Assembly (NCBI GenBank): GCA_903918755.1
Contig: CAIXFN010000034.1
Span: 1-64,000, forward strand
Length of the DNA stretch: 64,000 bases
Source: an uncultured Pedosphaera sp.
GTDB taxonomy: Bacteria > Verrucomicrobiota > Verrucomicrobiia > Limisphaerales > Pedosphaeraceae
Direction: 5' to 3'
The position numbers and the translations under genes are program-made. The notes under the pieces are model-generated. The model worked only from the letters and a program-made list of their open reading frames with translations. It made no database searches and was not told the DNA's origin. Numbering within the stretch: position 1 is the stretch's first letter; every line of letters begins with the position of its first letter. This document shows, piece after piece, positions 1-64,000 of the stretch.

Positions 1-35
1 ACGCTCAAGCTTCCGCAAGGCCCGCAGGACTGGAA

Positions 36-93
36 GTGTTCGCCTTTGCTCGCACAGCAGTCCGGGTTTGATCGCACGGTGTTCGCCTTTGCT
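36..93. repeat. 15-bp direct repeat at the broken kinase start
   Basis: The 15-mer GTGTTCGCCTTTGCT occurs at 36-50 and again at 79-93, a 43-bp period, with CGCAC nearby in both copies. The second copy runs straight into the first codon of the truncated kinase, so it marks the break point. It could be a short tandem duplication, a recombination scar or an assembly artefact at the sequence edge. Confidence 0.6.
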
Positions 94-845
94 TGCCGCG
101 CGACATGGTCACCGGGGGCCGGCTGATTTTGAGCGCCGAGAACATGCACTTGGACGAGACTTACGCCGGCATGCATCCGGGAGCCCTGCCGGGTAGTTAT
201 GTGGTGCTCCGCGTGGCCGACAGCGGGATCGGGATCCCGCCGGGGATTCGCGAGCAGATGTTTGAACCCTTCTTTACCACGAAGGAACCCGGGAAAGGCA
301 CGGGGCTGGGACTTTCCACCACCCTGGCGATTGTGAAGAGTCACGGCGGCTTCATCCAATTGGAGAGCACGGTGGGCCTGGGCACAAAACTCAGCCTCTT
401 TCTTCCCGCATCCCCCGTCGGGAAGGCCGGGCCGGAAGCGGAACTGGAGGCCGAAAATCTGCCCCGTGGCAACGGGGAACTGATCCTGGTGGTGGACGAC
501 GAGGAGTCCATTTGCCGGATTCTGCAGAGCACCCTGGAAAAATTTGGATACCATGTGCTCCTGGCGGCAAACGGGGCCGAGGCCGTGGCGCTGTACGCGC
601 AAAATGGCGCGCGGATCGCCGCCGTCATTACCGATATGGCCATGCCGGTCATGGACGGCCCGGCGACCATTGTCGCCCTCAAAGCGATGGATCCGACGGT
701 GCGGATCATCGGCTCCAGCGGCCTTTCCTCCAACGTCGGCGTGGAGCGCGGGCTGGGGACCGCGGTGCTCCGGTTCGTCTCCAAACCCTATACGGCCGAG
801 ACCCTGCTGGGAGCGTTGCACCAAGTCTTGGCCGAACCCGCTTGA
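93..845 (+). CDS. 5'-truncated hybrid histidine kinase (ATPase + receiver domains)
   Basis: The 250 residues visible carry a histidine kinase ATPase lobe followed by a receiver domain. The ATPase G1 box DSGIGIP is at 43-49, then [18 protein letters not shown]. The receiver has acidic VVDDEES, phospho-acceptor Asp181 in TDMAMP and the conserved Lys in SKPY. The usual NARDAM helix just before the ATPase box survives only as PRDM. An in-frame stop lies at 69-71, so the PAS and HisKA domains and the phospho-accepting His are absent. The TTG start at 93 is formal. Without HisKA it cannot autophosphorylate by itself, so this is probably a remnant, or a gene interrupted at the contig edge. Confidence 0.75.
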
Positions 846-882
846 CGGAAAGAGAGGGGCGACGGACGCTGGCCCCTCGCCC

Positions 883-2031
883 ATGAACGGAAATCGCGTG
901 CCACCCGGAAAAAGGAATTGGCTTTGGCCCCGACTGGCTGCGCCTCTCATTCTCCTCCTGCGGCTGGGGGCGGCGGCGGAACCGCCGGCCGAGAAATTGC
1001 CCGGCCCGAGCCCGATTTTGCAATCCGTCACCTGGCATTGGGAAACCCTGCAGACTGCGGCACCCGGCAGCGACTTATGGCCCATCACCTGGGGCGCGGA
1101 TGATCACCTCTACACGGCCTGGGGTGATGGCGGCGGTTTCGGCGGAACGGATTCCCAGGGACGCGTGAGTCTGGGTTTTGCCCGGGTGGAAGGTGGACCG
1201 ATCGGGTTCCGCGGCGTGAATATCAACGGCGGCCAGGACGCCGAACATCCCAGCTCCTTTCCGGGCAAGGGCAAAGTATCCGGATTGCTTTCCCTGGGGG
1301 GCCGGCTCTACGCCAATCTCAACCTACAGGACGGCACCTGGCCGGATGTCCATCATCAATTGGCGTGGTCCACCAATCAGGGAGCGACGTGGCAGCGCGC
1401 GGAATGGCGATTCGACAAGGGTCCGGGCGCATTTCAACCCGCCAAGTTTCTCAATTTTGGACGGGATTACACCGGCGTGCCGGACCACCTGGCCGGTTAC
1501 GTTTACCTGGCTGGCTTCCGTCAGCCAGCCACGCGGGCGGAGGTGAAAGGCTGTTTGCTGGCCCGCGTTCCGGTTGCCCGCCTGCTGGATCGCGCCGCTT
1601 ATGAGTTCTTCCGGGGCTGCGATTCCGCAGGCCGGCCGCAATGGGACCCGGCCGGCGAACTCGCCCAGCCCATTCTGTCGGATCCCCGCGGCCTCACTTC
1701 CTGTTCCGTGGTTTATTCCCCCGCGCTCCGCCGGTATCTGGCCACCGGCTTTCACACGGGGCCCGGCCAGTTGGGCATTTACGACGCCCCCGAGCCCTGG
1801 GGACCCTGGACCATCGTGGCGGAGTATGAGGATTGGGGGGGCATGGGCACCGCGGGGGAAGGGCTTAGTTGCGAATTTCCCGCCAAGTGGATGAGCGCGG
1901 ACGGTCGCGAAGCCTGGAGCATTTTCAGCGTCTATGGCGATGGGGGGCACCTTGGCATTGGCGCCCATGACCGTTTCAATCTGGTCCGGGTGACGTTTAA
2001 CCGGAAACCCGCGGCCGGTAAACCCAACTGA
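883..2031 (+). CDS. secreted DUF4185-type beta-propeller protein
   Basis: This is a 382-residue protein with a positively charged N-terminus and a hydrophobic signal-like segment at about 15-30 (LAAPLILLLRLGAAA). The mature part resembles DUF4185 proteins, a five-bladed propeller fold related to GH43/sialidase enzymes. Diagnostic stretches are TWGADDHLYTAWGDGGGFGG near the start, LAWSTNQGATW, and GPWTIV near the end. The ATG at 883 was chosen because the signal segment follows directly and the frame upstream only overlaps the kinase. The following glycoside-hydrolase-like gene lies close on the same strand, suggesting joint polysaccharide degradation. The substrate cannot be named. Confidence 0.75.
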   Translation: MNGNRVPPGKRNWLWPRLAAPLILLLRLGAAAEPPAEKLPGPSPILQSVTWHWETLQTAAPGSDLWPITWGADDHLYTAWGDGGGFGGTDSQGRVSLGFARVEGGPIGFRGVNINGGQDAEHPSSFPGKGKVSGLLSLGGRLYANLNLQDGTWPDVHHQLAWSTNQGATWQRAEWRFDKGPGAFQPAKFLNFGRDYTGVPDHLAGYVYLAGFRQPATRAEVKGCLLARVPVARLLDRAAYEFFRGCDSAGRPQWDPAGELAQPILSDPRGLTSCSVVYSPALRRYLATGFHTGPGQLGIYDAPEPWGPWTIVAEYEDWGGMGTAGEGLSCEFPAKWMSADGREAWSIFSVYGDGGHLGIGAHDRFNLVRVTFNRKPAAGKPN

Positions 2032-2128
2032 TCTTCTGACCGATTTCCCTCCAGCACTGCCGGCCAACTCCGCCAGCGTCCCGGCCTCCCGCAAGAAAAG
2101 GGGCTGCCTCCGGGGCTGCGGATGCCTG

Positions 2129-3580
2129 GTGGCCCTGGTAATTCTGGCCGGGTTCGCAGTGATTGGAGCGATCTGGCTGTTCCTCAGCCGGGTGCCCAAA
2201 AGTTATCCCGCCGCCGTGCACCCGCTCGCCCCCGTTTGGGCGGGGACTCCCCGCACCAATTACCCCGCCGGATTTGATTCGCCCTATCTGGGCCACACCG
2301 GCAGTTGGGATGGCCGGGGCGGCGGAATGTTCGGTTCGTCCAAAATAAACGATTTGGATGCCGAATCCCGCATGGGATTGCGGTGGACCTTCATGGCGGT
2401 GTATTGGCGGGAGTTGGAACCGGACGGACCGGTGGATCTCACACTCGGCGTCCCTCCCGCGTGGCAGGAATTGGATGCCTTTGTCGGGGAAGCCCGGAAG
2501 CGGGATTTGAACATTCTGCTGCAAGCCCCGGTCATGGGCGGCAATGCCGGTGGACCGCCCGCCTGGGCCGGCCGCAAGACGCCCCGGCGGTCGGCCCCGG
2601 CGGACCTGGGCGCGGCGGCGGCCTTTGCCGGCAGGTTGGCCGCCCGCTACGCCCCGGGTGGAACGCTGGCGCAGCGGGAGGGTTGGGGAAGTTCCTACGG
2701 CGTGCGCGCCTGGGAAATCGACAACGAACCGGACAGCTACCGCACCCACTGGGAAGACCAGGCCGCCGACTATGCCATGTTCGTGCAGCAAGTTTCCGGC
2801 AGCATCAAGCACGCTGATCCCCTCGCCCTGATCCTGGCGCCGGGAATTCCCGTTTCCCGAAGTTCCCTCGTCTGGATCAACCAAGCCCTCGCGGCGGGGT
2901 CCGGTGCAAGTTCGACCGGCGGTTTGCGCCCCGCCATGGATGTGGTGAGTTTCCATATCTACGAAGGATTGGATTCCGCTTTCCAAGGAAAGGATCGGGA
3001 CATCGAACTGGCGATTGATGAATTGCAGGCCGTGTTCACTGCGAGCGCCGGGGGCGAGGCCACCGGGCGACTGCCACCACCCCGCGAATACTGGCACACG
3101 GAGGGCAATTTTGATTTTCTCGGGATTCTCTCCGCCTCGCGCCGGGCGGCCTGGCGGATGCAATTCATGACCCGCGCCTTCGCCGCCGGGGTGTCCAAAG
3201 TTTGTGTCATGGATGCCTCGCCGCCGGAACAAATCGCGGTGCGGACTTACGTAACCGCGCTGCCCAATCCCTTTCCGATGCGGCGGATGAGCAATCAAGT
3301 GGAAGTTCTGAGCGGCCGGGCAACGGCATTCTATCACACGGACACATCCGATCCCAATGCCGGCGGTGTCTGGATCCTTTGGGCTGAAGCAGGCACGGGT
3401 GAAGCCCGCGTAAACCTGCCTTTGGTAAACTCTTCCGTGATGATCCAACGGGTGGATGGGACCATCCAAACGCTGGTGCCCAACCAAAAGCACCTGGCGA
3501 TTACGCTGCCGGGCGACGCCAAAATGGCTCCCCCGGTCCTGCTTATCGACCGCGCCGGCGGCCCGGTTCCTGCGCCCTAG
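2129..3580 (+). CDS. membrane-anchored clan GH-A-like glycoside hydrolase
   Basis: The product is 483 residues if started at GTG 2129. It has an N-terminal hydrophobic anchor (ALVILAGFAVIGAIWLFL) and a catalytic domain resembling GH39/GH5-type TIM barrels. WEIDNEPD is the expected acid/base motif (Asn-Glu-Pro), and YWHTEGN, about 130 residues later, fits the nucleophile Glu. The frame stays open upstream to about 1994 and would encode a basic, Cys-rich stretch (RKKRGCLRGCGC) typical of the cytoplasmic side of an anchor. No ATG, GTG or TTG was found there, so the true start is uncertain. The stop overlaps the convergent gene's stop. Confidence 0.7.
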   Translation: MALVILAGFAVIGAIWLFLSRVPKSYPAAVHPLAPVWAGTPRTNYPAGFDSPYLGHTGSWDGRGGGMFGSSKINDLDAESRMGLRWTFMAVYWRELEPDGPVDLTLGVPPAWQELDAFVGEARKRDLNILLQAPVMGGNAGGPPAWAGRKTPRRSAPADLGAAAAFAGRLAARYAPGGTLAQREGWGSSYGVRAWEIDNEPDSYRTHWEDQAADYAMFVQQVSGSIKHADPLALILAPGIPVSRSSLVWINQALAAGSGASSTGGLRPAMDVVSFHIYEGLDSAFQGKDRDIELAIDELQAVFTASAGGEATGRLPPPREYWHTEGNFDFLGILSASRRAAWRMQFMTRAFAAGVSKVCVMDASPPEQIAVRTYVTALPNPFPMRRMSNQVEVLSGRATAFYHTDTSDPNAGGVWILWAEAGTGEARVNLPLVNSSVMIQRVDGTIQTLVPNQKHLAITLPGDAKMAPPVLLIDRAGGPVPAP

Positions 3581-4656
3581 GTTAGTTGCGCGGCGCTCAC
3601 GGAATACACCGGGGGCAAATTATCGGCCAGGACGCGCCAGGAATCGCCTTCGTCGCTTGAATAAAAGACTTTGCCCGTGTTGGTGCCGAAATAAACTCCC
3701 AGGGGATCACATTGATCCACGGTCATTCCCTCGCGGTAAATACCCATGAACGCATTGCTCTGGGGCAGCCCCGCCTCCAGCCCGGTCCAGGTTTTACCAC
3801 CATCCCGGCTGCGAAACACCCGCAACCGGTTATCCGGCGGGCAGCGGAACTCCCCACCCTTGAGCGGGATAACAAAAATCGTTTCCGGCTGGCGGGGATG
3901 AATCGCCAGGGGGAAACCAAAGTCCGACGGCAATCCGGCGGTGATTTCCTCCCACGTTTCCCCGGCATTGGCACTGCGATATACCCCGCAATGATTCTGC
4001 TGGAAGAGGAGCGACTGCCCGGCATCGGCCATCAACACTTTATGCACGCATTGGCCGTATTCGGGGTATTTGTCCGGCATGAATTCCGCCCGGGTGCCGC
4101 GATTTGCAGTGTGCCAGGTGTTCCCGCCGTCGTCCGTCCGGAAGACTCCTACCGCGGAGATCCCCACGAACATCCGTTGCGCATGGAGGGGATCAACGAC
4201 GATGGAATGCAGGCACAAACCACCGGCACCGGGGTGCCAGCGAGGGCGACTGGGGTGCGCGGTGAGAGAGGTGATCTCTGACCAGGTCTGGCCGCCATCA
4301 TCGCTGCGGAACAAGGCGGCGGGCGCCACGCCGGCGTAGAGCACCTCGGGCGTTTCGACCAGGCCTGGCTCGATGTGCCACACGCGGTCCAGTTTCAACC
4401 CGGACTCGGCGGTAAAAGATGGACTCTGCTTCGCCATTTGCCAGGTGGCTCCCAGATCCGCCGACCAGGCGATTTCCGAGCCAAACCACGCATCATTGGC
4501 GGTGGCGTACAGGCGCCCCGTGCGACTGTCGTAAATGGCATGGTTGATTTCCCGACCAGGCTGGAACGGCCCGCGCATCGACCATTCGCGACGGTCGCTG
4601 CTGGTGAAGAGAAAAACACCTTTTTTGGTCCCAACGGTCAGGATCGTGGTCTTCAT
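3577..4656 (-). CDS. BNR-repeat (sialidase/VPS10-like) beta-propeller protein
   Basis: This 359-residue protein is built from Asp-box (BNR) repeats: RSDDGGQTW, RTDDGGNTW, RSANAGETW, RSRDGGKTW and SSDEGDSW. They are spaced as in sialidase-like and sortilin-like propellers. No signal peptide is evident at the chosen ATG (MKTTILTVGTKKGVFLF). That N-terminus is itself the first propeller strand and matches related bacterial 'exo-alpha-sialidase' entries that are not known to cleave sialic acid. The catalytic Arg triad and Tyr/Glu of true sialidases could not be assigned, so a recognition or unknown role is likelier. A TSUP exporter gene lies 10 bp upstream on the same strand. Confidence 0.75.
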   Translation of the reverse strand: MKTTILTVGTKKGVFLFTSSDRREWSMRGPFQPGREINHAIYDSRTGRLYATANDAWFGSEIAWSADLGATWQMAKQSPSFTAESGLKLDRVWHIEPGLVETPEVLYAGVAPAALFRSDDGGQTWSEITSLTAHPSRPRWHPGAGGLCLHSIVVDPLHAQRMFVGISAVGVFRTDDGGNTWHTANRGTRAEFMPDKYPEYGQCVHKVLMADAGQSLLFQQNHCGVYRSANAGETWEEITAGLPSDFGFPLAIHPRQPETIFVIPLKGGEFRCPPDNRLRVFRSRDGGKTWTGLEAGLPQSNAFMGIYREGMTVDQCDPLGVYFGTNTGKVFYSSDEGDSWRVLADNLPPVYSVSAAQLT

Positions 4657-4666
4657 CCGACACGAA

Positions 4667-5449
4667 TTAGCCATTTTTTGCGCTGTCGTAAAGCAATTTA
4701 ATCGTGACCGCCAGGACCATGGTGATAAACACGGGCCGGATGAAACGGGTGCCGCGGGAGACCACCATTCCGGAGCCAAATTTGGCGCCAATCAACTGCC
4801 CCAATCCCATGGTCAACCCGGCGGTGTAAACCACTTGCCCCGCGGCCAGGAAAACCGCCAACGAAGTCACATTACTCGTGAAATTCATCACCTTGGTGTA
4901 CCCGGTGGCCCGGGTCAGATTGAATCCCAGCCCCAGCATGAACGCCATGGTCCAGAAACTGCCCGTGCCCGGCCCAAGGAAGCCGTCATAGAAACCCAGG
5001 ACCAAACCAGCCAACGCGTAAAATGTAGTCCGGGGCAACCGGGGATGGATATCCTCCGCGCCGAGTTTCGGCCGGAAAATCACGTACGCCAGCACGGCCA
5101 GCAGCAGGATGGGAATAAGTTGCTTGAGGTGGCGGGTGTCGATGAATTGAACGCAGATCGTCCCCCCCACGGCGCCGAGGAGGGTGAACAAAACCCCCAA
5201 TTTACAGTCACCCAGGGAAACCACGTCGGACTTCCGATAATGCCATGCCGCGCTGCCGGAGCCGAACGTGGCCTGGAGTTTGTTGACCCCCAGCGCGACG
5301 CGAGGCGGCATTCCCAGGCTCAGCACCACCGGCAGGGTGATCAATCCGCCCCCGCCGGCAATGGAATCCACGAAACCGGCCACCAAGCCCGTGGCGAACA
5401 GGGCCGGAAAGGCCCAAAATGGAAGTGCGGGAATGGTGGCGGCCGTCAT
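4667..5449 (-). CDS. TSUP family (TauE/SafE-like) membrane permease
   Basis: This 260-residue polytopic protein has about eight hydrophobic helices arranged as two similar halves. It carries the TSUP signatures GFVDSIAGGGGLITLP in helix 1 and GFYDGFLGPGTGSFW at the start of the second half. The family exports sulfite, sulfoacetate or related organosulfur anions, but this member's substrate is unknown. An in-frame start at 5515 would overlap the preceding gene's 3' end, whereas the ATG at 5449 leaves a 34-bp gap and begins just before the first helix, so it was preferred. Confidence 0.88.
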   Translation of the reverse strand: MTAATIPALPFWAFPALFATGLVAGFVDSIAGGGGLITLPVVLSLGMPPRVALGVNKLQATFGSGSAAWHYRKSDVVSLGDCKLGVLFTLLGAVGGTICVQFIDTRHLKQLIPILLLAVLAYVIFRPKLGAEDIHPRLPRTTFYALAGLVLGFYDGFLGPGTGSFWTMAFMLGLGFNLTRATGYTKVMNFTSNVTSLAVFLAAGQVVYTAGLTMGLGQLIGAKFGSGMVVSRGTRFIRPVFITMVLAVTIKLLYDSAKNG

Positions 5450-5483
5450 GCGCCCAAGAGGGAACCGGCCCCGCCCGGGACGG

Positions 5484-6296
5484 TCAAGGAGTTTCCGCCG
5501 CGCTCCCGGTGTCAAACTCCAGCCAGGTCTTGGAACCGGTTTCGCGGTTGGTGATTTCCAGATTCTTCACCACCCAACGGCCGTTGATCTTGCTGACTTT
5601 GCCCAGGGAGAATTCCTTGAACATCTTCTTGTCCCCCGCCCGGTAAGCTTCCGCCAGGATTGGCTGCCCGCTCTCCTTCTCAACGTAGGTCACCACGCGG
5701 GCCAGGTGGCCGGCCGAGGCCGTCGGATTGACGCTCTCCAAGACATAGCAGGGCTGGCCGCGACGCATTTCGCCTTTTCGCCGGGTCTGCCCGGGCCAGT
5801 GGTAAAATTCCATGCCCAATTCCGCCAGCCAGAAGTCGGAACCCGCCAGCGGCACTTCCGCCGCCGCACCGGTCAGGGTCTCCGGTTGGCCATTCGTGCC
5901 GGTCGGGGTGGCCGCGCGCGCGTAGAGGTATTGGTTGGGAGCGTTCGTGCTGTGCAATACGCTCAATTGCTCCGTACCCCGGAGTTCGGTGGCGGAGGTG
6001 GTGTAAACCACTCGCCACTCCCCCTCGCCGCGCACCACCTGGCACTTGACCGGCGTGCCCGTGGGTTGGCCACCCTTCGGCCGCACCTTTAAAGTTCCGC
6101 GCCATTCGGAGTTTTCCTCCGGCTGGAGATCGCGCAATTGCCGGGCCAAATCCCGACCCGCCTCCGGCCCTTCGGGATAAAGGGGAGGCAAAGTCTGCGC
6201 GGCGAGCGCCATCGCCGTCAGGAAAAACGCCAGCCACTGGCCCACGCGGGCAAATATTCCACCCCGCCAACCCGATAACCGCAACGCGTTCTTCAT
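5484..6296 (-). CDS. LolA-like outer-membrane lipoprotein-sorting homologue
   Basis: The product is 270 residues with a cleavable signal peptide (WLAFFLTAMALAAQT). The mature domain resembles the LolA/LolB-like lipoprotein-sorting superfamily as annotated in Verrucomicrobiota: a half-barrel that binds lipid chains. Supporting stretches are SDFWLAELGMEFYHWPGQ, RGQPCYVLESVNP, VVTYVEKESGQPILAEAY and the final NGRWVVKNLEITN. The ATG at 6296 places the signal peptide correctly; a longer in-frame option adds 32 residues with no signal. The TSUP gene follows on the same strand after 34 bp. Confidence 0.7.
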   Translation of the reverse strand: MKNALRLSGWRGGIFARVGQWLAFFLTAMALAAQTLPPLYPEGPEAGRDLARQLRDLQPEENSEWRGTLKVRPKGGQPTGTPVKCQVVRGEGEWRVVYTTSATELRGTEQLSVLHSTNAPNQYLYARAATPTGTNGQPETLTGAAAEVPLAGSDFWLAELGMEFYHWPGQTRRKGEMRRGQPCYVLESVNPTASAGHLARVVTYVEKESGQPILAEAYRAGDKKMFKEFSLGKVSKINGRWVVKNLEITNRETGSKTWLEFDTGSAAETP

Positions 6297-6403
6297 TTTG
6301 GCAACATCGCATCGCCAACCACCGCCTGTCAATTGCCGCCCCGGGGCAACCCCGGTGTTTTCAGTTGTGGAGGAACCGCCCCAGGGGCACATTCTTCCCC
6401 ACC

Positions 6404-7453
6404 ATGCCTGATAAGAAATCTTGCTTTCACAGCGGTTACACCGCCCTGATTTGCAGCCTCTGGCTGTTCTGCTGCCGCCCCGCCGCCGGGGCCGATGCCC
6501 GGGCGGATTTCCTCAAACTGATCGACCGGCCGCGGGTGGAACTCGCGGCGCGCGTGGAGGCCACCACGGTCACCAACGGTCTCGCGCAATCCCACTTCTC
6601 GTACGCCACCGAGGCGCTGCACCGGGTGCCCGGGTTGGTGGTGAAACGGGAAGGTCTGTCCGGCCGCCAGGCAGCGGTGATTTTCCTGCATGGCACCGGA
6701 GGGCGCAAAGAGGATGAGTTACCGCGGTTGCGCCGACTGGCCGAGCGGGGCTTTGTGGCCGTCGCGATTGATGGCCGGTATTTCGGGGAGCGCAATCCCG
6801 GCGGAACCGGTACGGCGACCTACGAGGCGGCCATCGTGCGGGCGGCGCATGGCAATGGCGAACATCCCCTCTATTACGACACGGTCTGGGACATCCTGCG
6901 ACTGGTGGATTACCTCCAAACCCGGCCGGATGTGGACAGCGCCCGGATCGGCATTGCGGGCATTTCCAAAGGCGGCATTGAAACGTATTTTGCGGCCGCG
7001 GTGGAACCCCGGTTCGCGGCGGCGGTGCCGTTTATCGGGGTGCAGGACTTTCACTGGGCGCTCGAACATAACGAATGGCGCGGGCGCGTGGCCACCATTC
7101 CGCATGCCTTTGCAGACCTCTGCCGGGAGGCCGGGGTGACGAACGCGGACTCGACCTTCGTGCAAACTTTCTATGACCGCATCGTCCCCGGCATCTACGG
7201 CGAGTTTGACGGTCCCGCGCTGTTGCCCCTGATCGCCCCGCGTCCGTTAATGGTGGTGAACGGCGATTCCGACGACCACACTCCCCTGCCCGGAGTGGAG
7301 AATTGCGCCCGCGCCGCCCGTAGCGCCTATCAAGCCGCCGGGGTACCGGAAAAATTCTCCCTGATCATCCAGGCCAACACCGGGCACCGGATCAATCGCA
7401 GTTCGGAAGACGCCATGCTGGATTGGTTTGCCAAATGGTTGGCGCCGAAATAG
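6404..7453 (+). CDS. secreted alpha/beta hydrolase (acetyl xylan esterase/dienelactone hydrolase-like)
   Basis: This 349-residue protein begins with a signal peptide (SGYTALICSLWLFCCRPAAG). It has the alpha/beta-hydrolase elements in order: oxyanion segment FLHGTGGRK, nucleophile elbow GISKGG with the catalytic Ser, acid region NGDSDDHTPLPG and catalytic His in NTGHRIN. The family includes acetyl xylan esterases, cutinase-like and prolyl-oligopeptidase-type enzymes, and the sequence does not separate them. The ATG at 6404 was chosen over one 13 codons upstream because it starts directly before the signal peptide. It converges on lon with only 58 bp between them. Confidence 0.85.
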   Translation: MPDKKSCFHSGYTALICSLWLFCCRPAAGADARADFLKLIDRPRVELAARVEATTVTNGLAQSHFSYATEALHRVPGLVVKREGLSGRQAAVIFLHGTGGRKEDELPRLRRLAERGFVAVAIDGRYFGERNPGGTGTATYEAAIVRAAHGNGEHPLYYDTVWDILRLVDYLQTRPDVDSARIGIAGISKGGIETYFAAAVEPRFAAAVPFIGVQDFHWALEHNEWRGRVATIPHAFADLCREAGVTNADSTFVQTFYDRIVPGIYGEFDGPALLPLIAPRPLMVVNGDSDDHTPLPGVENCARAARSAYQAAGVPEKFSLIIQANTGHRINRSSEDAMLDWFAKWLAPK

Positions 7454-7511
7454 GGGCCATGGGGCGGGAGCGGAACACCGGATGGCGGGACCAGCCGCCG
7501 GACCGGACAAA

Positions 7512-9923
7512 TCAGGCGGGCTTCAATGCCAGCGGGATGAGGTCGGCGATCTGCTTCACAAAATGGACCTCCAATTTTTCCCGCACTTCCGCCGGCACTT
7601 CCGCCCAATCCGGCCGGTTTTGCTCCGGCAAGATCACCCGTTGGAGTCCAAAGCGACTGGCGGCCAGCACTTTTTCCTTGATCCCACCCACGCGCAGGAC
7701 CCGCCCGCGCAAACTGATTTCGCCGGTCATCGCCGTGTCCGACCGGACGCGGCGGCGGAGCAAAAGCGAAGCCAGGGCGACCACGATGGTCACGCCGGCA
7801 CTCGGACCGTCTTTCGGTGTGGCGCCCGCGGGCACATGAATGTGAATGTCAAACTGGGAATAATCCGTGGCATCAAGGCCCAATTTCTTCGCCTGACTAC
7901 GCAGGTAACTCAGGGCGGTTTGGGCGCTCTCTTTCATGACCTCGCCCAATGAACCGGTCAAAATCAACTGCCCTTTGCCCGGCATGCGGGTCGCTTCAAT
8001 AAACAAAATTTCACCGCCCACCGGCGTCCAAGCCAGACCGGTGGCGATGCCGTGCTCGGTGATGTTTTCAGCGGACTCCGCGAACACCCGTTGCGGACCG
8101 AGATATTCGGGCAACGCTTTCGCGGTCAAATTGAGCGGTTTGCCGTCGCCGTTCTGGCGCACCACCCGGAGGGCGGCCTTGCGCATCAGCGCGGCGATTT
8201 CCCTCTCCAATTGCCGCACCCCAGCCTCCCGGGTATAGTCCTGGATCACCCGCCGGAGAACCGCGTCGGGCACGTTGAACATCCCCTTCTTGAGCCCGTT
8301 TTCCTCCAACTGGCGGGGCACGAGGTAGCGTTTGGCGATTTCGAGTTTTTCGGACGCCGTATAGCCCGGGAGTTCAATCACTTCCAACCGGTCCCGCAAT
8401 GCCGGGTGAATCGGATCCATCCAATTCGCGGTGGTGATAAAGAGCACCCGCGACAAATCAAAAGGCAAATCGAGGTAATGATCGGTAAACGTGCTGTTTT
8501 GGGCGGGATCCAGCACTTCGAGCAGCGCCGCGGCGGGATCGCCGCGGAAGTCCGCCCCCACCTTGTCGATTTCGTCGAGCAGGATGACCGGGTTATTGCT
8601 CTCCGCACGCCGCAACGCCTGCAAAATGCGGCCCGGCATGGCCCCCACGTAGGTCCGGCGATGGCCGCGAATTTCCGCCTCATCCCGCATGCCGCCCAGC
8701 GCCAACCGGGCGAACTTCCGACCCAGGGCATCCGCCACGCTTTTGCCCAGAGAGGTCTTGCCCACGCCCGGCGGGCCAACCAGGCAAAGAATGGGGCCCT
8801 TGATCTGCTGCCGCAACTTGATGACGGCGAGAAATTCCAGCAACCGATCCTTTACTTTCGTCAACCCGAAGTGCTGCTCATCGAGTAGTTGCTTCGCGGC
8901 CTCCAGGTCAATCTTGTCGGTCGTGCCCTTTTCCCAGGGCAGGTTGATGATCCAGTCCAGATAGTGCCGGGCAATGCCGTACTCCGCCATGGCGGGGGAC
9001 ATTTGCTGCAAGCGTTCGACTTCCTGCAAGGCCACTTTTTTGGCCTCGGCCGGCAGGGGCGTCTTCTCAATTTGCTCGCGCAAATTGCGCGCTTCCGTCG
9101 TCGCGGCATCCCCTTCCCCTAGTTCCCGCTGGATGGCCCGCAATTGTTCGCGCAGGAAAAAATCGCGCTGCGATTTGGACATGGAACTGGCGACATCCGT
9201 TTGGATCTTGGAACTCAGCGTCAGGACTTCCAGTTCCCGTCCGAGCAGGGGCAGCAGGGCAGTGAGGCGTTCCCGCACCGAGTTGGTCTCGAGCATTTTC
9301 TGCCGCTCCTCGAGACTGAGACTCAGGTTGACCACGATCAGGTCCGCCAATTGACCGGCATCCTCGGTGTTTAACGAGGCAATCTTGACCTGGTCCGCCA
9401 TGGAGGGCGAGAGCTTGACGATTTCCTGGAACCGGCTTTGGGCGTTGCGCTGCAGGGCGTCGAGCTCGATGGAAGGCTCCTTGAGATCCTTTAAAACCTG
9501 GATCCGTCCCTTCAGATAGGGGGTGACGGTCTCGTAGTCATTGATCCGGATCCGCCATAAGCCCTCCACCAACACCCGCACGGTGTTGTCGGGGAACTTA
9601 AGCATTTTCTTCACCCGCGCGGCGCAGCCGTACTCATACATTTCCTCCGGGAGCGGATTTTCGGCCTCCGGTCGGCGCTGCAAGGCCACGCCCAAAAGGC
9701 GATCCCCCCCCACCACATCATCGATCAGGTGGATGCTTTGGACGTTTTCCACCAGCAGGGGTGCGACCATCCCGGGAAAAATCACGATGTCCGAAAGGCC
9801 GAGGATGGGTAACACCTCAGGCAGCGCACGGGAAGAAATGCGCGTTTCGACGGTCTCCTCGCCATCTCCGCTAGCGGCAGTGGCTTCTAAAATGCTAATA
9901 AATTCCGTGTCGGGCGAAGTCAT
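7512..9923 (-). CDS. lon: ATP-dependent Lon protease
   Basis: At 803 residues this is a full-length bacterial LonA. Domains in order are an N-terminal substrate-binding LAN domain starting at LPILGLSDIVIFPGMV, a helical coiled region, AAA+ with Walker A GPPGVGKT and Walker B VILLDEIDK, and the protease domain. The catalytic dyad is Ser708 in DGPSAGVT and Lys751 in GGIKEK. It is a cytoplasmic protease for misfolded and regulatory proteins. A TTG two codons upstream is possible, but the ATG at 9923 is preferred. The hsp20 gene ends 59 bp upstream on the same strand, so the two may form a proteostasis transcript. Confidence 0.97.
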   Translation of the reverse strand: MTSPDTEFISILEATAASGDGEETVETRISSRALPEVLPILGLSDIVIFPGMVAPLLVENVQSIHLIDDVVGGDRLLGVALQRRPEAENPLPEEMYEYGCAARVKKMLKFPDNTVRVLVEGLWRIRINDYETVTPYLKGRIQVLKDLKEPSIELDALQRNAQSRFQEIVKLSPSMADQVKIASLNTEDAGQLADLIVVNLSLSLEERQKMLETNSVRERLTALLPLLGRELEVLTLSSKIQTDVASSMSKSQRDFFLREQLRAIQRELGEGDAATTEARNLREQIEKTPLPAEAKKVALQEVERLQQMSPAMAEYGIARHYLDWIINLPWEKGTTDKIDLEAAKQLLDEQHFGLTKVKDRLLEFLAVIKLRQQIKGPILCLVGPPGVGKTSLGKSVADALGRKFARLALGGMRDEAEIRGHRRTYVGAMPGRILQALRRAESNNPVILLDEIDKVGADFRGDPAAALLEVLDPAQNSTFTDHYLDLPFDLSRVLFITTANWMDPIHPALRDRLEVIELPGYTASEKLEIAKRYLVPRQLEENGLKKGMFNVPDAVLRRVIQDYTREAGVRQLEREIAALMRKAALRVVRQNGDGKPLNLTAKALPEYLGPQRVFAESAENITEHGIATGLAWTPVGGEILFIEATRMPGKGQLILTGSLGEVMKESAQTALSYLRSQAKKLGLDATDYSQFDIHIHVPAGATPKDGPSAGVTIVVALASLLLRRRVRSDTAMTGEISLRGRVLRVGGIKEKVLAASRFGLQRVILPEQNRPDWAEVPAEVREKLEVHFVKQIADLIPLALKPA

Positions 9924-9982
9924 AGTCAAACGACCACAAGTTTAGATGCCGCGACCGGGAATTAATTCAGAAATAAATCCGG

Positions 9983-10402
9983 CTATTTGCTGTTGATGGG
10001 AATCTTGGTGCGTTTGGCCGGAGCCGACTCGATCCGGGGAACATCCACCTGGAGGAAGCCGTTGAGATAGGAAGCCTTGGCACGGGTCAAATCAAAGCCT
10101 TTGGGAACCGTGACGATATTTTCGAAGGGCCCGTAATCAATCTCCATTACCAGAAATTTGCAATCCCCCGCACGGCAACCATCGGGGCGTTTGCCGGCGA
10201 TCCGCAACTGATGGCCATCCACAATAATTTGCAAATCCTCACTCCGAATACCCGCCAGTTCCACTTTGATGACCAACCCGCTCGCAGTTTGGAAAACATC
10301 GGTATTGGGTGCCCAATGAGCCGGATCTGGATCCTCCAAATCACCCGCCACAGAAGATTGTTGCGGAAAATGAGCGGTCTTACTTACTTTGCACATGGCC
10401 AT
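9983..10402 (-). CDS. small heat-shock protein, Hsp20/alpha-crystallin family
   Basis: This 139-residue protein contains the alpha-crystallin domain: PNTDVFQTASGLVIKVELAG, then the A-x-x-x-N-G-F/L signature as ASYLNGFLQVDVPR. The C-terminal IPI tripeptide packs into neighbouring dimers in the family. It is an ATP-independent holdase that keeps unfolding proteins soluble, and lies directly upstream of lon on the same strand. The ATG at 10402 (MAMCKVSK) follows a good promoter by only a few bases, so the mRNA may be nearly leaderless. A second ATG at 10396 cannot be excluded. Confidence 0.92.
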   Translation of the reverse strand: MAMCKVSKTAHFPQQSSVAGDLEDPDPAHWAPNTDVFQTASGLVIKVELAGIRSEDLQIIVDGHQLRIAGKRPDGCRAGDCKFLVMEIDYGPFENIVTVPKGFDLTRAKASYLNGFLQVDVPRIESAPAKRTKIPINSK

Positions 10403-10412
10403 TGATGATTTT

Positions 10413-10441
10413 ATATTAATACGGAGCCTTTGATAATGCAA
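10413..10441 (-). promoter_or_regulatory. predicted sigma-70-type promoter of hsp20-lon
   Basis: Reading the minus strand, a -35 element TTGCAT (10441-10436) is followed after 17 bp by a -10 element TAATAT (10418-10413). The predicted transcript start is near 10406, only about four bases before the hsp20 ATG at 10402. No CIRCE-like inverted repeat was seen. Confidence 0.5.
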
Positions 10442-10448
10442 GGGCCGA

Positions 10449-10658
10449 TTATTTCATTTTCACCACCACCTGGGGGCGTTCGCCCCGGCGGGCGCGAAAA
10501 ATCAGACTGCTTTGCGGTCCGGAGCGGCCACTCTTCGCGGAGCAGGCACAATGGGTATCCCGCGCGAGACTGAATTTACGCGGACGCCAGCGCGCCCAAC
10601 CGAACAGCCCGGCGGTTAATCCCACGATCCCCAATGCAACCATTTGTTGCCATTCCAT
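10449..10658 (-). CDS. small single-helix membrane protein, FeoB-associated-peptide-like
   Basis: This 69-residue protein starts with MEWQQMVALGIVGLTAGLFG, a single transmembrane helix, followed by a basic tail with CAC. The layout (short N-terminal W/Q segment, one helix, Cys-containing basic tail) recalls FeoB-associated Cys-rich membrane peptides, but no feoB is present here and the Cys content is low. The resemblance is weak. It sits between hsp20 (46 bp downstream) and the SDR gene (61 bp upstream) on the same strand. Confidence 0.55.
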   Translation of the reverse strand: MEWQQMVALGIVGLTAGLFGWARWRPRKFSLARDTHCACSAKSGRSGPQSSLIFRARRGERPQVVVKMK

Positions 10659-10719
10659 CTCTCAATATTACCCCTTTCCCCCCGTCCAGCAACTGCTCAT
10701 TTGGGTAATACTGCCCGGG

Positions 10720-11469
10720 TCAGCAAATCCGCATGGTCAAACCGCCATCAATCGAAACCGTTTCTCCGGTGATGTAGTCGTTGGTGATGAGTTCGCGGAT
10801 CAAACCGGCCACTTGGTCCGGTGTGCCTTCCCGCCGCAGGGGAATGCGGTTCTCCAGATTGTTTTTCTTCACTTCCGGTGGCATCTGGGCATGAAATTCC
10901 GTCCGGATCACCCCCGGTGCCACGCAATTAACCCGGATATTGTCCCCGGCCAATTCCCGCGCCAGGGCGCGGGTCAATTGCGGCAAGGCGCCCTTAACCG
11001 TCTGATAAGCGACCGCCCCCGCCACACCGCGCAGGCCGGCCGAGGAGGAGACCAGGATGATCGCTCCTTGCCGACGCTGACGCAGGAACGGAACCGCCTC
11101 CTGGCAGAGGTGAAAAATGGGGTGCACATGCGTATCAAAGGCGGCATGCCAGGTGGCGGCACTCAACTCCATGAAAGTCCCCGGCACCGGCCCGCCGGCG
11201 GAATGCACCAAGGCATCCAGCCCGCCCAATTGGTCGTGTGCCTCCCGCACGCAGCGACGCGCCGCCTCTGGTTGGCTCACGTCTGCGGTCAATACGATCA
11301 ATCGCCGTCCCAACGCCGCGAACTGGCGCTCCAACTCCGCGACCGCCGCGCCGGCATTCCGCGCCACCACCGCCACATTGGCTCCGGCGGCCGCCACCGC
11401 GAGCGCCGCCGCCGCGCCGATTCCCTTGGTGCCGCCCGTAATCAAAACCGCTGCATTATTGAGTTCCAT
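10720..11469 (-). CDS. SDR family oxidoreductase (FabG-like)
   Basis: This is a 249-residue classical short-chain dehydrogenase/reductase. The cofactor-binding motif TGGTKGIG is at 11-18, HSAGG corresponds to NNAG, the catalytic Ser is in ILVSSSAG, and the active-site Tyr/Lys pair is in AYQTVK. The C-terminal ITGETVSIDGG closes the fold. ARN after the second strand, in place of an acidic residue, suggests NADPH preference. Closest annotation style is 3-oxoacyl-ACP reductase, but an isolated SDR without fab neighbours could reduce many carbonyl substrates. Confidence 0.9.
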   Translation of the reverse strand: MELNNAAVLITGGTKGIGAAAALAVAAAGANVAVVARNAGAAVAELERQFAALGRRLIVLTADVSQPEAARRCVREAHDQLGGLDALVHSAGGPVPGTFMELSAATWHAAFDTHVHPIFHLCQEAVPFLRQRRQGAIILVSSSAGLRGVAGAVAYQTVKGALPQLTRALARELAGDNIRVNCVAPGVIRTEFHAQMPPEVKKNNLENRIPLRREGTPDQVAGLIRELITNDYITGETVSIDGGLTMRIC

Positions 11470-11536
11470 AGTCGATTTTAGCCCCTCCGGGACCGGCTCT
11501 TCGGTAAATTGCAGCCCGGGGTTTTGAGCATGCTAG

Positions 11537-11839
11537 CCCCCGATCGGGAAGGGGTTCAATTCCGAAATCGCCACGGCGGCGGGGGGGCAATTTGGCAACT
11601 ACCAGAAAGCGGTCAAAGCCAAGGACAAGGTCTCCGTCCCTGGCGAGGAGCACTGGGTGGTTGTCCCACCGGGTCCGGTGAGGGACCCAATGGTTGAGGT
11701 GCAACGACTGAGGGATTTGACTCTTCCGCCGGACCAACCTCCGCGTCACTTCCCGACTGGAAGCGGGACCGGCGGCGAGGCTGGTGAGCCGCCGGTCCCT
11801 GGGGCCGTCCGGGTATGGTTATCAGGGGAACTGTAGTAT
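11537..11839 (+). pseudogene. possible decayed reading frame without a usable start
   Basis: After a stop at 11534-11536 one plus-strand frame stays open for about 100 codons and reads like protein: GNYQKAVKAKDKVSVPGEEH, then VVVPPGPVRDPMVEV and LRDLTLPPDQPP, ending at a stop near 11839. No ATG or TTG is suitably placed at its beginning and no family was recognised. It may be the 3' remnant of a lost gene, or chance. Confidence 0.25.
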
Positions 11840-11965
11840 GTTTCCAGCGCTTCGGGAGGTTGGGGATTCACCCCAGGTGGGACCATTTTCAAGCGACCAG
11901 TCCCCGCTGAATCGGTGGGGATTCCCCTCATGGCGGCCCGCCTGAACGCAGGTTACGCTTTGACC

Positions 11966-12241
11966 ATGAAGCCCACCCCCATCACCACCGCGCGGAGCCA
12001 ATCGTTCAGCAGCGCAAGCCAATCGGCAGCCATCTTTTCCTTGCGCCAAATCGGGGCCGCGTTCGCCGCCACCCGGGACGAATTATTCCGCCAGGCCGGA
12101 CTCGAGCGGAGTCCCCTCCCGGTCGAGCCGAGCCCAGTTCAATTCGTCGCCCGGGACACCCGATCGGATCGCGGGGTGATTTGGATGGGGGCCAAACTGA
12201 ATTCGGAAATGCTGTTCCGCATGGGCTGCCAGTTGGGCTAG
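11966..12241 (+). CDS. uncharacterised small protein (doubtful)
   Basis: From the ATG at 11966 a 91-residue protein could be made (MKPTPITTARSQSF at the start, VIWMGAKLNSEMLFRMGCQ near the end). It has no signal peptide, helix pattern or recognised domain, and no Shine-Dalgarno sequence. The block 11470-12492 is otherwise free of supported genes, so this is the best candidate in it, but its composition is only weakly gene-like. Confidence 0.2.
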   Translation: MKPTPITTARSQSFSSASQSAAIFSLRQIGAAFAATRDELFRQAGLERSPLPVEPSPVQFVARDTRSDRGVIWMGAKLNSEMLFRMGCQLG

Positions 12242-12492
12242 CGAACCGGCCAGCGAAGCTGGGAGTGGCGCTTCCCGCCGGCAATCGGCGGAGGGAAGTG
12301 CGGTCGGCGAGGTGGCAGAAGAAGCGTCCCGGGCCGGCATCGCGCCGGATCAAAACCGGCGATTGGCGGGGGCCCCGAAAAGGGCTAGCCTCCGAGGTCT
12401 CGGAGAATCTGCCTGTTGGATGGCGAACAGGGTGGGAGGTGGGCAATAGGGATTGGCTTCAGGCTTGCTTGTCCAAGTCCGGCGATGCCACC

Positions 12493-13251
12493 ATGATTTT
12501 CGTGAATATCAGGAGCCAACGCCGCCCGTCTATTCGAATTCTCATGACCGTGATGATTCTAATGGGGCTCACGCTTTTGTCCGCGCCGGGTCAAAAGGGA
12601 TCACCGTCAAAAAGTCAGCCGGTCCCTGCAAAGAATGGCAATTGGCTCATGATTCCGTCGCCTACCAGCAAGAGCGGATCATTGCCGGACCAATCGCTTC
12701 CGCCGTCAGCGCAAACAAAACCGGTCAAATCCACTGATTTTGCTGATTACGATCACGTCTCGCGATTGATCCATCTCGAAATGTCGGACGAAGAAGTGAC
12801 CAGCCGGATCGGTGAAATGACACGGCTTTCGATTACTAATCGTTATTTGGGGGTATTTCCCTTTTGCGATTTATTGCCTTACACCAATCACGCGATCGTT
12901 TCCGAATGGCAGTCAACCCAAGCCGCGGAGGGCGGCACTCCTGATATTCTGTTCGCCATTTATGATTCGCCGGAAAAAAAGCACCTGGTGGACGCCTTCT
13001 GGTATCACCAGGGTTTTATCCATGTCATGCTCAACGGAATCTGGAATCACTATTTGGGGTCCCTAAAACCAGGAGATTCCATGGCGAACGTTTATCAAAA
13101 GTTGGGCAAACGCGAGTGCAACTATTATCTCGGGGCGAATGGGCAATGGCAGGTGCGATTCGTCTATTGGGGATGGGAAGGCCGGTCGTATGTCATTGAG
13201 GCGCGCGCGGCGGATGGGATCATATTGAGTTCCTATGATGGCACGCTGTGA
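12493..13251 (+). CDS. secreted protein of unknown function
   Basis: This 252-residue protein has a basic N-terminus and a hydrophobic signal (IRILMTVMILMGLTLLSAPG). A Ser/Pro/Lys-rich linker follows, then a globular part rich in aromatic residues (GVFPFCDLLPYTNHAIVSEW, VDAFWYHQGFIHVMLNGIWN). No family was recognised. The final segment GDSMANVYQKLGKRECNYYL followed by WQVRFVYWGWEGRSYVIEA resembles SmpA/BamE-type small beta-strand domains in layout, but this is only an impression. The ATG at 12493 was chosen because the signal follows it. Confidence 0.6.
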   Translation: MIFVNIRSQRRPSIRILMTVMILMGLTLLSAPGQKGSPSKSQPVPAKNGNWLMIPSPTSKSGSLPDQSLPPSAQTKPVKSTDFADYDHVSRLIHLEMSDEEVTSRIGEMTRLSITNRYLGVFPFCDLLPYTNHAIVSEWQSTQAAEGGTPDILFAIYDSPEKKHLVDAFWYHQGFIHVMLNGIWNHYLGSLKPGDSMANVYQKLGKRECNYYLGANGQWQVRFVYWGWEGRSYVIEARAADGIILSSYDGTL

Positions 13252-13299
13252 TGTCCATGGAGGGCGAAGCGGGCCTGGGGATGTACGCGGATACCCCGA

Positions 13300-13313
13300 C
13301 CGCCTGAAGGCGG
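13300..13313. repeat. REP-like GC-rich hairpin
   Basis: CCGCCT-GA-AGGCGG is a perfect 6-bp palindromic arm pair, flanked by GACC on the left and AACTCAGAACC on the right. It lies between two convergent genes. It may be a copy of a dispersed intergenic palindrome or a weak terminator; there is no trailing T run, and only one copy was seen in this window. Confidence 0.35.
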
Positions 13314-13341
13314 AACTCAGAACCTGGGACCAACCGACGGC

Positions 13342-14415
13342 TTAGTAAACGCCTTCGACGATGTTCTTTTCCATGGCGCCAAACGGGCGGACTTCGGCGA
13401 CGCCGTCCCAGGCATAGGGCGCGCGGGGGGCGCGGCGAATGGCCTCATCGCGCTCCAGGAAACGCGGCATGAAAAATTCGCGCGTGAGGGTGGTGAGTTC
13501 CACGCGACCCCATTCCTCGTAGTTTTTGGTCTGAGCAGTATTGTTCGGATCCACCACCCGCAGGACCGCGCGGGGTTGCGGGGCGTAGTAGGTGATGGAG
13601 TAATTGTCCTCCGGCCGGAGCGGCACGCTGGCGGCCAGGCCCATCAGGGTGTTGCCGTAGGTGGGGTAGAAACCAATTCGATTCTCCAAGACTTCCTCGA
13701 CAATGAACCGGGTGTATTGGGGCAGCATGGTGGTGCCGCCGCAGAAAACGCCCCGGATGCCGGCGTCGAAAATATTGATTTTTTCGCCCAGTGCTTCGAG
13801 CAGCTTGGGGGTGGTAAACAAACCGGCGATCTTCCGGTTCTTCAGGATCGTCACGGCCTGGTCCACGACGTGATCCATATAGGCTTTGGCTTGGTCAAAG
13901 TGTTTGTTCGAAATGACCTTCTTGACCCAGCGGGGATCGAGGTCGACAAAATAGCAGGAACTGCCGCGGAAATTCGCCAGATGCTCGATGGCCAGGCGCA
14001 GGCGGCGCGGGCCGGTGGGGCCGACCATCAACCAGGAACCGCCCCGCGGGAAATGCTCATCGGAGATCTTGCCGGAGAATTCCTCGTAATCGACCTTGTA
14101 ATCGTCCCAGCCGATGCGCTGCTTGGGCATGCCGGTGGTGCCGCCAGTTTCGAACACATTGAAGGGGCGGCCCTGGTATTTCTTCGGCACCCACACTTCA
14201 TTGGGCAGGTCGCGGAGCCATTCATCCTGGAAATGGGGGAAACGCAGGATGTCGGCAAAGCCTTTGACCTCGGTGGCCGGATTCCAACCCGCCTTAGCGG
14301 CCCAATCGAGCCAGAATGGGGAGCCGGTTTCCGGGGAGAAATGCCACTGCACGATTTCGCGTGTGTGGGCGTCCAATTGTTCCTGGGCTTGCGTGGGGGT
14401 AAGGGTCGGATTCAT
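13342..14415 (-). CDS. adenylate-forming enzyme, phenylacetate-CoA-ligase-like
   Basis: The protein is 357 residues and carries the AMP-binding P-loop ETGGTTGMPKQR, then FYPTYGNTLMG, corresponding to the adenine/motif-A5 region, and WGRVELTTLTREFFMPRF like the GRLVVT/D-x-x-R hinge. It resembles PaaK/F390-synthetase-type ligases, which activate carboxylates (often aromatic) as acyl-AMP and then acyl-CoA. At 357 residues it is shorter than PaaK (about 430), with the small C-terminal lid domain reduced. It starts 18 bp after the MFS gene on the same strand, so transport and activation of the same acid is a reasonable inference. Confidence 0.75.
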   Translation of the reverse strand: MNPTLTPTQAQEQLDAHTREIVQWHFSPETGSPFWLDWAAKAGWNPATEVKGFADILRFPHFQDEWLRDLPNEVWVPKKYQGRPFNVFETGGTTGMPKQRIGWDDYKVDYEEFSGKISDEHFPRGGSWLMVGPTGPRRLRLAIEHLANFRGSSCYFVDLDPRWVKKVISNKHFDQAKAYMDHVVDQAVTILKNRKIAGLFTTPKLLEALGEKINIFDAGIRGVFCGGTTMLPQYTRFIVEEVLENRIGFYPTYGNTLMGLAASVPLRPEDNYSITYYAPQPRAVLRVVDPNNTAQTKNYEEWGRVELTTLTREFFMPRFLERDEAIRRAPRAPYAWDGVAEVRPFGAMEKNIVEGVY

Positions 14416-14433
14416 GGAAAAAAATGGTTTTTA

Positions 14434-16170
14434 CTAACTGGAGCCGGTGGACTTGCCAGCAGGTTCAGGACTTTCCGTCGGGGGTTCGGGCAGGAAGAAG
14501 GTCAGCAGCAGCCCCAGCGCAAAAACGGTGAGGCCCACCAACCCGCAGGCGGCCGCGACCTGGTCAAAGGTCATCTTGGCCCCCGTGAGCGGAGCGATGA
14601 CGTTGGTGGTGAGAAAGGCGGCGGAGGTACCCAGCATGCGCCCGCCCACATTGGTGGCAAAGCTGCCACCGGTGCCGCGCAGGTGCAGCGGAAACACTTT
14701 GGGCAAATACTCCCCGAAATAACTGAATTGCGCTACCACCACCAGGCCGCAGGCAAAGATACCCCACTGCATCTGGCCCAAGGACTGGTGATACCACAGC
14801 CAGTAGGTGAGCGGAAAGAGCAGCAGCCCAGGCAGGAGAAACAGCCGCAAGAGCGACCGCCGCGTCAGCGCGGTTACCAGCAAGGCCGCCAGGATGATCC
14901 GGCCAGTGAGACCACCCATTTCCTGGAAGAACTGCATGGTATTGCCCGCCGCCTTGATCTCGCGGTCCAGGGGTTCCTGCTTGTCGCGGTTATCCCCGAG
15001 GAGTTTCAAAATCTTCTCCCGCTCCAGCACCGCCTTTTTGGCCTCGGGTTTGGCGACCGTCAAACTGGCGAGGTTGGTGTCGAGCAAGCTGAAAGACTTG
15101 GCCATCTCGCCCAACTGCTGCTTGGCGGCGGCTTTGGCGGCCTCCTCCGCTTTGGGATTCTCGGATGCCTTGCGGGCGGCGCGCATCGCCACGCGAATCC
15201 GGGCGCGTTCCGCGGTTACCTTGACCAGTTCGGGGATGTCCGCCAAAGCGGCCTGATAAGCGGGCAGCGCCGCAACGAGTTGCTCATTCAGCCCTTTGGC
15301 TTCGTCTTGTAAGGGCTTCATGCCCTGCCGCTGTTCGGCCAGTTCCGGCAAGCCGGGGGTCACGCGGAGCGGGGTCAATTGCAGGGCGCCGAAGGCCGCG
15401 GCGTAGGCGCAGGCGGAAAGCAGGGTACTAACGATGGTCACGCGGCGCAATTGCGGCGCAAACAGGGCGCCGAAGCTGGGGCGCTTCAATGTGCCGTTCT
15501 GCCGCCCCAAACGCCAGACCTGGGACTCGGGCACAAACGGCAACATCAACGCAATGGGGATGGCGGGCAACAGTCCCGTCATCAGGGTGTAGCGCCAACT
15601 GGAATGGGCATTGAACAGATCGCCGAGGGGCAAAGCCGGCAGCGTGTTAGCGTGCGTGACAATCCAGGAATTCATGCCGGTGACCAGCAAGCCGCCCAGC
15701 GAGGCAAACGCCTGGGTAACCCCCACGACGATTTCCTTGCGGCGTTTCTCGGGGAACAACTCCGCGAGCCAGGTGATGGCCGCCACGAATTCCACGCATA
15801 CCCCGATGAAGGTGGTGCAACGGAAGAACACGAACCAGGGCAGGCTCGTGCTGAAAGCGGCCAGCAAGGGCGAAAGAGAATACGCAAAGATGCTGGCCGC
15901 CATGATCCGCTTGCGACCAAACCGGTCGATCAACCAACCGCCCAGCAGTCCGAACACGCCACCGCAGAGCGCACTGAGCCACAGCATCTTGCCGGTCCAC
16001 GCGGTGACCAGCGGATTGTTCGCCGGCAATTGGAGCAACTCGGCAATGGCCGGCACCCCGACCAGCGGGGTCATCAGCAACTCATACGAGTCGAAGAGGA
16101 AGCCGATGCTGGCAATGATGATGACGAGCCATTGCGTGACCGTGATCCGGGAGGCGCTGGGGGTGGACAT
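14434..16170 (-). CDS. MFS transporter with a large coiled-coil insertion
   Basis: This 578-residue major facilitator has the motif-A loop GGWLIDRFGRKR after helix 2. Its FDSYELLM stretch in helix 1 recalls the DGYD motif of aromatic-acid/sugar-type symporters. A helical, charged segment of about 130 residues (AEQRQGMKPLQDEAKG to KQEPLDREIKAAG), rich in Ala, Lys and Glu, follows what I count as helix 7. That would place it on the periplasmic side before helix 8. This inflates the protein from the usual 400-450 residues. The ATG at 16170 was chosen over a TTG eight codons upstream. The CoA-ligase-like gene follows after 18 bp. Confidence 0.85.
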   Translation of the reverse strand: MSTPSASRITVTQWLVIIIASIGFLFDSYELLMTPLVGVPAIAELLQLPANNPLVTAWTGKMLWLSALCGGVFGLLGGWLIDRFGRKRIMAASIFAYSLSPLLAAFSTSLPWFVFFRCTTFIGVCVEFVAAITWLAELFPEKRRKEIVVGVTQAFASLGGLLVTGMNSWIVTHANTLPALPLGDLFNAHSSWRYTLMTGLLPAIPIALMLPFVPESQVWRLGRQNGTLKRPSFGALFAPQLRRVTIVSTLLSACAYAAAFGALQLTPLRVTPGLPELAEQRQGMKPLQDEAKGLNEQLVAALPAYQAALADIPELVKVTAERARIRVAMRAARKASENPKAEEAAKAAAKQQLGEMAKSFSLLDTNLASLTVAKPEAKKAVLEREKILKLLGDNRDKQEPLDREIKAAGNTMQFFQEMGGLTGRIILAALLVTALTRRSLLRLFLLPGLLLFPLTYWLWYHQSLGQMQWGIFACGLVVVAQFSYFGEYLPKVFPLHLRGTGGSFATNVGGRMLGTSAAFLTTNVIAPLTGAKMTFDQVAAACGLVGLTVFALGLLLTFFLPEPPTESPEPAGKSTGSS

Positions 16171-16207
16171 GATTAGCGGTGGCGGTTGGCTCAAAGGTCA
16201 GCCGGCA

Positions 16208-17830
16208 TCACTTCTTCAAATCGATGTCACGCTTCGCCGGTTCATCCGTTACGGGAGCCTTGGACGAATCGTAAAAAGCGTAAAGATGCGTGTTCGATGC
16301 CACGTAAATCACGCCATTGGCGATGATGGGAGTCGAGTAAACCGGCGCGCCCAGGTTGGCGTCGCTGATGACTTTCTTCTCCTTGGTCGCGGCCAGCACC
16401 ACGAAATCGCCATCCTCGTCACCCGCATAAACCTTACCGTCGGCCACGAGCGTGGAGCCCCAAATGTGCGCCTTCATATCGTGCGTCCAGTAAAGCTGGC
16501 CGGTTTCGGCATCCAGGCAATGAATGAAACCGGAGAAATCCCCGACGAACAACAGGCCGGTCTTGGGATCAATGGACACGGTGGAAATGCTGCGGTGAAT
16601 CTTGTCGTAGGACCAGATCTTGGCGGACTTGGTCACATCGCCGCTCTTGGTCGCGTCGATGCAGGTCAGATTGCCGATGCCTTCGCCATGTTCCGGGTCC
16701 TGGCCCACGGCCACATACACGCGGTTCTTGTAAAACACCGGCGTGGCGTTGATTTCGCTGGGCCCGTCGGCATTGGGATATTTGAAGGCTTTGCCATCCT
16801 TGTCCACCTTGTGCTCCGGCGGATTGCAATCATACCACCAGTATTTTTTGATGAAGCTGGTATCGCCTTCCTTTACCGGATTGGCATCGAAGGCGTAGCA
16901 ATTGCCGTCGCCACCGCCGAAGAACACGAGCTGCCGGCCATTAACGACACCGGTTGAGGGGGAACTCCATTGGCCGTGGAAAATATGGGGGCCGATTTTG
17001 GCGTTATCTTCGCCGGCGAGCTGGCCGGTCTTTTTGTTGATGGCGACGAAACTCGGGGAGTTGGGAGAAGGAATGTTCGAGTGCGTCCAGTCCTGCCCGT
17101 TGGAGGTGCAGACGTAGATGAGATCGCCGATGATGAGGACGGAGCAATTCGAGGCGTTGTGGGGGAACACGCCCAATTCATCCATCATGTCATAACGCCA
17201 GATGATGTCGGCGTCCTTCGGTCCGATCTTGGACTTGGGTTTGCCGGGACCGGAGACGTACTGATCCTCATCCATGAACGGGCCCTGGTTGCCATCCGCC
17301 TGCCCGTTGATATCAAGGCAGAGGACTTCGCAACGGCTGGTGACGAGATAAACCCGGTTGCCCTCGACGGTGGGCGAGGAGAGGAGTCCGAGATTTTCCC
17401 AGTCGTTCACCTTGCCGGAAGCGAGCTTGGGGACGACCAATTGCCAGAGAAAATCACCGGTCTTCTCATCAAAGCACATGAGAATACCGTTATCGCCGAC
17501 GTGGGAGGGATCCCGGGGATTTTCGTTATTCGTGCCGATAAAAACCCGGCCCTGCGCCACGGTCACGTTGCCGTAGCTTTGGGAACCCAGCTTGGCGGCC
17601 CATTTGACGTTCTTGGTGGTCTGGAGATCGATCTGCTCGGTGCCGGCCTTGAGTTTGCCGGGGCCAAAGTGATCCGGCAGGCCGGTGACCGGCGAGTACA
17701 TATTGCGCCCGGGATCGACCCCACCCCACTGCGGCCAGTCGGCCGCGAATGCCGTGGGGAAAAACAGCCCCGCCGCCATCACCCCGGACAACACACTATA
17801 AGAAATGAATTTACGATTCGCAGTTTTCAT
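16208..17830 (-). CDS. periplasmic PQQ-like beta-propeller repeat protein
   Basis: This 540-residue protein has a signal peptide (SVLSGVMAAGLFFPTAFA) and then ADWPQWGG, the typical opening of verrucomicrobial PQQ-like repeat proteins. Blade motifs such as CFDEKTGDFLWQ, CLDAETGQLYWTH and FGGGDGNCYAFDA recur. True quinoprotein dehydrogenase ligands (the vicinal Cys pair and the Asp-Glu-Asn set) were not identified, so PQQ binding and catalysis are not supported; a scaffold or binding role is equally possible. It lies 37 bp upstream of the MFS gene and 51 bp downstream of a second propeller. Confidence 0.85.
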   Translation of the reverse strand: MKTANRKFISYSVLSGVMAAGLFFPTAFAADWPQWGGVDPGRNMYSPVTGLPDHFGPGKLKAGTEQIDLQTTKNVKWAAKLGSQSYGNVTVAQGRVFIGTNNENPRDPSHVGDNGILMCFDEKTGDFLWQLVVPKLASGKVNDWENLGLLSSPTVEGNRVYLVTSRCEVLCLDINGQADGNQGPFMDEDQYVSGPGKPKSKIGPKDADIIWRYDMMDELGVFPHNASNCSVLIIGDLIYVCTSNGQDWTHSNIPSPNSPSFVAINKKTGQLAGEDNAKIGPHIFHGQWSSPSTGVVNGRQLVFFGGGDGNCYAFDANPVKEGDTSFIKKYWWYDCNPPEHKVDKDGKAFKYPNADGPSEINATPVFYKNRVYVAVGQDPEHGEGIGNLTCIDATKSGDVTKSAKIWSYDKIHRSISTVSIDPKTGLLFVGDFSGFIHCLDAETGQLYWTHDMKAHIWGSTLVADGKVYAGDEDGDFVVLAATKEKKVISDANLGAPVYSTPIIANGVIYVASNTHLYAFYDSSKAPVTDEPAKRDIDLKK

Positions 17831-17881
17831 GTTGGCAGACTCGCTGGGAACTTTGGTAAAAGGTTCGACGTACCAGGCCGC

Positions 17882-20203
17882 TTATTTGTTCGGGGTTACG
17901 GCAATGTTGTCAATATAGACGCGCTTTTGCGGGGCGAAAGCAAACAGCCCCGGGGAACCGCTCTGGTGGGCGTGCTTGTGCGGCACTTCCAAGGTCCATT
18001 TTTCCGGTTCTGGATCTTCCTTTTTCCAGACCTTGGCCCGGATGACCCCGGACCCGTCCGCCGCCACATCCACGCGGGTCTTCAAATGGTACCAGACATT
18101 CGGCGCGGCGTCAAAATCCACGCCGTGCCGGAACAATTCCTGGGTGGAATTGACCTCGAGTTGCTTGGCCGCGCCCTTCAGCACGATGTAATAGCGCTGA
18201 TTCACCAGGCCCACTTCCGACATGATCCGGCGGTTGCCGTCGCTCATGACATCCGCCTCGATGGTGTAATCCTTCGTGGACGGTTCGCCGATGAAAACGG
18301 TGGCGCGTTGGAAGAACGGGTTGTCGAGGGTCTTGGCCAGCACTTTGTTGCCGTTCAGTTCCCGGATTTCAAATTTGAACCGGGCGCCAATCCACGGGAG
18401 GGGCGGATAGGCAAAGCTCACGTTATCAAAGGCATCGGTCTCCGTGAGGGAGGCCCATTCGAAATCCTGCTTGATGGGCAGGTAAGGGAGCACGCGACCG
18501 CGCATATAGCCCTTGAGATTACCCACCGAGGCTTCGAAAGCACCGGCGGAGGGGGTGGTCTCGTTGGTCGCGACCAATTGGCCATTGGCGTCGAACGCTG
18601 CCTTCATGGTGGATTTCACCTTGGCGGTGGGCGGGATGAAAGAAGCCCATTTCACGCTCTTGGGATCCTTGATTTCCGCGACGGTAAGGCCGAGGGCATC
18701 CAGTGAGCGCAGGCGGAAGGTGGTGGCCTGGCCGGGGCGCATGAGCACTTCCGCGGGAATCACCTGCAACTGGGCGGCCGGACCGGGCGCGGGCCATTTG
18801 GCTTCCGCTTCGACCGCGGGCAATCCGGGATTCTTACCCTTCTTGCCGAAGCAATAAAGGTGCTTCGTGGTCTGGATGTAGATCTTGCCATTATAAGGCG
18901 TGGGCGTGCCGAAGCAGCGGCCATCCAGGCTGATATGGCAAATGATCTCGCCATCCTTGTCGCCCGGTTTGATGATGTACAGCGCGCCCTTGGTGCCGGC
19001 TTCCCCGGAAGCCTCGGACTTCACCGCCGGATCGTCCAGCATGGGGACGTACAGTTTGCCATCGGCAAACATCGGGCAGGCATTGCGTTCCTCGATGCCG
19101 ATTTTCTTGCGCCAATCCACCGCGCCAGTATTTGCATCAATCGAGCAAAGATCCCCTTTTTCACTCACCACATAGATTTTGTCACCCACCAAAATCGGCG
19201 AACTGGTCGAGGTGGAAATGTCGTCCGCCCAAATCTGGGAGGCCGCCCGTTCCAGGACCACCGGCGCCGAAGCGGCGTTGGTGGGGGTGGCGTGGGAGAT
19301 TTTGAGGGCCACGATCTGGCCGGGCTCGTAAGGCGTCCCGTAAATCGAAATAATCTTGTCGTTGTTGTGCACCAGGACGGAAGCATTAATGCCCGCCTTG
19401 GTCAGCGGCACGCGCCAGATGGGGTCGCCCGTCCGGGCGTTGACGCACACCACGGCACCGTCACCGGTTGCGGAATAGAACACCCGCCGGCCATCGAGCC
19501 AGCCGAGATAGGGATTGGAAAACGAGTTGTCCTTGGGCCGGTCTCCGGGACTGGAGGACCACACCAATTCCCCGGTGCGTTTATCAAAAGCGTAGAACCG
19601 GTCACCGGCCGGGCCGGCCGCACCCCAATTGGCGGTGATGCCGCGGGTGATGACCAAATCCTGATCCACCACGGGCGAGGCGGTGCGGCTGTTGGGGAAA
19701 GTGAGCCGGCCGAATTCTTCCATCAGCGAATGCTTCCAGAGCGGCTTGCCGTCCGCCGTAAAGGCCAGCAATAGGCCCTGCGTGCCCTGGATATAGACAT
19801 TACCCGTTTCGCGATCCACCGTCGGGCTGGAGGTGGCGTAGCGCAGATAGATGGTGTCGCTGAGAAAATCGCTGAATAGCTGGCGCCACAATTCTTTGCC
19901 GGTCTCGGCATCGTAGCAGATCACCCCTTCCTGCAATTCGCCACCTTCACCGAGGTAGCCCATGATGTATACCTTGCCATTGGCAACCACCGGCGTCGAT
20001 TGGCCGGGAAAATCCACCACCCAAAGGGGATGTTGGGGATCGACCGAATCGGGAAGGCCGGTTTCACGGGAGCTGCCATTTTGTTGGGGGCCGCGCCAAC
20101 CGAGCCAGCCCTGCACGGGTGCCGCCTGCGCCACCGGGATAAACGGAGCGTCCGCGAACAGAAGTCCGAAAACACCAATCGCAATTGGAATTGTCAGTTT
20201 CAT
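17882..20203 (-). CDS. periplasmic PQQ-like beta-propeller with C-terminal jelly-roll-like domain
   Basis: The product is 773 residues. A signal peptide (IAIGVFGLLFADAPFIPVAQ) leads into GWLGWRGPQQNGSS and a propeller with blade motifs CYDAETGKELWRQLF, AFDKRTGELVWSS, CVNARTGDPIWRVPL and SIDANTGAVDWRKKIG up to about residue 480. The rest begins with a presumed Ig-like linker (AEVLMRPGQATTFRLRSLDA). It ends in a domain resembling the concanavalin-like folds of DUF1080 proteins (RRIMSEVGLVNQRYYIVLKG, KVWKKEDPEPEKWTLEVP). The ATG at 20203 restores the signal peptide. It is the first gene of a leftward unit, divergent from the MarR regulator. Confidence 0.83.
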   Translation of the reverse strand: MKLTIPIAIGVFGLLFADAPFIPVAQAAPVQGWLGWRGPQQNGSSRETGLPDSVDPQHPLWVVDFPGQSTPVVANGKVYIMGYLGEGGELQEGVICYDAETGKELWRQLFSDFLSDTIYLRYATSSPTVDRETGNVYIQGTQGLLLAFTADGKPLWKHSLMEEFGRLTFPNSRTASPVVDQDLVITRGITANWGAAGPAGDRFYAFDKRTGELVWSSSPGDRPKDNSFSNPYLGWLDGRRVFYSATGDGAVVCVNARTGDPIWRVPLTKAGINASVLVHNNDKIISIYGTPYEPGQIVALKISHATPTNAASAPVVLERAASQIWADDISTSTSSPILVGDKIYVVSEKGDLCSIDANTGAVDWRKKIGIEERNACPMFADGKLYVPMLDDPAVKSEASGEAGTKGALYIIKPGDKDGEIICHISLDGRCFGTPTPYNGKIYIQTTKHLYCFGKKGKNPGLPAVEAEAKWPAPGPAAQLQVIPAEVLMRPGQATTFRLRSLDALGLTVAEIKDPKSVKWASFIPPTAKVKSTMKAAFDANGQLVATNETTPSAGAFEASVGNLKGYMRGRVLPYLPIKQDFEWASLTETDAFDNVSFAYPPLPWIGARFKFEIRELNGNKVLAKTLDNPFFQRATVFIGEPSTKDYTIEADVMSDGNRRIMSEVGLVNQRYYIVLKGAAKQLEVNSTQELFRHGVDFDAAPNVWYHLKTRVDVAADGSGVIRAKVWKKEDPEPEKWTLEVPHKHAHQSGSPGLFAFAPQKRVYIDNIAVTPNK

Positions 20204-20323
20204 ATCAAGTCCTACCGGGAAAATCAGGCAGACAACCGCCCAATTTGCTTCCCAGATTCGCCCCACTATTCTACATTCAGGAAGGTCGCGCAACAAAAAT
20301 TAGTACCTGTACGTATAATATCC
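20204..20323. promoter_or_regulatory. divergent control region with TATAAT box
   Basis: The 120-bp gap between the propeller gene and the MarR gene contains a consensus TATAAT at 20314-20319 on the plus strand. It is preceded by the partly symmetric stretch TAGTACCTGTACGTA (20301-20315), a plausible MarR operator. MarR proteins commonly autoregulate and control the divergent gene from such a gap. No good -35 box was seen. Confidence 0.45.
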
Positions 20324-20854
20324 ATGGTTCCCACTCCGGTTGATTCACCGGCACCCGCCGCCCCTGAATTCCCGACCTGCCTCGTAATGGCGCGTCCGGG
20401 TCGGCAGCGCCTGCCGATGCTGCTGCGGCGTTGCTGGTTCAATCTGAACCAGACTTTTCGTCGGCGCATCGCCCACCTGGGCGTGACCCCGGATCAATTC
20501 ACCGCGCTCCGCAGCCTCGTGGAAGGCAATCCCAAGGGATTAACGCAGCGGGAGTTAACGGACGCCATGACCAGCGATCCGAACACGGTCACCTCCCTGC
20601 TGGAGCGGATGGCCGCGGCCGACTGGGTGGCCCGCCAAGCGCACGAGTCCGACCGGCGCGCCAACCGCATCCGTCTCCTGCCGGCCGGCCGGAAGAAATA
20701 TGAAGCCGCGCGCGAGATCGCCTTGGAATTGCAAACCGAAATCCTGGCGGTCCTGCCCTTGGATAAACGGGAGGAGTTCATGATCCATCTGGAAATGGTC
20801 GGCGAAGCGTGCCAACTGGCTGCGGCGCGAACGGCGGCCAAGGCGGAAAATTGA
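20324..20854 (+). CDS. MarR family transcriptional regulator
   Basis: The protein is 176 residues with the winged-helix core of MarR: RRIAHLGVTPDQFTALRSL, recognition helix region LTQRELTDAMTSDPNTVTSL, and wing ESDRRANRIRLLPAGRKKYE. MarR proteins often sense aromatic acids or their CoA thioesters. The divergent unit encodes a CoA-ligase-like enzyme and an MFS transporter, so it probably controls them. The ATG at 20324 lies only four bases after a TATAAT box. Starting instead at ATG 20387 (MARPGRQRLPML) would give 155 residues, closer to the usual family length, with a normal leader, so the start is open. Confidence 0.88.
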   Translation: MVPTPVDSPAPAAPEFPTCLVMARPGRQRLPMLLRRCWFNLNQTFRRRIAHLGVTPDQFTALRSLVEGNPKGLTQRELTDAMTSDPNTVTSLLERMAAADWVARQAHESDRRANRIRLLPAGRKKYEAAREIALELQTEILAVLPLDKREEFMIHLEMVGEACQLAAARTAAKAEN

Positions 20855-20870
20855 CTGGCGCCCCTCGGCG

Positions 20871-22394
20871 TTACCCCGTCCATTTGAGCCATTGCCGGAA
20901 CAAGCTTTTCACCCGGGGCGTCAAACGCGTCCGATTGTAAGCGTCACCACATTGTCGGATGGCCTCGGCCTGAGTGGGATAGGGATGAATGACGGCAGCG
21001 AGCCGCCCCAAGCCCAGCGGCGCGGCCATAGCCACGCTGATTTCACTGATGCTTTCGCCCGCGTGCGGAGCCACGATGGTGGCCCCGACAATTTGGTCCG
21101 TGCCCCGGCGGACGAGGATTTTAACAAACCCCTGCTCGGTGCCCTCGCAGATGGCCCGGTCCACTTCGGAGAAGGGACGGAGATAAGTATCGACTGGCAC
21201 CTCATGGGCCCGGGCATCGGCCTCCGTCCAACCCACATGGGCGATCTCCGGGTCGGTGTAGGTCACGCGCGGAATGGTGAGGGCACTGAGTTTTTTGCGA
21301 CCCCAAAACAGCGTATTCTGGATGACCAACCGGGCGGCAAAATCCGCCGCGTGCGTAAACTTGGACCGCAGGCAAACATCTCCGGCGGCGTAAATCCTCG
21401 GATTTGTCGTCTGCAAGCGGTCATTGACCTGCACGCCCGTCACGGGGTCAAAGGCCACCCCCACCCCAGCCAAATTCAGGTCCTCCACATTCGGCTGGCG
21501 GCCCGCGCCCACCAGGATTTCATCCACCACCATGGTCGCCGGGCGGCCACCGGAAACAAAATGGATCCTTTTACCTTCGGGCAGCCGTTCGACCCGCTCC
21601 ACGACCGTGTTCAATTCCAAGCGCAGTCCCTCGCCCTGGAAAGTCTTTTCCAATACCGCCGCCGCCGCGGGATCCTCCCGCTCCAGCAACCGGCCATGCC
21701 GGTGCAGCAGCACCACTTGCGCACCAAGCCGCTGAAAGGCCTGGGCCAGTTCACAACCCACCGGACCGCCACCGACTACTGCCAATCGGCGAGGCAATTC
21801 GGTGAGATTGAAAACAGTTTCATTGGTGAGGTAGCCCGTCTCCGCCAGGCCGGGAATTTCCGGTGCCACCGCCCGGGCCCCTGTGGCAATGACGGCGTGT
21901 TTAAAGCATAACCGCTGGCCCGCCACCTCCACCATGTCCCCGCCCGCAAAACGGGCCGCACCGAGAAAGACATCCACTCCCAACCCGGCGAAGCGGGCGG
22001 CGGAATCATGGTGGCTGAGCCGCGACCGGATCCCGCGCATCCGGGCCATCACCGCGGCAAAATCCACCGTCACTCCGGACGGCACCCGCACGCCCAACCG
22101 GCCCGCATCGCGTACCACCGCCGCCGCGCGCGCGGCGGCCAACAAGGCCTTGGACGGAACGCAGCCCGTGTTAAGGCAGTCTCCGCCCAGCAAATACCTT
22201 TCCACCAACGCCACCCGTGCCCCCAATCCGGCGGCGCCGGCAGCCGTCACCAAACCGGCGGTGCCCCCGCCGATAACCACGAGATGGTAGCGGCCGGTCG
22301 GGACGGGATTCCGCCAATCGGGCGGATGGGTTTGCGCCACCAACTCGCGATTGGCGTCGTCCCCGGGTGAGATTTCGATGCGATCGGAATTCAT
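20871..22394 (-). CDS. mercuric-reductase-like pyridine nucleotide-disulfide oxidoreductase
   Basis: This 507-residue flavoprotein has FAD-binding VVIGGGTAG (39-47), the redox-active pair Cys73/Cys78 in GGDCLNTGCVPSK, a second nucleotide site VVGGGPVGCE, ATGARAVAPEIPG, YAAGDV, and C-terminal dimerisation motif HPYPTQAEA. It lacks the N-terminal HMA domain and the C-terminal vicinal Cys pair of true MerA, so mercury reduction is not supported. It starts in a 4-bp ATGA overlap with the TVP38 gene and closes the leftward arm with the ArsM-like gene. In that setting a role in thiol or arsenical redox chemistry is inferred. Confidence 0.88.
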   Translation of the reverse strand: MNSDRIEISPGDDANRELVAQTHPPDWRNPVPTGRYHLVVIGGGTAGLVTAAGAAGLGARVALVERYLLGGDCLNTGCVPSKALLAAARAAAVVRDAGRLGVRVPSGVTVDFAAVMARMRGIRSRLSHHDSAARFAGLGVDVFLGAARFAGGDMVEVAGQRLCFKHAVIATGARAVAPEIPGLAETGYLTNETVFNLTELPRRLAVVGGGPVGCELAQAFQRLGAQVVLLHRHGRLLEREDPAAAAVLEKTFQGEGLRLELNTVVERVERLPEGKRIHFVSGGRPATMVVDEILVGAGRQPNVEDLNLAGVGVAFDPVTGVQVNDRLQTTNPRIYAAGDVCLRSKFTHAADFAARLVIQNTLFWGRKKLSALTIPRVTYTDPEIAHVGWTEADARAHEVPVDTYLRPFSEVDRAICEGTEQGFVKILVRRGTDQIVGATIVAPHAGESISEISVAMAAPLGLGRLAAVIHPYPTQAEAIRQCGDAYNRTRLTPRVKSLFRQWLKWTG

Positions 22395-23119
22395 GATTTG
22401 GCGGCCGGGTCGTCGAGGACCGGTTGCAAGGCGCGGCGCGCGAGGCGGGCCAGCACCCAGGTCACCGCCAGCGTCGCCATCAGGCCGACCCCGTAACCCA
22501 GCCATTGGATCGGCCGGCGGCCCGGACCGCCGCCCGCGTGGGCCAGCGAACCCAGATACACGTAAAGCACCGTCCCCGGCAACATCCCCAACCAGGAACC
22601 GATGACGTACACATGCCAGGGGACCCGGGTGAGACCGAGAGCGTAGTTCAACGGGGCAAAAGGAATGACCGGCGAAAGGCGGGTAAGCAAAACGATCTTC
22701 CATGAATCTGCCGCCACCGCCCGATCCATGGCGGCAAACTTGGGCTGGCGCGCGACCCACCCAGCCACTCGCTCCCGCAGGAGATAACGCCCCACCAGAA
22801 ACGCCGCCGTGGCTCCCAGGGTGGAAGCCAGGGATACCAGCAAGGTGCCCGTGACCACGCCATAAATCGCCCCGGCCCCCAGGGTCAAAGCGGAACCCGG
22901 CAGCAAGAACACACAGGCGACCACGTAAATCACCACAAAGACCACCATCCCCCAGGCACCCCGGTCTTGAATCCACGCCAGCGCCCGCCCCCACGCGGCA
23001 TTGCCCGAAAGCCACCACCAGCCGAGGATCAACCCCAAACCGAGCATTACCCCGGGCAGCCATTTTGTGAGCGCACGAGTCCCGGGCGAGGCGGAGGGAG
23101 CGGGTGCGGGGTCGGACAT
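22391..23119 (-). CDS. TVP38/TMEM64 family membrane protein
   Basis: The protein is 242 residues and has about six hydrophobic segments. It carries the VTT/SNARE-associated family signatures FLLPGSALTLGAGAIYG and the re-entrant-loop stretch TRLSPVIPFAPLNYALGLT. Bacterial members are inner-membrane proteins of unclear transport function, and they often accompany mercuric-reductase-like flavoproteins, as here (4-bp overlap). The ArsM-like gene ends 10 bp upstream, so all three are probably co-transcribed. Confidence 0.88.
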   Translation of the reverse strand: MSDPAPAPSASPGTRALTKWLPGVMLGLGLILGWWWLSGNAAWGRALAWIQDRGAWGMVVFVVIYVVACVFLLPGSALTLGAGAIYGVVTGTLLVSLASTLGATAAFLVGRYLLRERVAGWVARQPKFAAMDRAVAADSWKIVLLTRLSPVIPFAPLNYALGLTRVPWHVYVIGSWLGMLPGTVLYVYLGSLAHAGGGPGRRPIQWLGYGVGLMATLAVTWVLARLARRALQPVLDDPAAKS

Positions 23120-23129
23120 GGCGGCCGCC

Positions 23130-24248
23130 TTAATCGCAATCGTTCCCGCCGGAGCAACATCCGCCCGGATTGCTGGTCACGCGAAAATCCCGCCTTTTCG
23201 CCACCACCGGCGCGGGTTCGTTTCCGGACGGTAGCATCGCAAAGACACCCTCATAAGGCGGGCGCCCGAAGGTGGCGAGCGCGGCGGCATCGACCGGGAC
23301 TTTCCGCCCCCGGGGAAAACGCCGGCCGGCATCATCGACCACCTCCCGGAACGGCCCCAAATAAACCACTTCCCCGGGGCCGGCCCCGCCGGAAACCACC
23401 GGCGCCTTGTACGCCACCACCGTCACCGCCCGAAAATCGATCCCCGCCACGGTCCGCCACGGGGCGGCATCGCGCTTGACGATTTCCACGCCGTGGAATC
23501 CGGCGGCCAAAAATCCGTCCAGAAATCCGTCAGCCGTCAGGGCGCCGGAAATGCAGCCACTCCAGAGTTCCGCATCCTGCCGCAGGGATTCCGGCACCGG
23601 ATGGTCGGCAATGATATCCGAAATAACCGCCCGGCCACCAGGGCGCAGGACGCGGAAAATCTCGTGGAACAACCGGTTCTTCTCCCCACCGTCCACCAGG
23701 TTTAAGACGCAATTGGAAACCACCACATCCACGGCGGCATTGGCCACCAGGGGTTGCTGCACCCGCAGCGCGGCGGCGCGCGCTTCCGCCGCCAGGAAGG
23801 CCTCCCCGCCGGTGATGGGATGCGCGGCCAGTTCGCGATCCAACAATTCCAGATCGAGCGCGAGATCCTGGATGCGGCCCTTGCGAAATTCCACATTCGC
23901 ATACCCCACCCGCTCCGCGACCAGGGGCGCATTGCGCCGCGCCACTTCCAGCATTTTATGGGTCATGTCCACCCCGATGACGCGCCCGGTCGGGCCCACC
24001 ACCTGGGCCGCGATGAAACAAATCTTGCCGGTGCCGCTGCCCAGATCGAGGACCGTCTCCCCGGCCCGCAAATATTGACTCGGGTCGCCACAACCGTAGT
24101 CTTTCGCAATGACTTCCTCCGGAAGGTTCTTGAGCCAGCGGGAATCGTACTCCACGGGACAGCAAAGCGCGGCCTCCGGGGCGTGGGCCGCGGCGGCATA
24201 GCGTTCCCGGACAGCGGTCTCCGGACGGAAGGAAGGCAGCATATTCAT
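23130..24248 (-). CDS. arsM: ArsM-like arsenite S-adenosylmethionine methyltransferase
   Basis: The protein is 372 residues. The SAM site is VLDLGSGTGKIC with GVD at the next strand. The cysteines at the four positions used by ArsM enzymes to bind As(III) are all present: Cys29/Cys30 in ALCCPVEY, Cys53 in DYGCGDPS, Cys180 in SNCVLNLV and Cys232 in SGCISGAL. A Cys-rich tail (GGCCSGGNDCD) ends the protein, as in many ArsM. The reaction is stepwise methylation of arsenite to mono-, di- or trimethylarsenicals. The ATG at 24248 is preferred; the frame extends upstream but reads as non-coding. It heads the leftward arm with TVP38 and the flavoprotein. Confidence 0.87.
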   Translation of the reverse strand: MNMLPSFRPETAVRERYAAAAHAPEAALCCPVEYDSRWLKNLPEEVIAKDYGCGDPSQYLRAGETVLDLGSGTGKICFIAAQVVGPTGRVIGVDMTHKMLEVARRNAPLVAERVGYANVEFRKGRIQDLALDLELLDRELAAHPITGGEAFLAAEARAAALRVQQPLVANAAVDVVVSNCVLNLVDGGEKNRLFHEIFRVLRPGGRAVISDIIADHPVPESLRQDAELWSGCISGALTADGFLDGFLAAGFHGVEIVKRDAAPWRTVAGIDFRAVTVVAYKAPVVSGGAGPGEVVYLGPFREVVDDAGRRFPRGRKVPVDAAALATFGRPPYEGVFAMLPSGNEPAPVVAKRRDFRVTSNPGGCCSGGNDCD

Positions 24249-24439
24249 TCGTGGCAGTGGCGGTAACCAATGTCCCAGTAGTCGCATACCCCGCGAAAAT
24301 TGCAAGTGCGGCCACGCGGGCCGGCTTTGCCTTGATAAAAATACGGACCTCTCCATTCTAGCCAGCTCAGAACTCCTGCGGCCATAAAATTTGCGTGACC
24401 CGCAACGAAGGCCGACCAGCTCCTCTCCCTTAAACGAAT

Positions 24440-24468
24440 TTGACAAAGCGCCGTCAAGTGCTTTACTT
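24440..24468 (+). promoter_or_regulatory. predicted promoter of the AbrB-PIN toxin-antitoxin pair
   Basis: A consensus -35 box TTGACA (24440-24445) is followed after 17 bp by a weak -10 TTACTT (24463-24468). The antitoxin ATG is at 24476, almost at the predicted transcript start, so the mRNA would be leaderless or nearly so. Confidence 0.45.
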
Positions 24469-24475
24469 TTATTTC

Positions 24476-24721
24476 ATGGTAAAGACTCGCATATCCAGTA
24501 AAGGACAAACAACAATTCCACGCGCCATATTAAAGCTTTGGAACACCCAGCAGGTTTTCTGGGATATGAATCCGGACGGCTCGGCGCGCGTCACGCCGAC
24601 GCCCGACATCATGTCGTTGCTGGGCAGTGCCGGTAGTGGCATCCAACGTGACCCCGATGAAAAGCGAAAGGCTCGGGGCGCCGTGGGGAGGAATGCCTCC
24701 GAGGAAGGCCTGTCCAAATGA
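24476..24721 (+). CDS. AbrB/MazE-type antitoxin
   Basis: This 81-residue protein opens with KTRISSKGQTTIPRAI, the swapped-hairpin SpoVT/AbrB DNA-binding signature of VapB/MazE antitoxins. WDMNPDGSARVTP forms the second half and a charged tail should bind the toxin. Compared with typical members (IPxxIRxxLGLKPGDRVxW) the middle is altered to IPRAILKLWNTQQVFWDM, losing the Gly-Leu-Lys-Pro-Gly-Asp turn. Its stop overlaps the toxin ATG by 4 bp. It should neutralise the PIN toxin and repress the operon. Confidence 0.85.
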   Translation: MVKTRISSKGQTTIPRAILKLWNTQQVFWDMNPDGSARVTPTPDIMSLLGSAGSGIQRDPDEKRKARGAVGRNASEEGLSK

Positions 24722-25137
24722 GCCAGCGCATCCACCTGGACGCGAATGTCATCATGCGTTTCCTGCGCAACGATGACTCGAAGCAATCACCCGCCGCCGC
24801 GAAGCTTTTCCAAAAAGCCGCCAATGGAAAAGCGGCGCTCTTCGTTTCAGCAGTGACCATCAACGAAGTCTTTTTTGCGTTCACGTCGTCATACAAGCTT
24901 TCCCATTCGGACGTTGCCCAAAAGCTCCTGCCTTTTGTGCGCACCGGCATCGCGGAATTCGAACATGAAACCTGCCTGCTGGACGCGTTGCGGAGAGTGA
25001 GTGCTGAAAATGTGGATTTTGGCGACGCCTATCTGGCTGCCTTTGCCGCCCAGCGGAATGACTCGGTGGCCTCGTTCGACCGCGATTTGAAAAAATTCAA
25101 GGACATCAAACTTTACGAGCTTGAGGAGAAGAACTGA
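24718..25137 (+). CDS. PIN-domain (VapC-like) ribonuclease toxin
   Basis: This 139-residue PIN domain has all acidic positions in place: Asp8 in HLDANVIM, Glu in TINEVFFAF, Asp in NVDFGDAYLA and Asp in SFDRDLKKF. VapC enzymes cleave tRNA or rRNA when free of antitoxin. It is translationally coupled (ATGA) to the AbrB-type antitoxin. The pair lies in the divergent gap between the two arms of the arsenic-type locus and appears intact. Confidence 0.9.
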   Translation: MSQRIHLDANVIMRFLRNDDSKQSPAAAKLFQKAANGKAALFVSAVTINEVFFAFTSSYKLSHSDVAQKLLPFVRTGIAEFEHETCLLDALRRVSAENVDFGDAYLAAFAAQRNDSVASFDRDLKKFKDIKLYELEEKN

Positions 25138-25194
25138 ATTCGCCCGCCGTTCGCCTCGCTCCACCAAATCCCTCAGGAATTTCCACATTAGCAC

Positions 25195-25557
25195 TTAAAT
25201 AAATTGCCAATAGAATTCAGTGAGCGCTTTTGCAAAGCGCTGGGAAGGTTGTCGCCCGGCTTTATGCATTTTGTCCAGTTCAAGAAAAATTGCAAAGTTA
25301 TCATGACCGCAGAACAACGCTTCCATGTCTTTCGCCTCCTCCCAAGGCAAATCGTGCCAAACAACCTTGCCAAGCACCTGGGTCCTTCCATAATGCATCC
25401 CCTTGGAACGTACGGCGAGAAATGCAGTGACTTTGGAAACGGCGCCAGTTTCCGTCAGTAGCAAGGCGTTCTTCCCGCTTCTTTGGTCCCGTTCGTGTGT
25501 TCTCGTCGAAGCCCACGATTCACTTCCGCGGGATTCACAAACGGGACACAATGGCAA
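25195..25557 (-). CDS. uncharacterised protein (possible fragment)
   Basis: One minus-strand frame of 120 codons begins at a TTG near 25557 with CPVCESRGS, a potential metal-binding CxxC. It continues with plausible protein sequence (VTAFLAVRSKGMHYGR, VVWHDLPWEEAKDMEALF, ALTEFYWQFI). No family was recognised, no ATG is near the start, and the rest of 25138-25641 holds nothing else. It could be a real small gene or the remnant of one lost when the toxin-antitoxin pair arrived. Confidence 0.35.
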   Translation of the reverse strand: MPLCPVCESRGSESWASTRTHERDQRSGKNALLLTETGAVSKVTAFLAVRSKGMHYGRTQVLGKVVWHDLPWEEAKDMEALFCGHDNFAIFLELDKMHKAGRQPSQRFAKALTEFYWQFI

Positions 25558-25641
25558 AGTGCGAGTTGCTGAAAAGTTTTAACTTGGTGATTATCAATCA
25601 TGCGCGAGTGAAGAAATCGCAGAAACACCCCGCTTAGAATC

Positions 25642-26571
25642 ATGAAAGACGCGACTAACCGCCCCCCCCCGCTGCTGCCGCTGGCGGCGCTGGATGCGCT
25701 GTGGTTTCAGGTAGCCGGCACCCTTTGCAATCTCCGCTGCCGCCATTGTTTTATTTCCTGCGCGCCGGACAACCATACCTTTGGCTTCATGACGCTGACG
25801 CAGGTGCGTCAGCACCTGGCGGAATCGGTGGCCCTCGGCGTGCGGGAGTATTATTTCACCGGCGGCGAGCCCTTTCTGAACCCGGATATTTTCGAAATGC
25901 TGGCAGCCGCCCTCGCCCTGGGGCCCGCCACCGTATTGACGAACGCCACCCGCTTCACCCCGGCCAATGTGGCCCGTTTGGCGGCCCTGCGGGATGCCTC
26001 CTCCTATTCGCTCGAATTGCGGGTCAGCCTGGATGGGTTCACGGCGGAGACGAATGACCCCATCCGGGGTCCGGGCACCTTTGATCAGGCCATGCGGGGC
26101 GTGGAACTACTGGCCGGGGCGGGATTTCTGCCGATTATCACCGCCATGCGCTCCTGGGACCCGCAACAAGATGAGGCGGTCCTGGCGGGATTCCGGGAAC
26201 AACTCACGGCAGCCGGTTGTTCGCGGGTCCGTTTGAAATTGCTCCCGGCACTCCGGTTGGGGGCCGAGGCGAAACGGGACCACGGTTACGGCGAAGACGA
26301 ATTCCTCACCGAGGAGATGTTGATGGGGTATGACCCGCGCCAATTGCTCTGTCACAACAGCCGGATCGTGAGCGACCGGGGTGTCCACGTCTGCCCCATT
26401 TTGATCGACCAACCGGCAGGCTGGCTCGGAGCGACGCTCGCGGAAGGATTGCAACCCGCCCGGCTAAGCCATCCGGCTTGCACCACCTGTTACGCCTACG
26501 GGGCCATTTGCTCGAACGCGGGCGGCCTGGGCTTGGAAACCGCCCGTCCGCCGGGTAACCTGCCGTCATGA
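25642..26571 (+). CDS. radical SAM enzyme of the arsenic-type locus
   Basis: The product is 309 residues with the 4Fe-4S motif CNLRCRHC (Cys29, Cys33, Cys36), the GGEPFLNPDIF SAM-binding loop and further barrel strands (LRVSLDGF). The C-terminal third has additional cysteines (QLLCHN, GVHVCPI, PACTTCYAYGAICSN), a SPASM-like arrangement able to hold an auxiliary cluster. It is not obviously ArsS, whose C-terminal domain is DUF3641-like. The FAD oxidoreductase gene follows with a 4-bp overlap. Substrate unknown; the neighbouring ArsM suggests adenosylation or carbon-arsenic chemistry, which is inference. Confidence 0.85.
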   Translation: MKDATNRPPPLLPLAALDALWFQVAGTLCNLRCRHCFISCAPDNHTFGFMTLTQVRQHLAESVALGVREYYFTGGEPFLNPDIFEMLAAALALGPATVLTNATRFTPANVARLAALRDASSYSLELRVSLDGFTAETNDPIRGPGTFDQAMRGVELLAGAGFLPIITAMRSWDPQQDEAVLAGFREQLTAAGCSRVRLKLLPALRLGAEAKRDHGYGEDEFLTEEMLMGYDPRQLLCHNSRIVSDRGVHVCPILIDQPAGWLGATLAEGLQPARLSHPACTTCYAYGAICSNAGGLGLETARPPGNLPS

Positions 26572-27755
26572 AGATTGCGATCATCGGCGCGGGGCCTATC
26601 GGGGTGGAGGCCGCAGTCGCAGCGCAGGCAGTGGGCCACCAGGTGCGCGTATTTGAACGCGGGCAGATCGCCGACGCCATCCGGCAATGGGGTTGGGTCA
26701 GGATGTTTTCTCCCTTCGGAATGAATTCCTCGCCCCGCGGAATCGCCCGACTCCGCCAATCCGGGGCGGCAGTACCCGAGGCCGCCGATCTGCTCACCGG
26801 GAGGGAATATGTCTCGGGGTATTTGGACCCGCTGGCGAAAACGCTGGGCGACTCGGTTAGTACTGAAACCAGCGTGCTGGCAATCGGGCGCGAGGGTCAG
26901 CTCAAGGGGGAAAATATCGGCGAGCCACAGCGGGGTACTTCGCCGTTCCGATTATTGTTGCGCGAGGGAGCGAGAACCGATCGGGAAAGGATCGAGACCG
27001 CCGACGTGGTGCTGGATTGCACCGGGGTTTTCGGCCAACCGAATCCGCTGGGTACCGGCGGACTGCCCGCCGTGGGCGAGGCGGCGGCGGAGCAGCGAAT
27101 TCTCCGGGGCTTGCCGGACCTGGAGTTGGATTGGCGCGAGGAAGATGACCGTGCCCGTTTCCTGGTGGTCGGCGGCGGATATTCCGCCGCGACCATGATT
27201 TGCGAATTGTTTCGCCGCCAGGCGGGGCGGGCGGGTGGCCGCATCCTCTGGGCCGTCCGCCGGGCGGGGGCGCTCCCCTGCCCGCTCATTACGGACGATT
27301 CATTGCCGGAACGGGACCGGTTGGCCCGAAAAGCGAATGCACTCGTGGCGGACGGCGAGGTCGAACTGATTGCGGGAGCAACGGTCGCGGCCATTGAACG
27401 CACGGGGGGACAACTCAATGTTTCCCTCGCCATCGGAGAAATCCAACGCGTGGTCGCCGTGCATCGTCTCCTCGGCTGTTGTGGTTTCCGGCCGGATCAG
27501 GAGCTGGCCCGGGAATTGCAAACGCAAACCTGCTGGGCCACGGAAGGCACTTATCCGCTGGCGGCCGCCCTGCTCGGGGCGACCGGCGGAGACTGCTTGA
27601 AAGTGCCCACGCCGGGTGCCGCCACCCTCCGCCATCCGGAACCCGGTTACTTTGCCTTGGGCGGCAAGAGCTACGGCCGGACGCCGAATTTTCTCATCAG
27701 GACGGGCCTCCAACAAATCGATTCCCTGCTGGCCCAACTACCCCCGGCCGCATGA
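26568..27755 (+). CDS. FAD/NAD(P)-dependent oxidoreductase
   Basis: This 395-residue flavoprotein has the N-terminal Rossmann motif IAIIGAGPIGVEAA (residues 3-16) and a second dinucleotide motif FLVVGGGYSAATM around 200, as in flavin monooxygenases and thioredoxin-reductase-like proteins. FERG ends the second strand of the FAD site. No redox CxxC was found, so a disulfide reductase is unlikely. It overlaps both neighbours by ATGA, so stoichiometric expression with the radical SAM enzyme and metallophosphoesterase-like protein is expected. A monooxygenase or dehydrogenase step on an organic arsenical is a guess from context. Confidence 0.85.
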   Translation: MKIAIIGAGPIGVEAAVAAQAVGHQVRVFERGQIADAIRQWGWVRMFSPFGMNSSPRGIARLRQSGAAVPEAADLLTGREYVSGYLDPLAKTLGDSVSTETSVLAIGREGQLKGENIGEPQRGTSPFRLLLREGARTDRERIETADVVLDCTGVFGQPNPLGTGGLPAVGEAAAEQRILRGLPDLELDWREEDDRARFLVVGGGYSAATMICELFRRQAGRAGGRILWAVRRAGALPCPLITDDSLPERDRLARKANALVADGEVELIAGATVAAIERTGGQLNVSLAIGEIQRVVAVHRLLGCCGFRPDQELARELQTQTCWATEGTYPLAAALLGATGGDCLKVPTPGAATLRHPEPGYFALGGKSYGRTPNFLIRTGLQQIDSLLAQLPPAA

Positions 27756-28543
27756 TTCAGGAACGGATGGCAGTATTTGGCGGGGTGTATAGCAACCATG
27801 TTGCTTTGGCGGCGTTGTTGGCGGACGTCCGGCAGCGCGGCATGAGCCAGTTGTACTGCCTGGGCGACCTCGGGGCGTTCGGCCCGCACCCAAATCGAGT
27901 GTTTCCGCTCCTCCGGGCGGCACAAGTGGCCGTGGTGCAGGGCAACTACGACCATTCCCTCGGCCACGGGTTGCCAGACTGCCGCTGCGGCTACACCGAT
28001 GCGCGGGACAATTACTTCGCCCGACTTTCCTACGCCTACACCTTTCACAACACCTCCGCCGAGAACAAGCGCTGGTTGAAGGACTTGCCGCCCGAAAGGC
28101 GCCTGACGTTCGCCGGACGCCAGGTCCTCTTGTGCCATGGTTCTCCCCGGCAAACGAACGAGTTTCTTTGGGAGTCCACCACTTCCAATGCCTTTCTGGA
28201 GCGGTTATTTCGCGACTCCGGCGTGGACGTGATCGTGGCCACCCACACCGGCCTGCCGTGGCACCGTGAACTCCCCGGGGGCCGTCATTTCATCAATTGC
28301 GGCGCCATTGGACGCCCCGCGAATGACGGCCGGACGGCGGTCTGGTATGCCGTCCTTAGCGCGGTGGCTGGAGGCAGGTTGGAGGTGGAAATCGTGCCCC
28401 TGGAATACGATTACCGCCAACTCGCGGCGGAAATGCGCGCCGAACAATTGCCGGAGGAATTCGTGACGACCATCGAAACCGGCTGGTGGACCACGTGTCT
28501 CGAGATTCTGCCGGCCAGGGAACGGGCCCGGGGAAAGTATTGA
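27752..28543 (+). CDS. metallophosphoesterase-like protein with altered first motif
   Basis: The product is 263 residues and follows the calcineurin-like phosphoesterase plan: LYCLGDLGAFGPHPN (GD motif), VVQGNYDHSL (GN motif), LLCHGSPR and VIVATHTGLPW (GH/TxTG motifs). The first motif, normally D-x-H, reads VFGGVYSNHVAL: both the Asp and the His are replaced. The dimetal site would therefore be incomplete unless other residues substitute. The protein ends the three-gene arm and starts in an ATGA overlap. Phosphatase activity on a nucleotide or sugar phosphate is possible but unproven. Confidence 0.82.
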   Translation: MIQERMAVFGGVYSNHVALAALLADVRQRGMSQLYCLGDLGAFGPHPNRVFPLLRAAQVAVVQGNYDHSLGHGLPDCRCGYTDARDNYFARLSYAYTFHNTSAENKRWLKDLPPERRLTFAGRQVLLCHGSPRQTNEFLWESTTSNAFLERLFRDSGVDVIVATHTGLPWHRELPGGRHFINCGAIGRPANDGRTAVWYAVLSAVAGGRLEVEIVPLEYDYRQLAAEMRAEQLPEEFVTTIETGWWTTCLEILPARERARGKY

Positions 28544-28661
28544 TTCCCGCCCGGCCAGTCCCTTCGCCCGCGCCAAAACCCGGGCTTGACCAAACCACCC
28601 GGAAATCGGGATGCTGCCCGCGGACAAAAACCAGGAATTCATCATCAATCTAAGGAAACCC

Positions 28662-29540
28662 ATGTTCTTCCGGAAAATCTGGCTGCTGGCCTGCCTCGGT
28701 CTCAACCTGACGGTGTGCGTCGTGCGGGCGGATGACACCAACGCCCCCACGGGCCCCAAAATCGACTGGATCGTTGGTCCGGCCAAAGCCAGTCTGAAAG
28801 ACGTCGCCGAATTGCAGGTGCCGGAAGGCTTCCGCCTGGCGAATCCCAAGGACACGCGGGCGCTCCTGGAACGGATGGGCAATCCCACCAGCGGGGCCGA
28901 ACTCGGTTTTCTGATCCCCGATTCCAAAGACTGGTTTGTAGTGTTCGAGTTCCGCCCCACAGGATATATCAAGGATGACGACAAGGATAAATTGGATGCC
29001 GACGCCATGTTGAAATCCATCCGCGAAGGCACCGAGCAGGCCAACGAACGACGCCGGAAGATGGGCGCGCCCGAACTCCACGTGACCGGCTGGTCGCAAC
29101 CGCCCAAGTATAATCCGGAAACGCACAATCTGGAATGGGCCGTCAGCGCCGAAAGCGAAGGTACGCCCGTGGTCAATTACAACACCCGCATCCTGGGCCG
29201 CAAAGGCGTGATGGAAGTCAACCTGGTCGTGGAGCCGGACAAGCTGGCGGCCACCATGCCGGCCTATAAGGCCGCGCTCAAAAACTACGACTTTAAATCC
29301 GGGGAAAAATATGCGGAATACCGCGCGGGCGACAAGGTGGCCAAGTACGGTCTGGCGGCGCTCGTCACCGGCGGCGCGGCGGTGGTGGCGGTCAAAACCG
29401 GGCTGTTTGCAGGCCTGATTCTGTTCCTGAAAAAAGGCTGGAAACTGGTGGCGGTGGGCATTGCCGCGTGCGTCAGTTTCATCAAGAAGCTGTTCACCGG
29501 CAAGTCGTCGGCGCCGAAAAATCCCACTCCTGAAGAATAG
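28662..29540 (+). CDS. DUF2167 membrane-anchored protein
   Basis: This is a 292-residue protein with a signal peptide (IWLLACLGLNLTVCVVRA). It matches DUF2167: AELQVPEGFRLANPKDTRAL, then FVVFEFRPTGYIKDDDKDKL, and GWSQPPKYNPETHNLEWAV. C-terminal transmembrane segments (LAALVTGGAAVVAVKTGLFA, WKLVAVGIAACVSFI) anchor it. The function of DUF2167 is unknown. The ATG at 28662 has a good ribosome site (AAGGAA, 6 bp spacing), unusual in this window, and directly precedes the signal. Confidence 0.88.
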   Translation: MFFRKIWLLACLGLNLTVCVVRADDTNAPTGPKIDWIVGPAKASLKDVAELQVPEGFRLANPKDTRALLERMGNPTSGAELGFLIPDSKDWFVVFEFRPTGYIKDDDKDKLDADAMLKSIREGTEQANERRRKMGAPELHVTGWSQPPKYNPETHNLEWAVSAESEGTPVVNYNTRILGRKGVMEVNLVVEPDKLAATMPAYKAALKNYDFKSGEKYAEYRAGDKVAKYGLAALVTGGAAVVAVKTGLFAGLILFLKKGWKLVAVGIAACVSFIKKLFTGKSSAPKNPTPEE

Positions 29541-29570
29541 GCCCTTCCACGACGAATTCCGCTGCCTGGC

Positions 29571-30731
29571 ATGAGTGAATTGCAATTGATGGTGCTCGTG
29601 CTGGCGGTGATTTACGGCTGGGAATGCCTGGCCTGGCTCCGCCGCGGCGGCGTTGCTTTCCGGAAGGATTGGCGCGGCCATTGGCGCCTGGCACATCCCG
29701 CGGCCGTCCTCGGCAACCAGACCGGCGGCGTGGTGGTGGCCCAACCGCTGCCACCGCTGGGTTATCTCGTCACCGCCTACCAAAGCCCGCTCTCCTTCTC
29801 CCCGGACGGGGTCTTTTCCTATGTGGCCCAGTGCGTCAACCCGGGTTGGCGTCCGCCCCAAGCCGCCCGTTATTTCAGCTTCGCCGAAATCAAGACCATC
29901 ACCGTCGTCAACCGGCAGGTGCGACTAAACAACACCCTCCTCTTGTCCGCCGCCTCGGTTTATCAAGCCGAGCATCTGGCGGGGCAGTTGCGCCAACTCC
30001 TGCCCCTGGACCCGGCCCGGCGCGCGAATGCCATCCGTGCCTTGCAGCGCGACAGCCTGGACACCAAGGCGATACAACGAAGGTGGGAAGCTTTTCTCGT
30101 CACCGGCAACCGCTTGCGTTGGCTGGCCAATGGACTCCTGGCCTACTTGTTCGTGCTGGCCCCGGCCGGGTTCTGGTATTTCGGGTTCGTCCGTGGCTGG
30201 CTGCCCCTGCTGTTGGGATTGCTGGCTTTCACCATCACGAACACCGTGCTGTTCCATCGCGCCCACCGCCGGTTGTATCCGGAAGCGGACGATGACCGGT
30301 TGACTCAGGATTGCCTGATCCTCCTGGCACCCGCCACTTCGGCCCGTTCCCACGACGCCCTGGCCCGTCACTTGTTGGAGCCGTTTCATCCCCTGGCCGT
30401 GGCGCAACTCTTCCTGCCGGTCGCCGAGTTCCGCACCTTTGCCCGGCGGGTGGTGCTGGAATTGCGCCACCCCTGCCTGCCGGTTTGTCCTGCCACCGCG
30501 CCGGCCAGGGCGGCCGCCGCGGAGGTTTGGTCCCGGACTGCCTGGCTGACCGAGGTTGAGGCCTTCGTCGCGAAACACGGAATCAGCCTGCCGGAGCTGC
30601 TCCGCCCTCCGGAGCGAACCGAACCGGGAGTGCAGTCCTACTGTCCCCGTTGCGAAGCCCAATTCACCGCCGCGACCGGCGAATGCACCGACTGCGGCGG
30701 CCTGCCGCTGGTTCGCTTCCCGGGGGCTTGA
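29571..30731 (+). CDS. membrane protein with C-terminal zinc ribbon
   Basis: The product is 386 residues with an N-terminal helix (LQLMVLVLAVIYGWECLAW) and a central pair of helices (LLAYLFVLAPAGFWYFGFV, LPLLLGLLAFTITNTVLF). It ends in a zinc ribbon, YCPRCEAQFTAATGECTDCG, with four cysteines. No named family was recognised. It starts 30 bp after the DUF2167 gene and ends 29 bp before the HtrA-like protease, so the three probably form one transcript for an envelope function. Confidence 0.75.
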   Translation: MSELQLMVLVLAVIYGWECLAWLRRGGVAFRKDWRGHWRLAHPAAVLGNQTGGVVVAQPLPPLGYLVTAYQSPLSFSPDGVFSYVAQCVNPGWRPPQAARYFSFAEIKTITVVNRQVRLNNTLLLSAASVYQAEHLAGQLRQLLPLDPARRANAIRALQRDSLDTKAIQRRWEAFLVTGNRLRWLANGLLAYLFVLAPAGFWYFGFVRGWLPLLLGLLAFTITNTVLFHRAHRRLYPEADDDRLTQDCLILLAPATSARSHDALARHLLEPFHPLAVAQLFLPVAEFRTFARRVVLELRHPCLPVCPATAPARAAAAEVWSRTAWLTEVEAFVAKHGISLPELLRPPERTEPGVQSYCPRCEAQFTAATGECTDCGGLPLVRFPGA

Positions 30732-30760
30732 GAAATTGTCCCGCCATCGTATTTTGGCGG

Positions 30761-31756
30761 ATGAGTTATTATGAATTGTTGAGTCACCAGAAGGCCGAGG
30801 TTCCGGCAGTTCGGCCGGCACCCGTGGCTAACGACACGGAATTGCTCGACGCCTATTCGACCGCCGTCACGCAGGCGGTGGGCCACGCCGGCCCTTCGGT
30901 GCTGCATGTACGGGCGCACCAAAACGGTCGCCGCAGTGGCAGCGGCTCAGGCTTCCTGATTTCTCCGGACGGATTTGTGGTCACCAACAGTCACGTGGTC
31001 AACGGGGCCAGCCGGCTGACGGTCCAAACCAGTGACGCCCGGGAGTCCGCCGCCGAGTTGGTGGGGGACGATCCCGACACCGACTTGGCCGTCCTGCGCA
31101 TCAACCTGCCCGGGTTGCAGCATGTCAAGTTTGCCCCGGCGCCGCAGATTCGCGTGGGCCAGATCGCCATCGCCATTGGCAATCCCCTGGGCTTCGACCA
31201 CACCGTCACCGCCGGCATCGTCAGCGCGTTGGGACGCACGTTTCCCTCGCGCAATGGCCGGCTGATCGACAACGTGATCCAAACCGACGCCCCGTTGAAT
31301 CCCGGCAATTCCGGCGGACCGCTCATCAACACCCGCGGCGAAGTGCTGGGGGTAAACACGGCCATGATCCCTGCGGCGCAAGGCATCTGTTTCGCCATCG
31401 GCAGTCAGACCGCCGAGTTCATCGCCAGCTGGCTGATCCGCGACGGCCGCATCCGCCGGGGACATCTGGGCGTGGTGGCCCAGGAAGTGACCATCCACGA
31501 GCGCGTGGCGCGGTTTCACAAATTGCGCCAACGCTCCGGCGCCCTGGTGCTGGAAGTCGCCCCGGCCTCCGCCGCCGCCGCCGCGGGAGTCCTGGCGGAT
31601 GATTTGATCGTCTGGTTCAACCATGAGGAAGTGCGAACGACCCACGATCTGCATCGATTACTGGTGGGCGACAACATCCAGCGCCGCTCCCGGATCACCG
31701 TGCTGCGCCGGAACGAATTGCTGCACCTCTGGATCACTCCGACCGAGCGGGCCTGA
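30761..31756 (+). CDS. HtrA/DegP-like trypsin-type serine protease with PDZ domain
   Basis: The protein is 331 residues with the full trypsin triad: His in TNSHVV, Asp in DTDLAVLRI and Ser in PGNSGGPL. One PDZ domain follows (VTIHERVARFHK to RSRITVLRRNELLHLWI). It lacks a recognisable signal peptide or N-terminal helix (MSYYELLSHQKAEVPAVRPA), which is unusual for HtrA and suggests cytoplasmic location or another export route. Its last 120 codon-bases are repeated in degraded form at 33213-33335. Confidence 0.92.
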   Translation: MSYYELLSHQKAEVPAVRPAPVANDTELLDAYSTAVTQAVGHAGPSVLHVRAHQNGRRSGSGSGFLISPDGFVVTNSHVVNGASRLTVQTSDARESAAELVGDDPDTDLAVLRINLPGLQHVKFAPAPQIRVGQIAIAIGNPLGFDHTVTAGIVSALGRTFPSRNGRLIDNVIQTDAPLNPGNSGGPLINTRGEVLGVNTAMIPAAQGICFAIGSQTAEFIASWLIRDGRIRRGHLGVVAQEVTIHERVARFHKLRQRSGALVLEVAPASAAAAAGVLADDLIVWFNHEEVRTTHDLHRLLVGDNIQRRSRITVLRRNELLHLWITPTERA

Positions 31757-31775
31757 GGCCGGCCGGTGGGGAGGC

Positions 31776-31888
31776 ACAGCCAATCGCGCATTACCATCGG
31801 CAATGGACACCACTACAGCAGCACGGAGCTTGCCGTCGTATCCAAAGTCAACGATCCAGACTTCACCGGGCTGTGGGCTTGCCTTCAT
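31776..31888 (-). pseudogene. truncated MazF/PemK-type toxin remnant
   Basis: From the ATG at 31888 the minus strand encodes the N-terminus of a MazF-type endoribonuclease, PQPGEVWIVDFGYDGKLR then AAVVVSIADGNARLAV. At about residue 35 the reading runs into DNA following the HtrA gene and loses similarity. MazF proteins are about 110 residues, so two thirds are missing and it should be inactive. It overlaps the antitoxin gene's 3' end, the normal toxin-antitoxin order. Confidence 0.75.
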
Positions 31889-32114
31889 CCAACTCGTCCC
31901 AGAGCTCCACTCGGCGCCGCGCCGGACCAAGCACCTCGTCCTCGGGAGCATCCGCGTGCAGCGGGAAGGGAATTCGTCGCCGTTTCACCAATTGTTTGAA
32001 CAAGAGCCGCACAATCTCGCCGGGGGTTGTCCCGATCTCGTCCGCCACCTTGGTCGCCTCCTGATAAAGACTCCGGTCGATCCGGCAACGAAACATTTGG
32101 GAACGCTCTCTCAT
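31863..32114 (-). CDS. RelB/DinJ-type ribbon-helix-helix antitoxin
   Basis: This 83-residue protein has a ribbon-helix-helix start (SQMFRCRIDRSLYQEATKVA), the conserved helix-turn-helix segment EIGTTPGEIVRLLFKQLVK typical of RelB/DinJ, and an acidic C-terminal tail for toxin binding. Its 3' end overlaps the start of the truncated MazF remnant, so it is an orphan antitoxin. It lies inside the island bounded by the duplicated HtrA 3' ends. Confidence 0.85.
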   Translation of the reverse strand: MRERSQMFRCRIDRSLYQEATKVADEIGTTPGEIVRLLFKQLVKRRRIPFPLHADAPEDEVLGPARRRVELWDELDEGKPTAR

Positions 32115-32487
32115 GCCTAAATTGTACCTTTGACAAGCCGGGGAGTCGAGGCCGATGGACCAGCCACAGGACTCCTGAGCAAGCGCCTCTTCGTAATACC
32201 AGCCCCCAACGTGTCGGGGTAGCGCACGGATAGTCCGTAGCGCCCGACTAGTCGTTTTTTGGGAATACTTCTCGGGATCCCGGTTAAACCACCAGTGCAT
32301 TTGTGGAGGCGGGGTCTTTGCACACGAATAGCGCCGCCTACAGCATCAACCTTACTATCCAAAACCCACCGGTCGCGTCGCCCGAAACAAACCAACCAAT
32401 CGCAGTCTCCTGCGCAGCAAAAAGCACTGTAATTTTTGGCGGTCTTTTCATATGGGCGAGCCGTTCCCAAAATCGCATACAGTTAGT
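32115..32487. other. gene-free stretch with a palindrome
   Basis: No supported gene was found here. A near-perfect hairpin lies at 32222-32243: GCGCACGGA, loop TAG, TCCGTAGCGC with one bulged base. No T run follows, so it looks more like a dispersed palindromic element than a terminator. Confidence 0.35.
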
Positions 32488-32919
32488 TCAGTGGCCATCG
32501 CTTATGCGAACAGCGCCGGCGGGAACTGTAGGCTTCGGTCCACCTGGAGAAACACCCTCTTTGGCTACACCATTGTAAATTTTCATAACTTTCCCGGAGG
32601 TATTGAAGTCAACTTCGTAATAATTACTACCGATATTTAGAGAAAACAGTACCACACACGGGGACCTTGAACTCCCTAGACTTATGTTGATTGCGCAAGA
32701 ATAGGCCTCACTCACCTCAAATCCGCGTTCTTTCAGCGCCTTTCTAGCCCTGTTTTCTATTTCTCGAACGCTCAGCACTTCGCGGTTACCAAAAAAGACA
32801 CCGACTTCCGCGCTGCGGGTCGGTAAAACAGTGGTCCGGTTCGTATTGGGGGTTTGCTGACCGATTGCCACAAAACTTAGGCAAATCAGGGCGGTGGTCA
32901 TTAGATTTGTTTTTGTCAT
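32488..32919 (-). CDS. secreted protein of unknown function
   Basis: The product is 143 residues with a signal peptide (LMTTALICLSFVAIGQQT). The mature domain contains REIENRARKALKERGFEVSE and SCAINISLGSSRSPCVVLFS, a layout of one helix and several strands with two cysteines that could pair. No family recognised. Its codon use and lower GC differ from the flanking operons, consistent with the surrounding island being acquired or decaying. Confidence 0.6.
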   Translation of the reverse strand: MTKTNLMTTALICLSFVAIGQQTPNTNRTTVLPTRSAEVGVFFGNREVLSVREIENRARKALKERGFEVSEAYSCAINISLGSSRSPCVVLFSLNIGSNYYEVDFNTSGKVMKIYNGVAKEGVSPGGPKPTVPAGAVRISDGH

Positions 32920-33212
32920 AGCAATAACTCGCTATTGTGGGCAATTGGTTAAAGCCGCAGCCAAGCTATTCGCTGCTGCAGCTAGGGGTGCGAAAAAGGG
33001 TCTGTTAAGGTTACCAGCATATCCATTTGGCCGCTTTCTGAACTGTCATATAAGGAACCTCTGATCGCCGGCGCGGCCCCAGCACAATCGTTTTGCCATC
33101 CACTCCAAAAGCCCCGCTTGCGAGCCAACTCCAAAATCTGCCAGACTTGGAAGTCAAGTCAACCGCCATATTCGTTTCACAACTACTCACGCCTTTTGGC
33201 AGCAACAGCCAG
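32920..33212. other. gene-poor segment with a possible minus-strand fragment
   Basis: On the minus strand about 35 codons read GVDGKTIVLGPRRRSEVPYM then TVQKAAKWICW before a stop near 33011. They look protein-like but continue upstream into the antisense of the HtrA repeat. No family was recognised and nothing else is supported here. Confidence 0.25.
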
Positions 33213-33335
33213 GCGGATGACCTGATCGTCAGGTTCAACCACGAAGAGGTGCGCACAACCCACGATCACCACCGGTTGTTGGTGGGCGACAACATCCAGC
33301 GCCGCTCACGGATCACCCCGACCGGGCGAGCCTGA
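33213..33335 (+). pseudogene. degraded copy of the HtrA PDZ C-terminus
   Basis: The segment encodes ADDLIVRFNHEEVRTTHDHH, LLVGDNIQRRSRIT and then PTGRA. This aligns base by base with the HtrA 3' end at 31598-31756 at roughly four in five positions. A 39-bp segment encoding VLRRNELLHLWIT is missing, apparently by deletion between short GATCAC repeats. The bases after the stop also match (GCCGGCC-rich). The protease domain is absent, so it is a remnant of a tandem or displaced duplicate. Confidence 0.85.
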
Positions 33336-33466
33336 CGCCGGCCATCGGGGCGGCCCCTCCCCACCCCCATTCCACAAATCCGGCCTTTCTGAATGGATTT
33401 TAATGCGCGGTTCAACGAACCTTAATGCCGCCACCGTCAACTTCTCCCAGAACGGTGTCCGGTATT

Positions 33467-34147
33467 ATGCGCATCCTCCTGATTGAAGATGAAAAGAAAG
33501 TAGCCGACTTCGTGGCCCGCGGCCTCCGGGCCGAACGTTTCGCCGTGGATATCGCCGAAGACGGCACCAGCGGCTGGGAAATGGCGAGTGCGGGGCACTA
33601 TGACCTGATCCTGCTCGACCTGATGCTGCCCGGATTGAGCGGCACGGAGGTGCTCAAGCGCATCCGCCGGCAGAACCAGACCGTGCCCGTGCTGGTGTTG
33701 ACCGCGCGCGATGGGACGACGGATACGGTGGAGCATTTCGAGGCCGGGGCCGACGACTACCTGACCAAACCCTTCGCCTTTGCCGAACTGGTGGTGCGCG
33801 TGAAAGCCCTCCTCCGCCGCGGTGCGGCCGACCGTTCCAGCATCCTCCGCGTCGGCGACCTGGAAGTGGACCGCCTGGCCCAACAGGTCCGGCGCGGAGG
33901 CAAACGCATTGAACTGACTTCCAAGGAGTATGGCCTGCTGGAATACCTGGTGGCCAACGCCGGCCGGGTGCTCTCCCGCACCATGATCATTGAACACGTT
34001 TGGGATCAGAGCTTCGAGGGGTTGACGAATATTGTGGACGTCTACGTCCGCCATTTGCGAACCAAGGTGGATGTCGCCCATCCGGTGAAATTGATCCGCA
34101 CCGTGCGGGGCGTGGGCTACACCGTCAGCGACGAGGCGGAGCCATGA
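33467..34147 (+). CDS. OmpR-family response regulator
   Basis: The protein is 226 residues. Receiver domain: acidic LLIEDEKKV, phospho-acceptor Asp in LILLDLMLPG, Thr in VLTARD and Lys in LTKPFAF. The winged-helix output domain includes KRIELTSKEYGLLEYLV and VYVRHLRTKVD. The ATG at 33467 gives a standard length. It overlaps the sensor kinase by ATGA, and the RND efflux operon follows, so it probably activates that operon in response to metal or drug stress. Confidence 0.95.
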   Translation: MRILLIEDEKKVADFVARGLRAERFAVDIAEDGTSGWEMASAGHYDLILLDLMLPGLSGTEVLKRIRRQNQTVPVLVLTARDGTTDTVEHFEAGADDYLTKPFAFAELVVRVKALLRRGAADRSSILRVGDLEVDRLAQQVRRGGKRIELTSKEYGLLEYLVANAGRVLSRTMIIEHVWDQSFEGLTNIVDVYVRHLRTKVDVAHPVKLIRTVRGVGYTVSDEAEP

Positions 34148-35562
34148 TCCATCCGCGTTCCATCGGCTTCCGCCTGGTCGCGTGGTATGCTGGCCTGCTC
34201 ATCGTCGTTTTCGTGCTGGTGGGTGGGTTGATGTACGCGGGGCTGCATTCCTATCTGGAACACGACTTGAGCGCCGTCCAGTTCCGCCGGGCGCGCCAGA
34301 TTGCCGGCACCCTGCTGGGCAATGTGGAAACCACGGGCGAGGCACATGTGGTGAATGAGATCAACGCCTGGTTTACCCCTGAAACCAATGACCGGTTCAT
34401 CCGCCTCACCCGTGCCGATGGCAGCGTGCTCTTTGTTTCGAGCAGCCCGCCGGACGGGAGCTTCGACGCCCGTCAGGTAACACCCTTGGCAACACGACCG
34501 CAGGTGCCCGACTGGCGGCGGGAGACTTTGCCCACCGGTGGCCGGCTCTTGATCGCGTCCGTACCCGCCGTTTCCCGCGGCGGCCACGCCTATCTCGTGG
34601 AGGTTGGTGCCTCGCTGGCCCCCATTGAGGCGTTGTTAGGGCGATTGCTCGATCTCCTGGGTTCCGCCCTGGCCATTGTCGTGGTCATCGCGGTCACCGG
34701 CGGTTATTTCCTGATCCGCCGCGCCCTGGCCCCGGTGGAGGAGATCACCCGCCGCGCCGAACGGATCACCCTGCACAACCTCAAGGAACGGCTGCCCGTC
34801 CTGCCCACCGGTGACGAACTGGAGCGACTCTCGGTCTCCCTCAACCACATGATCGCCCGACTCGACGATGCGTTTGAGCACAACCGCCGCTTCATCGCCG
34901 ATGCCTCGCATGAATTGCGCACCCCGCTGACGATCCTGCGCGGGGAAATGGAATCGCTGATCAGCCAGGCCAAACCGGATTCGGAAATCCAGGCCCGGGC
35001 CGGCACCGCGTTGGAAGAAGTGGTGCGCCTGGCGCGGATCGTGGAGGGCCTGTTCAATGTGGCGCGCCTGGATGCGGGCGAGGCCCAGAAGGAATGCCAG
35101 CGCTTTGACCTCGCCGAACTGACCACCAGCACCGCGGAGCAGATGTGTTTACTGGCGGAGGACAAGGGCATTGCCATCTCCTGTCACGCGCCCCAGCCCG
35201 TATTCGTGGAGGGCGACCGCGCCCGCCTCAAACAAGTGGTCGTGAACCTCCTCGATAACGCCATCAAATACACGCCGGAACACGGCAAAGTCGATTTGCT
35301 GATCTTTGCCGCCAACCAACGGGCGGTCCTGGAGGTCGCTGATACCGGCATCGGCATTCCGGCCGCGGCGCAACCGCGGATATTTCAGCGGTTCTTCCGC
35401 GTCGATCCGGCGCGTTCCCGGGAGATGGGGGGCGCCGGCCTGGGCCTTTCGATTGTGAAATCCATCTGCACCGCCCACGGCGGCGAAGTGGATTTTCAAA
35501 GCCGGGAAGGCCAGGGAAGCCGGTTCAAAGTCCAACTCCCGCTGGCCCCCGCCACTTCCTGA
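34144..35562 (+). CDS. membrane sensor histidine kinase
   Basis: This 472-residue protein has TM1 (WYAGLLIVVFVLVGGLMYA), a periplasmic sensor of about 130 residues, and TM2 (LLGSALAIVVVIAVTGGYF). It then has HAMP (RRALAPVEEITRRAERIT), HisKA with the phospho-acceptor His in ADASHELRTPL, and the ATPase boxes NLLDNAIKY, ADTGIGIP and GGAGLGLSIVK. The architecture matches CusS/CzcS-type kinases controlling RND efflux. It starts in a 4-bp overlap with the response regulator. The signal is unknown. Confidence 0.95.
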   Translation: MIHPRSIGFRLVAWYAGLLIVVFVLVGGLMYAGLHSYLEHDLSAVQFRRARQIAGTLLGNVETTGEAHVVNEINAWFTPETNDRFIRLTRADGSVLFVSSSPPDGSFDARQVTPLATRPQVPDWRRETLPTGGRLLIASVPAVSRGGHAYLVEVGASLAPIEALLGRLLDLLGSALAIVVVIAVTGGYFLIRRALAPVEEITRRAERITLHNLKERLPVLPTGDELERLSVSLNHMIARLDDAFEHNRRFIADASHELRTPLTILRGEMESLISQAKPDSEIQARAGTALEEVVRLARIVEGLFNVARLDAGEAQKECQRFDLAELTTSTAEQMCLLAEDKGIAISCHAPQPVFVEGDRARLKQVVVNLLDNAIKYTPEHGKVDLLIFAANQRAVLEVADTGIGIPAAAQPRIFQRFFRVDPARSREMGGAGLGLSIVKSICTAHGGEVDFQSREGQGSRFKVQLPLAPATS

Positions 35563-35581
35563 ATTGCGACCCCACACCCAC

Positions 35582-36769
35582 ATGGAATCAATTGTCATCC
35601 CACCTTCTCCCGCCGCCCGCACACCACGTTGGCGGGGATTAATCATTAGCTTGGTGGCTGCCGCGGTAATCATTACCTCCTGGGTGGTCAAATCCCGGAC
35701 CGGTCTGCCACCGTCCGCCGCCGAAAGCGCCCCCCCAGTCACCGTTTCCGTCGTCCCGGTGACCCGCGAGGATCTCTTCCGGCAACGAACCATCTCGGCG
35801 GAATTCCGCCCGCGGATGGAGGTGGAATTGCACGCCAAAGTCACGGGCTACCTGGAACAAATGAAGGTGGACTTCGGGGACCATGTCAGCGCCGGTCAAT
35901 TGTTGGCGACGTTGGAAGTCCCCGAATTGTATGACCAACTGCGCAGCGCCCAGGCCCTGCAGGCGCGCAACGAAGCGGATTACACCAACGCTCACATCAT
36001 TTTCGAACGCCTGCAATTGGTGAACCGCGAACACCCGAATCTGGTTGCCCAGCAGGAACTGGACACCGCCCTCTCCCGGGATGCGGTCGCCGCCGCCGCC
36101 ATCGCCGCCGGCAAGGCGGAAATGGAGCGTTTTCAAACCATGGCGAACTACACGCGTATTTCCGCCCCATTTACCGGCGTCATCACCCGCCGTTACGCGG
36201 ATCCGGGCGCGCTCATCCAGGCCGGGACCGCGTCGTCCGCCCAGGGTGGCCCCCTGCTTCGCGTCTCGGATAATTTCCACCTGCGGCTGGATTTCCAGGT
36301 TTCGGTGGACGATGTCCGGTTTATCCAGGTGGGCAACCCGGTGGAGGTGCGGGTGGATTCCCTCGGCGGTCGCCGGTTCACCGGCGCCATTTCCCGCTTC
36401 AGTTCCAAAGTCAATGACGAGACCCGGACCATGATGGTGGAACTCGAGATCGCCAATCCGGACCTCGCGATCGTGCCGGGTATGTATGCGGCCGTGGACT
36501 TGCAATTGGAGCGCCACCCCGGGGTTCTGGCGGTCCCGATTCAAGCCGTGGGCGGGGATAAGCATCCAATGGTCTACGTCGTCGGCGCCAAATCCGAGAT
36601 CGAGGCACGCCCCGTGAAACTCGGACTCGAAACCCCGGAGAAATACGAAATTCTGTCCGGCCTGAAAGAGGGGGAAATGGTGATGATCGGCAATCGCTCC
36701 CTGGTTCGGGCGGGCCAAAAGGTGGAAGCCGTGCCCGTGAAAGCCCCTGAAAAAGCCGCCGGCGAATGA
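35582..36769 (+). CDS. RND efflux periplasmic adaptor subunit
   Basis: The protein is 395 residues with one N-terminal anchor (GLIISLVAAAVIITSWVV). The lipoyl halves follow (RPRMEVELHAKVTGYLEQM and YTRISAPFTGVITRRYADPG) around an alpha-hairpin (LRSAQALQARNEADYTNAHI). A beta-barrel (FHLRLDFQVSVDDVRFI) and a membrane-proximal domain complete the MFP/HlyD family order. It links the inner-membrane pump with the outer-membrane channel. It starts 19 bp after the kinase gene. Confidence 0.93.
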   Translation: MESIVIPPSPAARTPRWRGLIISLVAAAVIITSWVVKSRTGLPPSAAESAPPVTVSVVPVTREDLFRQRTISAEFRPRMEVELHAKVTGYLEQMKVDFGDHVSAGQLLATLEVPELYDQLRSAQALQARNEADYTNAHIIFERLQLVNREHPNLVAQQELDTALSRDAVAAAAIAAGKAEMERFQTMANYTRISAPFTGVITRRYADPGALIQAGTASSAQGGPLLRVSDNFHLRLDFQVSVDDVRFIQVGNPVEVRVDSLGGRRFTGAISRFSSKVNDETRTMMVELEIANPDLAIVPGMYAAVDLQLERHPGVLAVPIQAVGGDKHPMVYVVGAKSEIEARPVKLGLETPEKYEILSGLKEGEMVMIGNRSLVRAGQKVEAVPVKAPEKAAGE

Positions 36770-36815
36770 ACCACCTTCCCATCTTGTTTGGCGCGTCCCC
36801 TGCCCTTTCCCACCC

Positions 36816-37526
36816 ATGAATACCGTCCCTTCGCTACCCGCCATTTCCACTGAACTGCTCCAAACGCTGCGCAGTCTGGATGCCAGCACCCTGGCCAATG
36901 CCATCGAAACCTTTCACCTGCGCCTGCGGAACGAAGGATTCACCGGTGACAGCATCCATTGCCGCTTTCCCGAACTGCCCCACCTGTTGGGTTACGCCGT
37001 GACCGTCAAAATCCGCGGGTCCGCCCCGCCCACCACCGCCGCCCCCTTTCCGGACCGCAGCGACTGGTTGGATTATTTGCTGACCGTGCCCGCGCCGCGC
37101 GTGGTGGTGATACAGGACGTGGCCACGCGGATCGGTTTTGGTTCGCTCCTCGGGGCGGTGCACATGAACATCCTCCGCGCCCTGGGCTGCGTGGGCGCCA
37201 TCACCAACGGTTCCGCCCGCGATTTACCCGCCGGGCGTGCTCTGGGCTTCCAATTATTCACCGGCAGCATCTCGGTTTCGCACGCGTATGTGCATGTAAT
37301 CGAATTCGGGGCTCCCGTGCTCATCGACGGGTTGGCCGTCAATTCTGGCGACCTGCTGCATGGCGACCAGCACGGTGTACAAAATATCCCCCTGGCCATA
37401 GCTCCGGAAATTCCGGCGGCGGCCCGGCGGCTGCAAACCCTGGAGCACGAACTCATCGCCCTCTGTCAATCGCCCGGTTTTTCCCTCGCGAAGCTCCGCC
37501 TGGCGCTGGCCTCTGAACCCCGCTAA
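36816..37526 (+). CDS. RraA-like (dimethylmenaquinone methyltransferase-like) protein
   Basis: This 236-residue protein matches the RraA fold with GSLLGAVHMNILRALGCVG followed by AITNGSARDL, the family's metal and substrate region (usually D-G-x-x-R-D; here Asn replaces the first Asp). RraA relatives are HMG/CHA aldolases or, in E. coli, RNase E regulators; the old methyltransferase name is incorrect. It lies between the adaptor and pump genes of an RND operon, with gaps of 46 and 9 bp, where it has no obvious transport role. Confidence 0.85.
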   Translation: MNTVPSLPAISTELLQTLRSLDASTLANAIETFHLRLRNEGFTGDSIHCRFPELPHLLGYAVTVKIRGSAPPTTAAPFPDRSDWLDYLLTVPAPRVVVIQDVATRIGFGSLLGAVHMNILRALGCVGAITNGSARDLPAGRALGFQLFTGSISVSHAYVHVIEFGAPVLIDGLAVNSGDLLHGDQHGVQNIPLAIAPEIPAAARRLQTLEHELIALCQSPGFSLAKLRLALASEPR

Positions 37527-37535
37527 CTCAACGCC

Positions 37536-40500
37536 ATGTCACGCTTTGCCATCAAATATCCCTATCTGGTCGTGGTGATCTGCCTCATCACCTGCGTCGT
37601 GGGCATCACCAGCCTGGTCCGCATGCCGGTGGACCTCTTCCCGCCCATCAAGATCCCGGTGGTAGTGGTCGCCACGTTTTATTCCGGCATGCCGCCGGAA
37701 CAGATCGAAAACGACATCACCGGCCAGTTTGAGCGTATGTTCACCCTGGCTCCCGGCATCGATCACATGGAATCGCGCTCCCTCACCGGGGTGAGCCTCA
37801 TCAAGATTTACTTCCGCCCGGGATCGAATCCTGATTCCGCCGTCACGGGCGTGGCCAACCTGGCCATGGCCAGCCTGCGTTACCTGCCCCCGGGCACCCT
37901 GCCCCCGATCGTCATGCAATTTGATGCCTCCAGCCTGCCGGTCTGCCTGGTCACGCTCAAAGGCGAGGGGTTGACCGAATCCCAATTGCGCGATCTGGGC
38001 CAGTTCAACATCCGCAACCAGATGGCCGGCGTGCCGGGGGCCTCCGTGCCGCCGGCTTTCGGCGGACGCTACCGACAGATCATGGTGTATGTGGACCCGC
38101 TCAAACTGGAAGCGCACGATCTCAGTGTCATGGATGTGGTGCGGAGCGTGAATGATGCGAATCTCATCCTGCCGGCGGGCGATGTGAAGATCGGCCCCTA
38201 CGACTACAATGTTTACGCCAACAATCAGCTCAATTCGATTCCGGACATCAACCTCCTGCCGCTCAAAACCGTCGGGCAGGCATCCGTGCTCGTGGCGGAT
38301 GTGGGCCGCGCCCAGGACGCTTCCCAGATCCAGGTCAACCGGGTGCGGGTGAACAGCCAGCCCTCGGTTTACCTGCCGGTCCTGAAGCAGGGGGGCGACG
38401 CCAACACCATCTCGGTGGTCAACGGCATCCAGCGCGTGATTTCCAATCTGCTGGATGTGCCGCCGCAATTGGTCACCGAACTGGTGTTCGACCAATCGAA
38501 ATTCGTCAAGTCGGCCATCGAAAACCTGGTGCACGAAGGCTCCATCGGCCTTGTGCTGACCGGCATCATGATCCTGGTTTTTCTCGGGAGCATGCGGGCC
38601 ACGGCGGCGGTTTTCCTCTCGATCCCGCTTTCCGCCCTCGCCACGTTCATCGCCCTGGCCCTCGGCGGTGGCACGGTCAACACGATGATTCTCGGCGGCC
38701 TGGCGCTGGCTTTTTCCCGGCTCATCGATAACTCGGTGGTGGTGCTGGAGAATATCTTCCGGCACCTGGAATTGGGGGAAGCGCCGGAGGTCGCGGCGGA
38801 GCGCGGCGGGGCCGAGGTCGCCCTCCCGGTACTGGCGGCCACGCTGACGACCGCGGTTGTGTTTTTTCCCGTGATGTTTCTCTACGGAGTCAGCCGGTTT
38901 CTCTTTTCCGCGCTGGCCATTTCCGTGGTGCTTTCCTTGTTCGCTTCCTATTTCGTCGCCCTCACGGTCGTGCCTTTGTTCTGCGCCAAACTGATCAAAG
39001 GCAGCCACGGCTCCGCCCCGGCACCGGGAGTCAAGCCCGGTCGGGGGGCCCGGTTCAACCATTGGTTCAACGGCCGGTTCAACGGGATGCTGGACCGCTA
39101 CGAAGGCCTCCTGGGTTGGGGGCTTGCCCGGCCGCGCCTGACGGTGGTGGGCATCACCGCCGTGTTCGTGCTCAGCCTGGGCCTGGTCCCGTGGGTGGGG
39201 AAATCTTATTTCCCGCGCACCGACCCCAGCCAGTTTGTCATCAATGTCAAAGCCCCTTCCGGCACGCGGATCGAATTGACGGATGACCTCGTGGGCCGCG
39301 TGGAGGCCATCGTCCGCGCGGTGGTGCCCAAGCAGGAACTCAAGATCATCGTCTCCAACATCGGGATCACCCCGGGGTTTTCCGCCATCCTGACCCCCAA
39401 TTCCGCCCCGCACACGGCGTTTGTGCAGGTGGGATTGGAGGATGACCACCGTCGGAGCAGCTTTGAATACATGGACCTGGTCCGCGCGCGCTTGCGCCGG
39501 GAATTGCCGCAAGTCAGCGCCTATTTTCAAACGGGCGGGCTCGTCGATGCCATCCTCAACCAGGGCATGCCCGCCCCGCTGGACATCCAGGTCAGCGGGA
39601 GCGATTTGAGCGCCGCCCACGCGCTCGCCACACAACTGGCGCAACAGGCCCGCGCCCTCCCGGGGGTCAGCGACGTGCTGGTGCCGCAGGACGTGGACTA
39701 TCCGGCCCTCAAGATCGACATCGACCGCGAACGCGCGAGTCAGTTGGGCCTCACCGCCCGGGAATTGTTGGACAGTCTGATCACCGCCCTCACGTCCAAC
39801 GGCATGATCGCCCCCAGTTACTGGATCGATCCCAAGACTGGTAACAACTATCTGCTCACCGTCCAGTATCCGGAGAATACGGTCAAGAACCTCGCCGACC
39901 TCGGTTCCATTCCCTTGCGCTCACCGCATCTGAAAAAGCCCACCCGGCTGGATTCGGTCGTCCATATCTCGCATTTTCTGGCCCCCACCGAAGTGGATCA
40001 TTACCAGATCCGACGCACGGTGGATGTGTATGTGGCGCCGGTGGGCGAAGATTTGGACCAGGTGTATGCCGGGGTGCAACAGATTATCAAAAACACCAAG
40101 GTTCCCGCAAACCTCCGCGTGACGGTGCGTGGTTCGGTCCAGGCCATGCGGGAGTCGTTCCAAAGCTTTGGCCTGGGCCTGATTCTGGCGACCCTGCTGG
40201 TTTACCTGATCCTGGTCGCGCAATTCCGTTCCTTTATGGATCCCCTGCTGATCCTGCTGGCCGTGCCCACGGGACTGGCTGGCGTGCTGTTAATGCTCTC
40301 CACCACCGGCACCACGCTGAATGTCATGTCGTTGATGGGGGTGGTGATGATGGTGGGTATCGTCGTGTCCAACAGCATTCTCATCGTGGAGTTTACCAAC
40401 CGCTTGCGGGAAGAAGGACGCCCGCTGCGCGAGGCGGTCTCGCTGGCGTGTCGCGTCCGCTTGCGTCCTGTCCTGATGACCTCGCTGGCCACGCTGATCG

Positions 40501-40700
40501 GCCTGATCCCCATGGCGGCCAAGCTCGGCACCGGCGGCGAGGCCTACGCCCCGCTCGCGCGTTCGATTATTGGCGGCCTGGCGGTCTCCGTGGTCCTGAC
40601 GATGTTCATCGTGCCCGCCGCTTACCTGCTCGTCTATCGTCGGCGCGAAAATGCGATCCACCAAACGCCCCCAGCTACCCCGGTCTTGCACCCTTTATGA
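37536..40700 (+). CDS. RND (AcrB/HAE1-type) efflux transporter
   Basis: At 1054 residues this is a full-length RND pump with twelve helices and two large periplasmic loops. The opening SRFAIKYPYLVVVICLI and MPVDLFPPIKIP is typical. The proton-relay segment in TM4 reads LAFSRLIDNSVVVLENI, so one of the two canonical Asp residues is Asn. It forms the inner-membrane engine of the tripartite system with the adaptor and TolC-like channel encoded around it. Its stop overlaps the channel gene's start by ATGA. Multidrug or hydrophobic efflux is likely; no heavy-metal-specific motif was identified. Confidence 0.95.
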   Translation: MSRFAIKYPYLVVVICLITCVVGITSLVRMPVDLFPPIKIPVVVVATFYSGMPPEQIENDITGQFERMFTLAPGIDHMESRSLTGVSLIKIYFRPGSNPDSAVTGVANLAMASLRYLPPGTLPPIVMQFDASSLPVCLVTLKGEGLTESQLRDLGQFNIRNQMAGVPGASVPPAFGGRYRQIMVYVDPLKLEAHDLSVMDVVRSVNDANLILPAGDVKIGPYDYNVYANNQLNSIPDINLLPLKTVGQASVLVADVGRAQDASQIQVNRVRVNSQPSVYLPVLKQGGDANTISVVNGIQRVISNLLDVPPQLVTELVFDQSKFVKSAIENLVHEGSIGLVLTGIMILVFLGSMRATAAVFLSIPLSALATFIALALGGGTVNTMILGGLALAFSRLIDNSVVVLENIFRHLELGEAPEVAAERGGAEVALPVLAATLTTAVVFFPVMFLYGVSRFLFSALAISVVLSLFASYFVALTVVPLFCAKLIKGSHGSAPAPGVKPGRGARFNHWFNGRFNGMLDRYEGLLGWGLARPRLTVVGITAVFVLSLGLVPWVGKSYFPRTDPSQFVINVKAPSGTRIELTDDLVGRVEAIVRAVVPKQELKIIVSNIGITPGFSAILTPNSAPHTAFVQVGLEDDHRRSSFEYMDLVRARLRRELPQVSAYFQTGGLVDAILNQGMPAPLDIQVSGSDLSAAHALATQLAQQARALPGVSDVLVPQDVDYPALKIDIDRERASQLGLTARELLDSLITALTSNGMIAPSYWIDPKTGNNYLLTVQYPENTVKNLADLGSIPLRSPHLKKPTRLDSVVHISHFLAPTEVDHYQIRRTVDVYVAPVGEDLDQVYAGVQQIIKNTKVPANLRVTVRGSVQAMRESFQSFGLGLILATLLVYLILVAQFRSFMDPLLILLAVPTGLAGVLLMLSTTGTTLNVMSLMGVVMMVGIVVSNSILIVEFTNRLREEGRPLREAVSLACRVRLRPVLMTSLATLIGLIPMAAKLGTGGEAYAPLARSIIGGLAVSVVLTMFIVPAAYLLVYRRRENAIHQTPPATPVLHPL

Positions 40701-42001
40701 TTCCGAAATTCGCTCTTTGGCCGTCCCTTGCCGTCGGCCTGGTGATGGCGGGTTTATTCCCAGTCGCCGGGCAAACCAACCTGCCCGCACTCCCGCTCGC
40801 GGAAGCGCGCGCCTTGGCCATCAAACAACACCCCCGCATCACCGCGGCGGAACTCGGTGCGCTCGCGGCCAAACAGGTCCAGCGGGAGGCGCGGTCGGCG
40901 TATTTCCCTACCGTGACCGCCAGCGCCACCGCGGCGGGCACCACGGGCAACAATACCCGCATCGCCGCCGGGGCCCTGAACAACCCCCTGATCCTGCAAC
41001 GGGAGGCGGATGGCCTGAACATCAGCCAACTCATCACGGACTTCGGCCGGACGGTCAATCTGAACGCCAGCGCCCGCCTGCGGGCCCAAGCCCAGGAGGA
41101 AAGCACCGCCGCCACCCGCGCCCAAATCAGCTTGGCCGTCGACGCGGCCTATTACGACGCACTCCGGGCGCAAGCCGTGGTGGCGGTCGCCAAACAAACG
41201 CTGGCGGTCCGGCAGGTCAATTTGGATCAAGTGACGGAACTGGCCCGAAATCAACTGCGCTCCGGTCTGGATCTCAGCTTTGCCACGGTCCGGCTCAAGG
41301 AGGGGCAATTGCTCTTGGCCAATGCGGAAAACGACCTCGCCGCTTCGTTGGCGGTGCTCGCCAACCTGTTAGGGGATCGGGAACCGCGCCCCTTTCGTTT
41401 GGTGGAAGAACCCACCCCACCCCGCCAGACCAACGACCCCTCGCTCCTCGTGGCGGAAGCGTTGCGTCACCGGCCCGACCTCGCCCGCCTCCGCCTGGAG
41501 CACGACGCCGCCAACCGCTTCGCCAAGGCCGAGAAGCAGTTGCGCAACCCGACCCTCAGCGCGGTGGGCGCTGCCGGAATCCTGCCCATCCATGACTCGC
41601 AACTGAAGGGAGATTACGCCGCGGCCGGAATCAATCTTTCCGTTCCCCTCTTCGATGGCATGCTCTTTTCCGCCCGGGCCCGCGAAGCGGAACTCCGGGC
41701 CGGCAGCGCCGCGGAAAACACCCGGGAAGCGGAAAACAATGTCATCCGGGACGTGCGCATCGCCATCCTGAACCTGGACTACGCCGCGGATCGCCTGGCG
41801 CTCACCGGCCAATTGCTGGCCAGCGCCAAGGAGTCTTTTGAATTGGCCCAAGCCCGTTACCAGGCCCGTTCGAGTTCGATCGTGGAGTTGACCCAGGCCC
41901 AACTCGCCGAAACCGAAGCGGAAATCGAACAAGCCCGCGCCAAATACGAATACCTCACCCGCAACGCCATCCTGAACTTCCAGATCGGCCGCGAGCCGTG
42001 A
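40697..42001 (+). CDS. TolC-family outer-membrane efflux channel
   Basis: The protein is 434 residues with a signal peptide (LAVGLVMAGLFPVAG) and two repeats of long coiled helices typical of outer-membrane efflux proteins. Stretches such as LPLAEARALAIKQHPRI, FGRTVNLNASARLRAQ and LFDGMLFSARAREAELRAG mark the repeat units. It completes the tripartite pump. Translation is coupled to the RND gene by a 4-bp overlap. The gene converges on the Gly-rich gene 48 bp away, without a recognisable terminator. Confidence 0.93.
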   Translation: MIPKFALWPSLAVGLVMAGLFPVAGQTNLPALPLAEARALAIKQHPRITAAELGALAAKQVQREARSAYFPTVTASATAAGTTGNNTRIAAGALNNPLILQREADGLNISQLITDFGRTVNLNASARLRAQAQEESTAATRAQISLAVDAAYYDALRAQAVVAVAKQTLAVRQVNLDQVTELARNQLRSGLDLSFATVRLKEGQLLLANAENDLAASLAVLANLLGDREPRPFRLVEEPTPPRQTNDPSLLVAEALRHRPDLARLRLEHDAANRFAKAEKQLRNPTLSAVGAAGILPIHDSQLKGDYAAAGINLSVPLFDGMLFSARAREAELRAGSAAENTREAENNVIRDVRIAILNLDYAADRLALTGQLLASAKESFELAQARYQARSSSIVELTQAQLAETEAEIEQARAKYEYLTRNAILNFQIGREP

Positions 42002-42048
42002 CGGAATTCCGCTGTGGTAGGCGCGGTCCGCTAATGATCACAGAGAAA

Positions 42049-44649
42049 TCATTGTTGTCCCGCGCGGTAAAACCGGAGCGGAAGGCTGAGGGCCATGGGA
42101 TCAACATACTGCGTTCTTCCGAAAAATGGAGGATTTGTGAAAATGGGCTTCCAATCCAAAAGGTTTGTCGAAGCGTAGATCACCACCGGACTGATTCCAT
42201 TCCCACCCGCAAGATCCAAACGAAATCCGTTCGTTGCCCAAGCGGGAACTCCGCTACCTGAGGTGAATTGAAAAGGACCCACAGTATCGACTTGAAAAGG
42301 CACTGAAAAGGACCAGTCACCGATGAGCATGAAATCCTGGGCACGGGCACGCAGAAGAAGGTTGGTTCGGACGGGACCCAAATCCTGAAAGGTGTCCCAA
42401 GTCACGATGTGATTCACCCCGGTGGGCAAGGTGGATACGCGGTTCGTTGGACTATATGCGATACCATCCAAAGTTCTGAGTGTAGCGTCCTGCCAATTCG
42501 TGGTTCCAGCGAATTGATATTGCAAAAAAGGTGTTGAGGCGTTGCTTTCGGCGTCCCAAATGCGGTTGGTGAGTACCGCCAAAGCGCCCAAGGGATTCTC
42601 TGAAGGCAGCACTGTAGTAAAAGGTGCCGTCTCAACGAATTCTGGAGGTGCCGGGATGCTCGTTGCGCTGTTGGGATCCGTGCCGGCTTTCCATTCCTGA
42701 TAATTCGTCCAACCGTCGCCATCAGGATCCCCCGAAGGTCCGTCAGCGGCGGTGCCATTGGTCAGCCCATGCAGAAAAGACCACAAGACGGGCAAACCGT
42801 TGGTCTCATTTGCGCGGGAAAGAACCGTCTGCCGGACGATATTTCCATTGCCGTCATAATTGTAAACAATGGAAAAACCGTGCGAGTACTCTGCGCCAAT
42901 CAATCGATCATTGCGATCATAAAAAAAGTGAATTGTGCGGAGGCCGCTATTAAGCACTTCGTAAACACTCGCCCCTGTCGCAAAAAAAGGATAACGAGGA
43001 TCCAGTTGAATGGCGTGAGTATTATCGTACTCATAAATTTGACCATACGTTACGGCACTAAAACCAACTTGATTGGATGCATAAGCAACCAATGCATTAA
43101 GATCATATCGCACTTTCCAACCATCGGGAATTCCGTCGCCAGCAGTGTTAATGGACAAAGGATTTGAACGATATCGAAATAGCTCATCATAATCACTGAG
43201 TCCGTCCCAATCGGTGTCAAAGACCAAAGGATTCAATGCATAAAGATATTTTTGGAGAACAGTTAAGCTGTCACCATTAAAATGACTGCCAGCGACCCTT
43301 CCATCGGATAAACTGAAGCCAAATTGCTGCTTCCACCAGTTCGGAATGCCGTCATTGAATGGCATAGTGGTGTCCAATACCTGAAGGTAAGCGTTCGAGC
43401 TGGATAACGTCATCACGGCATTGGAAATCGTTACAGAATAAAAACCAGCTTGCGCTAGCGATATATTAGTAATCGAAAGCATCCGGTTAGTTGCATCAGG
43501 AATTGGCAAACCGTTAAAACTCCACTGAAACCTCAGTGTTGGCAGACCCAATACTCCAACATTGATAACCAAATTGTCACCCAAAAAGTTTGTCTGATTC
43601 AAAGGTTGTTGCGAAATGACTGTCAAGTTGTCACTGCTGGGATCAAACAAGGTAGAAGCCGAAGGAGTCGTTGTTCCCACCAAAGCTTCTGCATATTCCA
43701 GGCGGATGCGTCCAAGGCCCCCGTTCCCACCGCCGGTTAGCCCCCCACCCCCCCCACTTGCAGTCAAATTATTAAAGCCCACGTTCGCTAAGCCCACTCG
43801 CACTAAAAGAGAACCGCCGCTTCCACCACCTCCGCCACCTCCAACAAATCCATTGTAATTGCCATTGCCATCGCCTCCGTTGCTCCCATCAACCCTAACC
43901 CGGCCATCTACGATCAGTCGACCCGCATGAATGACAATTGCACCCCCGCCATTCCCACCTCTCGTATTGACTCCGCTGCCCCCACCACTACCCAAATATA
44001 CAAAGTTCAAAGATTCGGTTCCATAAGTAAGTCCGCCGGAACCGCCAAAACCACCCGAATAACTTGAATCACTCGTGGTTCCCAAGCCGTTGAGGCCCAC
44101 CGACCCATAACCGCCCCCGCCACCAGGCTCTAGAAATGTACTGCGAGAACGATAACCATACAGAACTAAACCTCCCCCGCCCCCACCTCCAAAGTTCGCG
44201 TTAGTACTTATTATCGCAACTCCGTTATACGATTCGCCTTGATAACCCAAAAGCACTCCACTTGCGCCACCTTGATAACCCAAACCACTGGCAGAAATCG
44301 CCGCTCCCAATGCAATTCCCAATTCGGCTTGCACCTTTAGGACAATCCGACCGCCTGCGCTGCCATCCCAGGGTTTTGCCGTGAGAGTCGCATTATTCGC
44401 AATGGTGAGATTTTGAAAATTCGGAACCGCATTGGGGTTGAAAGGACTGTAAATTGGTGGGTCAGATGGCAATCGAACATAACTATAAAGATCCTCGATT
44501 GTCATGTTCGCAGTCACTACGTAGCTGCCATGCCTGCCATCACCGTAATCCCAGGAACCCGCGGCGCGATTCACCTGACCGAACACTAACGCCACCACGA
44601 AAGCCGAAACAATGGCGATACGCAGCTTCATATGTAATCGAAGATTCAT
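42049..44649 (-). CDS. large secreted Gly-rich/Ig-like/TSP3-containing protein
   Basis: This is a 866-residue secreted protein with signal peptide (IAIVSAFVVALVFGQVNRAAG). Regions in order: an N-terminal low-complexity Gly-rich segment (about 100-330, including several GGGGG runs), an Ig-like domain (QWSFNGLPIPDATNR, AGFYSVTISN), a calcium-binding TSP3-like motif DTDWDGLSDYDE, one RHS-like YD repeat (YDRNDRLIGAEYSHG), a second DPDGDGWTNYQEW motif and a terminal domain ending LPLRFYRAGQQ. The first base of its ATG at 44649 is the last base of the RHS gene's TGA (TGATG), so translation is coupled. A surface adhesive or wall role is inferred. Confidence 0.8.
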   Translation of the reverse strand: MNLRLHMKLRIAIVSAFVVALVFGQVNRAAGSWDYGDGRHGSYVVTANMTIEDLYSYVRLPSDPPIYSPFNPNAVPNFQNLTIANNATLTAKPWDGSAGGRIVLKVQAELGIALGAAISASGLGYQGGASGVLLGYQGESYNGVAIISTNANFGGGGGGGLVLYGYRSRSTFLEPGGGGGYGSVGLNGLGTTSDSSYSGGFGGSGGLTYGTESLNFVYLGSGGGSGVNTRGGNGGGAIVIHAGRLIVDGRVRVDGSNGGDGNGNYNGFVGGGGGGGSGGSLLVRVGLANVGFNNLTASGGGGGLTGGGNGGLGRIRLEYAEALVGTTTPSASTLFDPSSDNLTVISQQPLNQTNFLGDNLVINVGVLGLPTLRFQWSFNGLPIPDATNRMLSITNISLAQAGFYSVTISNAVMTLSSSNAYLQVLDTTMPFNDGIPNWWKQQFGFSLSDGRVAGSHFNGDSLTVLQKYLYALNPLVFDTDWDGLSDYDELFRYRSNPLSINTAGDGIPDGWKVRYDLNALVAYASNQVGFSAVTYGQIYEYDNTHAIQLDPRYPFFATGASVYEVLNSGLRTIHFFYDRNDRLIGAEYSHGFSIVYNYDGNGNIVRQTVLSRANETNGLPVLWSFLHGLTNGTAADGPSGDPDGDGWTNYQEWKAGTDPNSATSIPAPPEFVETAPFTTVLPSENPLGALAVLTNRIWDAESNASTPFLQYQFAGTTNWQDATLRTLDGIAYSPTNRVSTLPTGVNHIVTWDTFQDLGPVRTNLLLRARAQDFMLIGDWSFSVPFQVDTVGPFQFTSGSGVPAWATNGFRLDLAGGNGISPVVIYASTNLLDWKPIFTNPPFFGRTQYVDPMALSLPLRFYRAGQQ

Positions 44650-47600
44650 CAATGGTGCCCGGGAATAGTAAGCACTTGACCGGGGTAGATAAGATTAAGA
44701 TTGTGGATTCCGTTGGCGGCCCCAAGGGCGGTTGCCGTAGTTCCATACTTATATGCAATATTTCCCAGCGTGTCTCCAGAATGTACGGTGTAAGTGGTTG
44801 AATGACTACTAGTCGTCGAGACGATACCTAAAGGACCGCTTTGAGGCGTCACATTACCAAAACTAGATACGATACCCTTTTGGGCAACTGTGGAGGCAGT
44901 AACATTTGCTTTGGATCCATTATTCATAGCGTTTTCAAGTCGGTCGGCCACAAATCCCTGCGCCGTGCTTAGGACGACGTTATTTATAACAGCAGGCAAA
45001 GCCTGTCGAATGCCTTTGGTCGCTACTTTCTCGAGATCAAAAAATCCAGTACTTGGTCCAGACGCAGAGAATTTTAAGTCGAGATAGCTCTCAATAAGTG
45101 AGTTGCCTGCGACTTGATTTAGATTCAAATCTCCTTCAGCATATCCTACGAGCGCATTGCCTGCGAAATTGACCAATCCTTTAGCGGATTTTTCAGCCAC
45201 CATACCCAATTTGCCAGCAAAAAATTCACCCCCAGACTCAGTAATAGCGCCATCTACAAAGCCATTTGCTGCCGCCCGCGCATAACGGGCCCAGAGTTCT
45301 GGCATCGAAACTGCCTTACCCCTCCAAATGTCGAGATCGATGCTAACGCTCTCAGCAATAATACTAGTCAAAGTAAATACAGCGGTAATTTCTCCGAAAA
45401 GTTCTCCCTGCGGATCTGAGAATTTCAAAGAGTTTCCAGAAGCATATTCATATGCTGTGGGCTTCCAGCCGGGGCCGACCCTTTTTACTGGGTCAGTTGA
45501 GAGAAATGATCCTGTATCAACAGAATAATAACGCGCCCGCATGAAATACAGCCCTGGGAGTTCCTCCATTACCCCTTGCGAACCAACAAAAAGATAAGGG
45601 TTCGTTAATTGCGAAAATAGATTAGTTGAGCCGAGGCTCCGTCCGTAGGGTGTGTAGGCATATAAGGCCGAATTTGTCCCGCCCGTCCCAGTGAGTGCTA
45701 CGACGTTTGCTTGCCCGTCGGCATGGAAGCAGGTTATGGTTTCGTCATCGCTAATTTTGTAGCAGAGGTCGGGGCCATGAATGTAATAGTTTTGAGTCAA
45801 ATCGGCATTTTGCTCAAAAAGAATACGTTCTATTCCGCCGGAGACGTCCAAGACATAGCTGGTTCTTTCGCCATCCACCGTTCGTTCAATGCGCCGACCG
45901 AGCGCGTCGTAGCGGTTGGATATGGATTTCGCGGTCAGGCCGCAGTCCCATTTTAAAGTTGTGACCCGATTGTCTTCGTCATAGGTAAGCGCCCAACTTT
46001 GGCCGGCTCCCATTGCGTTCGTGAGGTTGCCGGAACGATCGTGTTGGTAGGTGAAGGCATTCGTCGCGTTTAGCGCATCGACACGATTAGTGATGCGCCC
46101 CGCAGTGGTGAAACCCGAGGTTTCATCCGTCAGCGTTGGAGTTGGCCAATCGAGCGTACCCTTTTCCGTGGCGTCGGTCTTGTTGCCGTTTTTATCATAA
46201 GCGTACGTAAGAGCTATGTTGATTGTCGATGGCGTATTGCCACCCGAATAACCGAGACTGGTGATGCGCCCAGCTGTGTCGAAAGCGTTGCTTTGCGCCA
46301 CGCCATTGGGGTAGGTGCGGCGAAACAGTCGGTCAGCCTTGTCGTATTCATACCTCGTTTCCCGTCCCGCCCAATCCACCTGATTCGTGAGGCGGCTAAG
46401 GGCATCGTAACGGTTGGTCAAGGCCTTGTTGTTGGGATAAACCAAAGTACTGATACGACCCAAGGCGTCGCGCAAATATTGGACATGCTGCAAGCTGGCC
46501 ACGCCGGTCTGATTGACAACTCGATCCATTACATCATATTCAAAATTAACAAAATTACTGCTGCCTGACTGGGAACGAACAAGTCTTGTGGGATTGTCAT
46601 TTAGATCGAAAACTAGAGAATTGATTCGGCCGGTATTGAACACCACATTGGTCATTCGCCCACCGCCATCGTAATGCGCCGTACGCGTGATGCCGTTAGG
46701 GTCGGTCTGCTGCTTGACGCGAAGGATTTCATCGTAAACGTATTGCCACTCAAAGCCATCCTGATTTTTTTCCAGTGTCCGCTCATTACGGTTGCCGTAA
46801 CTCATCAGGTAGTGCCCCTGAAGAGCATCGGTGATGTTGGTGATGTTTCCCACGCCGTCGTACTCGTAGTGCCATGGGTAATTCTGGGCATCCACCCATC
46901 GGATCAGCCGTCCCCGGCCGTCGTAGGCATGGACGGATGGGTAGCCGTTAGGGGTAATCAATTGTTGAATACGCCCTGCGACGTCAAATACAGTTCGTTT
47001 AGTGTTTCCCAGCGGATCTGATTCCGCGACGAGCCGATTTAGACGGTCGTACGTCTTCGTCCAGCGTTGGCCAAGCTTGTCGAACAGTAAGATCACATTA
47101 CCGTTGGCATCGAACTGATTTGTCACAGAGTTCCCTAGCGGGTCTCTGATGGCGGACAGGCGATTCGCCGCGTCGTAGAAGTTTATGATCGAATTCGTCA
47201 GCGGGTCGGTTACGTGATCCACCTTGCCGCGCGAAGTGTAGAAATAGCGCCACGTGTTGCTCCCTGTCCTGTCGATCATGGTGATGCGCTGGTTGGCCGC
47301 ATCGTAGCTGTATGAGGTGACAGCGCCCTTTCCGTCCGTGTTGGTGAGCAAATTTCCATTGCCGTCGAATATTTTGTAAATGTGGCGCACCAAAGCATCT
47401 TCGACTCGCATTGTGTTGCCATTGTAATCGTATGCGTACGACGTCGCCTCGCCTAGGGCGTTGATCTCCTTTAGTTTCCAGCCAACTTCATTCAGTATGT
47501 AGGAAGTCGAATTGGTCGCAGGGTCAATGCGTGCGGCCAAAAATCCATTTGTGTCATAAATAAAACGAACCGTATTTCCGTTCGCATCCGTCGAGGTCGA

Positions 47601-49682
47601 GACCAACCCATTGGAGAAATAACTGTACCTGACCAGTATTCCGAGAGCATCCGCTTGATTCGTCAGATTTCCGCCAACATCATACGCGTAAAAGTTTGTC
47701 CAAACGGAAATTCCGTTGGCATCGGGTGGTTGGGCCTTGATTTCCTGGATCACTTTGTTGAAAAAGTCATGAACCACCCAGCGCTTTACTTCTCCGAGCG
47801 CATTGGTGCTGGCAATGACGTTGGCGCGGTTGTCGTAGGAAAATGTCGTTTGCCATCCGAGCGGTTCGGTCATGCTGATGCGATTGCCAGAGGCGTTGTA
47901 CGCATAGCTGGTGATATTCGTAAGTGGATCCTGCTGAGCAAGGATGTGGCCCTTGCGATCGTAGGTTTCCACCCAAATATTGGTTCCGGGATCAAACCGG
48001 GTAATCTGGCGGTTTCCCGGCACACCAAAACGAATGGAGGAAGCACGCCCTAAAGCATCCAACTGATTGGTCATCCGGCCGTACTGGTCGTATTGGACGA
48101 ACTGGTTGGTGTTTCCACGCGGATCGATGATGCCAGCGAGCAAGCCATTGGCGGGACTGTATTGAAACTGCCAAGTTGTGTTGATGTTCGTGTAAATGCC
48201 GGACGTATTGGTGAGGGTCTTGGAAATCAAACGATTGGCGGCATCGTAGGCAAAATTTGCCTGCCATTGGCCAAAAGTCACGTTGGTCAGGAGGCCGTAC
48301 TGGGTGTTATAGTTGAAAGTATATTGCCCGCCAACGGTATCGATAACGTTGGTGATATAGCCTTCGTCTTCGTTCCATTGCATTTGGACAGTGTTGCCAT
48401 TGAAGTCCCGAATTTGGTCCAAACGGCCCGCCATCAAGCCGGAATCCGTTGGGTCGCGAAAATGATAAACGAGTCGGTCAGGCGTGGTCCATTCAATGGA
48501 AAAATCTGGCAGTTGAACTAGTTCCCCACGGTATTCGTGATGCCGGGTCAAAAATGTTGCATTGGTGCGGAACCAGGTTTCAATCGACCCATCCCACATA
48601 ACCAGCCTTCGCTCCGTGGAATTCTGTTCCGGCGCAATCCGGGTATCGAAGCTCTGGCGCCAACCAGGACCCAAGATTCGGTTGTCGTACGGGTCAGCCT
48701 GGCCATCCGCAGGTGCAACAGAGGGGGTTGCACTACTGTAACCCAAGCGAAACTCAAAAGCCACTCCGGGCACCGGACGCGCCAAGGCAATTTGTGACCA
48801 ACTAAAGGCCCCCGAGAGCGGCGCGATTGCCTGATCACCGTGGTTAATTTGCGAGTCAAACAGCGATTGTTCCCCGGCCTGGTCTGTTTCCTCAAATGTA
48901 ACGGAGCCAACCCCAAGATTGGTTGCGGCATCGGTGCCCATCGGCGGGGTTGCGACGAAATTGTGGTAACAATCGGCGGAGTTGGTGGAAAACCCCAGTT
49001 TGAAATAACCCTTCAAATTTGCAAAGGTACGTTGATCTTTAAGCATCCGGTCAATGATCTGGCTTTGGTTTAAGGATCCCTGATAGATCGCCACTTCCAC
49101 GATATCACCCAGAAAACATCTTGAATTCCCGGAGATTCCGCCGACGGAGAGGCCGCCACCAACAGCGCTACTGATAGCGGACGATGGAAAGGTTGCCAAC
49201 TGGCGACCGTCGACATACGCCGTGAAGGCGCTTTGCTGGCGCACCACGGCGACGTGATACCAGCGGTCGAGGTAGGGGCGCGCAATCAAAGTGTTGTTGA
49301 TTGCCCCAGACGTTCCTCGGGCCAAAAAATCGATACTTCCCGTGTACGCATTGAGTCTGATCTCGTAAGAGAAATTTCCGTTTTCATTGCCGTCCGTCCG
49401 ATCCATCAAAATGACCATGTTTTCCGAAAGAACGGTCGAACTGGGGATGGAGATGCGAAACCAGCATGACACCGTAAGGGCGTTGTTGGTGGGATTAGCG
49501 GATAAAGCGCCAGTGGAATCAGCAACCGAAAGGCTCGCTGAGCCCGGAAACGTCGCCCCATGAACACCCGCAGCCAGCAGCCAGAAAAAAGCGATGATGA
49601 GGCATCCGCCCCAGTTCGAGGCCCCAATTCTGGAAAACCTCATCCGCGGGCGTTTCCGCAATCCGATCATGCGATTGTTCAT
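44649..49682 (-). CDS. giant LamG-RHS repeat protein with C-terminal LysM
   Basis: This 1677-residue protein begins with a signal peptide (LIIAFFWLLAAGVHGAT). A LamG/concanavalin domain follows at about 45-215 (TVSCWFRIS, WYHVAVVRQQSAFTAYVDGR). A long array of RHS/YD repeats follows (YDGRGRLIRWVD, YDALSRLTNQVDWAGRETRY). The conserved RHS core end reads YAYTPYGRSLGS and PGLYFMRARYYSVDTGSFLS. The variable C-terminal 230 residues hold helical hydrophobic stretches and end in a LysM domain (YTVHSGDTLGNIAYKYG). LysM binds peptidoglycan or chitin. It resembles polymorphic-toxin carriers, but no toxin domain was recognised. Confidence 0.88.
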   Translation of the reverse strand: MNNRMIGLRKRPRMRFSRIGASNWGGCLIIAFFWLLAAGVHGATFPGSASLSVADSTGALSANPTNNALTVSCWFRISIPSSTVLSENMVILMDRTDGNENGNFSYEIRLNAYTGSIDFLARGTSGAINNTLIARPYLDRWYHVAVVRQQSAFTAYVDGRQLATFPSSAISSAVGGGLSVGGISGNSRCFLGDIVEVAIYQGSLNQSQIIDRMLKDQRTFANLKGYFKLGFSTNSADCYHNFVATPPMGTDAATNLGVGSVTFEETDQAGEQSLFDSQINHGDQAIAPLSGAFSWSQIALARPVPGVAFEFRLGYSSATPSVAPADGQADPYDNRILGPGWRQSFDTRIAPEQNSTERRLVMWDGSIETWFRTNATFLTRHHEYRGELVQLPDFSIEWTTPDRLVYHFRDPTDSGLMAGRLDQIRDFNGNTVQMQWNEDEGYITNVIDTVGGQYTFNYNTQYGLLTNVTFGQWQANFAYDAANRLISKTLTNTSGIYTNINTTWQFQYSPANGLLAGIIDPRGNTNQFVQYDQYGRMTNQLDALGRASSIRFGVPGNRQITRFDPGTNIWVETYDRKGHILAQQDPLTNITSYAYNASGNRISMTEPLGWQTTFSYDNRANVIASTNALGEVKRWVVHDFFNKVIQEIKAQPPDANGISVWTNFYAYDVGGNLTNQADALGILVRYSYFSNGLVSTSTDANGNTVRFIYDTNGFLAARIDPATNSTSYILNEVGWKLKEINALGEATSYAYDYNGNTMRVEDALVRHIYKIFDGNGNLLTNTDGKGAVTSYSYDAANQRITMIDRTGSNTWRYFYTSRGKVDHVTDPLTNSIINFYDAANRLSAIRDPLGNSVTNQFDANGNVILLFDKLGQRWTKTYDRLNRLVAESDPLGNTKRTVFDVAGRIQQLITPNGYPSVHAYDGRGRLIRWVDAQNYPWHYEYDGVGNITNITDALQGHYLMSYGNRNERTLEKNQDGFEWQYVYDEILRVKQQTDPNGITRTAHYDGGGRMTNVVFNTGRINSLVFDLNDNPTRLVRSQSGSSNFVNFEYDVMDRVVNQTGVASLQHVQYLRDALGRISTLVYPNNKALTNRYDALSRLTNQVDWAGRETRYEYDKADRLFRRTYPNGVAQSNAFDTAGRITSLGYSGGNTPSTINIALTYAYDKNGNKTDATEKGTLDWPTPTLTDETSGFTTAGRITNRVDALNATNAFTYQHDRSGNLTNAMGAGQSWALTYDEDNRVTTLKWDCGLTAKSISNRYDALGRRIERTVDGERTSYVLDVSGGIERILFEQNADLTQNYYIHGPDLCYKISDDETITCFHADGQANVVALTGTGGTNSALYAYTPYGRSLGSTNLFSQLTNPYLFVGSQGVMEELPGLYFMRARYYSVDTGSFLSTDPVKRVGPGWKPTAYEYASGNSLKFSDPQGELFGEITAVFTLTSIIAESVSIDLDIWRGKAVSMPELWARYARAAANGFVDGAITESGGEFFAGKLGMVAEKSAKGLVNFAGNALVGYAEGDLNLNQVAGNSLIESYLDLKFSASGPSTGFFDLEKVATKGIRQALPAVINNVVLSTAQGFVADRLENAMNNGSKANVTASTVAQKGIVSSFGNVTPQSGPLGIVSTTSSHSTTYTVHSGDTLGNIAYKYGTTATALGAANGIHNLNLIYPGQVLTIPGHH

Positions 49683-49688
49683 CCGTGA

Positions 49689-50195
49689 TTATGGACCTTT
49701 CGCCAATTGTTTAACGTTATTGCAGCGGACAATGCGATAGGCGTTCCCGCGGGCTTCCAGAACGACCTCAGTTCGCAATCCGTGATCCTCAATCTTGAAT
49801 GCCGTGCAATTGGCCAAGTCCACGCCCGCCTGTTGAGCCCAACCCAAGCCTTCCAGAGGGAAGATTTTGGCCAAAGGGCCGAACGTGCCGCGCTGGGCAA
49901 TCAACCGGAGCCCAACCTCTGAGATCTCATCTCGTAATGCCTTGCGGACAAATTCAGATTGTTCCTGAACAGTCCGGCCACGGATGGCGGCGGGTATAGC
50001 GATTTTGGCAAGGAGACGGGCGGAATCCGGAGAGTTGAGGGCGGAGCGAAAGTCGACCAGAGCGGCAAGACATTGCCGGCGCGATTCATTTTGCTGCCAA
50101 CGGTATCCGAGCAGGCATACCACGAGCAGGACGAGCAATCCACCAGCCCAATAAACAAAATTGGATCTCACAATTCCTCTGACTCCAATTGCCAC
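49689..50195 (-). CDS. single-pass membrane protein upstream of the RHS gene
   Basis: The protein is 168 residues with one N-terminal helix (FVYWAGGLLVLLVVCLLGY). The soluble part is of unknown family (SALNSPDSARLLAKIAIPAA, VRKALRDEISEVGLRLIAQ, DLANCTAFKIEDHGLRTEV). It begins with GTG. The RHS gene starts 6 bp after its stop, so the two are very likely co-translated. The proximity makes it a candidate partner, chaperone or membrane anchor for the RHS protein, without direct evidence. Confidence 0.65.
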   Translation of the reverse strand: MAIGVRGIVRSNFVYWAGGLLVLLVVCLLGYRWQQNESRRQCLAALVDFRSALNSPDSARLLAKIAIPAAIRGRTVQEQSEFVRKALRDEISEVGLRLIAQRGTFGPLAKIFPLEGLGWAQQAGVDLANCTAFKIEDHGLRTEVVLEARGNAYRIVRCNNVKQLAKGP

Positions 50196-50560
50196 AGTAT
50201 GCCGTTAGAGAACAGATGCAAGCTCCGAATCTATCTTGACGATTTCTTTTTTAATTCTCTGCTCTGAGATCGTTTGAAATTTTTGAGACGGTAAATCCAG
50301 CAGATCTTCGATGGCGCAATCCATCAAAGACGACGCTGTCCTTATTCCTCGGCCAGCCGATCGTCCTTCAAACGGGGGGCCGTCCAGAATTGGCAAAACA
50401 AAGGCAAGGTTGCCACGAGGGTCTCTGCCGAATTGGGCCTCACTAGCCAGCGACAATTAAAAGTGACCAGCGAGAAATAATTGTCATTGACCCGCGACGA
50501 TGCTCCCTGACGCCCTGGCATCAGGGAGCGGACCTTGCGGCAAGTTTCGCTGTTCGGAAA
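50196..50560. other. intergenic stretch with a doubtful small frame
   Basis: No supported gene. A minus-strand frame 50205-50456 begins with TTG and would end with KKEIVKIDSELASVL; it lacks a ribosome site and a recognised domain. The inverted sequence GACGCCCTGGCATCAGGGAGC near 50510-50530 is only weakly palindromic. Confidence 0.25.
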
Positions 50561-51979
50561 TCAGAAGGCGAACTGGACCTGGCTCAGGATGGCGTGCTCG
50601 TCCCGGGAGGTGACGGTCCCCTTGGTCTTGCTGCCGTCCTGGAAGCTCGTGTTCTCGTAATTCAGGTTCAATTTGATGTTCCGGTTCAGGTACCAGTTAA
50701 GCCCCACGCCCCAGGCGGTGGCTTCTTTGGCTGAGTTGAGCGCGGCGTATTTGGTGAAGATGTCGTGATCCAGGGACAATTGCTGGATGCGCGCGGCGAT
50801 TTCAAACGCGCCCCAGCCGCCGCCGATGGCGAACGGATGCAACGGGGCGACCCGGATCAACGAACTGGACTTGAAGGTATTGTCCTCTCCAGTCAGGAAA
50901 TAGGAGGCTTCCAATTGCCAGGCCGAATTGTTGAAGCGGCGAACCGGACCGGTGCCGGCAATCGTCGATTGCACCTTTTGGGACGACACCACGTATTCAC
51001 CCTGGATGCCAAACGGTCCCCAGTAGTAGAAAAATTGGGGATCGAACCGGTATTGGTCGCCGGCGGCATTCACACCGGAGGCGTAGGAGAAAAATGTTTG
51101 CTGGCCGGCCGATTTGTATGAAGGGAGGGATCCCTGGTGATTGCCGATTGATCCGGCGATGCCAAAGCCCAGTTTTCGCAGGGGCTCAATGTCCTTGTGG
51201 ATGAAGGGCTGCAGGAACAAGCGGCCCACGAAATCCTTGCCTTCGTCGGCGACTTCCTGATCGGTGCTGCCGGCATCCGTGGCGCCGTTGAAAACGCCCA
51301 CCGCATAGGCCACGGGACTCTTGAAGAGGTCATTGTGGACCATCGCGCCCAGGTCGTAGTTCGGGGTCAATTGGGTGGCGAACCCGGTTTCCACGAACGT
51401 GAGATCAGCGGTGGATTGCAACCGTTCCAAACCGATGGGGGATTTGAATTTGCCGACCTGCACCTGGGCGTCCGGAAATAACTTGGCGTTCAAATAGGCA
51501 TCGTTCAGGAGGGCGTTGTTGCCAGCCGAACCGCCGCTGCCATTGCCTGAGCCAAAATCCAGCATCAAACGGTAGTCAAAATTCTTGTAAATCGTTCCTT
51601 CCAAGATCGGCCGCACCCGACGGAGCAGGAAGGTGTTTTTGGTGGTCTCCTGCTGATTCGGGTAGAAGCGTCCGTCCACCTGGATGTACCCGTGGGCAAA
51701 CGCCACAAAATTGGAATCCGCTGACTTCACCACCAAGCCATCGCCACCCAAGGTCACAAGCGGGGTGGTTTTGGCCTTCTCCGTCACGGCCTCCTGATCC
51801 ACTTCACGGTTGCGTTGCAAAACCTTGACCTTGTCTTCCAGTTCCTTGATTCGTTCCAACAGGGTGGTCAGATCCGGGTTCGGAGGGTCCGCCGCCAGCG
51901 CATGGGGGGTGGCTAGCAGCGTTCCGAGGGCACCCGCCAACGCGGCCAGACGGAGAATGGATTTGGGGTGGTTGTTCAT
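50561..51979 (-). CDS. phosphate-selective porin (OprO/OprP family)
   Basis: This 472-residue outer-membrane porin has a signal peptide (LAALAGALGTLLATPHALA), a short coiled coil (LTTLLERIKELEDKVKVLQR), then a 16-strand-type barrel. OprP-family stretches include FAHGYIQVDGRFYPN, FLLRRVRPILEGTIY, VGKFKSPIGLERLQS and GRLFLQPFIH, and the protein ends in Phe (LSQVQFAF) as beta-barrels do. Family members take up phosphate or polyphosphate. The promoter upstream is strong and has tandem repeats that could bind a regulator. Confidence 0.93.
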   Translation of the reverse strand: MNNHPKSILRLAALAGALGTLLATPHALAADPPNPDLTTLLERIKELEDKVKVLQRNREVDQEAVTEKAKTTPLVTLGGDGLVVKSADSNFVAFAHGYIQVDGRFYPNQQETTKNTFLLRRVRPILEGTIYKNFDYRLMLDFGSGNGSGGSAGNNALLNDAYLNAKLFPDAQVQVGKFKSPIGLERLQSTADLTFVETGFATQLTPNYDLGAMVHNDLFKSPVAYAVGVFNGATDAGSTDQEVADEGKDFVGRLFLQPFIHKDIEPLRKLGFGIAGSIGNHQGSLPSYKSAGQQTFFSYASGVNAAGDQYRFDPQFFYYWGPFGIQGEYVVSSQKVQSTIAGTGPVRRFNNSAWQLEASYFLTGEDNTFKSSSLIRVAPLHPFAIGGGWGAFEIAARIQQLSLDHDIFTKYAALNSAKEATAWGVGLNWYLNRNIKLNLNYENTSFQDGSKTKGTVTSRDEHAILSQVQFAF

Positions 51980-52116
51980 TCAGTTGAGTTTTTGTTGTGG
52001 TCGATGCCTCGGTTACCCGTCGGCACAGCTCGCGGGAAGCGGGACGCTGACCGGAAGCCGAATCCGGCCGGCCAGGCATCCACTGTCATTCGCGTGCTCA
52101 AGTTCAATATGGAAAC

Positions 52117-52144
52117 ATAATAACGATTATGTCGATCATGTCAA
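52117..52144 (-). promoter_or_regulatory. strong sigma-70 promoter of the porin gene with tandem repeats
   Basis: On the minus strand the consensus -35 box TTGACA (52144-52139) and -10 box TATTAT (52122-52117) are separated by 16 bp. The spacer and -35 contain two adjacent 9-bp copies, GACATGATC and GACATAATC, a likely operator. The predicted start near 52109 leaves a leader of about 130 bases before the ATG at 51979. A PhoB box is not a clear match. Confidence 0.6.
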
Positions 52145-52317
52145 TAGAGTATTGGTAGATTATTTTTCAGGCGTTTTGAGGGTGTTTTTGGGCCTGGAAA
52201 GTTCCAGCGAGGATTAATCCCGATCGATATAGTAGGAAATCAAAGCCCGTCCGGAAGTTGAACGCGACCCAAAGGGAGAAGAGTGCTTTCGGGCTGATCC
52301 CGAAAGCCACCTACGGA
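52145..52317. other. gene-free stretch upstream of the porin promoter
   Basis: A/T-rich DNA of 173 bp with no supported gene. It contains the downstream flank of the 52318 gene and no T-run terminator was identified. Confidence 0.3.
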
Positions 52318-53112
52318 CTAACGATGGGGTCCAGTCACGACTGCCCGGCCACTGTGCGAGGAAAACCCGTGCCCACCGACGGAATGCTGGCCAAAACCGA
52401 CCCCGCCGTGGAATTGGTTGTGCGGCGACCAAACCAAGCCACGGCCCGGATGATGCCACCACCGTCCAGAATTGAGCCAGATCGAGCCCCAGGGATAACC
52501 CACCGACAAATGAGGCTGCCAATAGTAGCCATAATCGGCGCCATACTGCCATTGGCCGTACGGATTGTAATCGCGGTTGGGGATCGTGATGACCTGCACG
52601 CTGGACGGTGCGTAATCCGGCTGCTGAAATTGCGGCGTTTGGGGCGCGGGTTGGTAGGGATAAGGAACAGCGGGGGCGACGGGCGGATTCAGCACCCCGG
52701 CCGGAATCTGATCCCGCAATTTCCGGTCATGCCGGATCATTTCTGCGGTCAGGGCACTCGACACCTTCTGACCCTGCAAATAGATGATGCCGTCGGCGGT
52801 AAGATTGTAGGTATGCGGTGAATTGTCGATGTAAGCCCGGATGACATCATCGGGCACACCGGAACCAGTCATCCTTGCGACTTCACGAGCGGGTGGGGAA
52901 AGCGGGAGGGCGGCAGTTTGGGCCATCTCAGGAAAGGGCGCGGAGGGCGGGGCCAACGGCACCGGGGGGGCGGGTGGCGAGTCGGAAACCACCGTCGGAG
53001 CCACGGCAAGAGGCGGAACCTCTCCGCCGACGGTGGGAGGCTCAGTAACCCACAAAGCGAATGGCGATGCCGCCAAGGCCAGGACCCAGAAAAGCGAGGA
53101 TTTCTGTTTCAT
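52318..53112 (-). CDS. secreted Pro-rich and Gly/His/Tyr-rich protein
   Basis: The protein is 264 residues with signal sequence (SLFWVLALAASPFALWV). Regions in order: a Pro-rich linker; a folded segment (VARMTGSGVPDDVIRAYIDN, DGIIYLQGQKVSSALTAEMI) common in verrucomicrobial envelope proteins; a Pro/Gln/Tyr segment; and a C-terminal Gly-His-Trp-rich tail (WWHHPGRGLVWS, FGQHSVGGHGFSSHSGR). The composition suggests a surface or metal-binding tail. Function unknown. Confidence 0.75.
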   Translation of the reverse strand: MKQKSSLFWVLALAASPFALWVTEPPTVGGEVPPLAVAPTVVSDSPPAPPVPLAPPSAPFPEMAQTAALPLSPPAREVARMTGSGVPDDVIRAYIDNSPHTYNLTADGIIYLQGQKVSSALTAEMIRHDRKLRDQIPAGVLNPPVAPAVPYPYQPAPQTPQFQQPDYAPSSVQVITIPNRDYNPYGQWQYGADYGYYWQPHLSVGYPWGSIWLNSGRWWHHPGRGLVWSPHNQFHGGVGFGQHSVGGHGFSSHSGRAVVTGPHR

Positions 53113-53189
53113 ATGCCATCAATGATCGGTGATGTATCGTAAACTAGCACTCCACCGCCGAGATGCAAGCGGAGGGAATCCCCCGGGGT

Positions 53190-53555
53190 TCAGAGGGCCA
53201 GCGCCCGCAGAGCTTCCTCCCAATTGGAACAGGCCACCACGCGGGGCGGCATTCGGTAATGGAAATTGCTGAGAATGTTCATCCCCGGGTCCTTCCGCGG
53301 ATCGGGGATCACTCGCACAACCAGGGCCACCCCGGTTTCGTCCAAAACTTCCATCATCGCGGCGATCTCGGGCAGGCAATCCGGATCCATGGCCTCCAGT
53401 TGGCTGAAATCCGCCAGCACCCGGAAGCCCGGGGCGAGACCCGCCAGCAACTGCCGGAGATTTCCGCGGTGGCGTTGTAACTCGGCCAGATCCACCCGGC
53501 CGACATAGTTCAACACCAGCAGCTGGTTGGCCGGATTCGAAGTCGCAATAAACAT
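53190..53555 (-). CDS. STAS/SpoIIAA-like small protein
   Basis: The protein is 121 residues of alternating strands and helices: QLLVLNYVGRVDLAELQRHR, PGFRVLADFSQLEAMDPDCL, MEVLDETGVALVVRVIPD. The plan resembles SpoIIAA-like STAS domains, which act as anti-anti-sigma factors or lipid/nucleotide binders. The conserved phosphorylatable Ser is not obvious (FSQLEAMD is the nearest). No anti-sigma kinase lies nearby. Cytoplasmic; function unknown. Confidence 0.6.
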   Translation of the reverse strand: MFIATSNPANQLLVLNYVGRVDLAELQRHRGNLRQLLAGLAPGFRVLADFSQLEAMDPDCLPEIAAMMEVLDETGVALVVRVIPDPRKDPGMNILSNFHYRMPPRVVACSNWEEALRALAL

Positions 53556-53607
53556 GGCCTCAACCCTAAGCGGAGCCGGGACAAAAAACCAATCAATCCC
53601 CAGCGAA

Positions 53608-54300
53608 TCAATGTTCCGCCGTCAACCGGGCGATATTGTTGGCGGGTAGTACCTCGGTCCGGTGGTTGTCCAAATCGTAAAGGAGGAGATACCGTGTCGT
53701 ACTGCCCAGAAGAGTATAGACTTTCCCGCCGGTCACGCCCGGTTTGGCTGAGGGATCAACCGTCAGCTCCACCCGGATTTTTTTCCCCTTGCCGTGGAGC
53801 ACGCGCTCCGCGCTGTGATCGGCGTAACTGGCGGTGAGCATGATAAAATACCCGACAAAAAGCAGGACATAAAGGATCCGCTCGGCCACAGGCCACCATG
53901 GTTTGCGCTGAAACCAATCCGTCCAACGCCGATATCGCGCCGAGCGATTCCGCCTCCGTTCGTGCCGCCGGATCAGCCGGACCACCACCCAAACCGAGAG
54001 CAGCGTGATCAGGAGCAACAGGGGTTGACGGAAGGCCACCAGCAGGAAATCGCCCGGGTCCGCAAAATCGATGATTTGCAGATCAAAGGCGTTGAAAAAG
54101 ATCCACTCGTAAATCATGCCCACGGCGGTGAGAAAAAGGTAACCCAACGTCAGTCCCAGGGCCGGATGCTGCTGCAGGAGATGCCGGGAGCGCTGGAGCA
54201 ACACGAGATGAAAGGGGATCAGGATTGCCGGGTCGGTAGGCGGCCGTTGCACCACCCCGGCCGGTTCCCGGATCGACAAATTGGGTGCGGGCTCGGACAC
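53608..54300 (-). CDS. polytopic membrane protein of unknown function
   Basis: This 230-residue protein has about three or four hydrophobic segments (GLTLGYLFLTAVGMIYEWIF, PLLLLITLLSVWVVVRLI, ILYVLLFVGYFIMLTASYA) separated by a basic loop (RRHERRRNRSARYRRW). A soluble C-terminal domain follows (KIRVELTVDPSAKPGVTG, TTRYLLLYDLDNHRTEVLPA). It begins with GTG. No family recognised. A fragment of a paralogue of the next gene lies just upstream. Confidence 0.6.
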   Translation of the reverse strand: MSEPAPNLSIREPAGVVQRPPTDPAILIPFHLVLLQRSRHLLQQHPALGLTLGYLFLTAVGMIYEWIFFNAFDLQIIDFADPGDFLLVAFRQPLLLLITLLSVWVVVRLIRRHERRRNRSARYRRWTDWFQRKPWWPVAERILYVLLFVGYFIMLTASYADHSAERVLHGKGKKIRVELTVDPSAKPGVTGGKVYTLLGSTTRYLLLYDLDNHRTEVLPANNIARLTAEH

Positions 54301-54348
54301 GCGGAAAAGGTGGCAGAAGAACCGCCCGCGGGCAAGTCTGGCAGCAGG

Positions 54349-54480
54349 CTATCGAGGAATAGGCTCCGGTGGCGGGAAGATCCGGCGGGGGTTGGTCCCA
54401 TCCGGACGATTGGCATATGACCAAACGGAATCTCTTCACCTTGGATGGATTCGTTCAAATTCAAGGCGGGCACCCCCACT
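54349..54480 (-). pseudogene. fragment of a tandem paralogue of the 54575-55891 gene
   Basis: On the minus strand this gap contains GTGAAGAGATTCCGTTTGGT, matching the bases encoding VKRFRFVI of the neighbouring gene. It is joined almost directly to bases encoding RPDGTNPRRIFPPPEP, which matches that gene's own end ADGTHNRRIFPPPDPEH. The middle, over 1 kb, is missing. This is best explained as an internally deleted tandem duplicate, now non-functional. Confidence 0.75.
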
Positions 54481-54574
54481 TCCCCTGCCCCATTACCCGG
54501 TTGAAAGTAATCAACGCCTTGCCTGCCCGCAATCACGGGGAGTTGATCATTAGGCGGCCGTGGCCGCACCTCGA

Positions 54575-55891
54575 TCAATGCTCCGGATCCGGCGGCGGAA
54601 AAATCCGCCGATTGTGGGTCCCATCCGCACCGATGCGCCACACGGCGTTGCTGCGCACGTAGACGACGTCACCGTGATAAAACTTGGGGAAACTGGGATG
54701 AGGTGGCCCCGGATCGGGCGGCACGAGTGCGCGGACCTCCCCGGTTCGCCGATCGCGCCACCAAACCCCGCTTCCTTGTCCGCCTCCCGCGGGACCGCCG
54801 TGGACGTAAGCCTCGCCTTGCTCGTCCAATTGACCCAGGCGCGAGAACTCAAAATGAGCGTCCAGCAAACGTAATGAGCCGGTGGGACGTTCGATGTGGC
54901 CGAGCAGGGTCTCCCCGCCGGAAGGCCCGATCCCCCGCAGAAAAAACTCACTTCCGGATCCGAACGCAACCGCCGATGCGAAATTATTGGAGTGGGCGCC
55001 GGGTGGCCACGCCTGGGCAAAAAAAGCAGCAAGTTGGGCGGGCTTAACCAGCGGCGCAGTCTGGCGCGTATTTACATCATACAGGTTGAATTCATTGAAA
55101 TGCAAACTCAGCAATATCTGATGGTCATCCCACCAACCCACCGGTTCGCCCGCCACGGCCTCACGGCGAAAACTCCCGGAGGCCAAATCGGCAATGAGCA
55201 ATTCGGGGAGGTCAAACTTGCGCCAGGGTTTGGTGTAGCCGAAGTGACCGTCCGGGGATCGCAGGAAGGAACTGCTGGTGCTGGAAAACTGGTAATCCTC
55301 ACCCAAACGAACCGCGGAATTTCGCGCCACATCCAGGGACCAATAGCTCACGCAAACTTCGTCGGGATGCGGAGTGAATCTTTTAGCTCCGAACCAACCT
55401 CTTAGCCGGCCCCAGATCTCCCGTGCCCGGGCCATGGCCGGGCCTTCGCGTTGAACACAAAACAGGCGTGATCCGTCCGCCCTGGCAAAGGCGAATTCCG
55501 CGTGCAGCAACTCGCCCAGCACGGCGGGTTTCTCGATATCGCAAAGGTAAAGGTGATGCTCGTTGGTGGCCCAGACGGACACCCAGACCTGGCCCCGCGC
55601 AAAAGGATCGGGGTCCCAGAATTCGTAAAAGATCTCAAATTGGGGACCCGTCAACACGCTTGCTGGATGGGACACCCACCGCGGCTTTGGGAAATCAAAT
55701 ATCAGCCAAAGCAGCAACGCCAACCCCAGGACGGCCGCCAAGACCATCGCCAAGGCAATGACGAAACGGAATCGCTTCACGGTGCGTTGGATGCTTCCAC
55801 TCGAATTCGGTCCGCAACCCTTTCCGAGCTGCGACGCAACCAATGTAAACTGATCCTTCCCTGGCGGCAACGCCGGAGGCGTGTGCTCCAT
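54575..55891 (-). CDS. membrane-anchored propeller-like protein
   Basis: The protein is 438 residues: N-terminal cytoplasmic segment, one helix (FVIALAMVLAAVLGLALLLW), then an extracytoplasmic domain of repeated strands with Trp and Asp (GYTKPWRKFDLPELLIADLA, LGQLDEQGEAYVHGGPAGGG, VWWRDRRTGEVRAL). The strand repeats suggest a beta-propeller, but no family was identified. The ATG at 55891 overlaps the upstream stop as TGATG, so translation is coupled to the nucleosidase-like gene. A fragment of a second copy lies downstream. Confidence 0.68.
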   Translation of the reverse strand: MEHTPPALPPGKDQFTLVASQLGKGCGPNSSGSIQRTVKRFRFVIALAMVLAAVLGLALLLWLIFDFPKPRWVSHPASVLTGPQFEIFYEFWDPDPFARGQVWVSVWATNEHHLYLCDIEKPAVLGELLHAEFAFARADGSRLFCVQREGPAMARAREIWGRLRGWFGAKRFTPHPDEVCVSYWSLDVARNSAVRLGEDYQFSSTSSSFLRSPDGHFGYTKPWRKFDLPELLIADLASGSFRREAVAGEPVGWWDDHQILLSLHFNEFNLYDVNTRQTAPLVKPAQLAAFFAQAWPPGAHSNNFASAVAFGSGSEFFLRGIGPSGGETLLGHIERPTGSLRLLDAHFEFSRLGQLDEQGEAYVHGGPAGGGQGSGVWWRDRRTGEVRALVPPDPGPPHPSFPKFYHGDVVYVRSNAVWRIGADGTHNRRIFPPPDPEH

Positions 55892-56538
55892 CAGCGCCGG
55901 CTTCCCAACACCGATTCCAACACCCCAGCCAACGCCCGCGCGGCGGCGGCCGTTTGCTTTTGAAAGCGCATCAATCGCGGGATTTTCCCCGGGGAACCGG
56001 CGATGGTGGCGGCCAGGCGCCAATAGTTGATCCGGTCATCCGCCGTCATAAGGGCGTTAAAATCCAGCGGCAAATCCTCCGCGGCGGCGTCGGAAATGAC
56101 GCGGATGGTGGCACTGGGAATACCCGCCTCGCGGCAAATCTCCCGGATCACGGACGATTCCATCTCCACGGCGTCCGCGCCCGTAGTCCGGCGCAGTTCC
56201 GCCTTGGCGGCAGCCGTCACCGCCACACGTTCCACGCAAACAAAGCGCCCCATCTGCGCCCCCGCCGACCGCAAGGCAGCATCCATGGCCAGCGCTCGAT
56301 CGGCATCAAAGACCACGGCCCCCGCGGCCAAATCAGGGTCCAAACCGCCCGCAAAACCGGCCGTGATCACCCGACTGGGCCGGGCTTCCGCCAATGCCCG
56401 TTTCAATCCTTCCGCAGCGTTCCGGGCCCCCATCCCCGTGATGCAAACCCGCACACCTCCCGGGATCAACGCGGGATGAAGAAAGGCGGCCTCTTCCTTG
56501 ACCGCAAAACAAACCAGGGTGGCGGGTAAATCAGGCAT
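55891..56538 (-). CDS. MTA/SAH-nucleosidase-like phosphorylase-superfamily protein
   Basis: This 215-residue protein resembles the PNP/UDP/MTAN superfamily: VCFAVKEEAAFLHPALIPGG at the start, AGFAGGLDPDLAAGAVV with the ribose-phosphate loop, ADAVEMESSVIREICREAG carrying the Met-Glu nucleoside motif, and RVISDAAAEDLPLDF with the catalytic Asp. It splits the N-glycosidic bond of a nucleoside in family members; which nucleoside is unknown. Hopanoid-associated HpnG proteins are similar in length. It is coupled to the next gene by TGATG. Confidence 0.78.
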   Translation of the reverse strand: MPDLPATLVCFAVKEEAAFLHPALIPGGVRVCITGMGARNAAEGLKRALAEARPSRVITAGFAGGLDPDLAAGAVVFDADRALAMDAALRSAGAQMGRFVCVERVAVTAAAKAELRRTTGADAVEMESSVIREICREAGIPSATIRVISDAAAEDLPLDFNALMTADDRINYWRLAATIAGSPGKIPRLMRFQKQTAAAARALAGVLESVLGSRR

Positions 56539-56580
56539 GAAATCGAGGAAGCCGCGCGCGTGGTCTGGCAGGTATCCGGC

Positions 56581-57300
56581 TTACTTCACGCCGGCCAGCC
56601 GCTCTTTCCAGATTTTGTAGAGCAGGACCGTGGCGCGGACATCGCGGAGACAGTATTCGGCAATTTCGCGCTGCCGGCCGTCCGCCACCATCTGGTTCAT
56701 ATCCACGCCGGAGACGCCCTGACTCTTCGGCGATTCAATGCCAAAGGCTTTGCAGTAAAAATCCAGGTTGAACCGCCGGGCGGCGCCTTCACGCCCACTC
56801 ACCCCGTAAAAAGTCAATTGCTCGGCGAGATCGCAATGCGGTTCAGTGGCGTAGCGGTAACCCAGCCAGTTCTTACGGGTGACCGGCACATTCAACAACG
56901 CGGACCGCAGGTAAAGGAAGGGCACATCAAATCCCCGGCCGTTAAAGGTGACGATGGATTCATAATGCTGCGCCACATCCCAAAACGCGGTGAGCAGTTC
57001 CACCTCATCCACGCAGGGCACGAATTCCACCGGACCGATCTCCCCCGCTTCGGCTTCAAAATCCTCGGCCACGAACAGCACCTGGCCGCGGGCGGATTCG
57101 GAATTGAGCATGGCCACGCACAGGATTTGCGCGGTAAAAGGCCACAGGCTGAACTGCTGGTGGATTTCCCCGCGCCGGTGCTCCCGCGCGGGGCCATCTT
57201 CCAACTTGTTCGCCTCGCGAAACAAATATTCCTGCTGCGCCTCGTCAAAGGTTTCGAGGGGCAGCGCCGAGGTCTCGATGTCGAAAACCAGCGTGGCCAT
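56581..57300 (-). CDS. PolB-like 3'-5' exonuclease (DEDDy type)
   Basis: This 239-residue protein has the first DED motif FDIETSALP (Asp7, Glu9), the second FNGRGFDVPFL and the third EYCLRDVRAT, fitting the 'exonuclease domain related to PolB' family (ribonuclease-H fold). It would remove 3'-terminal nucleotides with two metal ions. Its ATG and the upstream apgM TGA overlap as TGATG, so they are co-translated; the pairing has no obvious metabolic logic. Confidence 0.85.
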   Translation of the reverse strand: MATLVFDIETSALPLETFDEAQQEYLFREANKLEDGPAREHRRGEIHQQFSLWPFTAQILCVAMLNSESARGQVLFVAEDFEAEAGEIGPVEFVPCVDEVELLTAFWDVAQHYESIVTFNGRGFDVPFLYLRSALLNVPVTRKNWLGYRYATEPHCDLAEQLTFYGVSGREGAARRFNLDFYCKAFGIESPKSQGVSGVDMNQMVADGRQREIAEYCLRDVRATVLLYKIWKERLAGVK

Positions 57301-58523
57301 CAGGCGCCAAACTTGTCGAACATTTTGGCGTTGGCCTGCATGAGCCGGATGAGGAACTTCGCGTCAAACACCCCGAGGGAACCGGTATTGGCCCCGGTTT
57401 CGGTGAAGCGGTCCAGCTTATCCCAGCCGGAAAGTTCGGAAACCAGCAGCACGGGCTGCGGATGCCAGGAGTGGCCCTTGGCGGCGCAGGGCGTGGAATG
57501 ATCCCCGGTGACCGCCAGCACGGTGGGCATTTTGCCCAGCAGGATGGGCAGCGCGGCATCGAGTTCTTCGATGGCCTTTTTCTTGGCCTCGAAATTGCCG
57601 TCTTCCCCATACATGTCGGTGTATTTGTAGTGGATGAAGAAGTAGTCGAAATTGTCGTACTCCGCGATATAGCGCTGGAACTGCTCGGCGATGGTCTGCG
57701 GGCCTTCGAGCTTGGTCATGCCTACCAATTGAGCCAGGCCCTTGTACATCGGATAAACCGCGATGCAGCCCGGGCGCATTTGGTAGCGTTCCTGGAAGGA
57801 CGCGATCTCCGGCTGATGCGCAATGCCGCGCATGAGGAAGCCGTTGGCGGGTTTCTTTTTCGCCAGCAAGGGCAAGGCGGCCGCGTAGAAATCCTTGATC
57901 AATCCGGCGGCCTTTTTCGCCTTGGCGGACTTCTTGTCCACCGCCGTCACTTCGGGAATCGGCGCGCCTTCGTGATGCGGGTCGGCGTCCGTCAGCGGGC
58001 CTTCCAGCCCCTTGCCGCGGAAGATGACCACGAACCGGTGCCCCTTGCCCGCCTTGATGATCACTTCGGCGTCGCCGATCTTCTTGATCTTCTTCGCCAG
58101 CAATTCGCACAGCTCTTCGCACACGGCCGTTTCAATGCGGCCGGCGCGACGGTCGGTCACAATCCCCTTGTCATCCAGCGTGCAGAAATTCGCCCGGGCG
58201 GCTACGTCGCCACCGCGCAATTCCAAACCCAGGCCAAGGGCTTCGATCACGCCGCGTCCGACCTGAAATTCCAACGGGTCATAACCAAAAAGTCCCAGAT
58301 GTCCCGGACCGCTGCCGGGGGTGATCCCGGGCGCGACGGGAATCATGCGGCCTTGGGCGCCCTGGCGCGCGAGGGAATCCAGATTGGGCGTGGCGGCCGC
58401 TTCCAAAGGGGTCAGGTAGCCTTGCTCCCGGGTGGCAATATCCCCGAGGCCGTCCAGGACCAGCAGCACCATCTTGGCACTGTTTTTTAATGTTAATTCC
58501 GAATAAAGCGCGTCGAGATTCAT
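57300..58523 (-). CDS. apgM: archaeal-type 2,3-bisphosphoglycerate-independent phosphoglycerate mutase
   Basis: This 407-residue protein is the aPGAM type: metal-binding VLLVLDGLGD, the phospho-serine region GITPGSGPGHLGLFGYDPL, VAARANFCTLD and metal ligands in VTGDHSTPC. It interconverts 3- and 2-phosphoglycerate in glycolysis and gluconeogenesis, and the family is frequent in Verrucomicrobiota, Planctomycetota and Archaea. The ATG at 58523 gives a complete family length. The exonuclease gene follows in a 1-base TGATG overlap. Confidence 0.93.
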   Translation of the reverse strand: MNLDALYSELTLKNSAKMVLLVLDGLGDIATREQGYLTPLEAAATPNLDSLARQGAQGRMIPVAPGITPGSGPGHLGLFGYDPLEFQVGRGVIEALGLGLELRGGDVAARANFCTLDDKGIVTDRRAGRIETAVCEELCELLAKKIKKIGDAEVIIKAGKGHRFVVIFRGKGLEGPLTDADPHHEGAPIPEVTAVDKKSAKAKKAAGLIKDFYAAALPLLAKKKPANGFLMRGIAHQPEIASFQERYQMRPGCIAVYPMYKGLAQLVGMTKLEGPQTIAEQFQRYIAEYDNFDYFFIHYKYTDMYGEDGNFEAKKKAIEELDAALPILLGKMPTVLAVTGDHSTPCAAKGHSWHPQPVLLVSELSGWDKLDRFTETGANTGSLGVFDAKFLIRLMQANAKMFDKFGA

Positions 58524-58624
58524 GATCTGTTATTTTGCTGCCCGGCAGCGCGAGCCGCCGGAGTTACACTACGCCGGGATTGTGAAACGAAGCCGCGGCA
58601 GCGTCAACGCGATTGTTGGCTGAC

Positions 58625-59497
58625 TCAAAGCCCAATGGGATGCCACGCCGTCTTGAATTCCACCGTGTCCAGAATCCGGTACGGGTCCTCGGCGGCCGGC
58701 GTGAACCAGTCCGCCGGCGCCAAAGCCACAGCAGCGTACCGCTTGAGGTTCTGCGCCATCCCGGCCTGCAAAACCGCCCCCAACTCGGCCCGCCCGGTCG
58801 CATCCACCACCGCGTTCACATCCATATGACTCGCGATGTGCGGCGCCAATTCGGCCGGCTTTCCCGCCAGGAGATTCACGACCCCGCCGGGGAGGTCGCT
58901 GGTCGCCAGCACCTCGGCAAACGTAAGCGCGGGGAGCGGGTATCGCTCTGAAGCAATTACCACCACCGCATTGCCACTCAGGATGATCGGGGCCAGCACC
59001 GAGACCAACCCCAGCAGCGATGGCTCACCGGGCGCGAGCGCGACCACTACGCCGGTCGGTTCGGGAACGGTGAAATTGAAATGGGGCGTAGCCACCGGAT
59101 TGACATTGCCAAACACCGAGGAATATTTATCCGTCCAGCCCGCGTAATAGACCAACCGATCCACGCTCAATTGCACCTCGGCTTTGGCCCGGGCGGCAGT
59201 GGCCCCGGTCGAACGACTGATCTCCCGCGTCAGTTCCGTGGCCCGGTTTTGCAGCATCTCCGCCGCGCGATACAAAATCTGCCCGCGCAAATACGCGGTC
59301 ATCCGCGCCCAGCCATCCACCGCCCCTCGAGCGGCGACAATCGCGTCCCGCAAATCCTTCCGGGAAGCGTGGCAATAATTGTCCAGCAGCGACTCCTTCC
59401 GCGAAGTGGCCGGCAGACAACGCCCGCTCTCGCTGCGGACAAATTTCCCGCCGACGTAAAGTTTGTAAGTCTTCCGGATTTCGAGGTGCGCATTCAT
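58625..59497 (-). CDS. short ALDH-like protein lacking the catalytic half
   Basis: The protein is 290 residues and matches the N-terminal cofactor half of aldehyde dehydrogenases: YVGGKFVRSESGR, VPEPTGVVVALAPGEPSLLG and ATSDLPGGVVNLLAGKP. It ends with DPYRILDTVEFKTAWHPIGL. The segment with the catalytic Glu (ELGGK) and Cys (GQxC) is absent, so it should have no dehydrogenase activity. Similar short ALDH partners sit beside a full-length ALDH in some genomes; none is seen here. The ATG at 59497 was preferred over one two codons upstream. Confidence 0.82.
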   Translation of the reverse strand: MNAHLEIRKTYKLYVGGKFVRSESGRCLPATSRKESLLDNYCHASRKDLRDAIVAARGAVDGWARMTAYLRGQILYRAAEMLQNRATELTREISRSTGATAARAKAEVQLSVDRLVYYAGWTDKYSSVFGNVNPVATPHFNFTVPEPTGVVVALAPGEPSLLGLVSVLAPIILSGNAVVVIASERYPLPALTFAEVLATSDLPGGVVNLLAGKPAELAPHIASHMDVNAVVDATGRAELGAVLQAGMAQNLKRYAAVALAPADWFTPAAEDPYRILDTVEFKTAWHPIGL

Positions 59498-59527
59498 CGC
59501 CAAAGGAACTGATTTCGCGCCAGCCAG

Positions 59528-59755
59528 TCAAGGCGCCGTCCCGCCGGGGCGTCCCAGACGATTTGCTCGGCGCTGAAATACATTAAAAGCCTGTTGCATG
59601 AGGCGGGGAATGACCTCAGGATCATTAGCCAGCCGGCGTCCGATTACTACATCACGTTGAGTCAATTTTCCCGCCTCTTCGCGCAACAAAATCCGGGCCG
59701 CCAGACGTGACTTGCGCCAGGAGGGGTCAGCTTTCAGATCTACCAGTTGCGGCAT
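59528..59755 (-). CDS. small uncharacterised protein
   Basis: A 75-residue frame starts with ATG (MPQLVDLKADPSWRKS), with a helical centre (AARILLREEAGKLTQRD, VIPRLMQQAFNVFQRRAN). It has no signal peptide and no recognised domain. It fills the gap before the ALDH-like gene on the same strand; codon bias is plausible but not compelling. Confidence 0.4.
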   Translation of the reverse strand: MPQLVDLKADPSWRKSRLAARILLREEAGKLTQRDVVIGRRLANDPEVIPRLMQQAFNVFQRRANRLGRPGGTAP

Positions 59756-59947
59756 GGTTCATACATACGGGCTTTCAACTTTGCGGTCAAATCCGATCCC
59801 CAAGCCGGTCCCCCAACCTCAGGGCCATGCTGCTTTTGATCGTGACGCCAAAAGCGGACAACGGCACACTCCGCGGTGGATTTCCGGGGCGGCGGCCCGC
59901 AGTGGGCACCGCCGGAAACCCAAATCCCAGACCAGTTATTGCCGAAA

Positions 59948-62140
59948 ATGAGCGCCAAACATCAATGGAAGTTTTTCCGTGCGGGCGGATTCGCCCAAGT
60001 GCGATTGGAAACCGGGGCCGACCTCATGGCCTTGGACGAACTCGATCAAAAACTGTGGGTGGCGCTGGCCTGCCCCACCAAGGGCCTGGAATTTGACGCT
60101 CGCACCCTCCAATTAATCGACGCGGACAAAGATGGTCGGATCCGGGCGCCGGACATTCTGGCGGCCGTGAAATGGGCCGGCGGGATGCTCAAAAATCCGG
60201 ATGATTTGCTCCAGTCCGCCCCCGCCCTGCCGCTCAAGGCAATCAATGATGCCACGCCGGAAGGCCGGGACTTGCTCGCCTCGGCCCGGGAGATCCTGAA
60301 AAATCTGGGTAAAACCGGCTCCGATTCGATCACCATCGAGGACACCGGCGACACGGTCAAAATCTTCGCCCAAACGAAATTCAACGGTGACGGCGTGGTG
60401 CCCGCCACGGCCGGGGCGGATGCCGCCACCACGCAAATGATCACCGACCTCATCGCCTGCGTGGGAGCGGTGCCGGACCGCAGCGGCCAGCCGGGGATTG
60501 ACCAGGTCAAAGCCGACTTGTTCTTCGCGGAAGCCCAGGCATTCTCCGATTGGTGGCGCGTCCGCGAGAACGATCCCGCCCTGGCCCCGCTCGGCGCCGC
60601 CACGGATGCCGCCGCCGCCGCCGTCCGCGCGATCAAGGCCAAGATCGATGATTATTTCGCCCGCTGCCGGCTGGCCGCTTTTGATCCCCGGGCCGTGGTG
60701 GCCTTGAACCATGTGGAAACCGATTACCTGGCGGTGCTGGCCAAGGACCTGAGCATCACGGCGGCGGAAATCGCCGGGTTCCCCCTGGCCCGAATCGAAG
60801 CCGGCAAACCTTTGGCGCTGGGCGAAGGCGTCAACCCCGCCTGGATCAATGCGCTCACGACGCTTAAAACGGACGCCCTCACCCCCCTCTTGGGCGAACG
60901 GACCACCCTCACTTACGAGGATTGGACGGCGGTGAACACCCGACTGGCCGCCCATGAGACCTGGCGGGCCGCCAAAGCCGGCGCCAAAGTGGAGGGCCTC
61001 GGCCTCGCCCGGGTGCGGGCAATTCTGGCCGCCGGCGCGGCGGCAACCATCAACGACCTGATCGCCCAGGATAAAGCCCTGGAGCCCGCCGCCAACGCCA
61101 TTGCCGCGGTGGAAAAATTGGTGCGCTATCACCGCGACCTCTACCATTTGCTGAATAATTTTGTTTCATTCCGCGATTTTTACCGGCGCAAGGACAAGGC
61201 CATTTTCCAAGCCGGCCGGCTGTTCCTTGACCAGCGGAGTTGCGATCTGTGCCTGACGGTGGAGGATGCGGCCCGGCACGGTTCCATGGCCGCCATGTCC
61301 GGCACGTACCTGGCTTATTGCGACTGCACCCGCATCGCCACCGGTGAGAAGCGCCAGATTGTCGCCGCGTTCACCGACGGCGACTCAGACAATCTCATGG
61401 TGGGCCGCAACGGCGTATTCTACGATCGGAAAGGCGCGGATTGGGACGCCACCATCACCAAGATCATCGACAGCCCCATCAGCCTGGCCCAGGCCTTCTG
61501 GTCACCGTACAAGAAACTGGTCCGCCTGGTGGAAGAGCAAATCGCCAAACGGGCCGGTGCCGCCGAAGCCGCCGTCCATGGCCAACTGGCGGTAACCGCC
61601 CAGAAAGCTGCGGAACTCGACAAGCTCAAGCCCGTGCCGCCGAAGGAGAAGATCGATCCCGGCACCCTCGCCGCCATCGGCATCGTGGCCAGCACGCTGG
61701 TGGGGGCCATCACCACGGTCTTCGGGATCATTTTCGGGCTGGCCTGGTGGAAAATCCCCCTCGCCTTTGTGGCCATCGTCCTGGCGATTTCCACGCCCTC
61801 CATGATCATCGCCGCCCTCAAACTGCGGAAACGCAACCTGGGCCCCCTGCTGGATGCCAATGGTTGGGCCGTGAATGCCCGGGCACGTATCAACGTGCCC
61901 TTCGGCCGCTCCCTCACCCAGGTGGGCGTCATCCCCGTGGGCGCGCATCTGGACGCCGTGGACCCGTTTGCGGACAAGAAGTCGGGTCGCAAATGGGGCG
62001 TCGCTCTGGTCCTCGTGGCCCTGGCAGCGGTGGCCATCTATTTCAGCTGGCCAGCCAGCTCGCCGGATTCCAAAACGGACGCCCGTCCGGGAAGCGGTGC
62101 CACGAATGCCGTGACGAACGCGGTTGCCCCCGCCAAGTAA
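59948..62140 (+). CDS. large EF-hand and two-helix membrane protein
   Basis: The product is 730 residues. Near the start it has a canonical calcium-binding loop DADKDGRIRAPD. A long soluble helical body follows, including AAMSGTYLAYCDCTRIATGE, IVAAFTDGDSDNLMVGRNG and VFYDRKGADWDATITKI. Transmembrane segments include LAAIGIVASTLVGAITTVFG, IIFGLAWWKIPLAFVAIVL and WGVALVLVALAAVAIYFSW. No signal peptide. The family is unnamed; proteins of this layout occur in Verrucomicrobiota and Planctomycetota. Function unknown. The gene ends shortly before a strong hairpin terminator. Confidence 0.8.
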   Translation: MSAKHQWKFFRAGGFAQVRLETGADLMALDELDQKLWVALACPTKGLEFDARTLQLIDADKDGRIRAPDILAAVKWAGGMLKNPDDLLQSAPALPLKAINDATPEGRDLLASAREILKNLGKTGSDSITIEDTGDTVKIFAQTKFNGDGVVPATAGADAATTQMITDLIACVGAVPDRSGQPGIDQVKADLFFAEAQAFSDWWRVRENDPALAPLGAATDAAAAAVRAIKAKIDDYFARCRLAAFDPRAVVALNHVETDYLAVLAKDLSITAAEIAGFPLARIEAGKPLALGEGVNPAWINALTTLKTDALTPLLGERTTLTYEDWTAVNTRLAAHETWRAAKAGAKVEGLGLARVRAILAAGAAATINDLIAQDKALEPAANAIAAVEKLVRYHRDLYHLLNNFVSFRDFYRRKDKAIFQAGRLFLDQRSCDLCLTVEDAARHGSMAAMSGTYLAYCDCTRIATGEKRQIVAAFTDGDSDNLMVGRNGVFYDRKGADWDATITKIIDSPISLAQAFWSPYKKLVRLVEEQIAKRAGAAEAAVHGQLAVTAQKAAELDKLKPVPPKEKIDPGTLAAIGIVASTLVGAITTVFGIIFGLAWWKIPLAFVAIVLAISTPSMIIAALKLRKRNLGPLLDANGWAVNARARINVPFGRSLTQVGVIPVGAHLDAVDPFADKKSGRKWGVALVLVALAAVAIYFSWPASSPDSKTDARPGSGATNAVTNAVAPAK

Positions 62141-62159
62141 GCCCGTCGCAGAAAAAAGC

Positions 62160-62190
62160 AACGGCCGGAAAGCAAAACTTTCCGGCCGTT
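62160..62190. terminator. strong bidirectional terminator hairpin
   Basis: A perfect 13-bp stem (AACGGCCGGAAAG at 62160-62172, CTTTCCGGCCGTT at 62178-62190) closes a CAAAA loop. On the minus strand it is followed by GCTTTTTTC, a classical T run; on the plus strand by GTTGTTATTT. It separates two convergent genes and should stop transcription from both. Confidence 0.85.
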
Positions 62191-62228
62191 GTTGTTATTT
62201 ACTTACTTTCCGTGACGCGCGGCGCGGC

Positions 62229-64000
62229 TCAGCGCACGGCGCGATAGAACTTCTTGGCCGCCGCGGTGGCACTGACCGTCAGGGGCGAACTCGCGGCTAC
62301 ATTGGTGTAGGGTCCGGAGACGTTGTCCGCCGATTGCAGGGTGCCGGTCCAGGTCACTGTGATGCCGCCGTTGGCACTGCGCACCGCGCTCACCACCGGC
62401 GTATAGCCCGGGGGCGCCAGCGGGTGCTGGAAGTCCACATACACGAAGTTGAATTCGCCGTCACGCAGCGCTTCCACACCGTCCACGGTCCCGGTTAGAT
62501 CGGGCTGGAGGAAGCGGGACTCGATGATGAACGCGTTCGCGGGGGTGTTGGTGCCGCCAAACTCATAGGAGAGCAGGCTGGTATCCACCACGTTGGTGTA
62601 ACCGGCGGGTTGCTGCGCCAGGTAGCCGGTGTTCTGAATCAACAGCATGCCGGTGGCATCGCTCTTGCCGGGGATGGTAACGGCATAACGGCCTTTGGAC
62701 AGGTGTTGAACCGTGAAGTTGCCCGCGCCCTTGATCGTCGCCCCGTTGGTGGCGATATGGCCGCCGATCAGGTTCTCGGAATTATAGGGCACATAGAGGA
62801 ACGAGAAGCTGCGACCCGCATCACCACCGGAAGTGGCGTAAATCGTGGGGTCGTTTTTGCTCGTCTCGATGTCGCGCACCGCCACATACCAACCGGAGCC
62901 GTCCGGCAGCGGGGCGTTGTTGGCGAACGGACCACGGATGCTGTTGTTTTCGTCGTTGCCGACGGTGAAGAGAATGCCGTCGGTAAGGGAATTCACGCCC
63001 GGCAGGCGGAACTGGGCCAAACCGGCGAAGGTGCCATCCTGGTACGGATCAAGCCACGTCAGGAGGAATTGGGGGGAATTGTACATCGACTGGCCTTGCT
63101 GGATGTGGCCGTTCGAGTCGTATGGGTAGGTGATGCCCGACAACGCCGCGCCGCTTTGGGTCCCATAGCCGTTGCCGAATTTCCATTGGGGCGAGCCATC
63201 GGCCGCGGGATTATCGAAGTAGCCGGCTTTCCAACCCATTTCGTAAGGAAAGTAGGCGATGGAAATGGGCAGGGCGGCGCGTTGCAGGCCGCCGGAGGCG
63301 GGGCCGCCCGGCAGAGTGGGACTGGTGGGGCTATCGCCGGTCACGAGTTTGGTGTGGCGGGTGTAGAAAAAGCCGGACCGGAAGTGACCGCCGATCATGT
63401 CGTAAGCCAGGGAGCTCGTGCCATTGTCCAGTTGCATGTAGGTCGCGGCATGGAAGGCCGGGCTGCCGTCATTCCAGGCGGCGCCGTTCTTGTGGACGGT
63501 GGACATGGCGAAACCATGGGTCGGGGTCGGCGCCCAGGCCTGGGAGCCAGCGACGTCCAGGCCACCGGAGCCGTAGCGTTCCCGGTTGGGGTTGCTGTAG
63601 GGCCCGAGGTTTTGGTTGGCCGCCACGGGATCACGGGGGCTCAGCTCAAAGTCGAACGCACCCAGTTGGTAGCGCGGCACGGAGAAACCCACCGCGGTTT
63701 CCTGCGTGACGAAGTCCACGATTTCATCGCGGGACACGCTGCCGAAGCCGCCGTTGTTCCAAACAATGGGCGAAGGGGAACCCTGGTCGGCTTGCCGGGT
63801 GTTGCCCGGGTAACCCAGACCGTCCGCCGGGAGGCTGACGTAGAAATTCACCGCGGCCACTTGTTTGTCGGGGAACGCGCCGGGAGCATTCGTGGGATCA
63901 ACCAGCACCCCGTTGGCGGAGGGTAGGCTGGCCAGGGCGGGCGTGGGACCATAGTCAGAGTAGGTCGCGCTGACCGTATGGGTCGTATCGGCGATATCGT
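62229..64000 (-). CDS. large secreted protein, 5' end beyond the window
   Basis: About 590 C-terminal residues are visible; the frame is still open at the window edge (upstream residues read HTVSATYSDYGPTPALA). The sequence is Gly/Asn/Tyr-rich with repeated strand motifs (VNFYVSLPADGLGYPGNTR, GWYVAVRDIETSKNDPTIYA, GGGDAGRSFSF-like stretches). It ends with a fibronectin-like segment (ITVTWTGTLQSADNVSGPYT) and FYRAVR, a common verrucomicrobial C-terminus. It could be an exported surface or extracellular enzyme; no catalytic motif was seen. Confidence 0.8.
   Translation of the reverse strand, partial: DIADTTHTVSATYSDYGPTPALASLPSANGVLVDPTNAPGAFPDKQVAAVNFYVSLPADGLGYPGNTRQADQGSPSPIVWNNGGFGSVSRDEIVDFVTQETAVGFSVPRYQLGAFDFELSPRDPVAANQNLGPYSNPNRERYGSGGLDVAGSQAWAPTPTHGFAMSTVHKNGAAWNDGSPAFHAATYMQLDNGTSSLAYDMIGGHFRSGFFYTRHTKLVTGDSPTSPTLPGGPASGGLQRAALPISIAYFPYEMGWKAGYFDNPAADGSPQWKFGNGYGTQSGAALSGITYPYDSNGHIQQGQSMYNSPQFLLTWLDPYQDGTFAGLAQFRLPGVNSLTDGILFTVGNDENNSIRGPFANNAPLPDGSGWYVAVRDIETSKNDPTIYATSGGDAGRSFSFLYVPYNSENLIGGHIATNGATIKGAGNFTVQHLSKGRYAVTIPGKSDATGMLLIQNTGYLAQQPAGYTNVVDTSLLSYEFGGTNTPANAFIIESRFLQPDLTGTVDGVEALRDGEFNFVYVDFQHPLAPPGYTPVVSAVRSANGGITVTWTGTLQSADNVSGPYTNVAASSPLTVSATAAAKKFYRAVR

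Follow-up and report, generated by a model that had tools for sequence, protein, structure and literature searches.

A widespread, unnamed radical SAM family that may take the place of ArsS in arsenosugar-type gene clusters

A radical SAM (rSAM) gene in an arsenic locus of an uncultured Pedosphaera sp. belongs to a separate, widespread and so far unnamed radical SAM family, whose members are linked to arsenosugar-type gene clusters and, in a sample of the phylum, never share a genome with ArsS. To our knowledge, ArsS is the only enzyme known to adenosylate arsenic. Linkage and exclusion are observed, while substrate and product are what we infer. On the evidence set out below, it is rather probable that the new family does the job of ArsS in those clusters which lack it. 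To a broader statement we give roughly even chances: that a second rSAM family, independently derived or very anciently split, forms the adenosyl-arsenic bond, that bacteria have swapped it with ArsS within similar clusters, and that the enzyme described here works in a compact arsenate-to-organoarsenical operon, together with a redox metallophosphoesterase and a flavoprotein. The window, as used below, is the whole stretch analyzed, 64,000 nucleotides of contig CAIXFN010000034.1; the relevant features are collected in Table 1.

Table 1. Genes of the arsenic locus in the window
Feature	Coordinates	Strand	Remarks
MerA-like FAD oxidoreductase, arsenosugar-type cluster	20871..22385	-	start not fixed
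VTT-domain membrane protein, arsenosugar-type cluster	22391..23119	-	
ArsM arsenite methyltransferase	23130..24296	-	start not fixed; the open frame reaches 24446, with an in-frame TTG at that position
AbrB-like antitoxin and PIN-domain (VapC-type) toxin	24440-25137		between arsM and the rSAM operon
Radical SAM enzyme, unnamed family	25642..26571	+	ATG start, 309 aa
FAD/NAD(P)-binding oxidoreductase, ArsV-like, 395 aa	26568..27755	+	start overlaps rSAM stop by 4 nt
Metallophosphoesterase, Car1-type, 263 aa	27752..28543	+	start overlaps preceding stop by 4 nt; CxC C77, C79

The radical SAM core, PF04055, is recognized in the window protein at 71.8 bits (gathering score 29.5), and the motifs listed in the initial annotation are all present: CNLRCRHC (CX3CX2C) at residues 29-36, GGEPFLNPDIF at residues 74-84 and five C-terminal cysteines, C237 (LLC), C251 (HVC), C280 (PAC), C283 (TTC) and C290 (AIC), spaced CX13C...CX2CX6C. 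The three cysteines of the CX3CX2C motif and the five C-terminal ones are invariant in an alignment of 25 family members, at only 27-39% identity to the window protein, so the pattern is not a product of chance. Judging from sequence, the five invariant residues probably hold an auxiliary Fe-S cluster. An AlphaFold2 model of the window protein, made without an alignment, reached a pLDDT of 40, too low to be used.

The initial annotation had also doubted that this enzyme is an ArsS of the DUF3641 type, a doubt which the profile searches justify. No DUF3641 match was found in the window protein or in its 24 relatives; a canonical ArsS from the window's taxonomic family matches the same profile at 1.6e-51. 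Against the ArsS model TIGR04167 the window protein scores 47.4 bits, over the core only and below the NCBIfam cut-off of 300. Canonical ArsS is thus ruled out. The top NCBIfam model is Rv1681 (NF049973), with 96.4 bits (cut-off 380), confined to residues 28-188 and leaving the C-terminal third unmatched; the same model is the best curated one for the core in all 25 members, and no curated NCBIfam or Pfam model covers the family. Neither of the two results named beforehand as refuting, a DUF3641 match or a clean match to a radical SAM family of known function, was therefore obtained. The C-terminal cysteines had in addition been described as SPASM-like: a conserved set is indeed there, but no member among the 25 matches the SPASM profile and the spacing is not the textbook one, so that the term stands for a mere resemblance. 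A SPASM peptide maturase was likewise considered and ruled out, since the profile does not match and the recurring neighbours offered no candidate for a peptide system.

Neither 57 relatives of the window's genome nor a further 285 genomes of the class sample yielded a full-length homolog; 23 full-length relatives were found in other classes of the phylum. The family spans 16 taxonomic families of the phylum sample, as well as Alpha- and Gammaproteobacteria. Searching plasmids by tblastn retrieved a full-length relative on a plasmid of Roseomonas haemaphysalidis (37% identity) together with a frameshifted member from Marinobacter adhaerens HP15, which shares 55% identity with the main-group member of G467. 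The Marinobacter copy (plasmid L006:14737-15829) has no arsenosugar-type neighbours in the annotated 31 kb, and is probably a decayed transfer. Single-sequence scans of assembled genome contigs, and of viral contigs alike, gave generic radical SAM matches only. The open-access literature on arsenosugars and radical SAM enzymes, to which the search was confined, yielded only the arsinothricin paper and a review.

Most members share a further conserved cysteine (ITExCM), replaced in the window protein by LTEEML; the latter is thus a divergent member, minus one near-invariant cysteine, and lies, together with the G451 protein, on a long branch. A single clade for the family is neither shown nor rejected by the full tree (AU p 0.34); in a quick tree omitting G451, the remaining members form one side of a branch. 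ArsS is found on a branch of length 6, so the tree does not place it relative to the new family.

An ArsM-like gene lies within about 8 kb of the rSAM gene, and often next to it, in 15 of 23 loci, while two more feature MerA-like, VTT or glycosyltransferase genes; DUF547, VTT and MerA-like genes and the glycosyltransferase families TIGR04282 and TIGR04283 occur together in many of them. The ArsM-like genes mostly score under the strict NCBIfam cut-off, and for the ten proteins checked arsenite methyltransferase is, below that cut-off, the best family in every case; the "arsenosugar" label carried by families of the TIGR04282/TIGR04283 type is partly a matter of NCBI naming. A methylthioadenosine-phosphorylase-like gene, with PF01048 above its gathering score, adjoins the rSAM gene in one locus (L057) and lies near it in another (L073), which would fit a need to strip adenine from an adenosyl arsenical. 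In eight loci an FNR-like flavin reductase is found near the rSAM, for which it is a possible electron donor. No precursor-peptide system was found among the recurring neighbours.

The Roseomonas copy is surrounded by TIGR04282, TIGR04283, two DUF547, VTT and MerA-like genes, and a Car1-like metallophosphoesterase belongs to the same gene run; no ArsM was found in the 31 kb examined around it. This run (L005:13517-18919) also contains another radical SAM gene, of the TrsS/Tes-like kind, together with an importer of the PhnD/E/C type, through which arsenate or an organoarsenical might enter the cell. An ECF-type sigma factor recurs beside both ArsS and new-rSAM clusters (L081:5835-7162, L059, L060, L061, L068, L069, L071, L072 and L073), accompanied in some loci by a putative anti-sigma gene, which hints at a shared regulation of the pathway in the two kinds of cluster.

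The distribution of the two enzymes was compared in 388 genomes of the phylum, all searched for the rSAM, for ArsS and for TIGR04282. The rSAM was found in 24 genomes and ArsS in 21, and no genome has both; when the 24 rSAM genomes were searched directly for ArsS, none was found. TIGR04282 is present in 20 of the 24 rSAM genomes, in all 21 ArsS genomes and in 9 others. Fisher p values are 2e-16 for association and 2e-7 for exclusion, but these counts ignore relatedness, and two contrasts inside taxonomic families therefore weigh more; two such families, one of them the window's own, contain both ArsS genomes and rSAM genomes. In family f111, G451 has the rSAM, ArsM and both glycosyltransferases linked, and G480 has ArsS beside TIGR04282 and TIGR04283, the latter sharing 51% identity with its G451 counterpart. 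Within f1, the family of the window, ArsS is present in G172, G289 and G290, and absent from the window's genome. In G290 the cluster reads ArsS-ArsM-DUF547-VTT-MerA-like; the ArsM, VTT and MerA-like proteins of the window's genome are 64, 49 and 69% identical to those of G290, and the rSAM operon faces their genes. Both TIGR04282 and TIGR04283 score above cut-off in the window's genome, on other contigs, not linked to the rSAM.

TIGR04282 is also found with neither enzyme, in the 9 phylum-sample genomes just mentioned (L098-L106) and in 7 of 58 relatives, and its presence is therefore no proof of an arsenosugar route; such genomes may solve the step in some other way, may be incompletely assembled, or may use the glycosyltransferase for a different purpose.

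The initial annotation had left a choice between a divergent ArsS and a different chemistry. As stated, this choice is not supported, because what is found is a separate, widespread family standing in the place of ArsS within the same kind of cluster; the same chemistry performed by a different protein is hence likelier, and a chemistry other than that of ArsS is possible but less likely.

The setting of the window's gene agrees with the arsenic locus originally proposed, its neighbours being ArsM, an ArsV-like flavoprotein and a Car1-like metallophosphoesterase. Both junctions in the run formed by the rSAM and the last two overlap as ATGA, so that the three genes probably make up one operon; it is divergent from the arsM-VTT-MerA-like genes, which stand upstream. 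The MerA-like protein is 59-71% identical to those adjoining ArsS in relatives. The AbrB/PIN pair occupies the spot where, in G290, ArsS stands upstream of arsM.

Homologs of the flavoprotein, 35-37% identical over 98-99% of its length, are located in ars operons, and the one from Rhizobium rhizogenes is flanked by ArsR and ArsK, which we take to be the setting of ArsV (arsRVK operons). The metallophosphoesterase matches PF12850, and its homologs are found in ars operons beside ArsM, ACR3 or ArsR; C77 and C79 are invariant with four homologs, three of them from ars operons. The DxH metal motif is changed to GxY both in the window protein (GGVYSN) and in its Roseomonas homolog, which is likewise linked to this rSAM family (GGPYSN), which argues against an ordinary phosphatase.

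If the rSAM acts as ArsS does, arsenate would be reduced to arsenite by the Car1-type metallophosphoesterase, and arsenite converted by ArsM to dimethylarsinite. The [4Fe-4S] cluster of the CX3CX2C motif would then cleave SAM, and the rSAM would add the 5'-deoxyadenosyl radical to arsenic, giving 5'-deoxy-5'-dimethylarsinoyl-adenosine, from which adenine would be removed before glycosylation of the ribose by TIGR04282/TIGR04283, whose genes lie elsewhere in the genome. Oxidation of the trivalent intermediates may fall to the ArsV-like flavoprotein.

Among the alternatives, the one that survives best, although unlikely, is that the rSAM makes a C-As bond, or modifies the methylated arsenical, with some other group, such as the 3-amino-3-carboxypropyl group in the case of ArsL, yielding a different organoarsenical. 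The sequence is, after all, not that of ArsS, the best NCBIfam match of the window ArsM is the arsinothricin ArsM model (321 bits, cut-off 500), and ArsL shows radical SAM enzymes to be capable of joining arsenic to other portions of the SAM molecule (PMC8552651). However, ArsM proteins adjoining canonical ArsS in relatives from the same taxonomic order and family are 58-64% identical to the window's, and the model match therefore does not point to arsinothricin; ArsL is moreover a longer protein, in which the motif lies near residue 194 and no more than three cysteines are conserved, and the glycosyltransferases and the phosphorylase-like gene fit a nucleoside product.

It is more doubtful that the rSAM, while part of an arsenosugar-type pathway, has as its substrate an intermediate of a later step or a partner other than an arsenical (lipid, sugar or peptide), the ArsS step being missing or carried out by an unknown enzyme. 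Genomes having TIGR04282 and neither enzyme would suit this explanation, as would a core whose nearest families, Rv1681 and the SPASM peptide maturases, differ in function; yet an enzyme of a later step should co-occur with ArsS, which is the case in 0 of the 388 genomes, and the recurring neighbours include no peptide system on which it could act. Least probable of all is that the family replaces ArsS elsewhere and its divergent window member has taken on a new function as part of an arsenic-detoxification operon, as its long branch, the lost ITExC cysteine, operon partners typical of resistance operons and the lack of full-length homologs in the relatives and the class sample might suggest, since every other conserved cysteine is kept, the likewise long-branched G451 protein is encoded in a complete cluster that contains ArsM and the two glycosyltransferases, and the window's genome is without ArsS while the partner genes persist.

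Arsenosugar producers would naturally be sought with the ArsS profile. If the new family performs the ArsS step, that profile would overlook about one in two genomes of the arsenosugar type in the phylum sample (24 versus 21), and the attachment of a nucleoside to arsenic, the key step, may be served by two different enzymes in bacteria. These would represent two solutions to a rare C-As bond reaction, and could be compared with respect to what the mechanism essentially requires, the need for C-terminal cysteines included. Should the family do something else, it would mark a new class of organoarsenicals.

Among known systems, the Rv1681 family (NF049973) provides the best curated model for the core; we know of no link of that family to arsenic. 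SPASM and twitch enzymes (MftC, NirJ, PqqE and others) similarly combine a radical SAM core with C-terminal cysteines, candidate ligands of auxiliary clusters, but the new family differs in lacking a SPASM match, in cysteine spacing and in the absence of a peptide or haem gene context. ArsL of arsinothricin is also a radical SAM enzyme paired with an ArsM, but has 428 aa, the motif at 194-201 and three conserved cysteines only (PMC8552651), whereas the window protein has 309 aa, the motif at 29-36 and five more invariant cysteines, and does not fit the description of ArsL.

Car1 is an arsenate reductase evolved from metallophosphoesterases, with essential Cys74 and Cys76 in a published homolog (PMC12124457); compared with this published description, the window protein shares the metallophosphoesterase fold and a CxC pair at the expected place, and differs by the missing DxH metal motif. 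ArsV, a flavin monooxygenase, is listed among the oxidizers of organic arsenicals (PMC11719878), and the window flavoprotein is likened to it by the context of its homologs (ArsR / NAD(P)-binding protein / ArsK).

The closest comparison is with ArsS, whose reaction is known from work cited in PMC12159101. The new family lacks DUF3641, remains far under the TIGR04167 cut-off, has GGEP in place of the GGAPE of ArsS and, in most members, conserves the ITExC cysteine; when the two profiles are compared, the radical SAM core alone aligns, over 170 columns. A collinear, cysteine-paired alignment of the C-terminal domain with DUF3641 scores 13.3, versus at most 8.6 in 20 column shuffles, with E = 0.013 and a probability of 2%, and is only suggestive of homology. 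The two families nevertheless share a radical SAM core in a protein of about 310 aa, the same order of C-terminal cysteines (MC, C, CxxC, C) and the same gene partners, ArsM, DUF547, VTT, MerA-like, TIGR04282 and TIGR04283.
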